NCBI GenBank assembly: GCA_029762595.1
Contig: JARVGJ010000010.1
Location: forward strand, 1 to 64,000
Reading direction: 5' to 3'
Length of the DNA stretch: 64,000 bases
Origin: Methanolobus sp.
Lineage (GTDB): Archaea > Halobacteriota > Methanosarcinia > Methanosarcinales > Methanosarcinaceae
The notes under the pieces are model-generated. The model did not search any database and was not told where the DNA came from. It saw nothing but the letters and a program-made list of their open reading frames with translations. How positions within the stretch are numbered: the first letter of the stretch is position 1; every line of letters begins with the position of its first letter. A program made the position numbers and the translations under genes. Shown here piece after piece: positions 1-64,000 of the stretch.

Positions 1-75
1 AAAGATATTAGTGCATAACCTTGACAGGTATATCAAGGTTATACTTGTTGTCAAAATGAGGATTTCTACAGAGCC
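1..75. mobile_element. Right end of a small inverted-repeat element (partial)
   Basis: Bases 63-75 (tttctacagagcc) are identical to the right terminal repeat of the complete MITE at 2158-2278. The left end would lie outside the window, so element length and target duplication cannot be judged. Inside is a perfect 10-bp stem with an 8-base loop (15-24 pairs with 33-42), which could be internal element structure or a terminator. The interior does not look like the MITE at 2158, so only the end is shared. Confidence 0.4.
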
Positions 76-102
76 GTAATTCCGATTACTTATACCGTTC
101 GC

Positions 103-1395
103 TCATGGTAAATTAATTTTTTCCTGATCAATTGTCTTTGATATTTGCTCCGCTTTCATTGATAACCGATGGTATTCAGGTGTTTCTATGAGTTCCATTG
201 GAAGCTTAAGAGCATTCATAGAATCAAGTGATTGAGATACAGAGGCTGTCTGCCCACCTTTTGATGCTTTTGTTCCCAGTTTACCTATATAATTGATAAT
301 CTCCTCCAGGATCAGGGGGTCTGCCTTTTGCGCTATGCATGAAATGCCAATTGACCTAAGAGAATCTATAACCTTTGAAGCTTCCCCGTCATAGTTTTTA
401 TCGAGTGCTTTCTGGCCAATATAATAAAGATGATCTATTACTGCAGACAGTACATTCTTCTGATGATGTCCTGCTGCAACTGTTCCAATCTGTTCAATAG
501 ATGAGGAAGCCTGTAATACAGATTCAGACGGGTCGCTTTTCTCTAACTGCTTCCACAGGATCTCAAGATTTCTGATCACAATAAATGTGGCATCTTCATC
601 ACTATGATTCAAAGTGAACTTTCCAAATCTTGCCAGACGTGAAAAGATATAATAGGCAAGTACTTTTCTCTCTGTAGGTTCAAGATCGTTGTATACGAAT
701 ATCTCCCTGGCACGCATTCCTATGATGTTCAGACCGTTCCTTGTGGTTTCAAAGTCATGGTTTAGAAGAGAACTGCTTATAATGTCGATGATTGGTTGTA
801 TGGGATCTTTTTCCCGGGTATTGCGGGTATCCGAACCTATGGCTGCTGTTATGTTCCCGACTGTTATTTTCATGGCCTGCATACCAAGCAACGTTGAAGG
901 TTTAAGCATGTTCAATGTCACGAAGAGATAAGGGAACAATATAAGGAATGAATAAACTCCAATATAGAATGCAAATGAGATGCGGAAATGCATATCAACA
1001 ATGTTCTCATTTGTTATTGACTTGAGAACGAATAATCCGTAGATCATGGATACAATGTAAATAACCACGAGTATCCAGAAATCAGGGTTATATCCCTTAA
1101 GCAGGTCCATCATCCTAACGGAATAGGAACTTGAAGCCAGTTCCACGGCCACAAGACTTAATGTGACTATTATGGCCATTATGGCTGCTTCACTCTGTAT
1201 CAGTGCACTGATCATATACCGGGCACTGGTCATATCATAATCATCCGGGCCAAATTGCAATACAATAAAATGCGATATCCCAAAAATGAGGATAAATAGA
1301 ATAAAGTAGAACAAGATCCTTGCGATCCACAGCTTCAAAATATCTTTTGAAAGGCGGTCTTTTACCAGTTCTTTTATTGGTCTGGAATATATCAT
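103..1395 (-). CDS. DUF2254-like multi-pass membrane protein
   Basis: A 430-residue protein of unknown function. Four hydrophobic segments lie in the N-terminal third (about residues 24-46, 67-88, 106-126 and 139-162). The second ends in VALELASS-type sequence (here VAVELASSSYS), which resembles the DUF2254 family, where a similar stretch follows the second helix. The C-terminal 250 residues are soluble, helical and probably cytoplasmic. There is no catalytic motif I can name. The ATG at 1395 has no clear ribosome site and sits behind AT-rich DNA. It stands alone, divergent from the Rieske gene. The family assignment is by resemblance only. Confidence 0.6.
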   Translation of the reverse strand: MIYSRPIKELVKDRLSKDILKLWIARILFYFILFILIFGISHFIVLQFGPDDYDMTSARYMISALIQSEAAIMAIIVTLSLVAVELASSSYSVRMMDLLKGYNPDFWILVVIYIVSMIYGLFVLKSITNENIVDMHFRISFAFYIGVYSFLILFPYLFVTLNMLKPSTLLGMQAMKITVGNITAAIGSDTRNTREKDPIQPIIDIISSSLLNHDFETTRNGLNIIGMRAREIFVYNDLEPTERKVLAYYIFSRLARFGKFTLNHSDEDATFIVIRNLEILWKQLEKSDPSESVLQASSSIEQIGTVAAGHHQKNVLSAVIDHLYYIGQKALDKNYDGEASKVIDSLRSIGISCIAQKADPLILEEIINYIGKLGTKASKGGQTASVSQSLDSMNALKLPMELIETPEYHRLSMKAEQISKTIDQEKINLP

Positions 1396-1637
1396 TGTTA
1401 ATTAGAGGCTTAAAGTCTCAATACAGTTATTTAAAAATTATTTTGCCTTTCTTTCTCTATTTTGAAGGTTTATGTATTTTGCGATTTCATCCTATATCAA
1501 TCATCCAACATTAAGTATTTATAGCCGGAAAACTTTGCTTTTTATTAAGATTAATCTGCCATTGCATCCTATGGCCGCAGGCAGGTAAACACTGCCTGAT
1601 GACTTAATACATTTTAAACATAAAAGGGAGTGAAATT

Positions 1638-1961
1638 ATGCCGGATTGGGTATTTGCCATAAAAGAAGAAGACCTGAAAGAAGGAAAGATCAAAGTTGTG
1701 AAAACCGGGGACAAAAAAATAGCCATGATAAAAAAGGACTCAGAGGTGTATGCACTTGTAAACGAGTGTCCGCATGAGGGGTGTCCGCTCAAGAATGGCA
1801 CCCTGGAAGATTATGTGCTCAAATGTGGCTGTCACAACTGGGGCTTTGACATACGCACCGGGGAGAACGTGGATACCGGAGAGTACATCGATATGGAGGA
1901 CCCTAAAGTAGAGGTCTTTAAGACACGTGTTGAAGATGGAAATATAGAGATTTATGTTTAA
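1638..1961 (+). CDS. Rieske [2Fe-2S] ferredoxin-like protein
   Basis: A 107-residue single-domain Rieske protein, expected to be a soluble electron carrier. The two ligand boxes are visible: C44-P-H46 (in ECPHEGC) and C63-G-C-H66 (in KCGCHNWGF), separated by 16 residues as in the Rieske family (CxH...CxxH). There is no membrane segment or fused oxygenase domain, so it resembles the stand-alone Rieske ferredoxins of non-haem oxygenase systems and of many methanogens. The start is well supported by GGGAGTG seven bases upstream. A TATA-like stretch (tatttatag) lies near 1516. No partner oxidoreductase lies beside it, so its electron donor and acceptor are unknown. Confidence 0.9.
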   Translation: MPDWVFAIKEEDLKEGKIKVVKTGDKKIAMIKKDSEVYALVNECPHEGCPLKNGTLEDYVLKCGCHNWGFDIRTGENVDTGEYIDMEDPKVEVFKTRVEDGNIEIYV

Positions 1962-2157
1962 AGGTACTTAAGAGCAGATACTGGAAAGAAGACCGGATAT
2001 TATTCCGATTCGATCTTCCTGTTTCTGCAATCAATCAGAAAAACCACAATCAACAGTTTGCACAGTGAAGATCATCACTGTGCTGATTAATATGCTTGTA
2101 TGATGATGCACTTCATATTGGCTTCATATTAATACGACTATTAATACCCCTATTCCT

Positions 2158-2278
2158 GGCTCTGTAGAAATCCTTTCTTTATTAATAAACCACAAATAAA
2201 TACGGATACATTCACCTCCTAGGGAGTTGAGTGTATCTGCGGTTCACAAATTATTGATAATAGGTTTTCTACAGAGCC
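2158..2278. mobile_element. 121-bp MITE with 13-bp terminal repeats and 8-bp target duplication
   Basis: The ends are perfect 13-bp inverted repeats (ggctctgtagaaa at 2158-2170, tttctacagagcc at 2266-2278). The element is flanked by an 8-bp direct repeat, ctattcct, at 2150-2157 and 2279-2286, which is the expected target duplication. The centre (about 2203-2239) is a long imperfect hairpin with cctagg at its tip. It has no coding capacity, so it must be moved in trans. Eight-base duplications occur in IS6, IS66 and ISL3 families; I cannot assign the parent IS. The right copy of the duplication includes the stop codon (TAG, read on the minus strand) of the neighbouring methyltransferase, so insertion left that gene intact. 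The rest of this gap (1962-2149) shows nothing I recognise. Confidence 0.88.
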
Positions 2279-3034
2279 CTATTCCTGCGTCTTTTTCTGC
2301 AGGACAAAAAAGACATATCCGTATTCGTCCTGGTATTTACGGAATATTTCTATTTCCTTTCTTGAAAAAGCTATTGTGGATTCTCCATCTTCATTGCCCC
2401 TGAACTTTTCAGCGACCTCATCAAGTCTTTTCTCCAGATGAACATAGAAATTATCCCACCATGCACAAGCCGGCAGCCTGAACCGGTCAATTACACGATA
2501 ACCGGCAGCTTCAATTATCTTTTCGTTCGCAGGAATGGTCTTCATGGCCGGGTAACATTCCTGCCAGAACTGAAACAGCTCCGCACAAGGAGTATCGGTG
2601 AACCATGCAGCTTCGGTCAGTGCCATGAACCCCTCATCCTTAAGAAAACGCTTCCAGTATTGCAGTCCTTTTTCAAAACCCATGACAAAGATCGCACCTT
2701 CGGACCAGATGATATCGAATTCTTTATTCTCAAAAGGCAGGTCATCCATGGAAGCACAAACTGTGGATATCCTGTCAGCAATTCCCTCTTCCCTGGCTTT
2801 CTCTATCAGTTGTTCCAGGTATGGCTCATAGATATCAACGGCAGTGATATGACATTTATCACATATCCTTGCCAGATGCCGGGTCTGCATACCGGCTCCA
2901 CAACCGATATCAACTATCCTGAAACCAGGTTTGAGGGCCGGGATCAGACGGAAGGCTTTTTCAGTACACTCATCAAGACCGGGACCCTGGCGCGGTAAAC
3001 CATCAAATATCTCAAAAATCGCAGATTCTTCCAT
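2279..3034 (-). CDS. Class I SAM-dependent methyltransferase
   Basis: A 251-residue Rossmann-fold methyltransferase. Motif I is VDIGCGAGMQT near residue 41, followed by an acidic end of strand 2 (TAVDIYEPY) and a motif IV region with DIIWSEGAIF. The substrate is unknown; the fold resembles ubiquinone/arsenite/small-molecule methyltransferases. There is no good ribosome site before the ATG, but a TATA-like box (ttttatttatac) lies about 25 bases upstream, so the mRNA is probably leaderless. The stop codon lies inside the target-site duplication of the MITE at 2158-2278. The gene stands alone. Confidence 0.85.
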   Translation of the reverse strand: MEESAIFEIFDGLPRQGPGLDECTEKAFRLIPALKPGFRIVDIGCGAGMQTRHLARICDKCHITAVDIYEPYLEQLIEKAREEGIADRISTVCASMDDLPFENKEFDIIWSEGAIFVMGFEKGLQYWKRFLKDEGFMALTEAAWFTDTPCAELFQFWQECYPAMKTIPANEKIIEAAGYRVIDRFRLPACAWWDNFYVHLEKRLDEVAEKFRGNEDGESTIAFSRKEIEIFRKYQDEYGYVFFVLQKKTQE

Positions 3035-3126
3035 AGGTACAAATAGGGGTATAAATAAAAGTATTTTTGGTCCTCTGTCTTTGAGTCTTCAGGACATTCT
3101 GTCTGACTTTTCCCACAGTCTGTACA

Positions 3127-4443
3127 TCACTCTTCCAGCTGGAAAAAAGTCCTGAATATCCTGATGGAGTCCAGGAAGTCCTGTTTACCCATCAGCTCCC
3201 TGGCTGAATGCATTGCCAGCATCGGCACACCTGCATCCACCACATGAACAGGCATATATTTGCTAAGCAACGGACCCAAGGTCGTGCCTCCGGGATGGTC
3301 TGAATGGTTCACGAATTTTTGGTATTTCACACCGGCTTTGTCACACAGCTGCTGGAAAGCTGCAATGGTCTCAACTTCCGATGCATAGGAACGGTTACAA
3401 CTTACTTTAATAGCCATTCCTTTGTTCATTACCGGCTTGTTAGTGATATCACTCTTTTCACTGTAATTGGGATGTAAAGCATGGGCCCCGTCTGCCGAGA
3501 TAACAAAGAAGCTCATCTTTTGATGGATGGATTGTTGTTCCGCTCCTGCCACTTCCATAAGGATCTTTTGCACAATATTGCTCAGCATCACAGAATCAGC
3601 ACCCTGCCGGGTCGCAGAACCGATCTCCTCATTGTCCATGAATGCCACCATGTTGATCCCGTCCTTATGCTGTGACTCTGTAAGAGCTTGCATCGCAGCA
3701 TACACCATGGACAGATCGTCTATCCTCGGGCAGGAGATGAACTCCTCTTTTGAGCCCACCAGCATGCCTTCTTCACTACAGTAGACACTCAGGTCCATGT
3801 CCAGGATATCTTCACGATCAACCCCGGCTTCCCGGGCAATCAGGTCCAGCAGATAATTTTCCCTGACCTCACCTTCTATCAGCCGGGTCAGGAGTGGTTG
3901 CATATCTTTTTGAACCTTGATCTCCACTCCTTTATTGACCTCGCGGTTCATATGGATGGCCAGATTGGGGATGATAAGTACAGGTCTTTGAAGATCCAGG
4001 TGAATAACTTCGGGCTTTAGAACCTTGTCGGACTTCACAGCTATTCTTCCGGCAATGGATAAAGGACGATCGAACCAGGTATTCAGAATGGGGCCGCCAT
4101 AACGTTCCACGTTCAGTGTCAGCATTCCTTCACTGTTCACCTCAGGCTCGGGCTTTATTCTGAATCCGGGACTATCTGTATGAGCAGCGATGATCTTCAC
4201 TCCTTTTGGCGCAGATCTGACACTTGCGATACTAAAGCCAACCAGCATGGAAGGATAAGGGGTCAGATAGTATTTTCCCGATGGATCCAAGGTCCATGGT
4301 CCATTCATTTCCAGTCCGGTAAAACCTTCCGTTTCCAGACGTTCTCTTATGGTATCCACTGTCTGAACGGATGTTGTCGCTTTTTTCATAAACCCGAAAA
4401 AGTCACTGATATAATCCCTGTTATGATTCCTCATCTGAGCCAT
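3127..4443 (-). CDS. M18 family aminopeptidase (aspartyl aminopeptidase type)
   Basis: A cytoplasmic dinuclear-zinc aminopeptidase that removes N-terminal, usually acidic, residues from peptides. Numbered from the chosen start (438 residues), the metal and catalytic boxes are AHTDSPG (His88, Asp90), DNEEIGS, a SADGAHALHPNY box and NHSDHPGGTTLG near the C terminus. Length and motif order fit family M18. The frame is open up to a GTG at 4518, but that start has no ribosome site and adds 25 residues not expected in the family. The ATG at 4443 has AGGGTGG seven bases upstream and is preferred. It is not in an operon. Confidence 0.9.
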   Translation of the reverse strand: MAQMRNHNRDYISDFFGFMKKATTSVQTVDTIRERLETEGFTGLEMNGPWTLDPSGKYYLTPYPSMLVGFSIASVRSAPKGVKIIAAHTDSPGFRIKPEPEVNSEGMLTLNVERYGGPILNTWFDRPLSIAGRIAVKSDKVLKPEVIHLDLQRPVLIIPNLAIHMNREVNKGVEIKVQKDMQPLLTRLIEGEVRENYLLDLIAREAGVDREDILDMDLSVYCSEEGMLVGSKEEFISCPRIDDLSMVYAAMQALTESQHKDGINMVAFMDNEEIGSATRQGADSVMLSNIVQKILMEVAGAEQQSIHQKMSFFVISADGAHALHPNYSEKSDITNKPVMNKGMAIKVSCNRSYASEVETIAAFQQLCDKAGVKYQKFVNHSDHPGGTTLGPLLSKYMPVHVVDAGVPMLAMHSARELMGKQDFLDSIRIFRTFFQLEE

Positions 4444-4809
4444 ACTTGCCACCCTTTTTAATGGTGCCCATATGCATTCAGCTTTGCAATGGACTTTAAA
4501 TCTTTTTCCTTTTATCACACCATTTTTAGCACTAAAGTAGATAACAGTATAGTAGATGATGTAGATAATAGATTTCCAGGATTCTTAATCCTGCAACTTT
4601 AGGTGAAAAGAAAAAGTACAAAGAATGCATGTAAGTGCCAGAAACTGAGGGAATACAAAGAAAGAAGCTGAAACGGAGAATTGTATATCAGGTACAGGCC
4701 TGAAAAATACCATCCACCATCAAAAAAACACAATGCAAAAAATTATATTTAACTAAATTAATCCAATTTTTATATATATATATATAATTCTGCCCAAACT
4801 GGTGGTATC
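4444..4809. other. Intergenic, AT-rich, with a (TA)n run
   Basis: A 366-base gap between divergent genes. It holds the upstream region of the aminopeptidase and a low-complexity (TA)n run at about 4770-4787 (tatatatatatata), which may double as a TATA region for the membrane protein at 4810. I see no RNA gene or conserved repeat. Confidence 0.5.
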
Positions 4810-5166
4810 ATGGCAAAATACGCAGCAATCATCTTTGCACTGGTCTTTGTGGCAATAGTATATGTACTCACAGCAGAGCCACTGGCTGCCCTGGGAGCTG
4901 CTATTGCTGTATCCTTGGTGGTTGTATTATACCGGCAGAAACTCAACGACAGCTGGAGAGGCACCATCACCGAGCAGAAAGAGGAAAAATACATACAGAA
5001 GGATTATGACGAGAATGATAACGTCACAACCTACAAACAGTACAGGACCTATTCTTATGTCAGGCTGGATAACGGCAAAATCAAAAAAATGGAACTTGGA
5101 CCTGAATGGGAAGTCGGTGATGTCATCGAGAAAAGGAAAGGAGAATACGGGTTCCGAAAACTGTAA
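4810..5166 (+). CDS. Small membrane-anchored protein with C-terminal beta domain
   Basis: A 118-residue protein. Residues about 4-40 are hydrophobic and can form two closely spaced helices (AAIIFALVFVAIVYVL and ALGAAIAVSLVVVLY). The rest is charged and strand-rich, ending in VGDVIEKRKGEYGFRK, a pattern seen in small archaeal domains of unknown function. The start is supported by GGTGGTATC before the ATG. There is no recognisable catalytic residue and no operon partner. I cannot name the family with confidence. Confidence 0.7.
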   Translation: MAKYAAIIFALVFVAIVYVLTAEPLAALGAAIAVSLVVVLYRQKLNDSWRGTITEQKEEKYIQKDYDENDNVTTYKQYRTYSYVRLDNGKIKKMELGPEWEVGDVIEKRKGEYGFRKL

Positions 5167-5619
5167 TTAACCGAACCGGCCTTGATCTTAAACCCTTCAT
5201 TAAACTTATTATCTTTTTTGAAGCAGGCTTTGTCATTCCATACCTATCGTTCCAAAGACCCGGACCACCTGCATCTACCGAACCAAAAAGATAGCATATA
5301 AGCTAACAGATATGAAAACATATACTAAAAACATATACTAAACACTTGACTGATGTGAAGGTTTCAAAGGCTTTACAGAATATTTTTTAATGCACATGCC
5401 ATAAAAATGAAGGTTGTGGAGGTGGAGGTAGAATTGATGGCGTTGTGATATTTTAATGATCTGTAAAGCCTGTGAATTGGATTGCGGATATAATTTGGAC
5501 TTATGATTGGTAAGGCAATGATTATGAGAGCGGTCCTTAATATGAAATAAGGGTTTTAACCTTATCGGTTAAACCCCCATTTGCTTTAGTTCTCCGAAGA
5601 AAACTTCTTAGTACTACGT
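5167..5619. other. Intergenic between convergent genes
   Basis: A 453-base gap between the ends of the small membrane-protein gene and mtaB. Apart from the terminator hairpin listed separately, I see no ORF with a ribosome site and no RNA gene. The stretch ggaggtggaggtagaa near 5417 is only locally purine-rich. Confidence 0.5.
5551..5577 (-). terminator. Terminator-like hairpin after mtaB
   Basis: Bases gggttttaacc and ggttaaaccc pair around a 4-5 base loop with one bulge. Read on the minus strand the hairpin is followed by a T-rich stretch (cccttatttca). It lies about 45 bases beyond the mtaB stop, as expected for the end of the mtaCB transcript. Confidence 0.5.
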
Positions 5620-6999
5620 TTAAAGACCGTAGTTCTCTGGCTTGAAGACCGGAACTTCTGCCTTGTACTTCTCCATGCATTCGGTTGCGAATGTTTCGGA
5701 CTCGGATGTAAGTGCCTCGAGTTCTGCGGTTGCCTTTGCAAGTGCGCCAAGCTCGAACTTAGTCATCTCAAGACCCTCGGAGGTGTTCAGGATGTTGCAG
5801 CATTCCATTGCAGCATTCTTTGCACGGAGGAAGATGTCCTCTCCGTCCTTTACGATTGCCTCTCCTACCTTGTATGCATTGTCGTATGCAAGGATGTAGG
5901 ACTGCGGGTCTCTGAACCTGTCAGAAGCCATAAGGAGGTCCCTGAGGATCTTCTCGTTACCGGATTTGAGTGCAGTGTTCATGAGTGCACAGTCGTAGTT
6001 GAGGGACTCGGACCAGCACTGTACGGTTGTACCACCGAATTCACCATGGTATTCAACGGATTCGTTTGACCAGAGGTCACAGCACTGCATGATAAGGTTA
6101 CCCATGACATCAGAGTGAGCACAGGTTGATGTCTTACCTTCAAAGGACATTGGCATACCTGTGATTCCCTTTATTATGATGTTCTCGTAACCACAGTCCT
6201 TACCCGGACCTGTTGCACCTGATTCGTATGCTGCAAGTGATCTTGCACCTGCGATCGTTCTTGCGACGATTGCAAGGGTGTGTGCAAGGTTCTTATCAAG
6301 GAGACCACCTGCAATGAACATTGCAGTGTTTGCCTGTGCACAGTCTGTGTCACCGGCTGCGGTTACTCCCTTCTGCTGTGCGACCTTTGCGATCTCCTGC
6401 CAGAGGTAGCTCATGTCCATGGTACCAAGGCAGCCGATAGAATAGAGCATACCTGGAACATCATTCCTGAGTACTGCGTAGTCGAAGATCTCTTTTCCAC
6501 CCATTGACTCAATGGACAGGAGGTCTGCGCCGCTCTCTGCAACCTGATCGAAGGACTCCATGACCACTGTCATCTTGTCGCCTCTAAGATCGAGGAATTC
6601 CTTGTTTTCCCTGATATCACCAGGTGTGTGTCTCAGTGCGCATTTGATCCCGTATTCTTCGTTGTACTCTTCCATGATGGTCTTCTGTGCGTGTGCAACA
6701 GCTGCTCCCCATTCAGGATTGTTGGTCATCTGCTGGACGTGTTCTGTCTCAAGTACTACGGATGGGAAACCGACCTGGACCATTCTTGACATGATGTCCT
6801 TTGTGATCCTCTGGTACTCGTTTACGAGTTTTTCCTTGGTTTCCCCGGCTTCCGGCCTTGGTGCATAGTTTACTTCTGCAGTTGTGTAGCCTGCACCGAT
6901 CTCAAGGTCAAGACCTGCTTTTACAGGTTTCTTTGCGCGTCCGAATACCATCTCATCAGCTTCGGCGTAAGCCATTGTTGTGAATCTGTTAATTGCCAT
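5620..6999 (-). CDS. mtaB: Methanol:corrinoid methyltransferase MtaB
   Basis: Transfers the methyl group of methanol to the Co(I) corrinoid of MtaC in the first step of methanol-dependent methanogenesis; cytoplasmic. From the start at 6999 the protein has 459 residues. The zinc ligands known for Methanosarcina MtaB fall at exactly the same numbers: Glu164 (in LSIESMGG), Cys220 (in GDTDCAQ) and Cys269 (in PGKDCGYE). That agreement, plus GAGGTGAC before the ATG, fixes the start; the 15 extra in-frame codons upstream, to 7044, overlap mtaC and are not used. It lies ten bases after the mtaC stop, with its ribosome site overlapping the mtaC end, so the two are translationally coupled. A terminator-like hairpin follows. 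Confidence 0.98.
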   Translation of the reverse strand: MAINRFTTMAYAEADEMVFGRAKKPVKAGLDLEIGAGYTTAEVNYAPRPEAGETKEKLVNEYQRITKDIMSRMVQVGFPSVVLETEHVQQMTNNPEWGAAVAHAQKTIMEEYNEEYGIKCALRHTPGDIRENKEFLDLRGDKMTVVMESFDQVAESGADLLSIESMGGKEIFDYAVLRNDVPGMLYSIGCLGTMDMSYLWQEIAKVAQQKGVTAAGDTDCAQANTAMFIAGGLLDKNLAHTLAIVARTIAGARSLAAYESGATGPGKDCGYENIIIKGITGMPMSFEGKTSTCAHSDVMGNLIMQCCDLWSNESVEYHGEFGGTTVQCWSESLNYDCALMNTALKSGNEKILRDLLMASDRFRDPQSYILAYDNAYKVGEAIVKDGEDIFLRAKNAAMECCNILNTSEGLEMTKFELGALAKATAELEALTSESETFATECMEKYKAEVPVFKPENYGL

Positions 7000-7009
7000 T
7001 TTTGTCACC

Positions 7010-7774
7010 TCAGTGGTTGTGGAATTTAGCTCTAAGGTCTGCAATATCTGCGCCTTTCAGGATAGCATCTGCCATCTTTGGTGCATCTGCTGCTTCTTCA
7101 CCATATACTCCAAGTGAGTATGTCTCAACGAAGTCCTGGTTCACAGCTCCGCCACCACATGCAAATGGAAGGCTGAGTCCACCCTCAACGAGACGGTCAT
7201 TGACCTCCTTGAATGCGTACATTGTGGTTGTCATAAGTGCTGTACCGGTGAGCATCATTGGCTTTTCCTTCTTTACGGCTTCAATAACTTCATCGACCGG
7301 ACAGTCACGACCAAGGTCGACCACTTCATAACCTGCTGCTCTGAGCAGAGCTGCGACAATTGACTTTCCGATATCATGTACGTCACCTTCGGCAACGTGT
7401 ACAACGATCTTGCCTTTTGTCTCAGGGCTTGCACCTGATTCAGCCTTACAGAACTCGATACCTTCAAGCATTGCATCTGCGGACATCATTACGTTTGGAA
7501 GGAAGATGACACCCTGATCGTAAAGGTCTGTGACTACCTTCATACCTACCATGAGTGCATCGTCAATGAGTGCAATTGGGTCCTTGCCTGCTGCAATAGC
7601 TGCTTCAAGACCTTCGATAACATCATCTTCTTCACCCTCAAAGATCGCTTCTGCAATAGCCTTGTATAACTCATCTTTTGGATAGAGTTCGGCTGCTGAT
7701 TCTTCGGGGGTCATTGTTTTTTCCATTTTAACATTGTATCTTATGAGGATACCTTCTTTGTCTACTATTAACAT
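7010..7774 (-). CDS. mtaC: Methanol corrinoid protein MtaC
   Basis: The 254-residue corrinoid protein carries the methyl group from MtaB to the MtaA/CoM step. An N-terminal helical cap (about residues 25-115) is followed by the cobalamin-binding Rossmann domain. That domain has the base-off ligand motif GDVHDIGKS (His133), TGTALMTTT and a GGGA turn near 213. It is the first gene of mtaCB and has a long AT-rich upstream region. The start is an ATG preceded by GGAGGTATAGA. A second MtaC-like gene of the same length lies 4 kb away (11843-12607). MtaA is not in the window. Confidence 0.97.
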   Translation of the reverse strand: MLIVDKEGILIRYNVKMEKTMTPEESAAELYPKDELYKAIAEAIFEGEEDDVIEGLEAAIAAGKDPIALIDDALMVGMKVVTDLYDQGVIFLPNVMMSADAMLEGIEFCKAESGASPETKGKIVVHVAEGDVHDIGKSIVAALLRAAGYEVVDLGRDCPVDEVIEAVKKEKPMMLTGTALMTTTMYAFKEVNDRLVEGGLSLPFACGGGAVNQDFVETYSLGVYGEEAADAPKMADAILKGADIADLRAKFHNH

Positions 7775-8410
7775 TCTATACCTCCTTCAATTCATTGTAT
7801 TTTAACTAGCTGAGCTTTGGGTCAAGCTCAATCCAATCTACACAAAAGGTTCAGTTGAACCTCAAAATATGCATCATATGATACTATATAAACGTTGTGT
7901 TTAATGAATACTATTATATAAACCATACGAGTAAAAATAAATAATAGATAATTTATAAAAGTAAATATAAGTGCCTACTGATGTTGATTAAATAAAAAAT
8001 ACATTTGTAAGACATTATGATTCTAAAAAGAAGTACAAAAGCTTTATATATAATTACTAAAAGGATATCATAGTTTAATCATATAAAAACTAATGTTTAG
8101 TAAATAATACACATAATAAGAAAAAGCAGAATCAAATTAGATTAATGACCCTACACATATTGAATATAATACACAAATCCTTTTCAAAAAAAAGTTACTC
8201 AAAAATCAAAAGAAAAGTTTAAATACAAGTGTTTTACAACTTTGCTAAAAGATATAACAAAATTATAAAAGTAACTGTTAAATTGAGAATTTGACTTTAA
8301 AAACAAGCATTAATTTAATAGAGCACACATAAAAAATCACAAATACTCATCAATATTATTTCAGACTGATGTGTGGAAATATAGATATATTTGTAAAGTA
8401 ACAACTAAAA
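7775..8410 (-). promoter_or_regulatory. mtaC: Long AT-rich leader/promoter region of mtaCB
   Basis: 636 bases without a gene. Methanosarcina mtaCB operons are known for long untranslated leaders, and this spacing fits that. Minus-strand TATA-like sequences occur near 7886-7896 (tttatatag read on the minus strand), 7914-7922 and 8043-8052. I cannot choose the true one. No ORF, repeat family or clear hairpin was found. The 3' end of the PAS sensor gene abuts this region. Confidence 0.5.
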
Positions 8411-11400
8411 TCAGGGATTTTCCCTGGAGACACATATTGTTATCTGACTGTCTCCAAGTTGCCCCATTGAACAACGCATCTCAACAGAAATAACCTCTCC
8501 GGAAGATGCCTCAAAAGGTATCCTGCAAACATTTGAACGGCCATTAAGAATCTCTTTGAGAACAGACGCTGCCTCAAGGAATTTTTTCTGTGGATAGAGA
8601 TTAAGCAGATTAACACCTGTAAGTTCATCTTCTGTGTATCCTAGTCTTTTACATGAATACGGATTTGCATAAAGTATACACCCATCCGTGTCAAGCATGA
8701 AAACAAGTTCTTCCATGTACTCAAATATAACCTGCAGATTCCTTATGTTCTTTTGAACATCTGCCTGCTCACGCATGCGACCGATCACAGGACCTATCTG
8801 AGAAGAGATAGCTTCCAGTGAATCCCGGACTTCAAAAGGAACCTCGTAAGCACTATGTGATGCAAGCATCAATATTGCCACAAGCTCCATTCCATACCTG
8901 ATGGGTATCAAAGCCGTGGCTTCAAGCCTCTCATAGCTTGATCTTTCACCAGGTATCATTGCAGTCAGTTCATAATATCGTGTGTAAAGAGGGTATTCAG
9001 TCTTAAAAAGGCGGGCATTAATGGACCTGCCACTGTAGTGCCTTGTGCTTTTAATAAAATCAGAAGAAAGGCCGGAATGAGCGACGATGTTCATGTCACC
9101 GGTATCCCCGTCAACCAGATAAAGAGCACCACAATCAAGATTTTCCATGCTGGCTGTCAGCTCTACAAGCTGAGAGAACATATCCCCAACATCACCAAGC
9201 GGACTTAATAACATACCCATATCAGAGCCAATCTGCATAAAATTCTTGACATTCTTCCGTTCAGTAATATCAACAATAATGCCCTGTATGTAATGAACAT
9301 TCCCTTCATGATCCCGCTTTATTACAGATCTTTCATCCACCCACCGGATCTCGCCGGACTTTGTGAGTATACGATATTCAAACGAAAGGTTATCGTTCCC
9401 TGAAAACGTATCATACTCCATGGTGAGCCTTTCCATATCCGACGGATGCACAATATCACCATAAAGCAGTTCACCTGAAATAAAAACAGTCGCATCATAA
9501 CCAAACTGGGATATATTCTCTGAGACAAAATCCACTTTCCAGCCCTCATCAGGTCTCCAGAAGAAGACAACTGCAGGACTGCTTTTTATGACAGTTTCCA
9601 GGACTTTCTGGACCTCAATAAGTTCAAGTAGTTCCTTTTCTTTATGTTTCTGCTCTGTAATGTCCCTTATAATAGCCATTATTGCAGGTCTGCCTTCATG
9701 TTCTATGATCGAGGAGCTGATTTCTGCAGGAGTATTAGTTCCATTCCTTGAGACCAGTTCGATCTCATGCTTAAACGAAGCTTTACGGTTCTTATCAAGG
9801 CTTCTCCTGAACTTGTTCATTACAAGGCGCTTGTATTCTATTGACAGGAAATCTCCAAATGGCCTTCGTATGATTTGCATCCTTGAAAAACCTGTTATTT
9901 CACAGAACTTCATATTGGCAAAAATGAGCAGATCATCCTGAACTATGATAATCCCATCATTTCCCTCCTCTACAAGTGTGGAGTACTTTTTCTCGGAAGC
10001 CTTTAGTTCTGCTTCCGCCTTTTTCCTGTCAGAGATATCCCTGACAGCCATCATAACGCAGGGTTTTTCCTCATATACTATAAAAGAAAGGCTGATCTCC
10101 GCCGGGAATATCTCACCATCCTTTGTAAGAAACTCTATGTCATGATTGCGACGAATACTAAGACGATCTTTGAGCACTTTTTTGACACGTTTACCTACCA
10201 TGCGCTGATAATCCACAGGCACATGGTCAGTAAAAAGACTGCCAAGCAATTCTTCCTTTGAATATCCTATCAATTCCGAGAACTTGGAATTTGAAAACCT
10301 GAACATCCCATCCAGAAGAATGATTATACCGTCATTGCCTTTTTCAACAAGTGTGGAATATTTCTCCTCGGAAGCTTTAAGTTCAGCCTCTGCTTTCTTT
10401 CTTACCGATATGTCCCTGACAGCCATCATTACAGAAGGGCTGTTTTGATATAATATATATGAAAGACTTATCTCTGCGAAGAATCTGCTATCATCTTTTG
10501 TGAAAAATTCTACTTCATCATTTCTCTTGAGACTGCTTTTATCTTTCAGTACCTTTTTGATACGTTTACCTACCATACGATGATATTCCATTGGCAGATG
10601 AACAAAGAGGTCCTGCCTATCGAGTTCATCCTTTTTAAACCCGGTCATAAGACCGAATTTGGAATTTGTAAAGCGCAGCATACCATCCTGGATGATAACA
10701 AGGCCATCATTGCCTTTTTCCACAAGTGTGGAATACTTCTCCTCTGATGCTTTTAGCAGGGATTCGGCTTCTCTTTGAACAGTGATATCCTCCATGGAAA
10801 GAAGGATGCAACGATCTTCATTTTCTGCTGCATCAAGTCTCTGTGCACTGAGGCACAATACCCTGCTGCCAGCACCTTCCATATCAAAAGCAATTTCAAG
10901 TCTCTCAGAAGAAGTGTTGCCTTTCAGTCTCTCTTCAAGGAAATTCCTCAAGCGGGACATATTGTCATTGGTTTGATAAAGATCAAAGAAAAAGGATCCT
11001 TGCGCATCTGCCGGATTAATGCCAAAAAGCTCATAAAAGTATCTGTTGGCATAGATTACATGGAATTTGCGGTCCAGCACCAAAAGTGGGTTCTGGAGCT
11101 TATCGACTATTTTTTTGCAGTAATCGTCTTTCACATCACTGACTTTTCCGTTTCCAGGGTTGTCTTCCACAAAGACAAGTCCGTGGATCAGATCAAAGCC
11201 TTCCTGTGGAATTCTGAAGGTCCTTTCTGTTACATTTAAAATACGGCCTTCTTTTGACAGGATCCTGTATCCGGATGAAAAATATCTATTTTCAGGCTCA
11301 GATATGAAACAGGCAAAATCCTTCTCAAGTTCCTGAAGATCATCAGGATGAACAATATCCGGATATGTCAGCTCACCTGAAATAAAATCCCCGGGCAAAT

Positions 11401-11473
11401 AACCTAAAAGAGAGATCTCTTCTGAAACCGATATCAATGGCCTTTTTACCTTGTCTGTCCATAGAAAAGACAT
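8411..11473 (-). CDS. Multi-PAS/GAF sensor protein without output domain
   Basis: A 1020-residue soluble protein made of seven PAS/PAC units (roughly residues 1-105, 118-238, 243-360, 363-480, 484-605, 618-740, 898-1018) with one GAF domain (about 752-893). Three central PAS units begin with near-identical linkers (KASEEKYSTLVEKGNDG and variants), so they arose by tandem duplication. No histidine kinase, receiver, GGDEF or DNA-binding domain follows; the protein ends inside the last PAS. There is no membrane segment. It lies between mtaCB and a second mtaC, all on the minus strand, suggesting but not proving a link to methanol metabolism. The ATG at 11473 has no close ribosome site. The in-frame codons before it, back to a TAA near 11557, read like another PAS linker (LKAEELRSAGN), so the gene may be 5'-truncated. 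Confidence 0.88.
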   Translation of the reverse strand: MSFLWTDKVKRPLISVSEEISLLGYLPGDFISGELTYPDIVHPDDLQELEKDFACFISEPENRYFSSGYRILSKEGRILNVTERTFRIPQEGFDLIHGLVFVEDNPGNGKVSDVKDDYCKKIVDKLQNPLLVLDRKFHVIYANRYFYELFGINPADAQGSFFFDLYQTNDNMSRLRNFLEERLKGNTSSERLEIAFDMEGAGSRVLCLSAQRLDAAENEDRCILLSMEDITVQREAESLLKASEEKYSTLVEKGNDGLVIIQDGMLRFTNSKFGLMTGFKKDELDRQDLFVHLPMEYHRMVGKRIKKVLKDKSSLKRNDEVEFFTKDDSRFFAEISLSYILYQNSPSVMMAVRDISVRKKAEAELKASEEKYSTLVEKGNDGIIILLDGMFRFSNSKFSELIGYSKEELLGSLFTDHVPVDYQRMVGKRVKKVLKDRLSIRRNHDIEFLTKDGEIFPAEISLSFIVYEEKPCVMMAVRDISDRKKAEAELKASEKKYSTLVEEGNDGIIIVQDDLLIFANMKFCEITGFSRMQIIRRPFGDFLSIEYKRLVMNKFRRSLDKNRKASFKHEIELVSRNGTNTPAEISSSIIEHEGRPAIMAIIRDITEQKHKEKELLELIEVQKVLETVIKSSPAVVFFWRPDEGWKVDFVSENISQFGYDATVFISGELLYGDIVHPSDMERLTMEYDTFSGNDNLSFEYRILTKSGEIRWVDERSVIKRDHEGNVHYIQGIIVDITERKNVKNFMQIGSDMGMLLSPLGDVGDMFSQLVELTASMENLDCGALYLVDGDTGDMNIVAHSGLSSDFIKSTRHYSGRSINARLFKTEYPLYTRYYELTAMIPGERSSYERLEATALIPIRYGMELVAILMLASHSAYEVPFEVRDSLEAISSQIGPVIGRMREQADVQKNIRNLQVIFEYMEELVFMLDTDGCILYANPYSCKRLGYTEDELTGVNLLNLYPQKKFLEAASVLKEILNGRSNVCRIPFEASSGEVISVEMRCSMGQLGDSQITICVSRENP

Positions 11474-11842
11474 GACATTTCCGGCAGATCTGAGCTCCTC
11501 AGCCTTAAGGCATGAAATATGTCTGGTTTCCAGTGGATCTTTGCAGCTGATTATCTGGCCTCCCGTTCAATTATTATCATGCACTTAGGACATAAAGTGT
11601 ATTTATTATATAATTACAGATGTAAATCTGTAAATATCATATATGATTATATGAAAGACATATCATTACACACATTCTCAGGCAACCGGGCAAAAAAGGA
11701 GACATTAAATAGATTAAAAGTACAGATTAATATCTGGCTCTCATCTGAATTTCGTACTTCCTTTAATCCAATCTACACAAGAGGAACATATAATCTTTAG
11801 GTGTGAGCCACCTGTCCATTTCCTTCATTGTTTCTGCAAACC
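11474..11842. other. Intergenic upstream of the PAS sensor
   Basis: A 369-base gap. The first 85 bases (11474-11555), read on the minus strand in frame with the sensor, look coding (H-A-L-K-A-E-E-L-R-S-A-G-N) but have no ATG, GTG or TTG before a stop. The remainder is AT-rich and non-coding in appearance. A short palindromic stretch, attacagatgtaaatctgtaaat, lies near 11612. Confidence 0.5.
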
Positions 11843-12607
11843 TCAATGCATATGGAACAGTTCCCTTAATTCCTCAATACTCTTCTTCTTGAGTATGAGA
11901 TCTGCGATCTTTGGCACCTGTGCAGCATCCTCACAATAGATACCCAGTTGGTAATTCATCACAAAGTCCTGCGTTACCGCACCACCTCCACATATGAATG
12001 GTATCTTTATGTTATTCTCAAGTAAACGGTTATTGACTTCCATAAAAGAATACATTGTCGTAGTCATCAGGGAAGTACCTGTAAGCATGATAGGCCTGTA
12101 TCTTAGCACAGCCTGGATAACTTCATCCGTTGGTACATCACTTCCCAGATCTATGACATCATATCCGTTGGATCTTAAAAGGACCGTTAATATTTTCTTT
12201 CCGATGTCATGAATATCCCCTTCTACAACATAGGAAACAACCGTTCCCTTGTATTCATGGCTCTTCCCTGATATCTGTTTACAGTATTCGATCCCATCAC
12301 TCATTGCATGGGATGAAATTATCACATCTGGCAGGAACAGAAGTCCGTCATCGTATAACTGGGACACTATATCCATTCCGGCCATCAGAGCATCATCTAT
12401 AAGGGAAATTGGATCCCTTCCTGCCTCAACTGCATCTTTAAGGGCAGCTATGACCTCATCTTCATCACCTTCAAAGACTGCCTCTACTACATTGCGCAGG
12501 AGGATGTCCGGAGGAAAAAGATCTCTTGCTACTTCATCCGCAGAGAGTTCACTCTCTAGTTTGACGTTGTACCTGACAAGGATACCTGTTGGATCTATAT
12601 CCAGCAT
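11843..12607 (-). CDS. Second MtaC-type corrinoid protein, no adjacent MtaB
   Basis: 254 residues, the same length as the MtaC at 7010-7774 and alignable end to end. It has the helical cap, the cobalt-ligand motif GDIHDIGKK (again His133), TGTSLMTTT and a GGGA turn. All cobalamin-binding features are intact, so it should bind corrinoid. No mtaB-type partner lies beside it. It sits alone behind its own upstream region, with AGGAGG-type sequence (aggaggctca, minus strand) before the ATG. It could serve the nearby MtaB, serve another MtaB elsewhere, or have a sensing role with the PAS protein. The conserved length argues against decay. Confidence 0.93.
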   Translation of the reverse strand: MLDIDPTGILVRYNVKLESELSADEVARDLFPPDILLRNVVEAVFEGDEDEVIAALKDAVEAGRDPISLIDDALMAGMDIVSQLYDDGLLFLPDVIISSHAMSDGIEYCKQISGKSHEYKGTVVSYVVEGDIHDIGKKILTVLLRSNGYDVIDLGSDVPTDEVIQAVLRYRPIMLTGTSLMTTTMYSFMEVNNRLLENNIKIPFICGGGAVTQDFVMNYQLGIYCEDAAQVPKIADLILKKKSIEELRELFHMH

Positions 12608-12807
12608 TGAGCCTCCTTAAACGGGGTTGCGTTTTACGTACTGTGCCTGTCTGTTTACTGTTAATGGATTAGACGCAATAATTGATATTATATGCACATT
12701 TACTGACGGCTAGCTTTAGTGCAAATCTGCTATGTAAAGCTGACGTTAGGACAAAAGATAAAATAGAAAAATCATGACAGTTTTCTACAATGATTTACCA
12801 TCAGGAC

Positions 12808-13176
12808 TCAATCCTCATTCCCGGCATCTTCCCACAGGCCAAAAAGATTTCCCTCGGTATCCAGACAGATAGCAAGATAACCCCAGCCCGGAACAGGCAT
12901 CTGGTTTATCACTTTGCCCCCGGCTTTTTCTATCTTATCGGAGTATTCTTTTATAGATGGGACCCCGATATAGCCGGCAATCCTCTGCTCTGGCTCACCA
13001 CGCAGACCCATTCCGCCACCTACCCCCTTTTCACCATCTATACCTGCCGTTTCAAAGAGATAATAGTCCATTTCAGGAGATGGTTTTTCAAATTTCCAGT
13101 CAAAAATGGAAGAATAGAACTTCTTTGCACGTTCAAGATCATCTGTTGGTATATCCATGTGAACAAATGTTGGCAT
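12808..13176 (-). CDS. VOC (glyoxalase/bleomycin-resistance fold) protein
   Basis: A 122-residue single VOC domain with the usual opening (FVHMDIPTDDLERAKKFYSSIF), a mid-protein VGGGMG loop and a closing acidic metal ligand region (LDTEGNLFGLWE). It belongs to the small glyoxalase-like proteins of unknown substrate. A GGGGGT ribosome site precedes the ATG. It stands alone, with its start facing the DMT transporter gene. Function beyond the fold cannot be stated. Confidence 0.85.
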   Translation of the reverse strand: MPTFVHMDIPTDDLERAKKFYSSIFDWKFEKPSPEMDYYLFETAGIDGEKGVGGGMGLRGEPEQRIAGYIGVPSIKEYSDKIEKAGGKVINQMPVPGWGYLAICLDTEGNLFGLWEDAGNED

Positions 13177-13287
13177 TTATAACCCCCGGAAAATATAGGG
13201 CTGAAAACTATTAATCATTTTGCTTGATCACTTTGCTTGCAGCAATGCACCAAATCCTTTATAGTCTATTCTGCCATTGCAAATCTG

Positions 13288-14199
13288 ATGAACCCGGGAT
13301 CTAAAAAACCATATGTGGAACTTATTACGGGTTCTGTGCTGTTTGGTTTGATGGGTGTTTTCGTTTTCTATCTCCAGGACATACCTACGGGCCCTCTGAT
13401 ATTCTATAAACAGCTTTTCGGTATTATTGCATTGTTTCTCTTCATGGTGATCACAGGAAAGCTGTCCAGGATAATTCCGCGCAAAAAAAAAAGATATCTT
13501 TTGCTGCTTGGCATAATTAACACCACAACACTTTTCGCATACCTTGTATGCATAAGGTATACCAGTTTTTCAGTTGCAATACTTATGCTTTATACGGCAC
13601 CAATGTATGTTACCCTGCTTTCACCAATGATACTCAAAGAAAGCATCAGGCGAAACGGGATAATTGCCCTGGTGCTCTCTCTTATCGGTCTTTTGTTCAT
13701 TGTAGACATAAACAATATAGCTGCAGGACAGATGATTGGAAGCTGGTACCTGATAGGAGTTGCAGCAGGAATACTATCGGGTTTTTCTTTTGGAAGCTCT
13801 ATTGTAGTTGTTCGTTATGTGAAAGACGAATATACAGGCATGACCCTGATATTCTGGTATACACTGATAGGTGTCATACTGCTCCTGCCCTTTGCCGGAG
13901 GAGTGCCGGTCCAGGTATTTGCAGACAATCTTAGCATGCTTGTATTGTTCGGTGTTGTAAATACCACAATGGCTGCACTATTGTTCATAAACGGCATCTC
14001 ACAGATAGAAGCACAGAAAGGAAGCATACTGGCATTGATAGAACCGGTAAGTGGTATCTTTTTTGATTACACCATTCTGCAAACACCGCTAATAGCCAAC
14101 ACCATAATAGGATGTATATTCATTTTACTTGGTGCCTACATTGCCATAACAGAAAAGAGTCCCCGCAGATTCGGAAAGTATTTCCGTGTTCAGGTATGA
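13288..14199 (+). CDS. EamA/DMT-family transporter
   Basis: About 303 residues with ten hydrophobic helices arranged as two EamA repeats (approximately 10-140 and 155-295), typical of drug/metabolite transporters; the exported or imported compound is unknown. The frame is open from a TTG at 13237, but the ATG at 13288 is preferred. It begins the family-like sequence (MNPGSKKPYVELITG), and a TATA-like box (cctttatag) about 25 bases upstream suggests a leaderless mRNA. There is no operon partner. Confidence 0.88.
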   Translation: MNPGSKKPYVELITGSVLFGLMGVFVFYLQDIPTGPLIFYKQLFGIIALFLFMVITGKLSRIIPRKKKRYLLLLGIINTTTLFAYLVCIRYTSFSVAILMLYTAPMYVTLLSPMILKESIRRNGIIALVLSLIGLLFIVDINNIAAGQMIGSWYLIGVAAGILSGFSFGSSIVVVRYVKDEYTGMTLIFWYTLIGVILLLPFAGGVPVQVFADNLSMLVLFGVVNTTMAALLFINGISQIEAQKGSILALIEPVSGIFFDYTILQTPLIANTIIGCIFILLGAYIAITEKSPRRFGKYFRVQV

Positions 14200-14366
14200 T
14201 GCATATCTTAAAGGATTCTTTTTTATCTTCAAAGAGTTGTTCTTCCATAAGAGGAATAATTAATTATATATAGACATTTTAACATGTTTTTAAGTATCTG
14301 CCATTCAATATAAGTGACTGGTGCAGAATTAACAGTGTTAACTATAGAACACGTGGAGACAATATT

Positions 14367-14702
14367 ATGAGGATGCTTGAAGAGTTCTTCCCTGAATTTA
14401 CTGAGAAACTTGATGAGATCGATGAAATGTATGCCCAAAAAAGGCCAATAGATGAAAAAACATATCAATTCCTGTGTTTTTCCCTTTCAATCAAAGCCAG
14501 GTCAAAACCATGCGTACTTAAACACTTTAAAGGTGCACTTGAGGCAGGTGCCACAGTAAAAGAACTTTCGTATATACTTGCACTCACAATGAGAGAAGCA
14601 GCAGGAGCCGATGACTGCTGGACACATGATGTTCTGGGTGACTGGAAAGAGATCCTGAAAGGAAACGTATGCTGCAGTTGTGCCGGTGATGATGAGAAAT
14701 AA
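14367..14702 (+). CDS. Carboxymuconolactone decarboxylase/AhpD-like protein
   Basis: A 111-residue helical protein of the CMD/AhpD superfamily: a helix pair around SIKARSKPCVLKHFKGALEAGAT, then ELSYILALTMREAAGA. In AhpD the active site is CxxCxxxH; here only the second Cys and the His remain (S-K-P-C-V-L-K-H). The C terminus carries CCSC, which may supply other thiols or bind metal. It is probably a small redox or structural protein; the substrate is unknown. A GTGGAG site lies upstream of the ATG. Confidence 0.8.
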   Translation: MRMLEEFFPEFTEKLDEIDEMYAQKRPIDEKTYQFLCFSLSIKARSKPCVLKHFKGALEAGATVKELSYILALTMREAAGADDCWTHDVLGDWKEILKGNVCCSCAGDDEK

Positions 14703-15018
14703 AATCGCTTAAAAGAATAGCGATTGTTTTTATATACATAATCCGTAAAATAAATAAAAATATTAATATATAAATTATACAATAGAATTCTCTTATCCTA
14801 TAAACTAAACTAAACTAAGTTTGAATATCAGGTAACTTAAATGCAATAATGGCAATTACGTCAGGGACATAAAAAAAAAGCCCGGTGATATCCGGAATAC
14901 ATTCCAGTTACCTGAGTACTATATATCATATATCTTAAGTCTAAAAACAGGCACTGATATGAAGATAACCCTGCAGAGCATCTTAATATTCTCAATGAAA
15001 ATCAGTAATTGGGATTAG
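14703..15018. other. Intergenic, AT-rich
   Basis: 316 bases between convergent genes. It contains TATA-like runs and an oligo-A tract (about 14870-14879) followed by gcccggtgatatccgg, a weak hairpin. There is no supportable gene. Confidence 0.4.
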
Positions 15019-15351
15019 TCATTCTATCTCTTCGATAATTATTGGGATTTCTGCAATTTTCATTGCCAGACCCTTTGATATCTTTTCGTTTTCCACCCAG
15101 TATGCATTCATCACAGTTGGAGGAACATAACAATTATCGCATATCTCCTTCTTCATGCTCTTTACCAGCAGTTCATAGTAAGGGATAGTCTGCTGGGACA
15201 TTTCCACGTTCGGGAGATCAAAATCACAACCCCATTCTTGTAATTGCTGACAGTCCGTTTCAATATGGACATGTGTTTTCCTACCGTTGGAAACAGCTGT
15301 CACGAGGCTTTTATGCCCACATAACTGATTTACTGACATTGTTACAACCAT
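15019..15351 (-). CDS. Small cysteine protein, paralogue 1 of 4
   Basis: 110 residues. It shares a pattern with the three neighbours: an N-terminal QLCG box, a strand-rich middle with a Cys in IETDCQQL, a CDNCYVPP box and a C-terminal E-x-x-x-x-SKGLA stretch. The architecture (S-x-C-G-F, D-T-x-C, C-x-V-P-x-x-V, E-x-G/E) resembles a small Methanosarcinales family of unknown function (DUF6951-like, from memory). Four conserved Cys could bind a metal or cofactor. There is no signal peptide. GAGGAT precedes the ATG. It is transcribed together with paralogue 2 (33-base gap). Confidence 0.75.
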   Translation of the reverse strand: MVVTMSVNQLCGHKSLVTAVSNGRKTHVHIETDCQQLQEWGCDFDLPNVEMSQQTIPYYELLVKSMKKEICDNCYVPPTVMNAYWVENEKISKGLAMKIAEIPIIIEEIE

Positions 15352-15384
15352 GTCTTATCCTCTTTAACTCCCCTATTACCAGGA

Positions 15385-15726
15385 TTAACTGATCTCTTCA
15401 AACTTGATACTTATGGTTCTATACTCCGTTGCAATATCTTTGGGAATCTTTTCATTCTCTATCCAGAATGCATTCATGACTGTTGGAGGTACATAGCAAT
15501 TACTGCATATGGAATACATTTCCCGTTTCCTGTTAAGCAGGTCAAAAGATACATCCCTGTTCATCAGATCGATTTTTGGGATATTGAATTCGTTACCCCA
15601 TTTTTTAATTTTCTCACAGGTCGTATTCACAAAAATACGCGTATTTTTCCCTTCCTGCTGAGCTAATACGGTTGTCCTGTTCCTGCATATATTTTCCAGC
15701 GAAATGATAACTGTCACCACTACCAC
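15385..15726 (-). CDS. Small cysteine protein, paralogue 2 of 4
   Basis: Aligns with paralogue 1 through most of its length: Cys in ENICRN, Cys in VNTTCEKI, the shared box CSNCYVPPTVMNAFWIENEK, then a closing amphipathic strand. The frame is open to an ATG at 15750, but alignment with the paralogue places the start at one of a cluster of GTG codons (15726, 15720 or 15717). GGGTGG-like sequence overlaps them, so the exact start is uncertain. It is first in a two-gene minus-strand unit. Function unknown. Confidence 0.72.
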   Translation of the reverse strand: MVVVTVIISLENICRNRTTVLAQQEGKNTRIFVNTTCEKIKKWGNEFNIPKIDLMNRDVSFDLLNRKREMYSICSNCYVPPTVMNAFWIENEKIPKDIATEYRTISIKFEEIS

Positions 15727-15848
15727 CCATTTCCCGATTGGGCCAATCAATCTGCATGAAGGAAAACTTACTGCTCAAAAGTCCTGATCTGTCCGGAAGC
15801 ATCAGCTGGCAAGTGAACCAAATTGTGCAATGTATAATAGATATTGAA

Positions 15849-15966
15849 TTACGAATTTACTTAAACTTGCTGATTGGACTTTGCTTCTACTTAATAACAG
15901 AACTGCTGAAAATAAGACATTTACGAATTTAGACACAACGGTTTAAAGTCACCCTGACACAACGGT
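15849..15966. repeat. Phased direct repeats upstream of the second small-Cys pair
   Basis: gacacaacggt occurs at 15932-15942 and 15956-15966 (24 bases apart). ttacgaattta occurs at 15849-15859 and 15921-15931 (72 bases apart, three times 24). They lie in the divergent promoter region between paralogues 2 and 3. Regular spacing close to two helical turns suggests operator sites; this is inference. Confidence 0.5.
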
Positions 15967-16017
15967 GTAATCGATAACTATAATTAATAATACATTAAAA
16001 CATGAGAAGGAAACAGT

Positions 16018-16338
16018 ATGCCATCTGAAGTAAATGTGAATTCAGCAATATGCGGATTTAAACACAGTATCACCGGTCGTCTTGAAGGAAAGAATATCAT
16101 CACGGATATAGATACTAATTGCAGCAAAGTAGCCAAGATATCGCATATGGAAATACCAAAGAAAGAAATAATGAATATAAAAGAAAATTATGTGATGGAC
16201 CAGGCAAAAGATAGTTGTTGTGCAACATGTATTGTACCTGCAGGTGTGTTGCATGTATGTAATATGGAACGTGGAATGCTTTCAAAGACGCTGGCAAAGC
16301 AATCAGAAAGAGTGAGTATTGAATTCAATGAGAAATGA
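16018..16338 (+). CDS. Small cysteine protein, paralogue 3 of 4
   Basis: 106 residues, very similar to paralogue 4: SAICGFKH, D-T-N-C, a Cys cluster DSCCATCIVPAGVLHVC, then ERGMLSK. It has one or two more Cys than paralogues 1 and 2. It is soluble. AAGGAA lies upstream of the ATG. The stop overlaps the short leader of paralogue 4, so the two are co-translated. Function unknown; the conserved Cys suggest metal or cluster binding. Confidence 0.78.
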   Translation: MPSEVNVNSAICGFKHSITGRLEGKNIITDIDTNCSKVAKISHMEIPKKEIMNIKENYVMDQAKDSCCATCIVPAGVLHVCNMERGMLSKTLAKQSERVSIEFNEK

Positions 16339-16346
16339 GGAATAAT

Positions 16347-16670
16347 ATGACAACAACAGTAAGAGTAAATTCATCTGTCTGTGGTTTTACGCATAAGATT
16401 ACAGGAAAATTAGATGGAAAGAACATAATTATCGACATCGATACACCCTGTCAGAAAATAAAGGCTATGGAGCATATGGAAATCCCTATGATGGAAACCC
16501 TGGATATAAAAGATAATTTCGTCATGGATAAGGCAAAAGAAGCACAGTGTACTCCTATCTGCCTGGTGCCTGCCGGAGTGCTTCATGTATGTCGCATGGA
16601 AACAGGCATGCTATCTAAAAGCCTGTCAAAAAAATCAGAGCGGGTAAGCATTGAGTTTGATGAAGTCTGA
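16347..16670 (+). CDS. Small cysteine protein, paralogue 4 of 4
   Basis: 107 residues from ATG 16347, chosen because GAGG lies nine bases upstream and because MTTTVRVNSSVCGF then aligns with MPSEVNVNSAICGF of paralogue 3; four codons to an earlier ATG at 16335 are possible. Conserved boxes: SSVCGFTH, DTPC, CTPICLVPAGVLHVC, ETGMLSK. It begins within nine bases of the previous stop. Function unknown. Confidence 0.78.
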   Translation: MTTTVRVNSSVCGFTHKITGKLDGKNIIIDIDTPCQKIKAMEHMEIPMMETLDIKDNFVMDKAKEAQCTPICLVPAGVLHVCRMETGMLSKSLSKKSERVSIEFDEV

Positions 16671-16967
16671 AAGACAGAACAAAAACACAGATTCATCAGA
16701 TAAATGACTCTGGAATCAAGCATAATTAAAAGGAACCAAACCGATTTGCCATTATGTGTAAATAATCGGTGATCAACTGGTTTCACATAAGGTTCTTCTT
16801 CTTTTTCGTTTCACAATTTATTTCATTTATTTCATGTGTTCCTCAAATTCGTATTATATCGACCATTAAGGGTCACTTATCCAATGATAACTGCAAGCTC
16901 ATTAGTAGTCAAATAAACGCGTATATAGTGGGAAAACAATAGTTAATATATAATAGTACCAGAGGAG

Positions 16968-17693
16968 ATGAAAGACTTGAAAGAAAGAAGCATGAAACTA
17001 TCGGCTCTTATGTCAGTGCTTTTAATTGCACTGCTGGTATGCGGTTGCGTGGGGGTTGACGATAATGGAGCTCAGGATGAACTACCGGGTAATAATGATA
17101 CCGCTGCTGAGGATGACACCACAGGCATTGTCGGGCCAGTCACAAATAAATATTCTGAAAGTGACAGTCTGAGTACAAGCTATGCCATCCCGGATGACAT
17201 CATCATTGTAACACTCAGGGAAAATCCAAGCACCGGCTACTTGTGGAACATGACATACAGTGAAGGGCTTGAACTTCAAGATGACAGCTATGAGCAGGAA
17301 GCAGGAACAGAAGGTATTGCAGGTGCAGGCGGTGTGCACCAGTGGACATTTGAAGTCATAGATACAGGAGAGCAAACAATATCTGCAGTTTACATGCGTC
17401 CGTGGGAAGAGGTCACAGGAAGTGAAGAAACGTTTGAAATGAGCATTATTGTCCTTGCAGAGCAGGAACTGATAAAGAGCCGTGGAACTGTGAAGTATAT
17501 TGAGCTTGAGGGTGGATTTTACGGAATAATAACTGCAGATGAAGCACGTTATGACCCAATTAACCTTGCAGAGAATCTCCGCAGTGATGGAATGGAAGTT
17601 GAATTTGTTGCTTACCCGCGAAATGACATCATGGGTTTTCACATGTGGGGACAGATAATAGAGATAAGGACCATTGATAAGATAAGTGATTAA
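16968..17693 (+). CDS. Chagasin-family (I42) protease-inhibitor lipoprotein
   Basis: 241 residues. A lipoprotein-type signal (LMSVLLIALLVCGC) suggests export and membrane anchoring. After an acidic linker comes a chagasin domain with all three inhibitor loops: NPSTGY, GAGGVHQW and RPWE, the loops that block the active site of papain-like cysteine proteases. About 70 further residues form an extra C-terminal domain I do not recognise. The ribosome site GAGGAG touches the ATG at 16968. TTG at 16977 or ATG at 16992 (giving the neatest signal peptide) are equally possible starts. The next gene, encoding a small acidic protein, follows 30 bases downstream. Confidence 0.88.
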   Translation: MKDLKERSMKLSALMSVLLIALLVCGCVGVDDNGAQDELPGNNDTAAEDDTTGIVGPVTNKYSESDSLSTSYAIPDDIIIVTLRENPSTGYLWNMTYSEGLELQDDSYEQEAGTEGIAGAGGVHQWTFEVIDTGEQTISAVYMRPWEEVTGSEETFEMSIIVLAEQELIKSRGTVKYIELEGGFYGIITADEARYDPINLAENLRSDGMEVEFVAYPRNDIMGFHMWGQIIEIRTIDKISD

Positions 17694-17723
17694 GACAAAA
17701 ATACCCTAAATCGGAGGTCTCTG

Positions 17724-17954
17724 ATGGATAATAATAATAAGGACAGTAATAAAGAAAAAAAGAAAAATGAGATAGAGGATATTGAGCTGCCAGATCTTGA
17801 CGAACAGATAGATGCATGGTGCACGATACCCGAGCAAAGCACCGGTAATAAGAGTGCCGGTGATGTGGAAATAGATGCATGGTGTGATAATCTTCCAACA
17901 GATGAGGAAATCAAGAAAAAGGAGAGAATGGGGCTGAAAGATAAAAACAAATGA
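17724..17954 (+). CDS. Small charged protein with two IDAWC motifs
   Basis: A 76-residue, highly charged, probably disordered protein with no hydrophobic segment. The pentapeptide IDAWC occurs twice, about 27 residues apart, each followed by acidic or polar residues; these are its only Cys and Trp. A strong ribosome site (ggaggt) lies eight bases before the ATG, which supports a real gene. It probably belongs to the same transcript as the chagasin-type lipoprotein. No family recognised. Confidence 0.7.
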   Translation: MDNNNKDSNKEKKKNEIEDIELPDLDEQIDAWCTIPEQSTGNKSAGDVEIDAWCDNLPTDEEIKKKERMGLKDKNK

Positions 17955-18081
17955 GACTAAGAAAGTATTTTTTTTAACTTTTAACATTGTCTGTTATGTC
18001 TTTCAATTATCTATTATCATTTTATTGACCTGTACTTTGACCTGTACTTTTCAGAGGAGAAAAAAGGGAGACTAGAAACAA

Positions 18082-20166
18082 GTGATCGAAAATATAAGGA
18101 AACGGGATGGCAGGATCGTAGCTTTTGAACCCGTTAAGATCACATTGGCGATACAGAAGTCTTTCCTGGCTGTGGGGGAAAAGAATGCAGACCTGGCCAG
18201 TAAAATATCTTCTGATGTGCTAGAGATCATTGAGAATAAGTTCAAGCGCAGTATCCCTGATGTGGAAGATGTGCAGGATATAGTTGAGGAGACCCTGATA
18301 AAAAACGGATGTACAAGGGCAGCCAGGGCTTACATATTGTACCGTCAGGAAAGAACAGATGTCAGGGAAACAAAGAAGCTTTTGAGAGTTGACAGAGATG
18401 AACTTAAACTTAGTGTCAATGCTATCAGGGTCCTGGAGAGAAGATATCTGCTAAAGGATGCGCAAGGTAAGATAACAGAAACTCCCGCTGGCATGTTCAG
18501 GAGGGTAGCCAGGGCCATAGCCTCCATTGATCAAAGATATGGAGAGGACACTAAAAGGACGGAAGAGGGTTTCTACAGGATAATGTCAAACCTTGAATTC
18601 CTGCCCAACTCCCCGACCCTTATGAATGCCGGTACTGAGCTTGGACAACTGAGCGCATGCTTTGTTTTACCGGTTGAAGATTCTCTGCGGGATATATTTA
18701 CTGCTCTGACAAATATGGCCCTGATACACCAATCCGGCGGAGGTACCGGGTTCTCCTTCTCACGACTAAGGCCAGCCGGGGATATGGTAAGGTCGACCAT
18801 GGGTGTTGCCTCAGGACCGGTATCCTTTATGGGTATATTTGACAAGGCAACTGAAGTGATAAAGCAGGGTGGTAAAAGGCGGGGAGCGAACATGGGAATA
18901 CTCCGGGTGGACCATCCGGATATTGTAGAGTTCATAACTTCCAAGGAAAATGAGGGATCTCTGGAGAATTTCAACATTTCAGTGGGGATCACAGACCATT
19001 TCATGGAAGCTGTCAAAAAGGACAAGGATTATGACCTTATAAATCCCAGGAACGGGGAAAGGGCAGGAAAGCTACGGGCAAAACAGGTATTTGACCTGAT
19101 AGTGACCATGGCATGGCGTAGTGGGGATCCAGGCCTGATCTTTCTGGATGAGATTAACAGAAGACATCCTGTATCCCATACGGGTATCATTGAAAGCACC
19201 AATCCGTGCGGCGAGATACCTCTTCTTCCCTTTGAGTCCTGTAATCTTGGATCTATAAATCTGTCCCGGATGATAAAAAATGGTGAGATAAACTGGGAGA
19301 AGCTTAGTGAGATCACACGCCTTGGAGTGCATTTCCTGGATAATGTGATCGATGCAAACAGATCTCCTCTGGAGAAGACCGAAAACATCTCCAGGAACAA
19401 CCGTAAGATTGGCCTGGGTGTTATGGGCTTTGCTGAGATGCTGGCTATAATGCAGATACCCTATGATTCCGATGAGGGCATAAGGACAGCTGAAAATGTC
19501 ATGAAGTTCATAAGAGAGGAATCCCTGAAGGAATCAGAAGAGCTTGGCAAAAGAAGGGGATCCTTTGCGAACTTCAAAGGCAGCTTGTGGGAAAAAGATC
19601 ACCACCACATGCGAAATGCTACGGTAAATACAGTAGCTCCCACCGGGACTATCAGCATGATAGCAGATACAAGTTCCGGTATCGAACCCATCTTTGCTTT
19701 ATCATTTGCAAGGAATGTCATGGGAACGCAGTTGCTGGAAGTGAACCCGGTATTTAGAAGAGTGGCAAAGGATAGGGGATTATATAGCACCGATATCATG
19801 ATAGATATAGCCAGGACAGGTACCCTGAAGGACATAGCGAAGATACCAACGGATCTAAAGCGATTATTTGTCACATCTCTGGACATTGAACCTCAATGGC
19901 ATGTCAGGATGCAGGCAGCTTTCCAGAAACATGTGGACAATGCTGTTGCCAAGACCGTGAACATGCCGGCATGCGCCACTATGGATGATATCAGAGAGAT
20001 CTATATGATGGCACATAAGCTGAAATGCAAGGGAATAACAGTCTACCGCTACGGGAGTAAGAAAAGACAGGTGCTTGTGCTAGATGGATTCAGGAAAGAG
20101 GAAGAAGGCCTTGTAGCAGACCCGGAATACTGCGGGGAAGCAGGGGGTATGGAGTGTGCTCTGTGA
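18082..20166 (+). CDS. nrdJ: Adenosylcobalamin-dependent (class II) ribonucleotide reductase
   Basis: Reduces ribonucleotides to deoxyribonucleotides using an adenosylcobalamin-derived thiyl radical; cytoplasmic, oxygen-independent. 694 residues with an N-terminal ATP-cone (about 1-90), then the ten-stranded barrel. Visible boxes are LSACFVLPVEDS (first redox Cys), STNPCGEIPLLP (radical Cys), ESCNLGSINLS (second redox Cys) and APTGTISMIADTSSGIEP. The C terminus has Cys in YCGEAGGMECAL, probably the shuttle pair. The start is GTG with GGGAG upstream. No intein is present. No activase or small subunit lies nearby, as expected for class II. Confidence 0.95.
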   Translation: MIENIRKRDGRIVAFEPVKITLAIQKSFLAVGEKNADLASKISSDVLEIIENKFKRSIPDVEDVQDIVEETLIKNGCTRAARAYILYRQERTDVRETKKLLRVDRDELKLSVNAIRVLERRYLLKDAQGKITETPAGMFRRVARAIASIDQRYGEDTKRTEEGFYRIMSNLEFLPNSPTLMNAGTELGQLSACFVLPVEDSLRDIFTALTNMALIHQSGGGTGFSFSRLRPAGDMVRSTMGVASGPVSFMGIFDKATEVIKQGGKRRGANMGILRVDHPDIVEFITSKENEGSLENFNISVGITDHFMEAVKKDKDYDLINPRNGERAGKLRAKQVFDLIVTMAWRSGDPGLIFLDEINRRHPVSHTGIIESTNPCGEIPLLPFESCNLGSINLSRMIKNGEINWEKLSEITRLGVHFLDNVIDANRSPLEKTENISRNNRKIGLGVMGFAEMLAIMQIPYDSDEGIRTAENVMKFIREESLKESEELGKRRGSFANFKGSLWEKDHHHMRNATVNTVAPTGTISMIADTSSGIEPIFALSFARNVMGTQLLEVNPVFRRVAKDRGLYSTDIMIDIARTGTLKDIAKIPTDLKRLFVTSLDIEPQWHVRMQAAFQKHVDNAVAKTVNMPACATMDDIREIYMMAHKLKCKGITVYRYGSKKRQVLVLDGFRKEEEGLVADPEYCGEAGGMECAL

Positions 20167-20251
20167 GAGCCTTATATTTTGATCCTGCCTTATATTTAGA
20201 TCCTTACTGATAAAGGCATCAAGATGTTCTTTTTAACAAAATGGCCTGTTT

Positions 20252-21016
20252 TCAAAAACAAAGAGGTATCTCTGAAACGTAATAGATACTATTCTCTTTG
20301 AAACTGAACTGAAGAGGAAATATCCTCACTCCTTTTTGAGAGGCTTTGAGCATTGTTTCTGAAAAATCAGGATCTATCTTGCAGTTGGGGGTGAAACACC
20401 TTGCCTCCGGCCGGAATATCAGCATGATCACAGCAGCTTCGTCTCCCTGATCAACAACATGTATCAGTTCTTCAAGATGGCGTTTCCCACGGATAGTTGG
20501 TGCATCAGGGAAAGTGGCCACACCATCTTCTGCCAGGGTACATCCTTTGACCTCAACCCATATTTTCCTACCCTGCTTCTCAAGAAGATAGTCAAGACGA
20601 CTGGAGCCATATTTCTGTTCGGGGAGGATACTCTCTATATTGCTTAGAAAGTCGATAATTCCGTTCTCAATGGCCCAGCAGGATATTTTTCTGTGGAATG
20701 CGGAATTGATAAGTATCCAGTCATCTGCAATTCGCCCGGCTATCATGTCCCAGCCCGTTTTTCTGATTTTGCTCTTGTTCTTGCTCTTAGTATTATCTGC
20801 TTTGCGTAAAAGTACACGGTTACCGGGATATATCAGATCGGTAAGCCTGCCAGGATCATGCACGTGGACCTTCTCGTGTTTCCTTACACCATCCAGCTCT
20901 AACTCCACGATTGCCAGGAACCTGTTTGGTCTTTCTATGACCTTGCCTTCGATATCTGTAGGGATGTGAAGTACAGGCCTTAGGATCTTATTATCATTAT
21001 CGTTTCTTTTATCCAT
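20252..21016 (-). CDS. sfsA: SfsA family (sugar fermentation stimulation/nuclease-like) protein
   Basis: About 254 residues. The family boxes are all present: RPNRFLAIVEL, HVHDPGRLTDLIYPGN, SRLDYLL, WVEVKGCTL and FPDAPTIRGKRHLEEL. The D...ExK arrangement (RLDYLL...VEVKG) is the nuclease-like core described for SfsA. The biological role in archaea is unclear. The frame extends to an ATG at 21061, but AGGAG seven bases before the ATG at 21016 and the usual family start favour the shorter form. An unusual low-complexity Lys/Ser/Asn stretch interrupts residues about 77-87. The gene ends near, and converges with, nrdJ. Confidence 0.92.
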   Translation of the reverse strand: MDKRNDNDNKILRPVLHIPTDIEGKVIERPNRFLAIVELELDGVRKHEKVHVHDPGRLTDLIYPGNRVLLRKADNTKSKNKSKIRKTGWDMIAGRIADDWILINSAFHRKISCWAIENGIIDFLSNIESILPEQKYGSSRLDYLLEKQGRKIWVEVKGCTLAEDGVATFPDAPTIRGKRHLEELIHVVDQGDEAAVIMLIFRPEARCFTPNCKIDPDFSETMLKASQKGVRIFPLQFSFKENSIYYVSEIPLCF

Positions 21017-21106
21017 GCTAGGGCTCCTGGATGACTCCACAGTTTCTGTTAACCTTTCCATGCTTTTGATAATGCTTGTGTAAGCACGGGTTTAGATCTT
21101 AATGAT

Positions 21107-21721
21107 CTAAAACCTGCCCTTTTTTATGTGTGAACTAAGTTCAGAGGCAACAGAATTTGCCGTTTCCCTTACAATGTGATTCTCATATGACCTGTAGGTG
21201 AAAAGACCTTTGCTTTCATCTTGCAGATGCATATCTCCCTGTATAAGCAACTGGTAACCTTCCGTACCATCTGAGGAGAAAACCACAGGCTTGCCAAGAT
21301 TCTGACCTTCTATGTCCAGATACTCTGTCCTCCCGGATGATGAAAAACCAAAACGTACATGCATATCTGACTTTGAGTACACAGGAGTATAGGTCTTTGA
21401 CACATCTATTGTATCCACAAAAACGAACTGTGAGCCATAGTCATCTTTTATCTCATCGGTGATGGTCACTGAAAGACCGTTCTCTTCAAAGGCTTTTACA
21501 AGTTCTGTTTCCAGTCGTATATCTAAGGATCCTTCTTTGTGTACATAAAGGAGGATATCAGTATATAGAAGATTATCCGGGTTACCAATGGAATAGGTGC
21601 TTACAGATGAGTCCGCACTGCTGCTACTTGAACGTATACCTGCATCAAGCAAACTCATAGAAAGGATAAGGAGCAGGCAGATGGCAGATAATATTATGAT
21701 CTGGTTTTTGCTGATTCTCAT
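21107..21721 (-). CDS. Membrane-anchored extracellular protein of unknown function
   Basis: About 204 residues with one N-terminal hydrophobic anchor (IIILSAICLLLILSMSLL), a serine-rich spacer and a strand-rich domain with no Cys. It lies 91 bases upstream of sfsA on the same strand. The ATG at 21721 is chosen for GTGG eight bases before it; a GTG four codons earlier is possible. No family recognised and no catalytic motif seen. Probably faces outside the cell. Confidence 0.65.
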   Translation of the reverse strand: MRISKNQIIILSAICLLLILSMSLLDAGIRSSSSSADSSVSTYSIGNPDNLLYTDILLYVHKEGSLDIRLETELVKAFEENGLSVTITDEIKDDYGSQFVFVDTIDVSKTYTPVYSKSDMHVRFGFSSSGRTEYLDIEGQNLGKPVVFSSDGTEGYQLLIQGDMHLQDESKGLFTYRSYENHIVRETANSVASELSSHIKKGRF

Positions 21722-21997
21722 ATTGATAGCCACGCTGGGAATAATACAGTTGATATTGATAGATGCTTATGATGGTTATTATTGATGGATTTTTAGTTAC
21801 AGATTGTTATTGACGGATTGTTATAGTGACTAAATGGCACTACAGTACTTTCTTATAAGTTAGTCTGATTTAAATCAGTTACTTACATGAAATTAAAATA
21901 CTTACATCAAATTAAAATGTATAAATGTCTGATCCATAAGCCCGACCAACAACAATCATTAAATATTGAAAACATCAAAAGAAGATGCGTGATACAC

Positions 21998-22414
21998 ATG
22001 GATTGCCTGTTCTGTAAGATCGTTGTCGGAGATATCCCGTCCCATAAGGTCTATGAAGATGATTTCGTTTACGCGTTCCTGGACATATATCCCAGTTCTG
22101 AGGGGCATACTATCGTTCTGCCAAAAAAGCACATCGCAAAATTCACGGATATGAAGAAAAAAGATGCAGCATCTCTTTTTTTTATAGTGAACAAAATAGC
22201 CAGGAACCTGGAAAAGACAATGGGACTTGAAGGGATGAACATTGGTATCAATAATGGGGAGATTGCAGGACAGACTGTGGCGCATGTTCATGTTCATATC
22301 ATTCCAAGACGTGCAGGAGATGGTGAAGGCAACATGCACACCATTGTAGAGTTGCATCCGCCGACGGGCAATCTTGCAGAGCTGGCCGAAACAATAAGGA
22401 GATCATTTGAGTAA
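21998..22414 (+). CDS. HIT-family nucleotide hydrolase/transferase
   Basis: About 138 residues. It has the opening CLFCKIVVGDIPSHKVYEDD, YPSSEGHTIVLPKKH and the catalytic histidine triad HVHVHIIPR near residue 100. It is a Hint/PKCI-type member, expected to hydrolyse purine nucleoside phosphoramidates. The frame runs back to 21887, but the family begins at the ATG at 21998. A weak GTGAT lies before it. Confidence 0.93.
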   Translation: MDCLFCKIVVGDIPSHKVYEDDFVYAFLDIYPSSEGHTIVLPKKHIAKFTDMKKKDAASLFFIVNKIARNLEKTMGLEGMNIGINNGEIAGQTVAHVHVHIIPRRAGDGEGNMHTIVELHPPTGNLAELAETIRRSFE

Positions 22415-22593
22415 TTGCCTGCAATTGCAGCCCGCAGAGTGATCATCATTAACATGGATCCTCAAGTATCATATGCAAGTATAATATGTAAATAGCATAT
22501 GTAGATATCATAGGTACATATCATATTAACATCACAGGTAAATACTTCATGCAAATACCATTTTAATTACAATGACCAAAAGGAGATAAAATA

Positions 22594-22776
22594 ATGGCAG
22601 ATAATGAACAGAAAGTACTTGATGCACTGAAAGATGCAGGAAAACCCCTCAGACCCGGAGATATTGCAGAGGCAACAGGTCTTGAAAGCAAGGAAGTCAG
22701 CAAAATAATCAAAACCCTCAAGGACACAGGAGCTGTCTGCTCTCCTAAAAGATGCTACTACGCTCCCTCAGAGTGA
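22594..22776 (+). CDS. Small winged-helix DNA-binding protein
   Basis: A 60-residue single winged-helix domain: VLDALKDAGKPLRPGDIAEA, then a recognition helix SKEVSKIIKTLKDTG and a short wing ending in KRCYYAPS. It resembles MarR/ArsR-like mini-regulators common in Methanosarcinales. AAAGGAGAT precedes the ATG. The 180 bases upstream contain several imperfect catatgtaaata/catatgtagata repeats (about 22470-22530) that could be self-binding sites. Target unknown. Confidence 0.82.
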   Translation: MADNEQKVLDALKDAGKPLRPGDIAEATGLESKEVSKIIKTLKDTGAVCSPKRCYYAPSE

Positions 22777-22787
22777 AAAAGAGCTAT

Positions 22788-22809
22788 TTTCATTTCATTT
22801 CATTTCATT
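22788..22809 (+). repeat. (TTTCA)4 pentamer tract
   Basis: Four tandem copies of tttca followed by ttttcttttttct, immediately after the winged-helix gene and before the convergent yjbQ gene. The T-rich part probably ends transcription of the winged-helix gene. Confidence 0.5.
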
Positions 22810-22830
22810 TTCTTTTTTCTTCCTTAGTTC

Positions 22831-23220
22831 TCACTTTCCGATAACCGTTACGTTTATCTCTCTTGTCCTGGGTCCGTCAAATTCTGCAAGAAAGATGCTC
22901 TGCCATGTGCCAAGCAAGAGTTCGCCATTGACCACAGGAATCGTTTCACTGCTTCCAAGCAGTGTAGCCTTAAGGTGAGCATCTGCATTGTTATCGATCC
23001 GGTCATGCAGGTAACCCGCATGTGCCGGTACAAGTTTTTCCAGCAATTGCATTATGTCAGATACAAGACCTGACTCATTCTCATTGATCATAATGGAAGT
23101 GGTGGTATGCTTTGTACTTATTACGCAGATGCCATTCTCAATCCTGCTGTCAGCCAGATATTTGCGCACACAGCTGGTAACATCGATAAGTTCAGTTCTC
23201 TTTTCTGTTTGTATCTGCAT
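22831..23220 (-). CDS. YjbQ/UPF0047 family protein
   Basis: 129 residues. Conserved boxes: STKHTTTSIMINENE, HAGYLHDRIDNNADAHLKATLLGSS split over residues 67-92, and LLLGTWQSIFLAEFDGPR. It belongs to the UPF0047 family, for which a secondary thiamine-phosphate synthase activity has been reported for the E. coli member. The physiological role in archaea is unclear. AAGGGATAAT precedes the ATG. Confidence 0.92.
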   Translation of the reverse strand: MQIQTEKRTELIDVTSCVRKYLADSRIENGICVISTKHTTTSIMINENESGLVSDIMQLLEKLVPAHAGYLHDRIDNNADAHLKATLLGSSETIPVVNGELLLGTWQSIFLAEFDGPRTREINVTVIGK

Positions 23221-23316
23221 ATTATCCCTTCAAAATATGAATACAAGTCTTTAACAATACAGGCATGGAAAGAAAAATGAAAATTTCTAAAAAGAAATTG
23301 ATGAATACCTGAGTAT

Positions 23317-24579
23317 TCATTCAAAATCTGAAAGTCCGGACATATCCAGTGTCGCAAAATAGTCATCCACTGTTTCTGCACGCCTGATCTGCACGAAACT
23401 GCCATCCGGCCTCAGGAGGATCTCTGCAGACCTGAGCTTTCCGTTATAGTTAAAACCCATGGCATGTCCGTGGGCTCCTGTGTCGTGGATCACAAGGATA
23501 TCGCCTCTTGTGACCTCGGGTAAAAGCCTGTCTATGGCAAACTTATCGTTGTTCTCACAAAGTGAACCAGTGACATCGTAGAGTTTTGTCGCTTCATCGT
23601 TCTCCTTTCCAAGTACGGTTATATGATGATATGCATCATACATTCCGGGGCGCATAAGATTGGCCATGCAGGCATCAGTTCCCACGTAGTCCTTGTATAT
23701 ATGTTTAAGATGGCGGACAGTTGTTACAAGATATCCGTATGGCCCTGTTATGACCCGGCCGCATTCCAGGAATATCTTAAGGGGATGCAAGTCATTGCCT
23801 TTGATTATCTCATCATATGCCTCACTGACACCCTTTGCTATAACATCATAGGGTACAGGTTCCTGATCCGGCCTGTAGGGGATGCCTATTCCTCCTCCAA
23901 GGTTAACGAACTCAAAATGTATGTCCAGCTCTCTTGAAAGTTCAGCTATCAGCTCAAACAATATCTTTGCGGTCTCTATGAAATAATCAGGATCCAGTTC
24001 ATTGGAAGCCACCATAGTATGCAGGCCGAACCTTTTCACGCCCCTGTCCTTCATAATGCGGTAACCTTCAAAAAGCTGCTCCCTTGTAAAACCATATTTT
24101 GCATCCTCAGGATTGCCTATGATGGCATTGCCCTCCTTAAGCGGACCGGGATTATAACGGCAGCATATAATATCAGGCAGGCCTGCAACCTCTTCCAGGT
24201 ATGATATATGGCTTATATCATCAAGGTTTATGATGGCTCCAAGTTCCCTGGCTTTAATGAAATCCTCTGCCGGGGTATCGTTGGAACTGAACATTATGTT
24301 CTCACCCACTATACCTGTCTTTTCCGCAAGCAAAAGCTCTGCCAGGGAGCTGCAGTCCGCACCAAAACCTTCAGACATGAGCAATTTCATGACATATGGG
24401 TTGGGAAGGGCTTTTACGGCAAAATATTCCTTGAAACCGTTTAGTTCACTGAAAGCATCTTTAAGCTTTCTGGTATTTTTTATAATTCCTTTCTCGTCAT
24501 ATATGTGGAAAGGAGTAGGATTGTCCCTGATTATCTCTGTGATCTTTTCTTTAGTGAACGGAAGTTGTTTTGACACCAT
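23317..24579 (-). CDS. lysA: Diaminopimelate decarboxylase-like PLP enzyme
   Basis: A 420-residue fold-type III decarboxylase with an alanine-racemase-like barrel and C-terminal beta domain. PLP lysine Lys56 (EYFAVKALPNP), VNLGGGIGIPYRP phosphate loop, ECGRVITGP, and the substrate/dimer box GSLCENNDKFA. Expected to convert meso-diaminopimelate to lysine. The spacing in GSLCENND differs from the usual CESxD, so activity on another diamino acid or ornithine-like substrate cannot be excluded. GAGGGAG lies before the ATG. Divergent from the Hsp20 gene. Confidence 0.88.
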   Translation of the reverse strand: MVSKQLPFTKEKITEIIRDNPTPFHIYDEKGIIKNTRKLKDAFSELNGFKEYFAVKALPNPYVMKLLMSEGFGADCSSLAELLLAEKTGIVGENIMFSSNDTPAEDFIKARELGAIINLDDISHISYLEEVAGLPDIICCRYNPGPLKEGNAIIGNPEDAKYGFTREQLFEGYRIMKDRGVKRFGLHTMVASNELDPDYFIETAKILFELIAELSRELDIHFEFVNLGGGIGIPYRPDQEPVPYDVIAKGVSEAYDEIIKGNDLHPLKIFLECGRVITGPYGYLVTTVRHLKHIYKDYVGTDACMANLMRPGMYDAYHHITVLGKENDEATKLYDVTGSLCENNDKFAIDRLLPEVTRGDILVIHDTGAHGHAMGFNYNGKLRSAEILLRPDGSFVQIRRAETVDDYFATLDMSGLSDFE

Positions 24580-24806
24580 TTGTCTCCCTCGTTTATTTGC
24601 TGGTTCTTTTAATCTCAGTAAACAGATAAATAGTTGATTGGAAAGAATGCATTTGATATTAAAGAAGAACTATAGACATTCTTTTCTTTTTTAGAACGCA
24701 TAGTATATATACGACTTGTTCGCATAATATAGAACAATTGGGGTCATGGTAGTATATACTAAAGAACAGTTTAAGAATAACTGAGTTGTGAAAAGAGGAT
24801 ATAAAG

Positions 24807-25310
24807 ATGAACGACAAGGATCATTACGCCGGTGATGATGACTCGCATGATAGGATTACAAGCATTGATGAACTGATAGAACATATTATGAAGATGTTCT
24901 CCAACAGCATTACACAGAACGGTAGTAAGCCACTTATAACTGGATTTACTATAATCGGCCAGCCCGGGAAAAAGCCTGTGGTTTTTGACTTAAATAGCCA
25001 GAGGGAGACTGAACCCTTCGAATATGAAGAGGAGAACGACGGAGATTTCTACCTGTCCAAACAGGAGCCATTCATAGATATCTTTGAAACTGATAACAAG
25101 GTATTCATGCTGGCTGATCTTGGCGTTGAAGCGAAGCATGTGGAATATCATGCATATGGTTCCCACGTTGAGATGACCGTTATTACGCCGGGTACCGGCT
25201 ATTCCAGGGTTATAGAACTCCCCTGCAAGGTCGATCCGGACAGTATGGTCACAAGCTACCGAAACGGTGTGCTTGAACTTGCATTTGAATATGCCGCTGA
25301 TACACAATAA
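24807..25310 (+). CDS. Hsp20/GvpH-like small heat-shock protein
   Basis: 167 residues. A negatively charged N-terminal arm with a helix resembling GvpH proteins (IDELIEHIMKMFSNSI, then LITGFTIIGQPG) is followed by an alpha-crystallin-like beta sandwich (about 80-165: FIDIFETDNKVFMLADLGV...SYRNGVLELAFEY). GvpH is a gas-vesicle accessory protein, but no other gvp gene is seen here, so a general chaperone role is more likely. GAGGATAT precedes the ATG. The shared region with lysA holds facing TATA-like boxes (agtatatata, tagtatatac). Confidence 0.85.
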   Translation: MNDKDHYAGDDDSHDRITSIDELIEHIMKMFSNSITQNGSKPLITGFTIIGQPGKKPVVFDLNSQRETEPFEYEEENDGDFYLSKQEPFIDIFETDNKVFMLADLGVEAKHVEYHAYGSHVEMTVITPGTGYSRVIELPCKVDPDSMVTSYRNGVLELAFEYAADTQ

Positions 25311-25570
25311 GCGGCATATTGATTATATTGAAAGGTTTCAGAGAAAACTATAAACATCTTTTAACATCTTTTTTAAGTCAACATATTTTATTCAGACTCA
25401 ATAGAACTTATTTTAACTTATATTTTAATTTGGTCTTAATTGATGATTTACCTGGGAGACTGAAGAAGACCAGGTAAGACCTGACCGACTTATAGATCAA
25501 CACATTGCAGAGCATGGCTGGTAATCAAATACTTAAGCTTTCAATACCAGATTACATAGAAAAAACAAGG

Positions 25571-26281
25571 ATGGAAAATATGACCGTAATAAAATCAGAC
25601 CAAAGACATCTTGTGGAAAGCGAATCAATACACAGTTACTGGCTTTTTTCCTATTCTGATTATCTGGACATGAAAAATACGCATTTCGGGGACATTAAGA
25701 TATTTAACGATGAGATACTCAAAGCTGGAAAAGCACTCAAAACGGAATCTCTTACTGACAAGGAGATAGTTACCATTGTATTTGACGGAGAACTGACACT
25801 GGAAGATACTACAGGGACAAAACAAGTGCTAAAAGCCGGGGATGTACAGGCACTTTCTGCAGGTGAAGGGGTTTCTATTACAGGAAGTAACATCCGGGAA
25901 AAAGATGCGCATTATTTCAGGGTGTGGATACAACCATTAAGGAAAAACATGGAACCTGCCTCCAGACAAAAACACTTTGACATTGATGCCGGTAAGAAGG
26001 GTCTTATCCCGCTTGCATCAGGACAGGGTTTTTCAGATGCATTAAAGATGCGTGCCAATGCAACGATCTATCTTTCAAGGATCGACAAAGGAGAGATTGT
26101 TGATCTTCTGACCGACCTGTCCAGATTCGTGTTCATTTATATGCTGGAAGGCGAGCTAACTGTCTGCGGCCAGAAAATGGAACAATTTGACCAGGCTCGC
26201 CTGAACCAGAATGAACCAATTGTTGTGCAGGCCGACAGTGATGCCCTGTTCATCCTTGTAGATGCTGCAAGCAACTCCTGA
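25571..26281 (+). CDS. Pirin-like bicupin lacking the metal ligands
   Basis: About 236 residues with two cupin halves in pirin/YhhW arrangement (around residues 25-115 and 130-230). The family motif normally reads HPHxxxExxTYxLxGxLxHxDS; here it is LKTESLTDKEIVTIVFDGELTLEDTTG, so the usual histidines are gone and only the Glu remains. Quercetinase-type metal chemistry is therefore unlikely. The frame runs back to a TTG at 25505; the ATG at 25571 with AAGGA upstream and the usual family start is preferred. No operon partner. Confidence 0.82.
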   Translation: MENMTVIKSDQRHLVESESIHSYWLFSYSDYLDMKNTHFGDIKIFNDEILKAGKALKTESLTDKEIVTIVFDGELTLEDTTGTKQVLKAGDVQALSAGEGVSITGSNIREKDAHYFRVWIQPLRKNMEPASRQKHFDIDAGKKGLIPLASGQGFSDALKMRANATIYLSRIDKGEIVDLLTDLSRFVFIYMLEGELTVCGQKMEQFDQARLNQNEPIVVQADSDALFILVDAASNS

Positions 26282-26436
26282 AAATGTGATGAAAACGGGT
26301 ATATAGGGACTGAATGGAACAATAACCAACGAAATCAAACTTCCTGCGTGAACAAACTCTATGCGCTTAAAGGAGCTACCAGAGGATTACATAGGCATCA
26401 GCTGTCCGATCAGGAAAAACAGGCTCTTAAATAGTA

Positions 26437-27171
26437 TCATCTCTCTTTAAAATAATCTGAGAGGTAATTAAAAACACTACCAAGCTCTTTATACTTCAAG
26501 TATGCATATTTGTCCAGAGGTGTTGGCATATTGTTAACGATGACCAGCTTGCCACCGGATCTTAAAGAATAAAGGGGAAGACTTGCTGCAGGTTGTACCA
26601 CAAGGGATGAACCAATAACAATTAACAGATCGGCCTGTGAACTTGCTTCCACAGCTTTTGTGAATTCATTCTGATCTAGCATCTCCCCGAAAAACACGAT
26701 ATCGGGCTTGATCAGACCCCCACACTCAGTACATAATGGAACAGGAACATTTTTTAGCATCTCACAAATATGTTCAAAGGAATAATTACGTTTGCACAAA
26801 AGACATCGATGATTTGCAGGTGAGCCATGGACCTCAATAACATTGCCAGAACCTGCCCGCTGATGGAGCAGATCAATGTTCTGGGTAATGACAGCCTTGA
26901 TATAACCCTTTTTTTCAAGAACTGATAATGTATGATGAATCAGATTGGGCACTTTTGTATCCAGATCATATATCAGTTCCTTTGCATGTGTATAAAAGTA
27001 GGATGGATCCTTGTGGAAGTAATCGATATCAAAAATCCTGTCGGGATCATATTTTGTGTATAGACCGTTACTGCCACGGAAATCAGGTATGCCGGAAAAA
27101 GTCGAGATGCCGGCTCCGCTCAGGAATACACAATAAGAGGATTTCTCTATCAGATCGGCCAGTCTTTGCAC
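26437..27171 (-). CDS. Sir2-family NAD-dependent protein deacylase
   Basis: 244 residues. GAGISTFSGIPDFRG (residues 19-33) and TQNIDLLHQ bind NAD; His115 (VIEVHG) is the catalytic base; Cys123, Cys126, Cys147 and Cys150 form the zinc site. Expected to deacetylate lysines of proteins such as Alba or acetyl-CoA synthetase. The start is GTG with no obvious ribosome site; there is no nearby in-frame ATG. Confidence 0.93.
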   Translation of the reverse strand: MQRLADLIEKSSYCVFLSGAGISTFSGIPDFRGSNGLYTKYDPDRIFDIDYFHKDPSYFYTHAKELIYDLDTKVPNLIHHTLSVLEKKGYIKAVITQNIDLLHQRAGSGNVIEVHGSPANHRCLLCKRNYSFEHICEMLKNVPVPLCTECGGLIKPDIVFFGEMLDQNEFTKAVEASSQADLLIVIGSSLVVQPAASLPLYSLRSGGKLVIVNNMPTPLDKYAYLKYKELGSVFNYLSDYFKER

Positions 27172-27415
27172 ATCTATATGTTAGATTCCAGGGTTATATT
27201 GTTTTTCTCCAGTATCAAGTTATGAGAAAAAATACATGTATCTTTAATGTCTTTTATGCAGATATCATCCATAATATGAGAAATAAAGATCATCATTAAT
27301 AGATCATGATAAAAAAATAGATATATATGTAATTATTTCCAGATTGAATGCTATACCTGCCTTAATGTCTGGGTGAAGTAGTGCCTGGATCCAATAATTT
27401 TGAACATGTGGTAAA

Positions 27416-30208
27416 ATGGATAAGAAAATGCTAATCAAGTTATTTTCCGTATATCTCTTGTTATTGATAATCATTTTCATAATCTTGTTACACACATATA
27501 TACTGGAAGGCGAACAACAAGTTTTATGGCTGATCATTCTTGCATTAGCTATCGTTTCCATGATAGCCTATAACCTGAGAGTTACAGGTTTGAAGAAGGA
27601 TCTTGAAGCCGAGATAAAAAAGAACATGGGAAACCATGAAACCCTTAAGATAAAATATGAGATAGAGAACACATTGTCACAAATATCATCTCTCCTTGCA
27701 TTTTCAGATGATCCGGACGAGAAGATAGAAGAGTCACTTGCATTGCTTGGACGATTATTTAATGCTGACAGAGCCTATGTATTCAAATTACGTGATCACG
27801 GAAAAATCATGGACAATACCCATGAATGGTGTGCTGAAGGGGTCAGACCACAAAAGGATAATTTACAATCGATTCCAAGCTCTGAGTATGCCTGGTGGAT
27901 GAAAAAGACATATAATGACGAAATGATCCGCATCAGGTATCTGGATGAACTTCCACCTGAGGCAGAGGCTGAAAAAGAATTACTTGAAAAACAGGAAATT
28001 GAATCACTCATTGTTCTTCCCTTTAAGATAGAAGGTGAACCTGCAGGATTTATCGGGTTTGACAATGTCGAAGAAACAAGAGACTGGAACCTGGACGATA
28101 TTAAGGTGTTAAAAACTTTCGCTAACATACTTGGTATGGCCTTTAGAAAAAAAGCAATATCAAAGGAGCTGGAACTGGAAAAAGAACAATTATTGTCTGT
28201 TTTTGACAGTATAGATGAGCCCATCTGCGTATCTGACATCTGTACCCACGAAATTCTTTATGTCAATAAATACCTGAACACAAAGTTCAATGAAAACGTG
28301 ATCGGCAAAAACTGTTATAAGATTATATATGGATTTGATGAGCCCTGTGTTTTTTGTACAGACGTGACGCTTGTTAATGATCACAGCAAGGTTCAAAAAT
28401 GTGAATATCACAATCCTCTTACATCTCGTGATTATATTATCTCTGCCAGGTCAATCAAATGGACAAATGGCTGTGATGCACGTCTTGAAATTGCCCACGA
28501 TATCACAGAAATAAGGGCCACAGAAAGAGCCCTCAGGGAAAAAGAAGAAAATTTCAAGAAGCTTATCGATAATTCGCCTTTGCCCATCGGTATAATGAAT
28601 TCAAATAGTCATTTTGAATACTGGAATAAAAAATTCACTGAAATGTTTGGGTATACTTCACAAGATATGCCAACGATCAAAGAATGGTGGGAACTATTCT
28701 ATCCCGACAGCCAGCACAGGAAAGAGGCCTTTGATGAATGGGTACACTTTTTAGAACATAAAGATACGGGATTTAGCGAACGGACCGTTATATGCAAAGA
28801 TGGAACAGAAAAGCAGATAGCATTCTACTTCACAAGAACAAATAATAGCATTGTTTTTATCCTGAATGACCTGACAGTTCTTAAAAGGACAGAAGAAGCA
28901 CTCAAAGTTGATGAATCATGTCTTGAGAGCCTGTATGAACTAAGCCAGATGAATATTCTTTCAACTGAACAGATAAAATCCTTCGCACTGGAAGAAGGGA
29001 TGGAACTGACAAAAAGTGACATTGCTATTCTTGTATTTTTCAATGAGCGAGAACAGAGGTTCATTGCAGACACATATCCTTCAGACCTCTTTGCACGAAA
29101 CAAGATCAATGAAGAGATATTTATATCCTTACTCGAAAGTTCGGATATGTGGCTGAGGTTACGGGAAAGTAGAAAACCTGTGTTCTTCGATGAGGCACAA
29201 AATACGGATCAATCACCTGGGTTTGCATTATTCAGAAAGCTCTCCGTTGATTCATTCCTTGCTGTGCCAATCCTGAGCGAAAATAAGACAGCGGGATTTG
29301 TGATTGTTGCGAATAAGGATGGTGAATACAGCTTTTCTGATGCCAGGCAACTTAGTCTCATTGTACAGATGATGGGAAGAATAATATTGCTGAAACGCTG
29401 GGGAGATGAGCTCAGGAAGTATAACCGGGAACTAATGGATATAAACAAAGAACTTAGCAGAGCAAACGAAGAGCTGCATTCTCTTGATGAGCTGAAGAAC
29501 AACTTCCTCTCAACCATAAACCATGAACTGAGAACACCACTCATTTCTATCATGGGGTTCAGCGAGCTGGTCGGGGACGAAATACTGGGCCCTCTGAGTA
29601 AGGAGCAGAAAAAAGCTATGGACGTGGTCAACCGTAATGCAGGACAATTGAAACGCCTGATAGACTCATTATTGTTTATGAGCTCTCTGGAAGCGAGGGA
29701 ATACCGATATGATCTTGCCCGTCTTAAACTGGAACCTATAATCGAGAAGGCATTATCACTAATAGAGATGGAAAACACAGATAAAAAACTTATCTTAAGT
29801 AATGTCCTGTCCGATGACATGAACTTTGTAAATGGTGATCCTAATTACCTTAGTGAGATGTTCATCCACCTTATAGATAATGCATTCAAGTTCACACAAT
29901 CTGGTGGAAGGGTCTGTATTTACGGTTACAATGAAGAAGATATGATCCACATCATTGTAGAAGATACAGGAATAGGGATTCCGGAACCAAAGATAATGAG
30001 GACATTTGATAGTTTCCACCAGCTTGACGGTTCCCTGTCACGCAAATACGGAGGAGCAGGTATTGGCCTGAATATCTGTAAAAGGATTGCTGAAGACCAT
30101 GGAGGAAAACTCTGGATAGAGAGTGAGGAAGGAGTGGGAACAAAAGTGCACATCACACTTCCTGCAATACAAGAACATACAGACCCTAGTCTTTCAGGAT
30201 CATCATAG
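27416..30208 (+). CDS. Membrane PAS/GAF sensor histidine kinase
   Basis: 930 residues. Two hydrophobic helices at the N terminus (about 5-25 and 33-50) give membrane attachment with little outside. Then GAF (80-245), PAS (255-372, containing a NCYKI...EPCVFC cysteine pattern that may bind a redox cofactor), PAS (378-498), GAF (505-665), a coiled linker, HisKA with His703 (STINHELRTP) and HATPase (DTGIGIPEP, GGAGIGLNICKR). No receiver domain is present and no response regulator lies adjacent, as is common in methanogens. The last 23 bases overlap the 3' end of the convergent hydantoinase-like gene. Confidence 0.93.
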   Translation: MDKKMLIKLFSVYLLLLIIIFIILLHTYILEGEQQVLWLIILALAIVSMIAYNLRVTGLKKDLEAEIKKNMGNHETLKIKYEIENTLSQISSLLAFSDDPDEKIEESLALLGRLFNADRAYVFKLRDHGKIMDNTHEWCAEGVRPQKDNLQSIPSSEYAWWMKKTYNDEMIRIRYLDELPPEAEAEKELLEKQEIESLIVLPFKIEGEPAGFIGFDNVEETRDWNLDDIKVLKTFANILGMAFRKKAISKELELEKEQLLSVFDSIDEPICVSDICTHEILYVNKYLNTKFNENVIGKNCYKIIYGFDEPCVFCTDVTLVNDHSKVQKCEYHNPLTSRDYIISARSIKWTNGCDARLEIAHDITEIRATERALREKEENFKKLIDNSPLPIGIMNSNSHFEYWNKKFTEMFGYTSQDMPTIKEWWELFYPDSQHRKEAFDEWVHFLEHKDTGFSERTVICKDGTEKQIAFYFTRTNNSIVFILNDLTVLKRTEEALKVDESCLESLYELSQMNILSTEQIKSFALEEGMELTKSDIAILVFFNEREQRFIADTYPSDLFARNKINEEIFISLLESSDMWLRLRESRKPVFFDEAQNTDQSPGFALFRKLSVDSFLAVPILSENKTAGFVIVANKDGEYSFSDARQLSLIVQMMGRIILLKRWGDELRKYNRELMDINKELSRANEELHSLDELKNNFLSTINHELRTPLISIMGFSELVGDEILGPLSKEQKKAMDVVNRNAGQLKRLIDSLLFMSSLEAREYRYDLARLKLEPIIEKALSLIEMENTDKKLILSNVLSDDMNFVNGDPNYLSEMFIHLIDNAFKFTQSGGRVCIYGYNEEDMIHIIVEDTGIGIPEPKIMRTFDSFHQLDGSLSRKYGGAGIGLNICKRIAEDHGGKLWIESEEGVGTKVHITLPAIQEHTDPSLSGSS

Positions 30209-32120
30209 GGTTACCTATGCCAACGACTATCACCCGTGTTTCCAGGGGAGGATGGGACCAGTTGCCCGGAGACATGGTCTTTTTGGACACGCTGATCCTT
30301 GTATCCTCTTTCAGTATACCGCAGCGCATCTCGTAATCAAGAACAAGCTCTTTTCCAAGTCTTGTTGCAAATTCAACTGCGTCACCATATCCTTTAAACC
30401 GTTCTCTTCCAATGGGGGAAAACACCAGGAAATCCTCATCCGGATTCTCGATTGAAGCGGGCATTATTGATATCTCTATCCTCTTGACCCCTTTTCCTGC
30501 AAGGGCTCCAACAGCGTTTCCTACATCTGCGAACTCCGGTACCAGCACATCTGCCTCGATAAGGGACCTGAGTTCACTGTCATATGCACTGGCAGGTCCT
30601 CCCAGCAATACAATCGGCAGCTCTACTTTAAACCTGGCCGGATACTTGTGGCTTAGAAGGTCTGATATGATCCCTTGCGGATGATGGGGGAGGATGTAAG
30701 ACATCAGGTCTGCTGCCATGTTCTTTGCTACAAGCTCCTTAACATGCGTGCAGAAATCATATTTTCCTTTGCCCGTATATCTTGAAAGGTTCATTGCCCC
30801 TATATCAGCTGCATTCACATCCCATTTTGTGTAAATGCCCAGCACGTGCAGCGCATCCGTTGGTGTAAAACCAACGCCCTGTATAAGTCTTTTCTTCTGC
30901 AGGGAATCCAGTACTTTTGTTGATGTGTTCCTATTCAATGCAGCAGATATTTCTGCAGAAGATACCGGTTCCTTACCTATGAAGGAAAGTACGCTCCTTT
31001 CCGTATCATCTATAACTGAGGACTCATAAGCTGTCCTGACAAAGAACTTTGTTGGCTGGATGTTCTCATCCATAAGACCCCTGGAAACAACTCTGCTTCT
31101 TTTCAGTGTGTTTAAGAAATCAGGATATATCTTTGATGCAACACAAAGGGGGATTACCCGTCTTGGACCAATCCTCACACGGTCCTCGCTTATCCAGATA
31201 TGGCTGTCCCCCCCTGTTGCAGAGGTTTCCATCTTCATGGCCCTGACACGTGTCTTCCAGCCCCCTACCACTGCACCTGAAGAGCTAATTTCAGGAACAC
31301 CACTGCTCAGCATGGAGACATCAGTGCTGGTCCCGCCGATATCTATCACAGCGCAGGTTTCCATCTTTGCCAGATAGGAGGCTCCAAGGAGGCTGGCAGC
31401 AGGTCCTGAAAAAATCGTTTCGATGGGACGCTCCAGAGCATCTTCGATGTTGTAGACAGAACCATCGCATTTCAGCATCAGAAGACGTGCATCTATTCCC
31501 CTTGAGCTTATGTCCTTTACGACAGAATTAACAAACTGGTATGTGATGGGAATCAGCTGCGCATTAAGGACAGCTGTTACTGCCCTTTCATAAGCACCAA
31601 GCTCCTGGGACAGTTCATGTCCGCACACTACTGGCATTGCGGTCATTTCCTTTATAAGGTCCTTCACCTTTAATTCATGCTCCGGATTTCGAACTCCGAA
31701 ATATGCCGAAACCGCATATGCTGAAACCTTGTTCCTTGTCCCGTTAATAAAATCCTCAACAGAAGAAAGATCAAGTTCAAAGGCCTCATCACCCCGTGTG
31801 TTATGGCCACCTGCAACGTATAAGGTGTACTGTGAAGGAAAATCAGTCTGTGCAGGTTGCTCTCCAACGATAATAAGAGCAACATCCGTCCCTGTACCCT
31901 CAAGCAGTGAATTGGTTGAAAGTGTTGTTGATACAGATACGAGATTCACATTTTTAAGAAGGTCCTGATCAAGCGAATCAAGTACATTCTTTATACCTTC
32001 CTGTAGATCAGGATATGTCGTGAACGTCTTTTTTGAATCCACGACTATCCCATCTGACCCCCTTATTAATACTGCATCTGTATAGGTACCACCTGCATCA
32101 ATACCAAGACCATAGTGCAC
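30186..32120 (-). CDS. Hydantoinase/oxoprolinase-like ASKHA ATPase
   Basis: About 644 residues. The N-terminal hydantoinase A domain opens with GLGIDAGGTYTDAVL (phosphate-1 loop), followed by VSVSTTLSTN and CAVIDIGGTSTDVSML (phosphate-2). A winged-helix-like segment (EPVSSAEISAALNRNTS) lies near residue 400 and a VLLGGPAS adenosine motif near 535. It is a member of the acetate/sugar kinase-Hsp70-actin fold; no hydantoinase B partner is present. The substrate is unknown. The GTG at 32120 with GGTGAT before it is chosen over an upstream ATG at 32189. Confidence 0.85.
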   Translation of the reverse strand: MHYGLGIDAGGTYTDAVLIRGSDGIVVDSKKTFTTYPDLQEGIKNVLDSLDQDLLKNVNLVSVSTTLSTNSLLEGTGTDVALIIVGEQPAQTDFPSQYTLYVAGGHNTRGDEAFELDLSSVEDFINGTRNKVSAYAVSAYFGVRNPEHELKVKDLIKEMTAMPVVCGHELSQELGAYERAVTAVLNAQLIPITYQFVNSVVKDISSRGIDARLLMLKCDGSVYNIEDALERPIETIFSGPAASLLGASYLAKMETCAVIDIGGTSTDVSMLSSGVPEISSSGAVVGGWKTRVRAMKMETSATGGDSHIWISEDRVRIGPRRVIPLCVASKIYPDFLNTLKRSRVVSRGLMDENIQPTKFFVRTAYESSVIDDTERSVLSFIGKEPVSSAEISAALNRNTSTKVLDSLQKKRLIQGVGFTPTDALHVLGIYTKWDVNAADIGAMNLSRYTGKGKYDFCTHVKELVAKNMAADLMSYILPHHPQGIISDLLSHKYPARFKVELPIVLLGGPASAYDSELRSLIEADVLVPEFADVGNAVGALAGKGVKRIEISIMPASIENPDEDFLVFSPIGRERFKGYGDAVEFATRLGKELVLDYEMRCGILKEDTRISVSKKTMSPGNWSHPPLETRVIVVGIGNPMMILKD

Positions 32121-32213
32121 CGTATCACCTTGTTTAAAGATTAAAATTACTTTTAATACAATGCCTGATGTATATATAAACGTAATCATTTCAATTTTTT
32201 TTAAAACACCTGC

Positions 32214-32264
32214 TATTTCACAGAATGGGAAATAAGAGTCATTGATTTCATGTTCTGTGAAATA
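32214..32264. promoter_or_regulatory. 12-bp perfect inverted repeat in a divergent promoter
   Basis: tatttcacagaa at 32214-32225 and its exact complement ttctgtgaaata at 32253-32264, separated by 27 bases. It lies between the divergent starts of the hydantoinase-like gene (32120) and the small membrane protein (32317). It fits a dimeric regulator's operator or an RNA hairpin in the leader of the plus-strand gene. Confidence 0.5.
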
Positions 32265-32316
32265 AATCCATAAGGTATTAATATCATAAACTCTTTAGTA
32301 AAGTAAAGAGGATATT

Positions 32317-32580
32317 ATGCTTACAAGCACAATAGTAACCACAACAACCAGTACGATATCTTCAACTGCGGCAGGAATATCAATGACAACAGCTCCAGGA
32401 CTGCCGGAATACGGTGTACTGGCAGTAGTTGCATTGATTTTGTTGCTTTCGGCAAAGGAGATACTTTCTGCTTCCCAGAAGTGGAACAAATCCCTGGATT
32501 GTTCTTTGAACATGACAATATTGCCGTTGTTGGTGTCGTTTGTAGCAATAGTGATCTTCAAGATATCGGAAATAATCTGA
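32317..32580 (+). CDS. Small two-helix membrane protein
   Basis: 87 residues. A Thr/Ser-rich N-terminal 30 residues is followed by two transmembrane helices (YGVLAVVALILLLSAKEIL and MTILPLLVSFVAIVIFKI). This layout recurs as a small hypothetical family in Methanosarcinaceae (from memory). The Thr-rich end may be outside the cell. GAGGAT lies before the ATG. Function unknown. Confidence 0.72.
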   Translation: MLTSTIVTTTTSTISSTAAGISMTTAPGLPEYGVLAVVALILLLSAKEILSASQKWNKSLDCSLNMTILPLLVSFVAIVIFKISEII

Positions 32581-32606
32581 TATCTTTTTATTTTTAATTT
32601 TGTTAG

Positions 32607-32645
32607 TATTATCAGTTTTAGTATTGTTGGTATTATCAGTTTTAG
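32607..32645. repeat. Two 15-bp direct repeats, 24-bp period
   Basis: tattatcagttttag at 32607-32621 and 32631-32645, in the T-rich gap between the small membrane gene and the convergent surface-protein gene. They probably arose by local duplication; the T-rich context may act as terminator. Confidence 0.45.
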
Positions 32646-32726
32646 CATAATCAGGTCATTCCTTTTAAAAACAACAGGTGATGCAGGATTCATCAAGATC
32701 TATATTCCAATCCTGCAGTATTTGCC

Positions 32727-33680
32727 TTATTTATATCTGTTCTTACGGTATCCTGCAGCTATTGCCAACATGCAGAGAACTCCAAGGACCAAACCCATTT
32801 GACCAATATCCGGCAGCTTTTCCCGTATACCAGCAGACTCTGATTCAAGCTCATAACCTTCCACATATGCCGGATCGACAGTGTTCTCGGGAGAATCCCG
32901 ATTACCATTTGGTGGGGATCGGGCATTTTCCTGCTCATCAACGTCGCCTGTTTCACCGGCATCGTCAAGTGTATCTGCAGGAACGATATTCAAATCCGTT
33001 CCTGTTTTACTACTGCTTTTTGTACCTGAAGGAGCAGATGGGGATGATGGGGCATCTGTTTTACCTATGGATAATTGTCGGACCTCTCCACCTATATTGA
33101 TATTGAATGTTCCATCAGGTATGTTATTGGTATCATAAGTGTATTCGAAATTGCCTTGCTGGTCAGCAACAATGGTAGCTTTGGCACCAAAAGAGAATAG
33201 CACCTGATCAGCGGATGAACTGCCGCTTAATTTGATATCATAAGTCCCGCTCTTTATCTTCCCGGTGCCAAATGTGGCAACATTATCATTTATACTGATA
33301 TACCGGGAAGGAACAGGTAAAGGAATTCCCAGTAGCTTAACACTGATATCAAGGTTATCAACTCCCTCTGCCCTCAGGCTGAAAGAATCTGAACCCACTG
33401 GTATTGTGACTTTTCCTATATTGTACTCAAAAGTATTGCCAGAAACATCCAGAGAGTTTCCAAATGAAACGGAAGCTTTTATCTCTTCATTGGGAGATGC
33501 TTTTCCTGTTATTGTCACAGTGTCCCCTGGAGAAGGATCCTGCGGAGAGATAGTGATCTCAGTCACCTCTGCAAAGGCCGGGGAAGACATAAACAGAAGT
33601 ACCAGTAAGCAAAAGGATATCACCGGTATTTTAGCAGGGAATTTACAAAGATAAGAAGGAACTGTTTTTTTTCTGACCAA
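32727..33680 (-). CDS. Exported, C-terminally anchored Ig-like surface protein
   Basis: About 317 residues. A secretory signal (IPVISFCLLVLLFMSSPAFA) is followed by repeated beta-sandwich segments (ITISPQDPSPGDTVTITGKA is typical of Ig/filamin-like folds), a Ser/Pro/Asp-rich stalk (about 215-280) and a C-terminal helix with basic tail (GLVLGVLCMLAIAAGYRKN). It is probably displayed on the cell surface. The frame reaches an ATG at 33764, but that would put 40 extra residues before the signal peptide. TTG at 33680 has GGAGATG six bases upstream and is preferred. Function unknown. Confidence 0.75.
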   Translation of the reverse strand: MVRKKTVPSYLCKFPAKIPVISFCLLVLLFMSSPAFAEVTEITISPQDPSPGDTVTITGKASPNEEIKASVSFGNSLDVSGNTFEYNIGKVTIPVGSDSFSLRAEGVDNLDISVKLLGIPLPVPSRYISINDNVATFGTGKIKSGTYDIKLSGSSSADQVLFSFGAKATIVADQQGNFEYTYDTNNIPDGTFNINIGGEVRQLSIGKTDAPSSPSAPSGTKSSSKTGTDLNIVPADTLDDAGETGDVDEQENARSPPNGNRDSPENTVDPAYVEGYELESESAGIREKLPDIGQMGLVLGVLCMLAIAAGYRKNRYK

Positions 33681-33846
33681 GAGTTCATCTCCGAAATTGA
33701 GCTTTTTAAAAGCCGAATTTGACTGGACATCATATGTCAATACCTGGATATAGTGTTTATGCATTTATTTAATAATTACTGTAAATTATTTTAATATTAT
33801 ACATATCTATGAATAGTTAGAAAATAGGAAAAACATCCATTGACCC

Positions 33847-34668
33847 TCATGACATTAAAGGCATGAAGCCAAAAAGGAATATATTTACAAGACCATGGGT
33901 AAGGGTCACCAATGGAAGACTGTTAGTTTTAATGAACATATAACCGAGCACAAGACCTGCAAAGGCGGTAAAAAATATCTCGTTTATCGCCCCATATCCC
34001 GAGTGCATCACCCCAAAGAGCAGACTGGCCAGCAACAGGCCTCTTAAGGGACCAAATGAATCTGAAAGTCTTGTCTGGAGCATAGACCTGAAAATAAGTT
34101 CTTCCACAAGACCCACAAAGAATATCATGACAATGGACAACTTCAAAATGCTTACAAAAGAGAGGTCTGGAATAAGATTTGAGGCATCGATTGTGAAATA
34201 CTCACCCAGTGCAATAAAAAAACCAACAATAAAAGCAAGAGGTATATATGTGAGCATACCCCTGAAATGTATTCCCAGTGTTTCTTTAGACATACCCTGG
34301 TGACGTATTATCAACCATACAGGCAATAGGAGCGGAGCATATACAAATACAAAAATATACAGTGTCATCTCTGAGAAAACCGGCATTGAAATATTCAAAA
34401 GTCTGAGCAATGGAAGCAGGGATATCACCTGCAATGACCGGGACACATGATTTCCATTTACCCATACAGATGAGATGGACAGGACAAAGAGCGTAATAAC
34501 ATGAATGATTACACCGGTCCTGATATTGCCCGAATATAATAGAAGCTCTGCAATCACTACCATAAGCAGTGCTATAGAGATCATACTCTTGCCAGTAAGT
34601 CCGGTAGTCACAGAACTGACAATGCTTTTCAAAGACGCGGCATTAATGATCGATCGTTCCTCTTTCAT
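33847..34668 (-). CDS. CPBP-family intramembrane metalloprotease
   Basis: 273 residues, about eight transmembrane helices. Catalytic boxes of the CAAX/bacteriocin-processing (ABI) family: EE at 189-190 with Arg194 (VEELIFRSML), His222 (FGVMHSG) and His258 (THGLVN). Expected to cleave within or near the membrane; substrate unknown. It overlaps the upstream DUF1616 gene by four bases (ATGA), so the two are co-translated. Confidence 0.9.
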   Translation of the reverse strand: MKEERSIINAASLKSIVSSVTTGLTGKSMISIALLMVVIAELLLYSGNIRTGVIIHVITLFVLSISSVWVNGNHVSRSLQVISLLPLLRLLNISMPVFSEMTLYIFVFVYAPLLLPVWLIIRHQGMSKETLGIHFRGMLTYIPLAFIVGFFIALGEYFTIDASNLIPDLSFVSILKLSIVMIFFVGLVEELIFRSMLQTRLSDSFGPLRGLLLASLLFGVMHSGYGAINEIFFTAFAGLVLGYMFIKTNSLPLVTLTHGLVNIFLFGFMPLMS

Positions 34669-35552
34669 GATCCATCCTCACGTACACTTATCCATAGGTG
34701 CAAGTCCCTGTAAGGCTCTGTCATATTGTCATCCCTGTACAGAAGGTACTGCAGTTTCATATCGGTACCCTTGACAGACGGTAAGAAAGAGACGGGTTTT
34801 TCCCAGCTTACATTGTGAGCCAGAGCTATATGCTGCAAACTTTGCGGACTCTCGATTATTTCATCATCAAGCTTTATGACCACAGAATAGTTCACAACGG
34901 AATATTCATGGTTGACTATACCTATGATCACATCAACACTCTCGCCCATTACAAGTTGTGTCCTGTAGTTATCTGCCATCCGCTCAGGACCGAGTATATA
35001 GAACTCAGTGAACTTCTCACCCTGTTTTGGAGTGGCAACCACATATATTAAGGTCATAACCGATGCAATTATAGAAATTACAAGTATTATCGTAAGGATA
35101 CGATCGAGCCTTGAACCTGGCTTTTCCGTTATCCCTGCACTGAAAGACTCGTACATCTCCCTGAAAGGGACCGAAAAAGCATCTTCCCCCAGAGCTTCCC
35201 GGCGATAGACTGCCACAAAAGACATAATGATTATGAAATTGGTCAGGAACACAAGTATCGGTACAAGTCTGATACCCCATGAAGTATAATTTAACCCAAG
35301 ACCTATCAATGGAACCACTGCTATACTCAGGCCAAAACTCAGGGCGATACGTTCGATACCATCAAGGTCATCCTTCCCGGGAAAGAGGGCTGCTATAAGG
35401 GCATACCCCGGCAGGAACAGAACCATTGGCAGGCCCAGTATGGTACGAATGGGACTATCACTCAGGAAAGGAACGAGTACGAAGAGGTCTGTGATCAGCA
35501 CAAGCGCTATTACCAGTTTGATGTCCGTAGGAATTTGTTTTTTATCGGGCAT
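34665..35552 (-). CDS. DUF1616 membrane protein
   Basis: 295 residues. Four hydrophobic helices in the first 115 residues, a cytoplasmic loop, a fifth helix (about 152-172), and an outside domain with FYILGPERMADNYRTQLVMG and a Y-S-V-V beta pattern, the signature of DUF1616. In archaea this domain is often found with surface-glycan or archaeosortase-linked genes. The CPBP protease is encoded in the same unit, and a surface protein lies beyond it. The biochemical function is unknown. Confidence 0.85.
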   Translation of the reverse strand: MPDKKQIPTDIKLVIALVLITDLFVLVPFLSDSPIRTILGLPMVLFLPGYALIAALFPGKDDLDGIERIALSFGLSIAVVPLIGLGLNYTSWGIRLVPILVFLTNFIIIMSFVAVYRREALGEDAFSVPFREMYESFSAGITEKPGSRLDRILTIILVISIIASVMTLIYVVATPKQGEKFTEFYILGPERMADNYRTQLVMGESVDVIIGIVNHEYSVVNYSVVIKLDDEIIESPQSLQHIALAHNVSWEKPVSFLPSVKGTDMKLQYLLYRDDNMTEPYRDLHLWISVREDGS

Positions 35553-35814
35553 TTTGTTCTCATCTAGGTACAGTGTATAATATATTTAATGTTTCTGAAA
35601 TGAAATCAGGATTTTAGAGGATATTCCATACTTCATAAAAAGATAGTGCTTAATAGTTCTATAATTGGAAGTATTGAACAGAGGTATAGGACATATCCTT
35701 ATATATCCCCTGAAAATCTACCATCTGAAAATTCTCTGACTTCGACAACTATTTATTCCATTACTTCTGACTAAAGGCTACTATTTCCATAAACTCAGAG
35801 GTAGTGATATTCAA

Positions 35815-35991
35815 ATGACAGCAATTGTTGATAAAAGTGTATGTACCGGTTGTGAACAGTGTATTGATTCCTGTCCGGTCGAAGCGATCTCTATGAATGA
35901 AAAAGATGTTGCCGTTGTTGACGCAGATGCCTGTGTTGACTGTGGTGACTGTATCGACGTCTGCCCTGTGGAAGCAATAACACTGGAATAA
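35815..35991 (+). CDS. 2[4Fe-4S] ferredoxin
   Basis: A 58-residue ferredoxin, bacterial/clostridial type. Two complete cluster motifs: CTGCEQCIDSCPVEAI (Cys10, 13, 16, 20) and CVDCGDCIDVCPVEAI (Cys40, 43, 46, 50). It is a low-potential soluble carrier; in methylotrophic methanogens ferredoxin links formylmethanofuran oxidation, CO dehydrogenase and Rnf/Hdr systems. The internal twofold repeat is evident. Agaggtagtgatattca precedes the ATG, giving a GAGGT site. It stands alone in a transcript of its own. Confidence 0.95.
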   Translation: MTAIVDKSVCTGCEQCIDSCPVEAISMNEKDVAVVDADACVDCGDCIDVCPVEAITLE

Positions 35992-36033
35992 CGTCATCAT
36001 CTTTTTTTATTTTTCCTGAAACCTATCAATTTT

Positions 36034-36132
36034 TCACTGATAATATCTTTTAATAATTCTGCAGGCATACTTGCTTTTTTCAGAAATGATACCTATGAGC
36101 GCACCTATCACCCAAATAAGTACACTTGGCAT
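36034..36132 (-). CDS. Possible 32-residue membrane peptide
   Basis: An open frame of 32 codons encodes a hydrophobic segment (VLIWVIGALIGIISEKS) followed by a basic tail. There is no ribosome site, and it could be chance in AT-rich DNA. Listed because no other gene occupies 36001-36242. Confidence 0.2.
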   Translation of the reverse strand: MPSVLIWVIGALIGIISEKSKYACRIIKRYYQ

Positions 36133-36142
36133 TTTAAATTTT

Positions 36143-36190
36143 ATCTAATGTTTTACATATCTAATGTTTCATCCATCTAATGTTTCAGCT
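36143..36190. repeat. Three 16-bp tandem repeats
   Basis: atctaatgttt followed by five variable bases occurs three times at exactly 16-base steps (36143, 36159, 36175). It ends about 50 bases before the polyprenol-kinase-like gene, so it could be an operator array or a slipped-strand duplication. Confidence 0.5.
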
Positions 36191-36242
36191 ATATGGTCCT
36201 GCAACAATGCACCTTATATACCAATAGATAAAAGGGAAAGCA

Positions 36243-36827
36243 ATGGCTCCTATTTCCTTTGCTAATGAAATAATGAGAAAAGGCATTCATCTCACTTCAA
36301 TTATCATTATACTTGTCTACGCTCTTTTCGATAAGCAGGCAACCCAGTTGTTACTTATAGCATATCTTGTCATCATACTGGGTATTGAGCATCTAAGGCT
36401 TGACAGAGGGATCAGACTGCCAGTATTACATGTTCTTTTGCGCCGGAAAGAATTAGCGGGAATGGGTTCCTATGTATATTTCACTCTCGGTGCGCTTGTA
36501 GCTGTCTCTGTTTTCAGCAAAGATGTGGCTTTTGCAGCTATACTCATGACAACTTTTGGAGATATGACTGCTGCACTGATAGGGAAAAGATATGGGAGAA
36601 CGCGAATATTCAGCAATGGTAAAAGCCTGGAAGGCAGTGTTGCAGAATTTGTGGTGAACCTCCTCATAGCTTTGATATTACTTGGAAACCCTGCAATAGC
36701 ATTCTTTATGGCTTTTGTTGCGACCTATGTCGAAACCACATTCGTGAAAATAGATGATAACCTGGCAATACCGGTATTTTCAGGCGCATTTGCAGAAATG
36801 GCATTCCTGATAATGCCGCATCTTTAG
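36243..36827 (+). CDS. Polyprenol/dolichol kinase-like (CTP-transferase fold) membrane protein
   Basis: 194 residues with six or seven transmembrane helices. Conserved cytidylyltransferase-superfamily motifs: RKGIHLTS near the start, FGDMTAALIGKRYGR and GKSLEGSVAE. This set is shared by dolichol kinases, phytol kinases and archaeal CDP-archaeol-type enzymes; the size fits a polyprenol or phytol kinase. The substrate cannot be fixed. Aaaagggaaagca lies before the ATG. Confidence 0.85.
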   Translation: MAPISFANEIMRKGIHLTSIIIILVYALFDKQATQLLLIAYLVIILGIEHLRLDRGIRLPVLHVLLRRKELAGMGSYVYFTLGALVAVSVFSKDVAFAAILMTTFGDMTAALIGKRYGRTRIFSNGKSLEGSVAEFVVNLLIALILLGNPAIAFFMAFVATYVETTFVKIDDNLAIPVFSGAFAEMAFLIMPHL

Positions 36828-36950
36828 AAAATCTGATTCAAAGACCACATTGTTACAAGCTATGAGGTTACTGGCAAATGATAAAACCACATGATAGTTC
36901 ATTCAGGAAATCATAATCCTTTAATAATGATAATCCCAATATACTACCAC

Positions 36951-37220
36951 ATGACAGAAAAAAAAACAGATGAGCAGATTTTGGAAGAAATGAAGAACAA
37001 CATAAAAGAACATGGAGCTTCGTTGCTTCAGAATGTGATCCATGTCCCTATGTGTGGTGAACCTGCTTGCGCCCCGGGATTTGAGATAGCATACATGCCC
37101 CACAAGACACAGGGCCTGCAAAGTGCATCCGACATGTGGATAGACAAAGGCAGGCTGTATGAAGGCATTTCAAAAGATACAGGGAAACTTGAAAGCATTA
37201 AAAAACTGATACGCCAGTGA
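36951..37220 (+). CDS. Conserved small protein of unknown function
   Basis: 89 residues; an acidic-basic helix at the N terminus (TDEQILEEMKNNIKEHG), then IHVPMCGEPACAPGFEIAYM with two Cys, and a short C-terminal helix. There is no membrane segment. It is possibly a small domain binding a ligand near the CGEPAC loop, but nothing firmer can be said. The frame runs back to 36891; ATG 36951 is chosen because coding-like composition begins there. Confidence 0.6.
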   Translation: MTEKKTDEQILEEMKNNIKEHGASLLQNVIHVPMCGEPACAPGFEIAYMPHKTQGLQSASDMWIDKGRLYEGISKDTGKLESIKKLIRQ

Positions 37221-37464
37221 ACAGCACGAAACAAACAATACAATTCTTTTTCTTTCTGATTTTTCCTGCCTGAACTGACTTCTCTGTTAATAGCAAAAAC
37301 TGGCAGGAATGCAAAACCATGACATCGCGGCCTGGGCCACTATCTCTTGAGTAAACATCAAATCAAGTGATTTTGTTTTAAACACAAGTGAATTTTTTCA
37401 CAAGTTATATATATCACAAGATAATACGATATAATAAGGAAATAATCCAATCAGAGGAAAGAAT

Positions 37465-37644
37465 ATGGCACCATGGGAATATGATATAAGATCAGTTCGC
37501 TACGGCGAGTGGGACAGTACAAAAGAAGACCTCAACAAACTTGGAATGGATGGATGGGAACTTATCAGGTTCTCAGAAGATATCGATGAGGAAGGAATGA
37601 TAAAGGCATTCTTTAAGAGACCTGTTGATTGCCTTGAAATATAA
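37465..37644 (+). CDS. DUF4177-like small protein
   Basis: 59 residues: WEYDIRSVRYGE...LNKLGMDGWELIRF...AFFKRPV. The central LxxLGxxGWELI box and the closing FKRP are typical of the DUF4177 family of small beta-rich proteins of unknown function. GAGGAAAG precedes the ATG. Upstream is an AT-rich promoter with ttatatata near 37404. Confidence 0.82.
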   Translation: MAPWEYDIRSVRYGEWDSTKEDLNKLGMDGWELIRFSEDIDEEGMIKAFFKRPVDCLEI

Positions 37645-37901
37645 AGGCCTTTATTTTCTCTCTCATAAACTGTAATAAACTTCAATAAACTTTACTTGTT
37701 TTATTACACTATTTTTTTCAATAGGGGCGCTCCATCCTTACGCAGTACCCTATTTGCAGAACTTACCCCATAGAATTTTGCAAAGTGAGCATATTGACCA
37801 ATGTGTTTTTATATTATAAAACGGTAAAAGGATTCTGACTATATGATTAGACATTAAAAAGCCATATCTAGAATAGCAGAAAGATCAGGTAGAAAGATAT
37901 A

Positions 37902-38324
37902 ATGACGCAAACGGTTACAAGCTTAAAAAATATGTACATCCCGCAGGGCTACAGTCCGAAGAGGATTAGGTTCTATTTCTGGGTAGGATTGCTGTCTGCA
38001 ATCTTCCTGAGGTTGATAATAATTGCAGACCACTACAATGGTAGCCTGTCAAAAGTTCTTTTCTACCTGGGGGTCCTGGGTTACCTGGCATTCTTTGCAC
38101 ACAGGTACCGTATAGCAACACGTCGCGTAGGTGTTCTGAAGAACCTGCAGTTGCTGGATAAAGTAGAAAACAGGAAACCTTTGAACGAAGAGGACTATCA
38201 TGGATTACAATACATCATATGGAGCCTCTCTGTCTCAAAGGAGCGTACAAATTACCTGATGATCTTTGCTTTTTCGATAATCGCCATAACATTATCCCTG
38301 GCATTTGATATGGGCATGATCTGA
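37902..38324 (+). CDS. Membrane protein of unknown function
   Basis: 140 residues. Three hydrophobic helices (about residues 24-43, 51-66 and 116-136) separated by a basic and an acidic loop. No family recognised. It lies 69 bases upstream of a truncated corrinoid-protein gene on the same strand, so they may share a transcript; methyltransferase clusters often include membrane permeases, but this protein is too small for the known ones. Confidence 0.65.
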   Translation: MTQTVTSLKNMYIPQGYSPKRIRFYFWVGLLSAIFLRLIIIADHYNGSLSKVLFYLGVLGYLAFFAHRYRIATRRVGVLKNLQLLDKVENRKPLNEEDYHGLQYIIWSLSVSKERTNYLMIFAFSIIAITLSLAFDMGMI

Positions 38325-38393
38325 CCGTAAGAGAAAACAAATACGACCACAAATAAAACAGTTGAATAAACACCAAAGACAAAGGTGAAAGAT

Positions 38394-38702
38394 ATGGAAC
38401 CGACAAAAGAAGAGATCATCTTCAGAGCAAAGAATGCTGTGATGAATCTCGATGAAAGTTTAGTTGAAAGAATAGCCCTTGAGGCCATGGAAGCAGGAAT
38501 CAATCCTGTGGAACTTATTGAGAACGGATTTGTGGAAGGGATGAAAGCAATGGGCGATCTTTTTGAAGAAGAGCAGTCACAACTTGCCCAGGTATTGCAG
38601 GCATCACACATAGTGGACTCAGGGATCGATGCGCTCAGACCGGCAATAATGTGTTCCAAAAACGATGTTTGTCTGTTCGGTAACCTTGTAGTCAGGATGT
38701 GA
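38394..38702 (+). pseudogene. Corrinoid protein limited to the helical cap (truncated MtbC/MttC-like)
   Basis: About 102 residues. They form the four-helix cap of methyltransferase corrinoid proteins (AKNAVMNLDESLVERIALEA, AGINPVELIENGFVEGMKAMG, then QVLQASHIVDSGIDALRP). The frame ends in CSKNDVCLFGNLVVRM then TGA, exactly where the B12 domain with D-x-H-x-x-G would begin. No remnant of that domain is seen downstream in any frame. GGTGAAAG precedes the ATG at 38394, so it may still be translated. It is either a decaying mtbC/mttC-type gene or a stand-alone cap protein. No methylamine methyltransferase gene lies nearby. Confidence 0.7.
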
Positions 38703-38860
38703 CACCTATCAATACAAAGCTTATCTGATCAGAAAAACTATACCTCCTTTTTCTTCCCCCTCTTTTCATTCCGTGTAGAATCTTTTGTCCCTTTTAGTAT
38801 TGAAAATTTATTTAAATGTCCCTGTTGGGCAAAGTTATTTATTCCAACGCAGTTTTTTAT

Positions 38861-39010
38861 CCCCTGACCCGAAAGCTCTGCTGATAAGCAGATATCAGGG
38901 CAGAATGATACATGCCAACATAAGCAAGAGCCAACGAGAAAATAAACCTAAGGGATAGGACTGCCACGAGGCACACGTACTAACAAGCCCGGCAATAATG
39001 CCGGTTTCAG
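38861..39010 (+). ncRNA. Candidate structured RNA or leader upstream of aconitase
   Basis: Within the 352-base gap 38703-39054, a GC-richer block holds several nested hairpins: 38862-38867 with 38895-38900 enclosing 38877-38881 with 38888-38892; 38962-38965 with 38970-38973; and a strong stem ccggca-ataa-tgccgg at 38989-39004. A TATA-like box (aaaatttatttaaat, 38803-38817) lies about 25-30 bases before the block. It matches no RNA class I know. It may be an independent small RNA or the acnA 5' leader. Confidence 0.35.
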
Positions 39011-39054
39011 CTAGATAAATATCATTATCAAGTATACATTAAACAGGTGACATT

Positions 39055-41838
39055 ATGACATATGATGATTTTAAAGGTCCTTTCGGATCCAAACAGACCA
39101 TCAATATCGCGGACAAAAAGGTAACCATATACAATTTAAAAAAACTGGATGAACTGGGGATAACTAAGATTTCCGGGTTACCTTACTCCATCAGGGTCTT
39201 GCTTGAAGCAGTATTGAGAAACGTTGATTGCAAAGTGATAACAGAGGATGACGTAAAGAACCTTGCAGGATGGAGTCCAGAAGGAGTGCCAGCCCTTGAT
39301 ATACCTTTTATTCCTTCAAGGGTGCTCATGCAGGACTTTACCGGAGTGCCGGCTGTGGTAGACATTGCTGCCATAAGGTCAGCCATGCAAAGGCTTGGTG
39401 GTGACCCCTCGGTGATCAATCCTGTGATACCTGCCGACCTTGTGATCGACCATTCGATCCAGGTGGATTATTATGGCACATCATATGCGTGTAACTGTAA
39501 TGAGAAATATGAGTTCCACCGCAACAAGGAGAGGTATGAATTACTCCACTGGGCCCAGAATGCCTTTGATAACCTGAAGGTAGTGCCCCCTGCAAGCGGC
39601 ATTATACACCAGGTAAACCTGGAGTACCTGGCATCGGTGGTCCACCTTAAAGAGAAAGATGGCGAACTGGTGGCTTATCCGGACACTCTTGTTGGTACAG
39701 ACTCACATACAACTATGATAAACGGTCTTGGAGTCCTTGGCTGGGGCGTTGGTGGCATCGAGGCAGAAGCCGTTATGCTCGGTCAGCCTTACTACATGCC
39801 AATCCCGGAAGTTGTAGGCTTCAGGCTTACAGGGGAACTTAAAGAAGGTGTCACATCCACAGACCTTGTACTTACTGTTGTTGAAATGCTCAGGAAACAT
39901 GGTGTTGTAGGCAAGTTCGTAGAGTTTTACGGGCCGGGTTACAAAGCTCTTGAACTTACCGAAAGGGCCGTTCTGGCCAATATGGCTCCTGAATATGGGG
40001 CTACAATGGGATTCTGCCCGGTGGATGAGGTCACTCTTGAATATATGATGATGACTGGAAGGAGCCAGGAGCATGTTGACCTTGTAAGACAATATTGCAA
40101 AGAACAGGACCTTTTCCTTGATGATTCAAGCCCCGAACCGGAATTCACCTCAACACTGGAGCTTGATATCAGTATAGTAGAACCTTGTCTTGCAGGACCA
40201 AAAAGACCACAGGACCGCATCTCTGTGCAGGATATGTCCAAAGCCTTCCATCAGACGATGAAAGATGTATTCTCGGCAAAGATTGGAAAAGAAGTAAACG
40301 GGTCTGATCCTGATTATAGCCGCTGGCTGGGCGAAGGCGGTTATAGTGTGGCAAAGGTAACGCATCCACATCACACAGGTATTACAAAGATCAAGTGTGC
40401 AGATGATGCAATTGCATTGACCCATGGATCTGTGGTCATTGCATCGATCACATCATGCACCAACACATCCAGTCCAGCACTTATGATAGGCGCAGGACTG
40501 CTTGCAAAGAAAGCTGTGGAAAGAGGACTGAAGGTTAAACCATTTGTCAAGACAAGTCTTGCCCCGGGTTCACGTGTTGTGACAGATTATCTTAAAGCTG
40601 CCGGCCTTATGCCATATCTTGATGCACTTGGCTTCCACCTTGTAGGATATGGATGCCTTACATGCATAGGTAACAGCGGTCCTCTGAGAGAAGCTGTTTC
40701 AAGTGAGATACAGAACAAGGACCTTACAGTTGCTGCAGTCCTCAGTGGGAACAGGAACTTTGAAGGCAGGATCAACTCACAGGTAAAAGCCAACTATCTG
40801 GCCTCACCAATGCTTGTAGTTGCATATGCCCTGGCCGGTACAGTAGATATCGACCTTATGAAAGAGCCTGTTGCCTGTGATCCAAACGGTCAGCCTGTCT
40901 ACCTTAAAGATATCTGGCCCGGAACAGAAGAACTTAACAGGTACATCAATGACTCGGTCACCCCTGAAATGTTCAGGGAAGAATATTCAAATGTCTATCA
41001 GGGCACAGAACTCTGGAGAGGCCTGGATGCACCCGAAGGGACGCTTTACGAATGGGATAACCATTCCACATACATACAGGAACCACCTTTCTTCAAGGAT
41101 TTCCCTCTTGAACTCAAAAAGCAGGGAGATATCACAGGAGCACGGGCCCTTGTAGTGCTTGGTGACAGTATCACCACTGACCACATATCCCCTGCAGGCT
41201 CAATCCCATCGGACTATCCTGCTGGCCAATATCTGCTCTCAAAAGGTGTTGATGAGAAGAATTTCAATTCATATGGCTCCAGGCGTGGAAATCATGAAGT
41301 TATGATGAGAGGTACTTTTGGGAACGTGCGTCTTAAGAACAAGCTTGTCGCAAGCAAAGAAGGTTCATGGACCATTCACCAACCTGATTCCCAGGAGATG
41401 CCTATATATGATGCTGCAATGCGATATATAGAAGAAGGTACACCGCTTGTGATTATTGCCGGAAAGGAATACGGAACCGGAAGCTCACGAGACTGGGCTG
41501 CAAAGGGGACCCAGCTTTTGGGCATTAGAGCAGTTATCGCCGAATCTTTTGAGAGGATACACCGCAGCAACCTTGTAGGCATGGGTGTTCTGCCACTGCA
41601 GTTCATAGAAGGTGAATCTGCACAAAGCCTGGAACTTTCAGGAAACGAGATATTCGACATAAAAGGTACTGATAAACTAAGGCCTTTCGGGGAACTAACA
41701 GTTGTAGCAAGATCAGAGAATGGGGAAGAAAAGACCTTTAACGTCCTTGTGCGCCTTAACTCTGACATCGAGATCGAGTATTACATGAATGGGGGGATCC
41801 TCCATAAATTCCTGAGGGATAAAATAAAGGGAGAATGA
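39055..41838 (+). CDS. acnA: Aconitate hydratase (AcnA type)
   Basis: 927 residues, full length for the IRP/AcnA subfamily. Isomerises citrate to isocitrate with a [4Fe-4S] cluster. Visible: GTDSHTTMINGLGVLGWGVGG split around 215-235, the cluster ligands in ITSCTNTSSP and GYGCLTCIGNSG, and the swivelling C-terminal domain with DSITTDHISPAG, SRRGNHEVM and YGTGSSRDWAAKG. GGTGAC precedes the ATG. Citrate synthase follows 200 bases later, so they form the first steps of an oxidative partial citric acid cycle supplying glutamate. Confidence 0.97.
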   Translation: MTYDDFKGPFGSKQTINIADKKVTIYNLKKLDELGITKISGLPYSIRVLLEAVLRNVDCKVITEDDVKNLAGWSPEGVPALDIPFIPSRVLMQDFTGVPAVVDIAAIRSAMQRLGGDPSVINPVIPADLVIDHSIQVDYYGTSYACNCNEKYEFHRNKERYELLHWAQNAFDNLKVVPPASGIIHQVNLEYLASVVHLKEKDGELVAYPDTLVGTDSHTTMINGLGVLGWGVGGIEAEAVMLGQPYYMPIPEVVGFRLTGELKEGVTSTDLVLTVVEMLRKHGVVGKFVEFYGPGYKALELTERAVLANMAPEYGATMGFCPVDEVTLEYMMMTGRSQEHVDLVRQYCKEQDLFLDDSSPEPEFTSTLELDISIVEPCLAGPKRPQDRISVQDMSKAFHQTMKDVFSAKIGKEVNGSDPDYSRWLGEGGYSVAKVTHPHHTGITKIKCADDAIALTHGSVVIASITSCTNTSSPALMIGAGLLAKKAVERGLKVKPFVKTSLAPGSRVVTDYLKAAGLMPYLDALGFHLVGYGCLTCIGNSGPLREAVSSEIQNKDLTVAAVLSGNRNFEGRINSQVKANYLASPMLVVAYALAGTVDIDLMKEPVACDPNGQPVYLKDIWPGTEELNRYINDSVTPEMFREEYSNVYQGTELWRGLDAPEGTLYEWDNHSTYIQEPPFFKDFPLELKKQGDITGARALVVLGDSITTDHISPAGSIPSDYPAGQYLLSKGVDEKNFNSYGSRRGNHEVMMRGTFGNVRLKNKLVASKEGSWTIHQPDSQEMPIYDAAMRYIEEGTPLVIIAGKEYGTGSSRDWAAKGTQLLGIRAVIAESFERIHRSNLVGMGVLPLQFIEGESAQSLELSGNEIFDIKGTDKLRPFGELTVVARSENGEEKTFNVLVRLNSDIEIEYYMNGGILHKFLRDKIKGE

Positions 41839-42042
41839 CCATTACATTCTTCTTTTTACCCCCAGTATCAAGCATTTTATGAGTCGATTATATTATACTA
41901 TATTATAACATATTATAATATATTAGAATATAATACCAGTGTTATGCTAATAATTTTGTAGCAAATTTTATATATGGATAGTCAAAACTAATTATTGGGC
42001 ATATTTTATCAAAACGTGTACTTTATCCGTCGGGGATTTTTA

Positions 42043-43140
42043 ATGGAAGAAATGAAGAAAGGCCTTGAAGGCGTGGTAGCCTTGGATACCAGAATATCAT
42101 TCATAGATGGTATCCAGGGGGTTTTAAAATACAGGGGGATCAGAATAGAGGATCTTGTAGATTTTCCCTATGATGTTATTTCATATCTCCTGATAAATGC
42201 AAATATCCCCGATGAGACAGAGTTATCTGAATATTCCAACCGACTTAAGGAAGACCGGTTTATTGATGGTAAACTGGTGGAAGTACTCAAGGGATTTGAC
42301 TTTGGAACTGATGCCCTTGACGGATTAAGGACCGCTGTTTCCTGTACGGCCCATTTTGATGAGGAGAACAATCACCACTCACCGGATGCGAACAGGAACA
42401 AAACTGTCCGGCTTGTTGCTAAATTCCCGACCATTGTTGCCGCCCTGCATCGCAGCAGCATCGGAGAGGAACCTATTGAGCCCAGTAAAGAACTATCCCA
42501 TGGAGCAAACTTCCTCTACATGCTGACAGGTAGACCCCCTACAGAACTTGAAGCCGAAGCAATGGAAAAAGATCTGATACTGAGTGCGGAACATGAGCTG
42601 AACCCCTCAACATTCTCATTGAGGATTGCAGCATCGACACTTTCTGATATGTATTCTGCAGTCATATGCGGCCTGTGTACTCTCAAGGGACCTTTACACG
42701 GAGGTGCCAGAAAAGGGGTTATGGACATGCTGGATGAGGTCGGCAGCAGGGAATATGCCAGAGACTACGTTTTACAAAAACTGGAGCGAAAAGAGAAAGT
42801 AATGGGATTTGGCCATCGCGTCTACAAAACCTATGACCCCCGGGCAAGGATATACAGGGATGTTGCCAGAAGGCTGGCCATAGAGAGAGGCGATACTGGC
42901 TGGTATGAGATGGCAGAGGAGATCGAGCATATACTTTATCATGAATTCATCGAAATCAGAGGGAAACCAATCTATCCGAATGTTGATTTTTATTCTGCTG
43001 TGGTGTACAAGTATCTTGACATACCTTCCGAGCTTGCAACTTCCATATTTGCCATGGGAAGGGTTTCAGGATGGATAGCCCACTGCATGGAGCAATATTG
43101 CGACAATAAGGTTATAAGGCCAAGGGCACATTCCGTTTAA
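42043..43140 (+). CDS. gltA: Citrate synthase
   Basis: About 365 residues, the archaeal/bacterial dimer size. Condenses acetyl-CoA and oxaloacetate. Boxes: LSAEHELNPSTF (His), GPLHGGARKGV, and MGFGHRVYKTYDPRARI (second His), with a late Asp in NVDFYSAVVY. It is the si-type. The ATG at 42043 has GGGGA upstream; sixteen extra codons to 41995 are less likely. The 3' end overlaps the convergent SRPBCC gene by 29 bases. An AT-rich run (atattataacatattataatatatt) precedes it. Confidence 0.96.
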   Translation: MEEMKKGLEGVVALDTRISFIDGIQGVLKYRGIRIEDLVDFPYDVISYLLINANIPDETELSEYSNRLKEDRFIDGKLVEVLKGFDFGTDALDGLRTAVSCTAHFDEENNHHSPDANRNKTVRLVAKFPTIVAALHRSSIGEEPIEPSKELSHGANFLYMLTGRPPTELEAEAMEKDLILSAEHELNPSTFSLRIAASTLSDMYSAVICGLCTLKGPLHGGARKGVMDMLDEVGSREYARDYVLQKLERKEKVMGFGHRVYKTYDPRARIYRDVARRLAIERGDTGWYEMAEEIEHILYHEFIEIRGKPIYPNVDFYSAVVYKYLDIPSELATSIFAMGRVSGWIAHCMEQYCDNKVIRPRAHSV

Positions 43141-43585
43141 GCTCGAAACCTTTTCTTTTTTCACATGCACCTTTAAGTTCCCGGTTCATATTCCGGAATC
43201 CTTCTTTTGTCCTGTCACCGATAAGATGCAATATGAGTGGAGCAAGGACACCCCTGAACCTTTCACACTGAATAAGTCTTGTCCTTCCGTTCTCAAGTTC
43301 TTCAAGCCTGAATGCATGCTCACCGTCAAATATCCCTTTGACCCACAAATTGCCCATCCATCTTATCTCATGCAAAGGCTCCACCCTTGTGATCACAGGA
43401 TCAAGGTCAATACCTTTCATTCCTGGAACTTGCATGTGGACATCAAGTCTTGATCCTTTTTCGACCGTTCCTTTTATAGTAGTGATGAATGAATTCCACG
43501 TACCATATTCTTCAAAATCTGTCAGGAGGTCCCAGACCTCTTGTATAGGGGCTTCGATTATTATATCCGTACAAATCTTATGCAT
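43112..43585 (-). CDS. SRPBCC (START-like) ligand-binding protein
   Basis: 157 residues with the SRPBCC fold: an opening strand-helix IEAPIQEVWDLLTDFEEYGTW, a GSRLDVHM strand, W-x-G-x-x-W in the middle and a long C-terminal helix (TKEGFRNMNRELKGACEKR). Related to polyketide cyclase/dehydrase-type proteins that hold small hydrophobic molecules. Ligand unknown. Start facing a GGAGG about twelve bases upstream. Overlaps the end of citrate synthase. Confidence 0.85.
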   Translation of the reverse strand: MHKICTDIIIEAPIQEVWDLLTDFEEYGTWNSFITTIKGTVEKGSRLDVHMQVPGMKGIDLDPVITRVEPLHEIRWMGNLWVKGIFDGEHAFRLEELENGRTRLIQCERFRGVLAPLILHLIGDRTKEGFRNMNRELKGACEKRKGFELKRNVPLAL

Positions 43586-43960
43586 TGTGAGGTAAACCTC
43601 CGGTAAAAAAGAAGCTATGATATAAAAATGATATATCGTTCACACTAATCCCGCTTTTTACATTCTCTTTTATGGCTCTGATAAAATATATATTTTTAGA
43701 TGATATAAAGGTTGGGAACATAAGGAAAAATATCACCTGCAGATAAAGAGAGAATAATAGTGTGGTTGATCGTTAACATAAATATCGTTGTATTTCTGCT
43801 TAAGGTCTGCATGGGTTAAAAGTTTTACCCTTTTGTACGATTCCTGCACAATCCTCATGTGGGAGCAATAACATTCTTATGAACATTTTTATAGCGACAG
43901 GTCCTATTATTGATTGAATTACTATCAATATATGTAGGACAAAAACAGGATGTAACCATC
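43586..43960. other. Intergenic with a terminator-like hairpin
   Basis: 375 bases. A TATA-like box (gatgatataaag, near 43697) and a hairpin with T-tail (gggttaaaagttttaccc then tttt, 43813-43834) enclose about 110 bases that could be a small transcript, but there is no supporting conservation or ORF. An additional short palindrome (gaggtaaacctc) lies at the start of the gap. Confidence 0.35.
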
Positions 43961-44167
43961 ATGGGAAATAACAGGACATACGGGATACCGGCATTGCTTT
44001 CTTTTTTCATACCGGGACTGGGACAGATAATCAAAGGCGATATATTCAAGGCTATCGGCATATGGGTAGTCCTGGGTATCAGCTGGTTATTGCAAATCAT
44101 CCTCATAGGCTACCTGCTGGGTTTCATTGTGTGGATATGGCAGATATACGATGCTTACAATAACTAA
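43961..44167 (+). CDS. TM2/DUF5683-like small membrane protein
   Basis: 68 residues from ATG 43961 (AGGATG upstream). Two helices, the first after a PALLSFFIPGLGQIIKGD motif, the second ending in WIWQIYDAYN. The P-G-x-G-Q and W-Q-x-Y-D-A-Y pattern is typical of small TM2-like proteins. Function unknown. The frame is open to 43910 but the upstream part is not family-like. Confidence 0.8.
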   Translation: MGNNRTYGIPALLSFFIPGLGQIIKGDIFKAIGIWVVLGISWLLQIILIGYLLGFIVWIWQIYDAYNN

Positions 44168-44264
44168 ACGGTAAGAGGGGTAATCCTCTCATCTTTCTAT
44201 GTCAGATCCGGTTCCCACATAACCGGGCAGACCAAAAAATACACAGGTAAAAGGGTTTTAGGAC

Positions 44265-44672
44265 TTAGAATATCTCCTTTATTCCTGTTACACTGGCACC
44301 TCTGGCACTCTGGACAGTTACCTCAAAGTCCTTGAACTTAGGAACGCCAGTACCTCCTGTATCTTCAGGTACAAGGACATTTGACCAGGGACTGTTCACC
44401 ATATAGGCAATACCTGGGTGAGCCTGTTCATATCCGGACTTCTGTGCCTGGACCACAACTTTTCCGGAGCCATTCCTCAAAATCACAGTTTCTCCCTCTT
44501 TGATGGAAAGCTTTGAAATGTCCTTCAGGTCAAGCCTTATGACTGCAGAGAGTGTTTCATAATCCTCTCCAAAGCGCGAGGATTCCTGGGCTGTGTTCTG
44601 GAACACGTCCCTGTAAGTGACCACCTTCAGTTTTATTTCCGGTGCAGCAAGGAATTGTCCAAATCCCATCAT
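44265..44672 (-). CDS. fwdD: Formylmethanofuran dehydrogenase subunit D
   Basis: 135 residues forming a molybdopterin-dinucleotide-binding beta barrel domain (LKVVTYRDVFQNTA, then AVIRLDLKDISKLSIKEGETV and MVNSPWSNVLVP). Together with FwdB it makes the metal-pterin site that interconverts formylmethanofuran with CO2. In methylotrophic growth it runs in the oxidative direction. The start overlaps the fwdB stop by four bases with GGAGG upstream. Whether it is the Mo (Fmd) or W (Fwd) type cannot be decided from this. Confidence 0.9.
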   Translation of the reverse strand: MMGFGQFLAAPEIKLKVVTYRDVFQNTAQESSRFGEDYETLSAVIRLDLKDISKLSIKEGETVILRNGSGKVVVQAQKSGYEQAHPGIAYMVNSPWSNVLVPEDTGGTGVPKFKDFEVTVQSARGASVTGIKEIF

Positions 44673-45919
44673 ATCGCCTCCGTGATCCTTTTAAGTATCT
44701 CCTGGTCAGATAGTCTGTCACTATCAAATATCTTTTTTAATTCTACCTCCACACCGTCCATACGAATGGCAGTGCCTCCGGATTCAACTCCACCCAGTGC
44801 GCAGGGTATTGTCACAGCTGACCTGCTGGTTGTAAGGTTATTGCAGGGGTCGATGGTTATGAGTGGAATGTCTGCAAGATGGCGGGCAATCGACAGAGGC
44901 AGGCTTGAGAGCGGATCAGAGCCAATGATAAGTGCGGCATCGATATTTTTGTTCCTGAGAACTTCGACCACCGAGTTTTCGGGGCCATGTGCAAGCTCTT
45001 TGGAGTCGCCATCAAACTTCAGGCGGTTGATATATCCTGTTTCTGCAAAGAGGTTATGGTTAAAACCCCTCATATTGTACTGACCCACCATGGGGATCAG
45101 ATGAAAGTCTGAAAACTCGTTGAGCTTGTCCATCAGCGCGAAAAGAGGGTCAAGTTCTTCAAGCGAATAGACAAGTCCAAGGCCTACAAAGATAGCACCG
45201 AACTTTGCTTTTTTCATTATGTTGCTAAGTCCCAGTATCCTTTTGCTGTCAAGATCAAAGGATGTCTTTGGCACTTTCCCGGAAAGGGCATTGGTAAGAG
45301 CTGCCATAAACTCTGCATCCCCGCCAGCCGGTAACTGATAGAAGCGTTCATCTTTACATATAATGGCAGTTTCGGACTTCCTTATATCGATCGTTATGGC
45401 TTTCCTGTCCTCTTCCCATCCCCTCTGGCGCTCCTTACCCCGGGGGAAATAGGAATACCTGGAAAGATGACGCGGATGTGAATTTGAAGGATCAGCTCCC
45501 CAGAAGACAATAACATCGGCCTTGTGACGCACATCATCAAGAGTGCATGTCCTGAGTCTTTCCTGCAGTATAGCCTCAACTATCGGCCCCTGGCAGAATG
45601 AGGAGGTGTCGTCAATGTATGCACCTGTCTTCCTTGCAAGACCAATGGATATTTTCTGTGCCTCTGAGCTTGAATTCCCATGCCCGAATATCAGAGGGTT
45701 CTTTGCATCCCTGAGTATCGAAGCAGCCTTTGCAATAGCAGTATCCATGTCTGCTCCCTCAGCATCCACAGTACATTCAAGAGGCTCACTGCATCCTTTC
45801 ATGCGCGCCACACCTTTGCGGCATGCAGCATGCACCACGGTCACCTTATCGCCTTCAGTTTCAACCTCTATATCGTCACAGAGAAGTGCACAACCTGTAC
45901 ACACATAATATTCACTCAA
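44669..45919 (-). CDS. fwdB: Formylmethanofuran dehydrogenase subunit B
   Basis: 416 residues, the usual size. It binds a [4Fe-4S] cluster at its N terminus (VCTGCALLCDD and Cys33/Cys43 in AACRKGVARMKGC) and bis-molybdopterin with Mo or W. The metal ligand is Cys in SSFCQGP; there is no selenocysteine codon. The start is TTG with GGTGATC just upstream, since no ATG is available. FwdA and FwdC are not adjacent, so the enzyme must be completed by genes elsewhere. It lies after the 3-cluster Fe-S protein and FTR-like genes on the same strand. Confidence 0.93.
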   Translation of the reverse strand: MSEYYVCTGCALLCDDIEVETEGDKVTVVHAACRKGVARMKGCSEPLECTVDAEGADMDTAIAKAASILRDAKNPLIFGHGNSSSEAQKISIGLARKTGAYIDDTSSFCQGPIVEAILQERLRTCTLDDVRHKADVIVFWGADPSNSHPRHLSRYSYFPRGKERQRGWEEDRKAITIDIRKSETAIICKDERFYQLPAGGDAEFMAALTNALSGKVPKTSFDLDSKRILGLSNIMKKAKFGAIFVGLGLVYSLEELDPLFALMDKLNEFSDFHLIPMVGQYNMRGFNHNLFAETGYINRLKFDGDSKELAHGPENSVVEVLRNKNIDAALIIGSDPLSSLPLSIARHLADIPLITIDPCNNLTTSRSAVTIPCALGGVESGGTAIRMDGVEVELKKIFDSDRLSDQEILKRITEAI

Positions 45920-45969
45920 ATGATCACCACATTATTGGATTAAACAATATTTAATAAGGAACATAGCAA

Positions 45970-46431
45970 TCAAACGAACTCAATTGCCTTTGTCGGACAT
46001 GTATCTATGCAGGCAACACAAAGGATCCTGTTCTCACCGAAGCGCCGGCACTCTTGCACATTCCTGGCCTTGACAACACCATCCTCTACCTTAAAGATCA
46101 CTTTATCAGAAGTTGGTGCCTTTCCGCTGCCCGCACCAAGCGGGTCGTTGGCTACATTGACAGGACACGCAACAACACAATTACCACAGCCTATACACTT
46201 TTCATCATGAACTATAAGGCCTGTATCAGTAACACCATCCACGGGTGTTATCATTGAGGAGAGCTTCTCATAGCCTGACTTATATTTTGCCTCATTGACA
46301 AGAGGCGGGCAATCATCAACCGTTACCTTGCGTGCCAGCAGGTCAACGGCAAACGCCATACACGTACTTTTGCCACATTCCTTACAATTGGTTTTTGGGA
46401 GCAACTGGTATATTTCCATTACACTGGCCAT
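45970..46431 (-). CDS. Three-cluster Fe-S protein (ACS-gamma-like Cys domain plus 2[4Fe-4S])
   Basis: 153 residues. Residues 1-45 hold Cys16, Cys19, Cys24 and Cys41 in the C-x2-C-x4-C-x16-C arrangement found in the corrinoid Fe-S (CdhE/AcsC) proteins and related reductases (KTNCKECGKSTCMAF). Then two ferredoxin clusters follow (CIGCGNCVVACP; Cys128 with CVACIDTCP). It is probably the electron-transfer partner of FwdBD, in the role of FwdG/FwdF. GGTGAT precedes the ATG at 46431. Confidence 0.88.
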   Translation of the reverse strand: MASVMEIYQLLPKTNCKECGKSTCMAFAVDLLARKVTVDDCPPLVNEAKYKSGYEKLSSMITPVDGVTDTGLIVHDEKCIGCGNCVVACPVNVANDPLGAGSGKAPTSDKVIFKVEDGVVKARNVQECRRFGENRILCVACIDTCPTKAIEFV

Positions 46432-46520
46432 TATTATCACCTATCCGGATGCAAGCCATCGATGAATTCATAAATCTAATGAACGTTTTTCTGTTCTTCC
46501 TGAACTTCCTGCAGACCAAA

Positions 46521-46799
46521 TCAAACCCTGAAGAACAAAGAACAATGGCAGTTACCCTCTGTGTCGATCTCTTCATGATGGTAGATGCAGGGACAGATTA
46601 TCTTGCGATCCAGTTCCGCATCACCGGTGCGCAGTCTGCAGGGACAGTATTGTTTCCCATATTCATGCTTGTTCCTGGCAAGGCCCTCAATTACCATCTG
46701 GAGCATTTCTTCATCCGGGTTAAGTATGAAACCTTTTTTCTTTGCATAATTTGATGCCCATTCATGCGTTTTTTCCATAATAGGTGCAAGTTCTGTCAT
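46521..46799 (-). CDS. Ferredoxin:thioredoxin reductase catalytic-chain-like protein
   Basis: 92 residues. The six conserved Cys of the FTR beta chain are present as CPCR (52, 54), CPC (69, 71) and CHCSLF (84, 86), which hold the [4Fe-4S] cluster and the active-site disulfide that passes electrons from ferredoxin to thioredoxin-like proteins. Start at 46799 with GGAGG; an upstream ATG at 46820 is the ribosome-site region itself. First gene of the block ending in fwdD. No variable chain is nearby, which is normal for archaea. Confidence 0.92.
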   Translation of the reverse strand: MTELAPIMEKTHEWASNYAKKKGFILNPDEEMLQMVIEGLARNKHEYGKQYCPCRLRTGDAELDRKIICPCIYHHEEIDTEGNCHCSLFFRV

Positions 46800-46956
46800 A
46801 AATGACCTCCGATATAGCATATTATAAGTATAAAAGAGATATTAAGGATATCATTATTTATCTATTTCCCACAACATCATAACAGTGCTTTCATCATCCG
46901 GGACCCGGATAAAAATGAGCATAAAAAAATTGGTCTGTAGGCAGATGCACGCCTGC

Positions 46957-47295
46957 TCAGACCATCTTTGTCTGCTCTGTCTGGCGTGGCACCTTTACTA
47001 CAAGAAAACGAAAGACCCCATCACTTTCATTCATCAGTCTGTGAGGGATCTTTGCAGGACTGTCTACAAGCATGTCCTTTGTCACTGTTTGCTGCTCGTC
47101 GCCTATCTCAACGATCCCCTCACCCTCTAAGATGTAAAAGAAAACATCCACAGGTGTGGAATGCTTCTTCAGTGCATCCCCGGGACCAAGTTCCATGTGC
47201 ATGACCTGGGCATGCTCGGTATCATAGAGCCTGTGCACGGTAACACCGTGCGGGTTGTCCTTTTTCTCTGCATCCTTATAACTTATAATTCTCAT
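46957..47295 (-). CDS. Cupin-domain protein
   Basis: 112 residues, single small cupin: LGPGDALKKHSTPVDVFFYILEG... (metal-site region with only one clear His here), ... VDSPAKIPHRLMNES (second motif with His). A small metal-binding or sensing role is possible; the substrate is unknown. AGGAGG precedes the ATG. It is 48 bases before hcp on the other side and shares its direction. Confidence 0.85.
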   Translation of the reverse strand: MRIISYKDAEKKDNPHGVTVHRLYDTEHAQVMHMELGPGDALKKHSTPVDVFFYILEGEGIVEIGDEQQTVTKDMLVDSPAKIPHRLMNESDGVFRFLVVKVPRQTEQTKMV

Positions 47296-47343
47296 CGCAT
47301 TCCTCCTCTGGAAGATATATTTATTCTGAATTTATCAAAATAT

Positions 47344-49029
47344 TTAAAGAAGGACTTTTAGGTCCTCCTCAACTGTGGAGTTTGGCCTGATATTGAAGTT
47401 CTCAACCAGTACATTGAGAACATTGGGTGAGACAAATGCCGGCAGTGTGGGACCAAGCATGATATTCCTGACACCAAGGCTTAGCAGTGCAAGGAGGACA
47501 AGGACGGCCTTTTGTTCATACCACGCTATATTGTATACAACCGGCAGATCGTTTATGTCCTCAAGACCGAATGCTTCGGCAAGTTTCTGTGCGATCACTA
47601 CCAGGGAGTAGCAGTCATTACACTGGCCCGCATCGATGACCCTGGGTATCCCGCCAATGCCACCAAGTGCAAGTTTGTTGTAGCGGTATTTTGCACACCC
47701 TGCAGTGAGTATAACACTATCTTGTGGAAGCGCCTCTGCAAAGTCTGTGTAGTAGTTTCTCTCCTTATGCCTGCCATCACAGCCTGCCATGACCACGAAC
47801 TTCTTTATATGGCCTGCCTTGACCGCATCGACGATCTTATCTGCAACGGAGAGTGCAGACACATGTGCAAAGCCACCCATTATAGTGCCTTCCTCAAGCT
47901 TCTGTGGTGCATTGCATGTCTTTGCCTGCTCAATGATCGCGGAGAAATCCTTGCCGCCATCCTCACTGGCATTAATGTGAGCCACACCGTCAAAGCCGAC
48001 AACACCGGTGGTGTATATGCGGTCGATGTATGTATCTTTCGGAGGGACTATACAGTTAGTGGTCATAAGTATGGGACCATTGAACTTCTCAAACTCCTCT
48101 TTCTGCTTCCACCATGAGCCACCATAATTGCCCACGAAGTTATCATATTTCTTAAACGCAGGATATGAATTTGCAGGAAGCATCTCCCCATGGGTATAGA
48201 CATCCACACCAGTGTCCCTGGTCTGTTCAAGAAGCTGAGCAAGGTCATGCAGATCATGTCCGCTGATAAGTATTGCCGGATTATCCCTAACACCGATATT
48301 AACTGCAGTAGGCTCAGGATTGCCATAGGTAGTGGTGTTGGCCTTATCAAGCAGTGCCATGGTAGTTACACCAACTGAGCCACATTCCAGTACCATTGGG
48401 ACCAGCTCATCAATACCCGTGTTATCGTCCATGGTTGCCAGGAGTGCCTTTTCCATAAAGGCCATGATCTTATCATCCTTATATCCAAGGACATTTGCGT
48501 GGTGGGCATATGCAGCCATGCCTTTAAGACCATAGATGAGCAATTCCCTGAGGGAGCGGATGTCCTCGTTGTCTGTGGCCAGGACTCCGGTATCTATACT
48601 GTCCAGCGTCTGTGGAGTGACCTTGGCCATGACCGGTATATCCTCACCTGCATTGGGACTTGCACCAAGTAGCTTTTCCTTTATCCATCTGGGGAAAGAG
48701 GATCCTGAGTTCTCATTGATCACCTTTGCATCCATGAGTTTCTTCTTGATGCCGTCCTTGATCACAAAACCTTCGTTTATATAACGTTCAATGTCAGCCT
48801 TGCTGAAATTGGTATTCGTGACCGTGGCAAAAAGCCCGTCAAGGATAAACTCATCAGTCCTTGCATCGTCCAGGCCATTTGCCCTTGCTTTTGAATTGTA
48901 GAACGCGATACTCTTCAGGACATAGATAAGGTCATCCTGCAGGTCCGCAACATCAGCTTTCTTTCCACACACGCCGTTCTTAGTACAGGCAGTTCCATTT
49001 GAAGTTTCTTCACACTGATAACAGTACAT
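47344..49029 (-). CDS. hcp: Hybrid-cluster protein (hydroxylamine reductase-type)
   Basis: About 561 residues. The N terminus MYCYQCEET...[11 protein letters not shown] has Cys3, 6, 15 and 21 for the [4Fe-4S] or [4Fe-3S] cluster. The hybrid Fe-S-O cluster ligands lie in the C-terminal half ([44 protein letters not shown]). Hcp proteins reduce NO or hydroxylamine under nitrosative stress. ATG 49029 fits the family start. It is divergent from the HdrA-MvhD gene. Confidence 0.95.
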
Positions 49030-49254
49030 TCTATTCACCATGCTTCCTATATTTGATATCTTTTTGATACTGCTATATTGTACATGATTGCATATAAGTG
49101 GAAGAGTTTCCAGTTGGATACTTGAAAATAAAAAGTGTTATTAATTTACAGGCCAAGAACTTAAAACGAAAATCCTTTTTATTGGTTTTTCGCCATCCAT
49201 CCAAAACTATATCTTCAACCAGGTCATCATTTCCTGCTGTAAGGAGCCATCTAT

Positions 49255-51609
49255 ATGCGAATCGGAGTATACATCTGCCATTGCGGGCTGAATATCGCAC
49301 ACACCATAAATGTCAGTTCACTGCAGGATAGGGTCAGCAAACTGGACGGGGTTGCAGTGGCAAAGGACATACAGTTCATGTGTTCCGATTCTGGTCAGGA
49401 ATCAATTGTCACGGACATTCAGGAACATGACCTGAACCATATACTTGTGGCGGCCTGTTCCCCGCATCTTCATGAACAGACATTCAAACGCGTTCTTGAA
49501 AAGGCAGGTCTCAATCCTTTCATGCTGGAAATGGTCAATATCCGTGAGCAGTGCTCCTGGGTGCACATGGAAGACCCTCAGATGGCAACCTGCAAGGCAC
49601 TCGACCTTATAAGGATGGGTATAGCCAGGCTCAAACTGCTGGACCCGCTGCAGCTTAAAAAAGTTCCTGTGACAAAGGATGTGCTAATCATTGGCGGTGG
49701 TGTTGCGGGAATCGAGGCGGCTCTGACACTTGCCAGCTCAGGCCATAAGGTTCATATGGTGGAAAAGGAGCCCACGATCGGCGGGAAGATGGCACTGCTC
49801 AATGAGGTCTTTCCCACCAATGACTGTTCCATCTGTGTGCTTGCACCCAAGATGACAGACGTGAACCAGCATCCCAACATCGATCTTATCACAATGGCAG
49901 AGGTAAAAGAAATAACAGGGCCCGTGGGGAACTTCCACGTTACAGTTGCCAGAAAACCCAGATACGTCATAGAGGACAGGTGCAAGGGCTGTGTGGATGA
50001 GTGCGGACGGGTCTGTCCGGTGGAAGTGCCAAACAGGTTCGATTACGGACTTGGGAAGACAAAGGCCATCAATATGCCAATCCCACAGGCTGTGCCCCAA
50101 ATAGTTTACATCGATAGCGAGTACTGCGTTGGCTGCGGGCTGTGCAAACAGGCATGTCCCGCCGATGCGATAGACTATCACCAGCATGAGGAAACTATAG
50201 AATTCACTGTGGGTGCAGTCATCCTTGCAACCGGATACAGCCTCTTTGATGCCTCCCGCAAGCAGGAATATGGACATGGTATCTACCCGGACGTGGTAAC
50301 GAACATGGAAATTGAGCGTCTGCTCAATGCCGCCGGTCCGACGCGGGGCAAAGTGCTTTGTCCTTCAACCAGGGAAATACCACAGAAAGTGTCTTTCATC
50401 CAGTGTGTCGGCTCCAGGGACGAACAGGTGGGTAATCCGTATTGTTCAAAGGTCTGCTGCATGGCCAGCATGAAAAATGCACAACTGCTCAGGGAACGTT
50501 ATCCTGATATTGACATAAGCATCCATTACATCGACATACGTGCATCAGGAGAGATGTACGAGGAATATTACATACGTAGCCAGGAGATGGGCATCAACTT
50601 CATCCGGGGTAGGGTAGGTGAGATACTGCAGGATGGCCAGGGCAAACTTAACCTGCGTTATGAGGACACGCTCACCGGAGAGATCTTTGAGGAGCAAACA
50701 GACATGGTTGTCCTTGCAACGGGTATGGAATCCACAGCCGATGCTGCCAGACTATCCAGAGTGCTCAACCTCACAAGACGCGCCGACCGCTTCTTTTCAA
50801 TAGCCCATCCAAAGATGCGGCCGGTAGATTCGCATGTGAAAGGAATATACATAGCAGGCTGCGCATCCGGTCCAAAAGAGATACAGGTATCCATTTCCCA
50901 GGGAAGTGCGGCTGCTGCCAAGGCGATGCAGCTGCTCTCGAAGGGTGAGCTGGAAATGGATCCGCTCAGTGCCCATGTCAACCCTGATAAATGCATAGGC
51001 TGCGGTATTTGCGTGGACACATGCAAGTTCAATAAAATAAGCCTGATCGAGCGCAAGGCCGTGGTCGATGAACTCTCCTGCATGGGTTGCGGTGCCTGCA
51101 GTGCATCATGTCCTGCCGATGCAATATGGATGCGTAACAGCACCGATGAACAGATAATAGCCCAGATACATGCAGCCACAGAGGTCCGGTCGGAGTTCCC
51201 GCTCATTGTCGCATTTCTTTGTAACTGGTGCAGCTACACCTGTGCAGACCTTGCCGGCACATCACGCATACAATATCCCACCAATATCCGCGTGATCCGT
51301 GTCATGTGTGCCGGACGCGTGGATCCTTCATTTGTGCTCGAAGCACTTGAAAGCGGTGCTGATGGTGTGCTCGTTGCAGGATGCCGCCTGGGGGAGTGCC
51401 ACTACATCTTTGCCAATTATAATGCAAAACACAGAATGGAAACCCTGAAAGAAATACTGCATGACGTTGGTATCGATCCGGGGCGCCTTAAAGTGGAATG
51501 GATATCCGCCTCAGAAGGAGAAAGATTTGCAAACTCCATCGAGGACTTTGTAGGATACCTTGAAAAAATAGGCCCTATAGGTTCTGAGCTCAGGGAGGAA
51601 GAACTGTGA
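49255..51609 (+). CDS. hdrA: HdrA-MvhD fusion (HdrA2-type heterodisulfide reductase subunit)
   Basis: 784 residues. Residues 1-645 are HdrA: an N-terminal Cys box (CHCGLNIAHTI), FAD-binding VLIIGGGVAGIEAAL with EKEPTIGGKMA, TNDCSICVLAPKM, and several [4Fe-4S] motifs (CKGCVDECGRVCPVEVPN, CVGCGLCKQACPADA, CIGCGICVDTCKF, CMGCGACSASCPADA). Residues about 645-784 are a fused MvhD domain (CNWCSYTCADLAG, GCRLGECHY). This is the organisation of HdrA2 of Methanosarcina, described as accepting electrons from F420H2. AAGGAG precedes the ATG. Coupled by a GTGA overlap to the polyferredoxin. Confidence 0.95.
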   Translation: MRIGVYICHCGLNIAHTINVSSLQDRVSKLDGVAVAKDIQFMCSDSGQESIVTDIQEHDLNHILVAACSPHLHEQTFKRVLEKAGLNPFMLEMVNIREQCSWVHMEDPQMATCKALDLIRMGIARLKLLDPLQLKKVPVTKDVLIIGGGVAGIEAALTLASSGHKVHMVEKEPTIGGKMALLNEVFPTNDCSICVLAPKMTDVNQHPNIDLITMAEVKEITGPVGNFHVTVARKPRYVIEDRCKGCVDECGRVCPVEVPNRFDYGLGKTKAINMPIPQAVPQIVYIDSEYCVGCGLCKQACPADAIDYHQHEETIEFTVGAVILATGYSLFDASRKQEYGHGIYPDVVTNMEIERLLNAAGPTRGKVLCPSTREIPQKVSFIQCVGSRDEQVGNPYCSKVCCMASMKNAQLLRERYPDIDISIHYIDIRASGEMYEEYYIRSQEMGINFIRGRVGEILQDGQGKLNLRYEDTLTGEIFEEQTDMVVLATGMESTADAARLSRVLNLTRRADRFFSIAHPKMRPVDSHVKGIYIAGCASGPKEIQVSISQGSAAAAKAMQLLSKGELEMDPLSAHVNPDKCIGCGICVDTCKFNKISLIERKAVVDELSCMGCGACSASCPADAIWMRNSTDEQIIAQIHAATEVRSEFPLIVAFLCNWCSYTCADLAGTSRIQYPTNIRVIRVMCAGRVDPSFVLEALESGADGVLVAGCRLGECHYIFANYNAKHRMETLKEILHDVGIDPGRLKVEWISASEGERFANSIEDFVGYLEKIGPIGSELREEEL

Positions 51610-52901
51610 GCGATGAATGCAGGAAGGATTCCCTATGTGTGGATAAGGACATGGATATTGAAGGCTCCCACTTCATCTATCGCCAGATCAGCAACAAGTC
51701 CGTCAGGCTACTGGACTATGACTATAAAAGGTGCGTAGGCTGCGGTATATGTGTGGGGCTCTGTCCCACAAAAGCCCTTGAACTTGGACCCATGAAGGAG
51801 ATCTCCACAGGACTGGACGCACCACCTGTGATGATGGATCTTGAGAAGTGTACTTTCTGCTCCATGTGTGCCAATTTCTGCCCTGTGCATGCCTTTAGAA
51901 TGAGCAGCGAAGGTGAACTGCCGCAGAAGGAGGAGTTCCCGGGATATGACTCCTATGTGCTCATGAACGAGAAGTGCCTGCCCTGTGCACTCTGCCGGGC
52001 CGCATGTCCTGAGGATGCCATTGATGTGCAGTTCACTTTCCCGAAAAAAGAGCAGCTTGCCCCTTTTAAGGAAGGGTCTGAAGGTGAGATAGAGATAGAT
52101 ACCCAGAAGTGCAACTTCTGTGGCCTGTGTGCACAGTTCTGCGAGGCTTTCCTGCTGGTGGAGAAAGAAGCCACTCCAACCGACCTTCTCCCCTTTGAGC
52201 TGCTGCTGGTGGACGAGGACAAATGTGACTATTGTGTGATCTGCCAGGACCTGTGTCCCGAGGATGCCATTAAGGTAACCGGGGAAAAGAGAGGCGAAGC
52301 TCCTGAGATAGAAGGCATACTCACTGTCGATGAAGAAAAGTGTACACGCTGTACCTGGTGCCAGGCTGTCTGTCCTTATGATGCGGTGGACATAAAAAAG
52401 CAATTCGAAGGGGAGCTTGTCCTTGTGGAAGCAAATGTAGATAAATGTGACCCTCAGGGATGTCATGGCTGTTTTAATGTGTGTCCCTCACATTTGTGGT
52501 ACGTCCCGGAAAAAGGCGCAAAGATCGCTATCAAAGAAGATTACTGTACCTACTGTGGCGCATGTGTCAATGCATGCCCCAAGGACGTGATGAAGGTCTT
52601 GCGTACAAAAGTGAATCACACAGACATTCCCGACTCTCCCTGGGCAGGCCAGTGGCGGGATGCGGTTGATTCCATGGTCACAGGAAAGAGACACATTCCT
52701 GATACTTCCAGGACCCTTGAAGTTGCAAAGGAAGAACACCGGGAAACTGTGGAAGTGGAACTGCCCCATGTTGACGGAAAACTGCTCAAACTTGCAAGGA
52801 AGCGCATTGAAAAGGCAAAACCACTGCTGAGCAATGTGAAAAAAAGGAAATCGTTTGAGTGCGGGGGTCCCGAAGAGGTAAATGAGATAACCGGGGACTG
52901 A
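51606..52901 (+). CDS. Eight-cluster polyferredoxin
   Basis: 431 residues with eight [4Fe-4S] motifs: CVGCGICVGLCP, CTFCSMCANFCP, CLPCALCRAACP, CNFCGLCAQFCE, CDYCVICQDLCP, CTRCTWCQAVCP, CDPQGCHGCFNVCP (irregular spacing) and CTYCGACVNACP. This equals the cluster number of FwdF, the polyferredoxin of formylmethanofuran dehydrogenase. Starts with GTG overlapping the HdrA stop. Methanosarcina species also pair HdrA2 with a polyferredoxin (from memory). Probably an electron wire between HdrA and another complex, possibly FwdBD. Confidence 0.92.
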   Translation: MSDECRKDSLCVDKDMDIEGSHFIYRQISNKSVRLLDYDYKRCVGCGICVGLCPTKALELGPMKEISTGLDAPPVMMDLEKCTFCSMCANFCPVHAFRMSSEGELPQKEEFPGYDSYVLMNEKCLPCALCRAACPEDAIDVQFTFPKKEQLAPFKEGSEGEIEIDTQKCNFCGLCAQFCEAFLLVEKEATPTDLLPFELLLVDEDKCDYCVICQDLCPEDAIKVTGEKRGEAPEIEGILTVDEEKCTRCTWCQAVCPYDAVDIKKQFEGELVLVEANVDKCDPQGCHGCFNVCPSHLWYVPEKGAKIAIKEDYCTYCGACVNACPKDVMKVLRTKVNHTDIPDSPWAGQWRDAVDSMVTGKRHIPDTSRTLEVAKEEHRETVEVELPHVDGKLLKLARKRIEKAKPLLSNVKKRKSFECGGPEEVNEITGD

Positions 52902-52997
52902 AACAGGGATGATAAGGTACAAATACACATATCTGTCAGGTTATACCAAATCCTTCTATGAGACACTTATGGGAAGATGATATGCCTTTTAGACATA

Positions 52998-53186
52998 TCA
53001 GTGGCCCTGTGCATACTTTTCAGCAAGTATGGCTCTTTTCAGCTTGAACTGAACCCTTTGCCTGTCCCATTCATATTGTTCACCAAGGAACTTGATAAGT
53101 CTCTTCTTTGAAGCGCCTTTCAGTTCATTCTCAGCCATCAGCTCCTCAATAAAAGCTTTCTGCTCTTCCTTTTCCAGCTCGGGCAT
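52998..53186 (-). CDS. 62-residue protein ending the Hdr-Fdh-like operon
   Basis: 62 residues, entirely helical and highly charged (about 40 % Lys/Arg/Glu/Asp), with no Cys. GGAGGGATG overlaps the end of the upstream fdhA-like gene, whose stop is immediately adjacent; the frame is therefore translated in coupling. A helix pair (KEEQKAFIEELMAENELKG and KRLIKFLGEQYEWDRQ) is plausible. No family recognised; perhaps a small subunit or assembly factor. Confidence 0.75.
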   Translation of the reverse strand: MPELEKEEQKAFIEELMAENELKGASKKRLIKFLGEQYEWDRQRVQFKLKRAILAEKYAQGH

Positions 53187-54677
53187 TCAGCATCCCTCCA
53201 GGGATATGATGGTGTTAGGTCCTGTCGCCACAGGTATCTTCTTTGCGGTCATAATCATACCTCCGGGAATATTCTCTACCCTGTATCTCATTTTCATTTT
53301 TCCATTCTCACTGCCAAGGACGACCATTCCGCCTTTTTTAAGGCCTAGCTTCTTAACAAGCTTCCTGTCTATGAGGACAAAGTCATTATCATCCTTCTGG
53401 TCAAACCACATGAACGGATTATAGAGATACTTCAACTGATACATACCCTCCGGGACGGAAGAGCCTGCATTATCCACATCAACAGAACCACATTCCATCT
53501 GTTCCGCCTTATCTGCGGTAACGTCCCCGACGTCAGTTCCAGGATCCCCGATACTTTTCATGAATATATAATGCAGCTGCTGGTAATCGAAACGTTTACC
53601 TCCCAGCTCACCATTGAGCAGGGACATAGCATCAATACCTGCCACACCGCTGCCGCTGTTCTCCTGAAGCCGGCCTTCAACGTTCATGAAAGTGCCCGCT
53701 TTCATGTAAACAGGTTCTGTGGCGATGACCACATCTGCCAGTTCAGTGACAGGACTTGCACGTGAGCTGATAACTATCAGGTTATCAAGCTTCTTCAGGG
53801 TCTCAACAGCAGCCGCAGCATCCGGCATAAGCTCCACCGGATCACTATCAAGGGTTACAAGGGTCCTGATATTGCCAGCTTCTATGTCCTCCATTATCTG
53901 TGCAAGGGCCATCATGCTGCCGTTTGCCTTTAAAGCAAGGTTCACACCTGTGCTGTTAATGAAAGGCTGCATAAAGTGGATCTTTGCTCCGCAGCGACCG
54001 GCAAGGTCCAAAAGCTGTTTTACATGTACAGGATCTGAATTGGGATGAATATCAGCAACTATCAGGGACTTATCATCAAGTCCCAGTTCATCGTAGCGAT
54101 CAGGTCCGATGTCAAGTGTCTCATCAGCAAGGTGCAGCTCCTTTGTTCCGACAGCTACGATCCCTGCACCGTTCCTTTTGGCTGCAAGCAGTCTCCTGAC
54201 AATGAGAGGATACTGTACATAAGGGTCCAGGAAAAGGGCAATTCTCTTTGCCTTTTCCATTTCATCCAAAGAGATGCCCTCCGGATATGAACCGCATTTA
54301 GAAGTGATCTGTGAAGGAAGCGGAAAAACACCTGTATCTACTCTGGTACCCAGTGTTTCGGCAATCCTGCAAAAGGCCATGTGCTCTTCGCTGGTCGTGT
54401 TCCCCACAGAGAGCATGGTCACACTGTCGGCATCCGCCATCCTGTGGGCGGCAGCCTTTATAGCATCCTCAATATCTGCTTTGCTACCTGTTACCATGGT
54501 CCTGGCTTTAGAATAATGATATGGCACCTTCATCCCGAACCTGCAGAGCTTCCCAAGATTTGCGGGGCTGCTCTTCATGAAATCAACGCTGGTATTACCC
54601 TCCGGGTCCTCCCTGATGTAAAGACCACAGCCAACTCCACAGCCCGGACAGAATGTCTGGTATATCTCTTCTTTCAT
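53187..54677 (-). CDS. FdhA-like molybdopterin protein with a lost metal ligand
   Basis: 496 residues, about 70 % of a methanogen FdhA (about 680). The N-terminal [4Fe-4S] site is intact (Cys10, Cys13, Cys17, Cys45: FCPGCGVGCG and KLC). In FdhA the metal ligand Cys/Sec and its flanks read ARL-C/U-HGP. Here the matching stretch (about 113-124) is RVDTGVFPLPSQ, with no Cys and no TGA. The lysine after the fourth Cys is also changed (LCRFG). MPT-binding loops remain recognisable (GTFMNVEGRLQ). It could transfer electrons but hardly oxidise formate. Perfect GGAGGTGAT precedes the ATG; four-base overlap with the F420 beta-like gene. Confidence 0.85.
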   Translation of the reverse strand: MKEEIYQTFCPGCGVGCGLYIREDPEGNTSVDFMKSSPANLGKLCRFGMKVPYHYSKARTMVTGSKADIEDAIKAAAHRMADADSVTMLSVGNTTSEEHMAFCRIAETLGTRVDTGVFPLPSQITSKCGSYPEGISLDEMEKAKRIALFLDPYVQYPLIVRRLLAAKRNGAGIVAVGTKELHLADETLDIGPDRYDELGLDDKSLIVADIHPNSDPVHVKQLLDLAGRCGAKIHFMQPFINSTGVNLALKANGSMMALAQIMEDIEAGNIRTLVTLDSDPVELMPDAAAAVETLKKLDNLIVISSRASPVTELADVVIATEPVYMKAGTFMNVEGRLQENSGSGVAGIDAMSLLNGELGGKRFDYQQLHYIFMKSIGDPGTDVGDVTADKAEQMECGSVDVDNAGSSVPEGMYQLKYLYNPFMWFDQKDDNDFVLIDRKLVKKLGLKKGGMVVLGSENGKMKMRYRVENIPGGMIMTAKKIPVATGPNTIISLEGC

Positions 54678-55825
54678 TTGAGCATCACCTCCAAAAATGG
54701 TGGTCTTTCAAGTGTCATTCCTGCTTTGTAATTGTGTTTTTTCTGGGCAGGGTCGGCAAAACGCCTGAATATGGATGTTACGGGTATGTCAACCGGACAG
54801 ACATCTGAGCACTGCCCGCAACCTATACAGCTGTCCGAAAGATGAAGGAGACGTACCATGTGATACATGCTCATCTTATAATCATCCGCCAGGCTGTGGT
54901 ACATTGTGCACTTTGAATCCTCATCACATGTACATACGGGACATGCCTCTTTACATGCTCCGCAATCGATACAGTCTGCAAATTGTTCCATATAATAATT
55001 GATACGTTGCTCTTCTGGTATTTCCGTGAATACCCTTGCTGACCATTTCTCACCAAGAGAGAGCATGGCACTGTTCACTTTTTCCCTGATGGCTATTGAC
55101 TGCTCACCTGCAGGCTCTATCTGGACATAACCGGATTCAATTGCATTTTCCAGTAAACGCACTCCTTTTCCGTTCATAACCTCGCAGAATGTTGCATTTC
55201 CTGCAAGTTCACCGATAACACCCCAGTTACCACACGCAAGGTCTGCATTCACCGGTATCTTCACATCACAGTAACGACAGCTTTCGCGTCTGCCATATCC
55301 TGCATCTTCAAGGTCATCAATGGGTATTGCCTTCTCTTCCCCGTCCTTTGTCCTGAAGAAAAGCTTGCCTTTATCTATTTTCTCACCCACCACGTCTTCA
55401 GGGTCTATTTCATACATCCTGACCAGCATTTCCCTCGTCAGCACAGGATGCATGGTTCCCCCGCAATTGAGACCGATTATGAACGTATTATCAATATCTA
55501 TCTCATTACGCTTGGCCTGCTCAAAAACCGCCCTTACATCACATGGTTTTCCCGGCATTGCAACCTTCCTGCCAGCTGCATACTTTGCCAGATTGACAGG
55601 TACTGTGTGCATACTGCCGGCGGATGCAAGCACTTCATCCACATCATCGGTGATCACAGGGACTGCCTCATACTCATTGATATGCCTGAGCACGATAACG
55701 CTGTCCACCAGACCCCTTTCAAGTGCAGCAGCAAGTATTGCTGTGACCATACCTCCGGAAGCTCCCCTGTTGCGTATTCCAGGATCTGTGGCATATCCCA
55801 GTACTTTGTCTCCAATCTCTACCAT
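54674..55825 (-). CDS. F420-dependent FdhB/FrhB-like flavoprotein subunit
   Basis: 383 residues. The FrhB/FdhB/FpoF domain binds FAD and F420 ([64 protein letters not shown] split over 185-205). The C terminus has two [4Fe-4S] motifs ([26 protein letters not shown]). This is the arrangement of FdhB. It should pass hydride from F420H2 to Fe-S clusters. Its start abuts the mvhD stop with no gap (GGAGTGAACTAG before the ATG); its stop overlaps the next ATG. Confidence 0.93.
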
Positions 55826-56257
55826 CTAGTTCACTCCTTCAGGCTTCAGAGGACTTGGACCTATCTTTTTTATCTGCTCGGTCACATCCCTTACAAAGTT
55901 TGCGAACTTCTCCCCCTCACTTGCGCTTATCCAGTTAAGATGAAGCCTCTCAGGTTCCAGTCCCATCTCCTTTACCATCTCCTCAAGGAACTGGTGCCGG
56001 ACCTGGGTCTTGTAGTTGCCGTTAACATAATGACAATCACCGATGTGACATCCTGTGACAAGCACAGCATCCGCACCTTCAAGGAATGCATTGAAAACAT
56101 GCAAAGGGTCGATACGCCCTGAACACATTACACGGATTACCCTGAGTGATGAGGGTTGCTGGAAACGTCCCATACCTGCAGTATCCGCGCCACCATAGCT
56201 GCACCAGTTGCAGCAGAATGCGACTATCTTGGGTTCCCATTCTCTATTATCTGCCAT
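55826..56257 (-). CDS. mvhD: MvhD-type [2Fe-2S] subunit
   Basis: 143 residues. Conserved Cys: [26 protein letters not shown] and GCHIGDCHY, holding a [2Fe-2S] cluster. MvhD carries electrons from a hydrogenase or formate dehydrogenase into HdrA. Here no Mvh hydrogenase gene is present; the partners are the FdhAB-like genes. GAGGAGGAATAAG precedes the ATG, with only two bases from the hdrA stop. Confidence 0.94.
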
Positions 56258-56259
56258 TC

Positions 56260-58245
56260 TTATTCCTCCTCAAAGGCAAAAACACTCCTTACCTGCGCAA
56301 GTAACTGGTTATTGCTGAAATGATTTTGCTGCAGTGCACCTGTGGGACAGGCCACAGCACAGGTCCCGCATCCTTTGCAGAGTGCCTTGATAACATTCAG
56401 TTTTCCTTCTTCCAGGGATAGTGCCTGGAACGGGCACATTGGCACACATATCCCGCATGACACACAAACGTCTTCGTTTACATCTACTGTAATTCCTTCG
56501 GTTATCGCCTTTCCCTGGGAAAGATAGCGTGTTGCCCGGGCAGCGCATGCACTTCCCTGGGAAACAGAATACGGAATGTCCTTTGGTCCCTGGGTGACAC
56601 CGCCGATAAATATCCCGTCCAGTGTGGTGTCCACAGGTTTAAGCTTTGGATGGGCCTCCATCATAAAACCATCTGCAGCCCGGCTTACCTTCAGGATCTG
56701 CCTGATACGCTCATTACTGTCCCCGGATACCGCACCCACACTGAGCACCAGCATGTCAAGATCAAGTTCAAGTATGCTATTTGTCAGGGTATCCTCAACA
56801 CGAACTATAAGGTTGCCATCCTCTTTTTCTGTGACCTTTCCGGGTTTTCCCCTGATGAACTTAATTCCCATATCCCTTGCCCTGTCATAGAACTCCTCAT
56901 AGTTGCGGAAAGGGGTCCTCATATCCATGTACATTATGTAGACCTCGGAGTCAGGATATTTTTCCCGGATCAGCTGTGCATCCTTTAATGCGTACATACA
57001 GCAGAAACTGGAACAATATCTGTTACTGTTCTTATCCCTGCTTCCAACACATTGTATGAAGCCGATCCTTTTTGGAGAGGTAACATCACCCGGACGTACC
57101 AGTTTACCCATTGTCGGTCCGCTGGCATTTATCAGGCGTTCCAGTTCCATCCCCGTAATCACATTATCATAGAGCCCGTAGCCAAAATCATGAGTTGGTT
57201 CCGGATCATATACCTCAAATCCGGTAGTAACCACGATCACACCAACATCAAGTTCAGAAAAAGAGTCTTCTTGTTCCATATCTACTGAACTGCTGTTGCA
57301 TGCCTTGACACATGCATTGCAATCGATGCATACCGACCTGTCAACAAGCGCCCTGAGAGGAACAGCCTGTGGGAAAGGAACATAGATCGCTTTGCGGGTA
57401 CCTATCCCTTCATTGAATTCCACATTAGGAACCTCCACTGGGCATTTTTCCACGCAGAGTCCGCAGCCGGTACATGAGACGGTGTCGATATAGCGGGCCT
57501 TGTGCCTGACCTTTACCTTAAAATTACCCACATATCCGTCTACTTCATCTATCTCGGAGTAGGTCATAAGTTCAATGTTCTTATTCCGGGCAACTTCCAC
57601 CATCTTAGGACCCAGTATACAGATACTGCAGTCGTTTGTCGGGAAGGTCTTGTCAAGCTGTGCCATCTTTCCGCCTATCGACGGGTTCTTTTCCACAAGA
57701 TAGACCTTATGGCCCATATCTGCAATATCAAGGGCAGCCTGCATTCCCGCAACACCCGCACCGATGACAAGGGCGGCGTCTGTAACTGGAACCTCATTGG
57801 ACTCAAGTGGCTCAAGTTGTATTGCTCTTGAAACACCCATGCGTACGAGCTCCTTGGCTTTTCTGGTCGCCTTTTCCTTTTCTTGCATATGGATCCAGCT
57901 GCAGTGCTCCCTTATGTTTACAAACTCGAAAAGATAAGGGTTAAGTCCTGCTTCCTCGACACAGGCCCTGAAAATAGGTTCATGGGTCTTGGGTGTGCAT
58001 GCTGCCACAAGCACACGATTAAGATCGTTATCCCTGATTGCCTGCTTGATCTCCGATTGTCCCGAATCGCTACAGGTATATTTATTGACCGAGGAATTTA
58101 CAACATTTGGAAGTGAGCCTGCATAATCAGCTACTTCCTGACAGTTGATAACACCCCCTATGTTTACTCCACATTCACAGACAAAAACCCCTATTCTGGG
58201 CTCATCCGCATCCTTTGTATCGTTTATAATTTCTTTCTGATCCAT
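56260..58245 (-). CDS. hdrA: HdrA, heterodisulfide reductase subunit A (unfused)
   Basis: About 661 residues. Boxes: [16 protein letters not shown] loop [14 protein letters not shown] with [66 protein letters not shown] and [12 protein letters not shown]. HdrA carries the bifurcating FAD. ATG 58245 is chosen; in-frame ATG codons at 58269 and 58317 exist but lack ribosome sites. Unlike the HdrA at 49255 it has no fused MvhD, which is a separate gene here. Third gene of the hdrCBA operon. Confidence 0.95.
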
Positions 58246-58390
58246 AATAAATCGCCTGTTTTCGCTCATGGCGCCTGTATCTCTGGATATAGCATTCAAA
58301 AGATCCGATCCTATCAAGATTTTATCAAAGCTATGAGGTATATCAAAATATGGTAAAAAAGAACTTAGCTGTAATTTTCAGTCCTAATTT

Positions 58391-59278
58391 TCAGTCCTTT
58401 ATTTTTTTAATCAGATCGGCAGTACTTGTGGTGTTCATGCCTATTCCAAGTTCATCTGCAGAATATCCCATTGCAAGTCCCAGAAGCTGGGTGTAATGCA
58501 ATACCGGAATAGAATAATTCTTCCTGAAACGGCTATTGACGTCCTGCTGGCCTGAATCGAACTGCAGGTGACAGAAAGGACAGGCATTCACAATGCAATC
58601 CACCTGTGCATCTGCCATGTTATGCAACTTTTTCTCTGTCATCTTCAATGTGGCCTCAAGTATAGCTGTCCTCGCTCCACCGCCTGCGCCGCAGCAAAGC
58701 ATCTTATCCTCATAGTCCACACTGGTTGCACCCGTTGCCTGGACCAGTTCATCAAAGAAAGAGATATTGCCATTGACCAGTTCGGAACCATCTTCCTTTA
58801 GCGGACGTATCAGGTGGCAACCATAGTGTACAGCAACTTTCAGGTCAAGGGGTTTGGATATCATCTCCTTTATCCTTTCGATACCGATATCCTGGTAAAG
58901 ATATTCTATTACATGACGCACATCATGATTACCTTTGAACTCATGTCCGATCTCAATTAGATTCCGGTTGACCGTCTCTTTTAATTTCGGGTCTTTTTTA
59001 AGTGTATCTCCGGCCTCCTTTAGTGTACTATAGCAGCCGTTGCATATTGTAAGCACATCATCGTCCAGTTTTTCAGACAGGGCTATGTTCCGTGAAGCAA
59101 GTGTAAGCCATGTTTCCTCATCAAATGATCTGAACACACCCGGAGCAGGGCAACAGGATGCTCCCAAAAGATCGTCAAGTTCGATAGCAAGTTTTGAAAA
59201 AGTCTTCTTGGTTGCGGCTTCGATCCCTGGATATCTGTTCGGGGCTACGCAGCCAAGAAAGAGTGACAGCTCACTCAT
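58391..59278 (-). CDS. hdrB: HdrB, heterodisulfide reductase subunit B
   Basis: 295 residues. Two CCG-type repeats hold the noncubane [4Fe-4S] pair that splits CoM-S-S-CoB: GASCCPAPG with ICNGCYSTL, and MLCCGAGGG with NACPFCHLQFD; HYGCHL contributes another Cys. ATG overlaps the hdrC stop (ATGA) with GAGGAAAG upstream. A 145-base gap follows, before hdrA. Confidence 0.95.
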   Translation of the reverse strand: MSELSLFLGCVAPNRYPGIEAATKKTFSKLAIELDDLLGASCCPAPGVFRSFDEETWLTLASRNIALSEKLDDDVLTICNGCYSTLKEAGDTLKKDPKLKETVNRNLIEIGHEFKGNHDVRHVIEYLYQDIGIERIKEMISKPLDLKVAVHYGCHLIRPLKEDGSELVNGNISFFDELVQATGATSVDYEDKMLCCGAGGGARTAILEATLKMTEKKLHNMADAQVDCIVNACPFCHLQFDSGQQDVNSRFRKNYSIPVLHYTQLLGLAMGYSADELGIGMNTTSTADLIKKIKD

Positions 59279-59814
59279 GCACTTTCCTCTGCAATAGGCT
59301 GATCAAAACCTGCCTTTGTCAGAGTAAGACCTTCATTTACCTTCATATCAGGCATTTCATCAGCTATAAGCCTGTCAAAGCCTGTAAGATGAAGCAGGGT
59401 CCTGATCTCATCCAAATGGTCATCTGATCCCTGGGCCGTTGAAGGCATCTCTGCAAGACCAAGCTGAAGCCTTTTTTCCCGGCCTGCAGTGTTATTTGGA
59501 ACTGCATGACCATAGTCCATAAGCATCTGAGCGACCTTCTTGTGAGCATCAAGCATCTTGCCTTCATGTACGGCATTTGCTCTTATCTCCAGTACACCAT
59601 CCACAATGTTAACTCCCTGGGGACAGTTGTCCTGGCAGCGATAGCATGTAGTACAATAGAAAATAAAAGGGGTCATAATGCTCTCTTCATTTTCAATACC
59701 CAGCTTTTCCATCTGAAGGAACTTGCGGATCTTATATGTTTGCTCCTGTTCTCCCATGGGGCAAACAGAGGTACATTGACCACATTGGTAACATTTTTCT
59801 ATATTCGATGGCAT
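59275..59814 (-). CDS. hdrC: HdrC, heterodisulfide reductase subunit C
   Basis: 179 residues with two [4Fe-4S] sites (CYQCGQCTSVCP and CTTCYRCQDNCP), passing electrons from HdrA to HdrB. Start ATG 59814 with GAGAGG about ten bases upstream; a GTG at 59847 gives 11 extra residues. First gene of the hdrC-hdrB-hdrA-mvhD-fdhB-like-fdhA-like-62-aa operon, which is divergent from gatE. The C-terminal 40 residues are specific to this protein. Confidence 0.94.
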   Translation of the reverse strand: MPSNIEKCYQCGQCTSVCPMGEQEQTYKIRKFLQMEKLGIENEESIMTPFIFYCTTCYRCQDNCPQGVNIVDGVLEIRANAVHEGKMLDAHKKVAQMLMDYGHAVPNNTAGREKRLQLGLAEMPSTAQGSDDHLDEIRTLLHLTGFDRLIADEMPDMKVNEGLTLTKAGFDQPIAEESA

Positions 59815-60163
59815 AGTACAAAACCTCTCAATGAATAGTTCTATCACGATTAATAATTGATTATCCTATGAATTGTACATGATTATAACTTATAAATGCT
59901 TCGGATTAAGCTTTTATACCCTCTTTGTGACCAGCTGAATGTAGATTATTTTATTAAGTAAGTCATAATCGTACATGGCCAACATTGAAGCTTTGAGGCA
60001 GGTAAGCTGAAGAAGGCAACAATTGTGAAATTTGTCCCATGACCACAAGATCCGCTTTTACAATTGTTCATCCCAACAATAACTTTATACCTGCAAAAGC
60101 TGTTTCTTGAATAAACCGACGAGTATGTGTTAATTATATTCCGATCATGTGGTGAGATTTTTC
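59815..60163. other. Divergent promoter region hdrC/gatE with inverted repeat
   Basis: 349 bases. An imperfect 13-bp inverted repeat (aacaattgtgaaa at 60018-60030; ttttacaattgtt at 60056-60068, one mismatch) may be an operator. TATA-like aactttatac near 60081 could serve gatE; tttataac-like sequence near 59885 could serve the hdr operon on the minus strand. No RNA gene found. Confidence 0.45.
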
Positions 60164-62065
60164 ATGAGTGATAAATTCGATTACAGAGAACTTGGCCTGA
60201 AATGCGGGCTTGAAATTCACCAGCAACTGGACTCAAAAGAGAAACTTTTCTGCAGATGTCCTACAAAGATAAGGAACATCGAGGAATCAGACTATGAATT
60301 CTTCCGTTATCTGCGCCCTACGGCAAGTGAGATGGGTGAGACCGACAGGGCCGCACTGGAGCAGTCCAAGCTCAGGCGCAGGTATGTTTACAAGGCATAC
60401 GATACAACCTGTCTTGTGGAAAACGATGATGAACCTCCCACAGAGGTTAACAGGGAAGCACTGGACATAGCACTGAGTATCGCAAAATTACTGAATATGG
60501 TGCCTGTTGATCAGGTGCATGTGATGCGCAAGATAGTAGTTGACGGTTCCAATACTTCAGGTTTCCAGAGAACTGCATTTATTGCAAAAGATGGTTACCT
60601 TAAGACATCAAACGGTCCTGTTGGAGTGGGAGTACTGTGCCTTGAAGAGGAGGCCTGTCAGAAGATAGAGGACAAAGGAGACTCCATTATATATTCCCTG
60701 GACCGACTGGGCATTCCTCTTGTGGAAATAGGTACCGATCCTGACATAATCTCCCCTGCACATGCAAAGGAGACTGCACAGCAGATAGGTATGATGCTGC
60801 GTTCAACCGGCAAGGTGAAGCGTGGACTTGGGACCATACGCCAGGACGTAAACATATCCATTGCAAAGGGCGCACGTGTGGAACTTAAAGGGGTCCAGGC
60901 GCTTGATATGATCGAGACAATCGTTGAAAGGGAAGTTCAGCGCCAGGTGAACCTGCTTGCCATAAGGGATGAGCTACGGAACAGAGGAGCCTCAGTATGC
61001 GATAAGGTATTCGATGTGAGCAGGATCTTCAGTAAAACAGAGTCCAAAGTGATCAAAAAAGCCCTGGCCAAAGGCAGAGTATATGCGATCCTGCTGCGGG
61101 GTTTCAATGGTTTTGTGGGCAGGGAGGTACAGCCAGGAAGACGTCTGGGCACAGAGTTCTCAGACCGTGCCAAGACCTCAGGTGTTGGTGGCATCTTCCA
61201 TACTGACGAGCTTCCAAACTACGGGATCACCGAAGATGAAGTCCGGGTACTATATACAGAGGTAGGTGCCGATGCGGATGATGCGATTGTTATGGTAGCA
61301 GATCTTGAAGAGCGTGCGCTGGGTGCCATGGAAAGTGTTATCGTCCGTGCAATTGAAGCACTGGGAGAAGTGCCGGAGGAAACCCGCAGGTCACTGCCGG
61401 ATGGCAATAGCTCTTACCTCAGACCACTCCCAGGAGCTGCAAGGATGTATCCAGAAACAGACGTCCCACAGGTCATCATAAGCACAGAACATTTTGATGC
61501 TGTTGAAATGCCGGAGCTGCTAACTGAAAGAGCAAAACGTTTCGAGTCTGAGTTTGACCTGCACAGGGAATTGGCCGAGATGATCGTTTATTCAGTGCAT
61601 CTACCGCTTTTTGAGAAGCTCATGCGACTATTCAAAGAGAACAATGATATCAATGCAACCCTGGTCGTAAGAACGCTTACAGGAACACTGCCGGAACTAA
61701 AACGTGACGGTGTGCAGATAGATATGCTTGATGACAGGCATTTCATAGATGTATTCGGACTCCTTGCCGAAGGAGGGATTGCAAAAGAGGCAGTTGACGG
61801 GCTTTTGCGTGCCATGGTGCAGGAGCCGGAGCTCTCTGCAAGAGAGGTTGCTGAAAAGATAGGGCTTGGAACCCTTGATATGTCAGAGGTGGAGAGGATA
61901 GTTGAGTCCATAGTAGATGAACGGCGGGATTTTATCAGGGAGAAAGGTCTTGCTTCAGTAGGTCCTCTCATGGGGGTAGCTATGGCAGAGGTTCGTGGAA
62001 AAGTCGATGGAAAGACCCTGAACGAAATACTGAAACAAAAGATTAATAAATATATAGATACATAA
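60164..62065 (+). CDS. gatE: Glu-tRNA(Gln) amidotransferase subunit E
   Basis: About 634 residues, normal for archaeal GatE. With GatD it converts Glu-tRNA(Gln) to Gln-tRNA(Gln). The GatB/E catalytic module begins [20 protein letters not shown], with the inserted AspRS-like domain in the middle and a tail YqeY-like domain at the end. GGTGAG precedes ATG 60164; five extra codons to 60149 are less likely. GatD is not in the window. Confidence 0.97.
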
Positions 62066-62075
62066 TATATTTTTT

Positions 62076-63146
62076 ATGTGGTCGTCTTTCCTTATCAGGT
62101 ACGGATCATTTAGCAGGGGAACCTGCCTGCTTCTTTTTCTGATAATACTTACATCATGCGCATCATGTGCTGCTTTTATAGATGTTGATATAAAGCTTAC
62201 AAATACCACAAATGCCAATCATCCTTCCTGGAGTCCGGATGGTTCAAAGATAGTATACGCTGCTAACCAGGCAATATGGATAATGAACAGCGATGGTTCG
62301 GGACAGAAGAAGTTATATGACGGAATGTCCTGGAAAGGGGATCCTGAGTTCAATGAGAATGGTACAAAGATATATTTTGCCATGGTGAGCAAAAATGCAT
62401 ATTCTGCCCGCTATATAAGCATCCATGTTATGGATACGGATGGTGGCAACAGCTTTAAGCTCACCGGAACATCGGATTGCCGGGCAGCATCTGTAAGCCC
62501 GGATGGCAGAAAACTGGTATACACATCCCGTGCTTCTGGGAATTATGATATATGGACCATGGATATCGACGGCACAGGCAGATCAAGACTTACCGATGCT
62601 CCTGGTGATGAGAGCTCACCTTCATGGAGTCCCGATGGCAAAAGTATCGTCTATTCTTCAATGGGTGACATATTTTCTGTAGATGTAAATGGAAAAGGGC
62701 CTGTAAGACTTACTGACAGCCCTTACAACAACATTGAACCTGCATATAGTCCGGACGGAACAATGATAGCCTATGTGTCTGACATAGGAGAAAATTATGA
62801 CCTGTGGATAATGGACCCCGCTGGTAATTCACATGTTAAACTGACAAATGACAGGTATGTGCAGCGGGCACCTGCATGGAGTCCAGATGGCAAAAGGATA
62901 GCATATGTGTCCGACAGGGACGGAGAATACAATATATGGGTCCTGGATCTTAGGTTGGAGGACATTGCTTTTGGGATTGCAGAAGAGATCACAGAAGTAC
63001 AGGAAAGTGAACAACGTAATACCTACGCTTTGAAACTGAGGGATTATGCAGTAAGTGATCCAAGAAAGTTTATAGGTATAATACTTCTGCTGTCTTTCGG
63101 GTTTGTCGTTTTTATAGTTGGCTCCTTCATGCGCAAGATATCATGA
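62076..63146 (+). CDS. TolB-like beta-propeller, membrane-anchored at both ends
   Basis: 356 residues. An N-terminal signal or anchor (CLLLFLIILTSCASCAAF), then about six PD40/WD40-like TolB repeats (SWSPDGSKIVYA, AWSPDGKRIAYVSD and variants), a charged stretch and a C-terminal helix (IGIILLLSFGFVVFIVGS). The propeller is probably outside the cell. Binding partner unknown. It starts 10 bases after the gatE stop, without a clear ribosome site. Confidence 0.85.
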   Translation: MWSSFLIRYGSFSRGTCLLLFLIILTSCASCAAFIDVDIKLTNTTNANHPSWSPDGSKIVYAANQAIWIMNSDGSGQKKLYDGMSWKGDPEFNENGTKIYFAMVSKNAYSARYISIHVMDTDGGNSFKLTGTSDCRAASVSPDGRKLVYTSRASGNYDIWTMDIDGTGRSRLTDAPGDESSPSWSPDGKSIVYSSMGDIFSVDVNGKGPVRLTDSPYNNIEPAYSPDGTMIAYVSDIGENYDLWIMDPAGNSHVKLTNDRYVQRAPAWSPDGKRIAYVSDRDGEYNIWVLDLRLEDIAFGIAEEITEVQESEQRNTYALKLRDYAVSDPRKFIGIILLLSFGFVVFIVGSFMRKIS

Positions 63147-63238
63147 TCTGCAAATGACACCTGCACCCCTTATTAAAATTTCACATGTCATCGCAACGCT
63201 TATAGCCTATTCTTTACATGTATACGCAGGTTCTTAAG

Positions 63239-64000
63239 ATGAATGCAGTACTAGGATTAGAAGATGGAACATTTATAAAAGGCACCGGTTTCGGTGCCGA
63301 AGGTATCGTTTCCGGGGAACTTGTTTTCACAACTCAATATACTGGCTATGAGGAGGCACTCACAGACCCTTCATATAAAGGCCAGATCCTTATGTTCACC
63401 TACCCCCTCATCGGAAATTACGGCGTCAGCGGTAACTGTTTTGAATCCGGTGGTGTAAAAGCTGAAGGTCTTGTGGTCAGGGAGGCGTGTCCCGAACCGT
63501 CCCACCACATATCAAAGAAGACCATTTTTGAGCTTATGGAGGACGAAGGCAAGCCCGGAATTGCAGGCGTGGACACACGCATGTTAACTATAAAGACCCG
63601 TGAACACGGAACTATGCGTGCGGCTCTCATCAACGGAAGTGATGACGGTGAGGAGGCAGTAAGGCTTGCACGCGCACAAAAGAGCATCTCTGATATCGAT
63701 CTGATATCACAGGTAACCTGCCCGCAACCCTTCAGGCTTGAAAGCCCCTGCAGGGACAAAAACAATCCTCTCAATGTGGTCCTTGTGGATTGCGGCCGTA
63801 AGCTGAGCATTGAAAGGAGCCTGCTGGCAAGGGGTATGGATGTGACCGTAGTGCCGGGTAATGCTTCGGTCCCGATGATAGAATCCTATGAGCCGGACCT
63901 CCTGTTCTTCTCTAACGGACCTGGAGACCCTTTGCGTGCACAGGATGCAATATCGGCAGTGAAACACTTTGCAGGTGAACTGCCAATTGTGGGCATTTGC
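63239..64000 (+). CDS. carA: Carbamoyl-phosphate synthase small subunit (5' part)
   Basis: 254 codons visible, cut by the window end. N-terminal domain with GTGFGAEGIVSGELVFTT, QYTGYEEALTDPSYKGQI and IGNYGV, then the start of the glutamine amidotransferase domain (FFSNGPGDP) just reaching GIC before the nucleophile Cys loop. It supplies ammonia from glutamine to CarB for pyrimidine and arginine synthesis. ATG 63239; the rest, including the nucleophile Cys, lies beyond the window. Confidence 0.96.
   Translation, partial: MNAVLGLEDGTFIKGTGFGAEGIVSGELVFTTQYTGYEEALTDPSYKGQILMFTYPLIGNYGVSGNCFESGGVKAEGLVVREACPEPSHHISKKTIFELMEDEGKPGIAGVDTRMLTIKTREHGTMRAALINGSDDGEEAVRLARAQKSISDIDLISQVTCPQPFRLESPCRDKNNPLNVVLVDCGRKLSIERSLLARGMDVTVVPGNASVPMIESYEPDLLFFSNGPGDPLRAQDAISAVKHFAGELPIVGIC

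Follow-up and report, generated by a model that had tools for sequence, protein, structure and literature searches.

What is the function of four related, small cysteine proteins whose genes sit together in a Methanolobus genome? The genes, here named A, B, C and D, form two same-strand pairs placed back to back at positions 15019-16670 of the window, that is, of the whole 64,000-nucleotide stretch of DNA that was analysed (Table 1). A sequence-only reading had described them as four paralogs in two divergent pairs, and this description proved correct: a search with family models placed all four in the Pfam family PF22263 (DUF6951) with scores above its curated cut-off of 27 bits, so the matches are not due to chance. 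NCBIfam models gave no match to A-D at E values up to 1. A-D belong to a known but unstudied family; we found no paper naming DUF6951 or PF22263 and no proposed function in the literature.

Table 1. The four DUF6951 genes and the annotated genes around them (positions in the window)
Feature	Position	Strand	Remarks
MtaB methanol:corrinoid methyltransferase	5620..7044	-	NF040651, 808.5 bits
MtaC of mtaCB pair	7010..7774	-	NF040655, 453.1 bits
Lone MtaC-type corrinoid protein, no mtaB beside	11843..12607	-	NF040655, 442.9 bits (cut-off 420); B12-binding domains
VOC/glyoxalase-fold protein	12808..13176	-	PF00903, 38.4 bits; conserved neighbour
EamA-family transporter	13237..14199	+	PF00892, 110 bits; conserved neighbour
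AhpD/CMD-like protein, Cys-rich C-terminal tail (CCSC)	14367..14702	+	PF02627, 20.5 bits, below the 23-bit cut-off; conserved neighbour
A, DUF6951 paralog	15019..15351	-	110 aa; the three Cys constant in the family are 11, 34 and 74; PF22263, 35.4 bits
B, DUF6951 paralog	15385..15717	-	110 aa from likely GTG; ORF call begins 15750; PF22263, 38.9 bits
C, DUF6951 paralog	16018..16338	+	106 aa; PF22263, 68.5 bits
D, DUF6951 paralog	16335..16670	+	111 aa; Cys 16, 39 and 76 are the constant three; PF22263, 84.9 bits
Chagasin-type protein	16968..17693	+	PF09394, 92.5 bits; frequent neighbour in Methanolobus

The four-way alignment of A-D contains 13 invariant columns, three of them cysteines. Among the motifs that had been listed for these proteins, the T-x-C strand and the C-x-V-P-P/A-x-V box occur in all four. 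The C-G near the start is found in A, C and D but is C-R in B, and the S-K part of the E-x-G/E-x-x-S-K stretch is present in three of the four, B carrying P-K instead (ENEKIPK). The cysteine pattern just ahead of the C-x-V-P-P/A-x-V box is C-x-x-C in A and B, C-C-x-x-C in C and C-x-x-x-C in D. Since the orthologs of B begin with MTVIISLENIC, its start is most likely the GTG at 15717 rather than the TTG at 15750; the likely start of D is the ATG at 16347. Compared with their orthologs, A-D have dN values of 0.06-0.20 and dS values above 1.1 or saturated, i.e., their divergence is strongly synonymous, and from these comparisons all four look to be under purifying selection.

The family is widespread in the group to which the host belongs. 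Of 237 genomes of the class, 105 contain DUF6951; at least 102 of these belong to the family Methanosarcinaceae, which contributes 111 genomes. A draw of 392 genomes from the phylum gave 81 with DUF6951. The closest named relatives of D come from Methanolobus and unclassified Methanosarcinaceae. A viral or plasmid origin of A-D was rejected, as no DUF6951 relative was found among IMG/VR viral contigs or PLSDB plasmids. Besides the four copies, the host genome contains one remnant on another contig (locus L064, 8381-8587; genome G000, contig 9, 36386-36622), which is interrupted by two TAA stops and is 48% identical to D.

The sequence-only reading took the tandem and divergent expansion as a sign of an active role, perhaps tied to dosage or a specific partner. 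In a tree of 67 rows, built on few columns (105), A and B formed one clade with one Methanosarcina sequence (support 100/99), while C and D each formed a clade with their orthologs (100/99 and 99/90, respectively). Because each of the four paralogs clusters with its own orthologs from other Methanolobus genomes, the duplications predate these species; together with the identity of only ∼25% between A or B and C or D, this argues for old duplications and leaves a recent expansion, with its dosage role, unsupported. Homologs of A were present in 9 of 27 Methanolobus genomes, every one with an adjacent homolog of B, and this retention of A and B as a unit would fit a partner-specific role. The order of the A-B pair relative to C and D differs in other loci of Methanolobus, so the back-to-back layout of the window is only one of several in which these old paralogs are found.

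We then aligned 164 distinct DUF6951 members from the retrieved loci and counted residues column by column, using the numbering of D. Cysteine occupies position 16 in 162 members, position 39 in 163 and position 76 in all 164, the remainder being gaps, and P79 is proline in all 164. Conservation in the wider family, on which the earlier suggestion of metal binding depended, was therefore found for three cysteines, gaps aside; others are variable (C72 in 115/164 and C86 in 135/164). In the predicted fold, one constant cysteine is in the loop that joins strands 1 and 2, one closely follows strand 3 and one closely precedes the long helix.

AlphaFold (AF2) models were obtained for D from 57 rows (pLDDT 92.9, pTM 0.87) and for A from 28 rows (pLDDT 82.0, pTM 0.78). 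Both models show three strands, a short helix and a short strand, followed by helices. Foldseek placed human ISCU and E. coli IscU on top of the matches to D, with E values of 0.03-0.14 and none below 0.001, and returned no IscU among the best 50 matches to A. After re-ranking with VIA-align, IscU/SufU chains filled rows 1-22 for D (Z of 6.0-5.2, rmsd of 3.0-4.1, 81-92 residues) and rows 1-18 for A (Z of 5.5-4.8). The best IscU row exceeded the best unrelated row by less than 1 Z (6.0 versus 5.2 for D and 5.5 versus 4.8 for A), which is a tie by the rule of the tool. What speaks to us for an IscU-like predicted fold is the agreement between the models of A and D, two proteins that are only ∼25% identical.

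The alignment with E. coli IscU (3lvl) runs from residues 2-97 of D to 23-126 and from residues 1-94 of A to 26-126. By arithmetic on these ends, with no residue alignment, C37 of IscU maps to D residue 16, itself a constant cysteine, and to A residue 12, next to the constant cysteine at 11; C106 maps to D residue 77, next to the constant cysteine at 76, and to A residue 74, itself a constant cysteine. The cysteine numbering of IscU and the role of its ligands Asp39 and His105 are taken from the part of PMC13423590 consulted. In DUF6951, Asp at the position of Asp39, two residues past the first cysteine, and His before C76, at the position of the IscU histidine, each occur in 0 of 164 members.

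Sequence comparisons gave no link between the two families. A-D had no match to PF01592 (NifU_N) at E values up to 1, and hhalign of DUF6951 against a NifU_N alignment (Neff 4.1) gave a probability of 0.6%, and one of the 26 control families did better. Of 100 column shuffles, 16 reached an equally high score, and the reversed profile surpassed it. A sequence search of the PDB returned nothing near significance (best E value of 0.057). Sequence homology to IscU thus found no support from two hhalign profiles and the column shuffles. As no significant profile link emerged, we do not claim membership in the IscU family and speak of an IscU-like predicted fold. The host genome has two PF01592 matches, both on other contigs and away from the DUF6951 genes.

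To characterize the genomic neighborhood, 83 DUF6951 regions were compared with 80 random 8.4-kb regions from 20 complete Methanosarcinaceae genomes, all scored by tblastn. The 83 regions are those of the 111 representatives with full 8.4-kb flanks (28 were dropped) and include distant families; relatedness among them was partly handled by collapsing them to 34 regions below 70% identity. Corrinoid or methyltransferase genes were present in 38 of 83 DUF6951 regions versus 4 of 80 random regions (P = 6e-10; collapsed, 11/34, P = 2e-4), and ars genes in 16 of 83 versus none of 80 (P = 9e-6; collapsed, 2/34 versus 0/80, P = 0.087). The strongest neighbors were AhpD-like genes, found in 35 of 83 regions versus none of the random ones (P = 6e-13; collapsed, 10/34, P = 2e-6). 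The collapsed counts show broad links to corrinoid and AhpD genes and a link to ars genes that depends on a few clades. Counted from the side of the arsenic genes, at least 26 of 85 ACR3 genes and at least 48 of the 150 ArsP genes listed lie near DUF6951, versus 0.8 and 1.1, respectively, expected under uniform placement. In 41 of the 111 representatives, no ars, RamA/UroD/chaperonin or AhpD neighbor was present within 4 kb (MtaC was left out of this tally), so the theme does not span the whole family.

Pfam and NCBIfam models named three kinds of recurrent neighbors: AhpD/CMD-like proteins, an ars set (ArsR/SmtB regulator, ArsP-type permease, ACR3 over its cut-off, MTH895/ArsE thioredoxin-like protein and DGC protein) and a corrinoid set (RamA-type activase over its cut-off, UroD-type methyltransferases, a B12-UroD fusion, MtaC-type and MtrA-like proteins). 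These sort by clade: one clade has ArsP, ACR3 and an MtrA-like corrinoid protein, and others have RamA, UroD-type methyltransferases or MtaC. Colocation with ACR3, ArsP, ArsR or ArsE holds for the DUF6951 genes of Methanosarcina-type clades. Short MtrA-like corrinoid genes (L057, 9200-9748; L060, 8448-8996; L135, 8360-8908) are convergent with the DUF6951 genes of the ars clade at distances of 48-284 bp.

Several operons have the gene order RamA, DUF6951, UroD, and in six operons the gap between a RamA-type activase gene and the DUF6951 gene behind it is -4 to about 50 bp. An uncharacterized operon at L041 (607-10579), with similar ones at L043, L045, L047 and L071, encodes a B12-binding/UroD fusion, a hydantoinase-like protein, a thermosome-like chaperonin (Cpn60_TCP1), UroD, a RamA-type activase, DUF6951 and UroD. 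The chaperonin group (neighbor cluster 22) had been a candidate glycine-betaine methyltransferase, an assignment that was rejected, and cluster 4, considered as "PASb," turned out to be the MtaC-type corrinoid protein. In the part of PMC6855144 consulted, which deals with the glycine betaine pathway, hydantoinase, thermosome and uroporphyrinogen are not mentioned.

In the window itself, the distances from A are 317 bp to the AhpD-like gene, 2.4 kb to the lone MtaC gene and 7.2 kb to mtaCB. The lone MtaC gene is flanked by the VOC gene and a gene for a 1020-aa PAS-domain sensor-like protein, and it is conserved in other loci of Methanolobus; it lies 1.1-2.5 kb from the same DUF6951 group in 12 further loci, some of which are one genome under two locus identifiers. 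No ars gene (ACR3, ArsP, ArsR or ArsE) is located beside the window's DUF6951 copies, and no activase was found among their annotated neighbors. Farther away, at 30186-32189, a 667-aa protein has an N terminus that resembles, by eye, the hydantoinase-like proteins encoded in operons with RamA.

The possible metal or cluster binding raised by the sequence-only reading receives indirect support from the constant cysteines, the IscU/SufU-like fold predicted for two paralogs and the corrinoid and arsenic neighbors. We propose, giving it about an even chance, that DUF6951 assists corrinoid methyl transfer, and arsenic handling in relatives, as an accessory that binds a metal, metalloid or cluster through thiolates. 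DUF6951 proteins are small and probably cytosolic and have an IscU/SufU-like predicted fold, in which the three constant cysteines may meet in space as one thiolate site that does without the Asp and His of IscU. Candidates for a thiophilic center held by such a site are an Fe-S cluster, which would suit RamA and RACo; Zn, which would suit the likeness to SufU; and As(III) or methylarsenite, of which As(III) would agree with the three thiolates and with the ars operons. The protein would serve corrinoid methyl-transfer systems as an accessory or carrier, and the copies in Methanosarcina-type ars operons would handle arsenic. In the window, all four copies are part of an AhpD locus, with the lone MtaC 2.4 kb from the closest copy. 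Weighing against the proposal are the modest fold scores, the lack of a significant profile link to NifU_N, the 41 representatives without the neighbors in question, the few clades behind the ars link, the lack of an ars gene beside the window's own copies and the annotated recurrent neighbors, among which we identified no cysteine desulfurase.

The best placed of the alternatives, which we still regard as unlikely, is a dedicated Fe-S scaffold or carrier that builds or delivers the clusters of RamA- or RACo-type corrinoid activases and perhaps of other Fe-S proteins of the same operon. Apart from the IscU-like predicted fold, it draws on the RamA-type activase, which carries Fer4 domains and in one clade is immediately upstream of DUF6951, and on a RACo that carries a Fer2 domain and lies at a distance of ∼4.7 kb in locus L088. 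According to the part of PMC13423590 consulted, a D40A/H106A variant of IscU (7C8O) still carries a [2Fe-2S] cluster on its cysteines alone, and this structure is the first row in the ranking for D. However, a scaffold leaves both the ars operons and the activase-less locus of the window unexplained, the recurrent neighbors that were annotated include no identified cysteine desulfurase, and a true NifU_N protein over the cut-off already exists in 101 of the 111 genomes of the family.

The prominence of AhpD-like genes among the neighbors could instead indicate a thiol redox protein or protein-protein adaptor that has no bound metal and has the AhpD-like protein as its partner. The AhpD tails are rich in cysteine, and in the ars-type loci L057, L059, L067, L123, L126 and L133 they are poly-Cys tails such as CCCCCED. 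Yet two constant cysteines, not three, would suffice for a simple redox pair, and the near match of the cysteine places to those of IscU would be left without explanation; we consider this reading doubtful and rank it below the scaffold. The weakest alternative, a Zn-bound SufU-like persulfide carrier whose cysteines take up sulfur and hand it on with no metalloid held, could claim SufU 6jzv among the top matches of D (Z of 5.8) and the SufE-type CsdE among those of both D and A, but the Asp after the first cysteine is missing in all 164 members and, as for the scaffold, the annotated recurrent neighbors yielded no desulfurase, making it very improbable.

Within the proposed thiolate accessory role, a narrower version is that an IscU-fold protein without Asp and His has turned into a three-thiolate carrier of trivalent or methylated arsenic that links corrinoid methyl transfer to arsenic efflux. 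We regard this version as a long shot, ranking behind the adaptor and ahead of the persulfide carrier. ArsP exports methylarsenite. Methylotrophic methanogens are reported to demethylate dimethylarsenate in paddy soil, and the part of PMC10579292 consulted names no methanogen gene dedicated to this reaction. A protein with three thiolates, encoded next to ArsP and corrinoid genes, would be a candidate for it. If true, the arsenic-carrier version could account for a piece still lacking in arsenic (de)methylation by methanogens. More generally, the widespread DUF6951 family gains a testable role from its IscU-like predicted fold, its Cys-only site and its position next to corrinoid and arsenic genes. 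We found no paper that joins "IscU-like," methanogen and corrinoid.

Among known systems, Pfam DUF6951 is the one to which A-D belong by sequence, and it is a family without known function. ArsD and ArsR are As(III) thiolate proteins. They resemble DUF6951 in their three thiolates, and some DUF6951 relatives reside in ars operons, but A-D have no Pfam sequence match to them and As binding by DUF6951 is putative. From IscU/SufU/NifU_N, DUF6951 differs by the absence of Asp39 and His105 equivalents, of a PF01592 match and of significant profile similarity, and by a shorter spacing between the second and third constant cysteines (median of 37 versus 44). It resembles them in that they are the top structural match, by less than 1 Z, for the predicted models of two paralogs, A and D, two of its constant cysteines fall within one residue of those of IscU, as judged from the alignment ends, and the third, C39, appears to be in the matching spot past strand 3.
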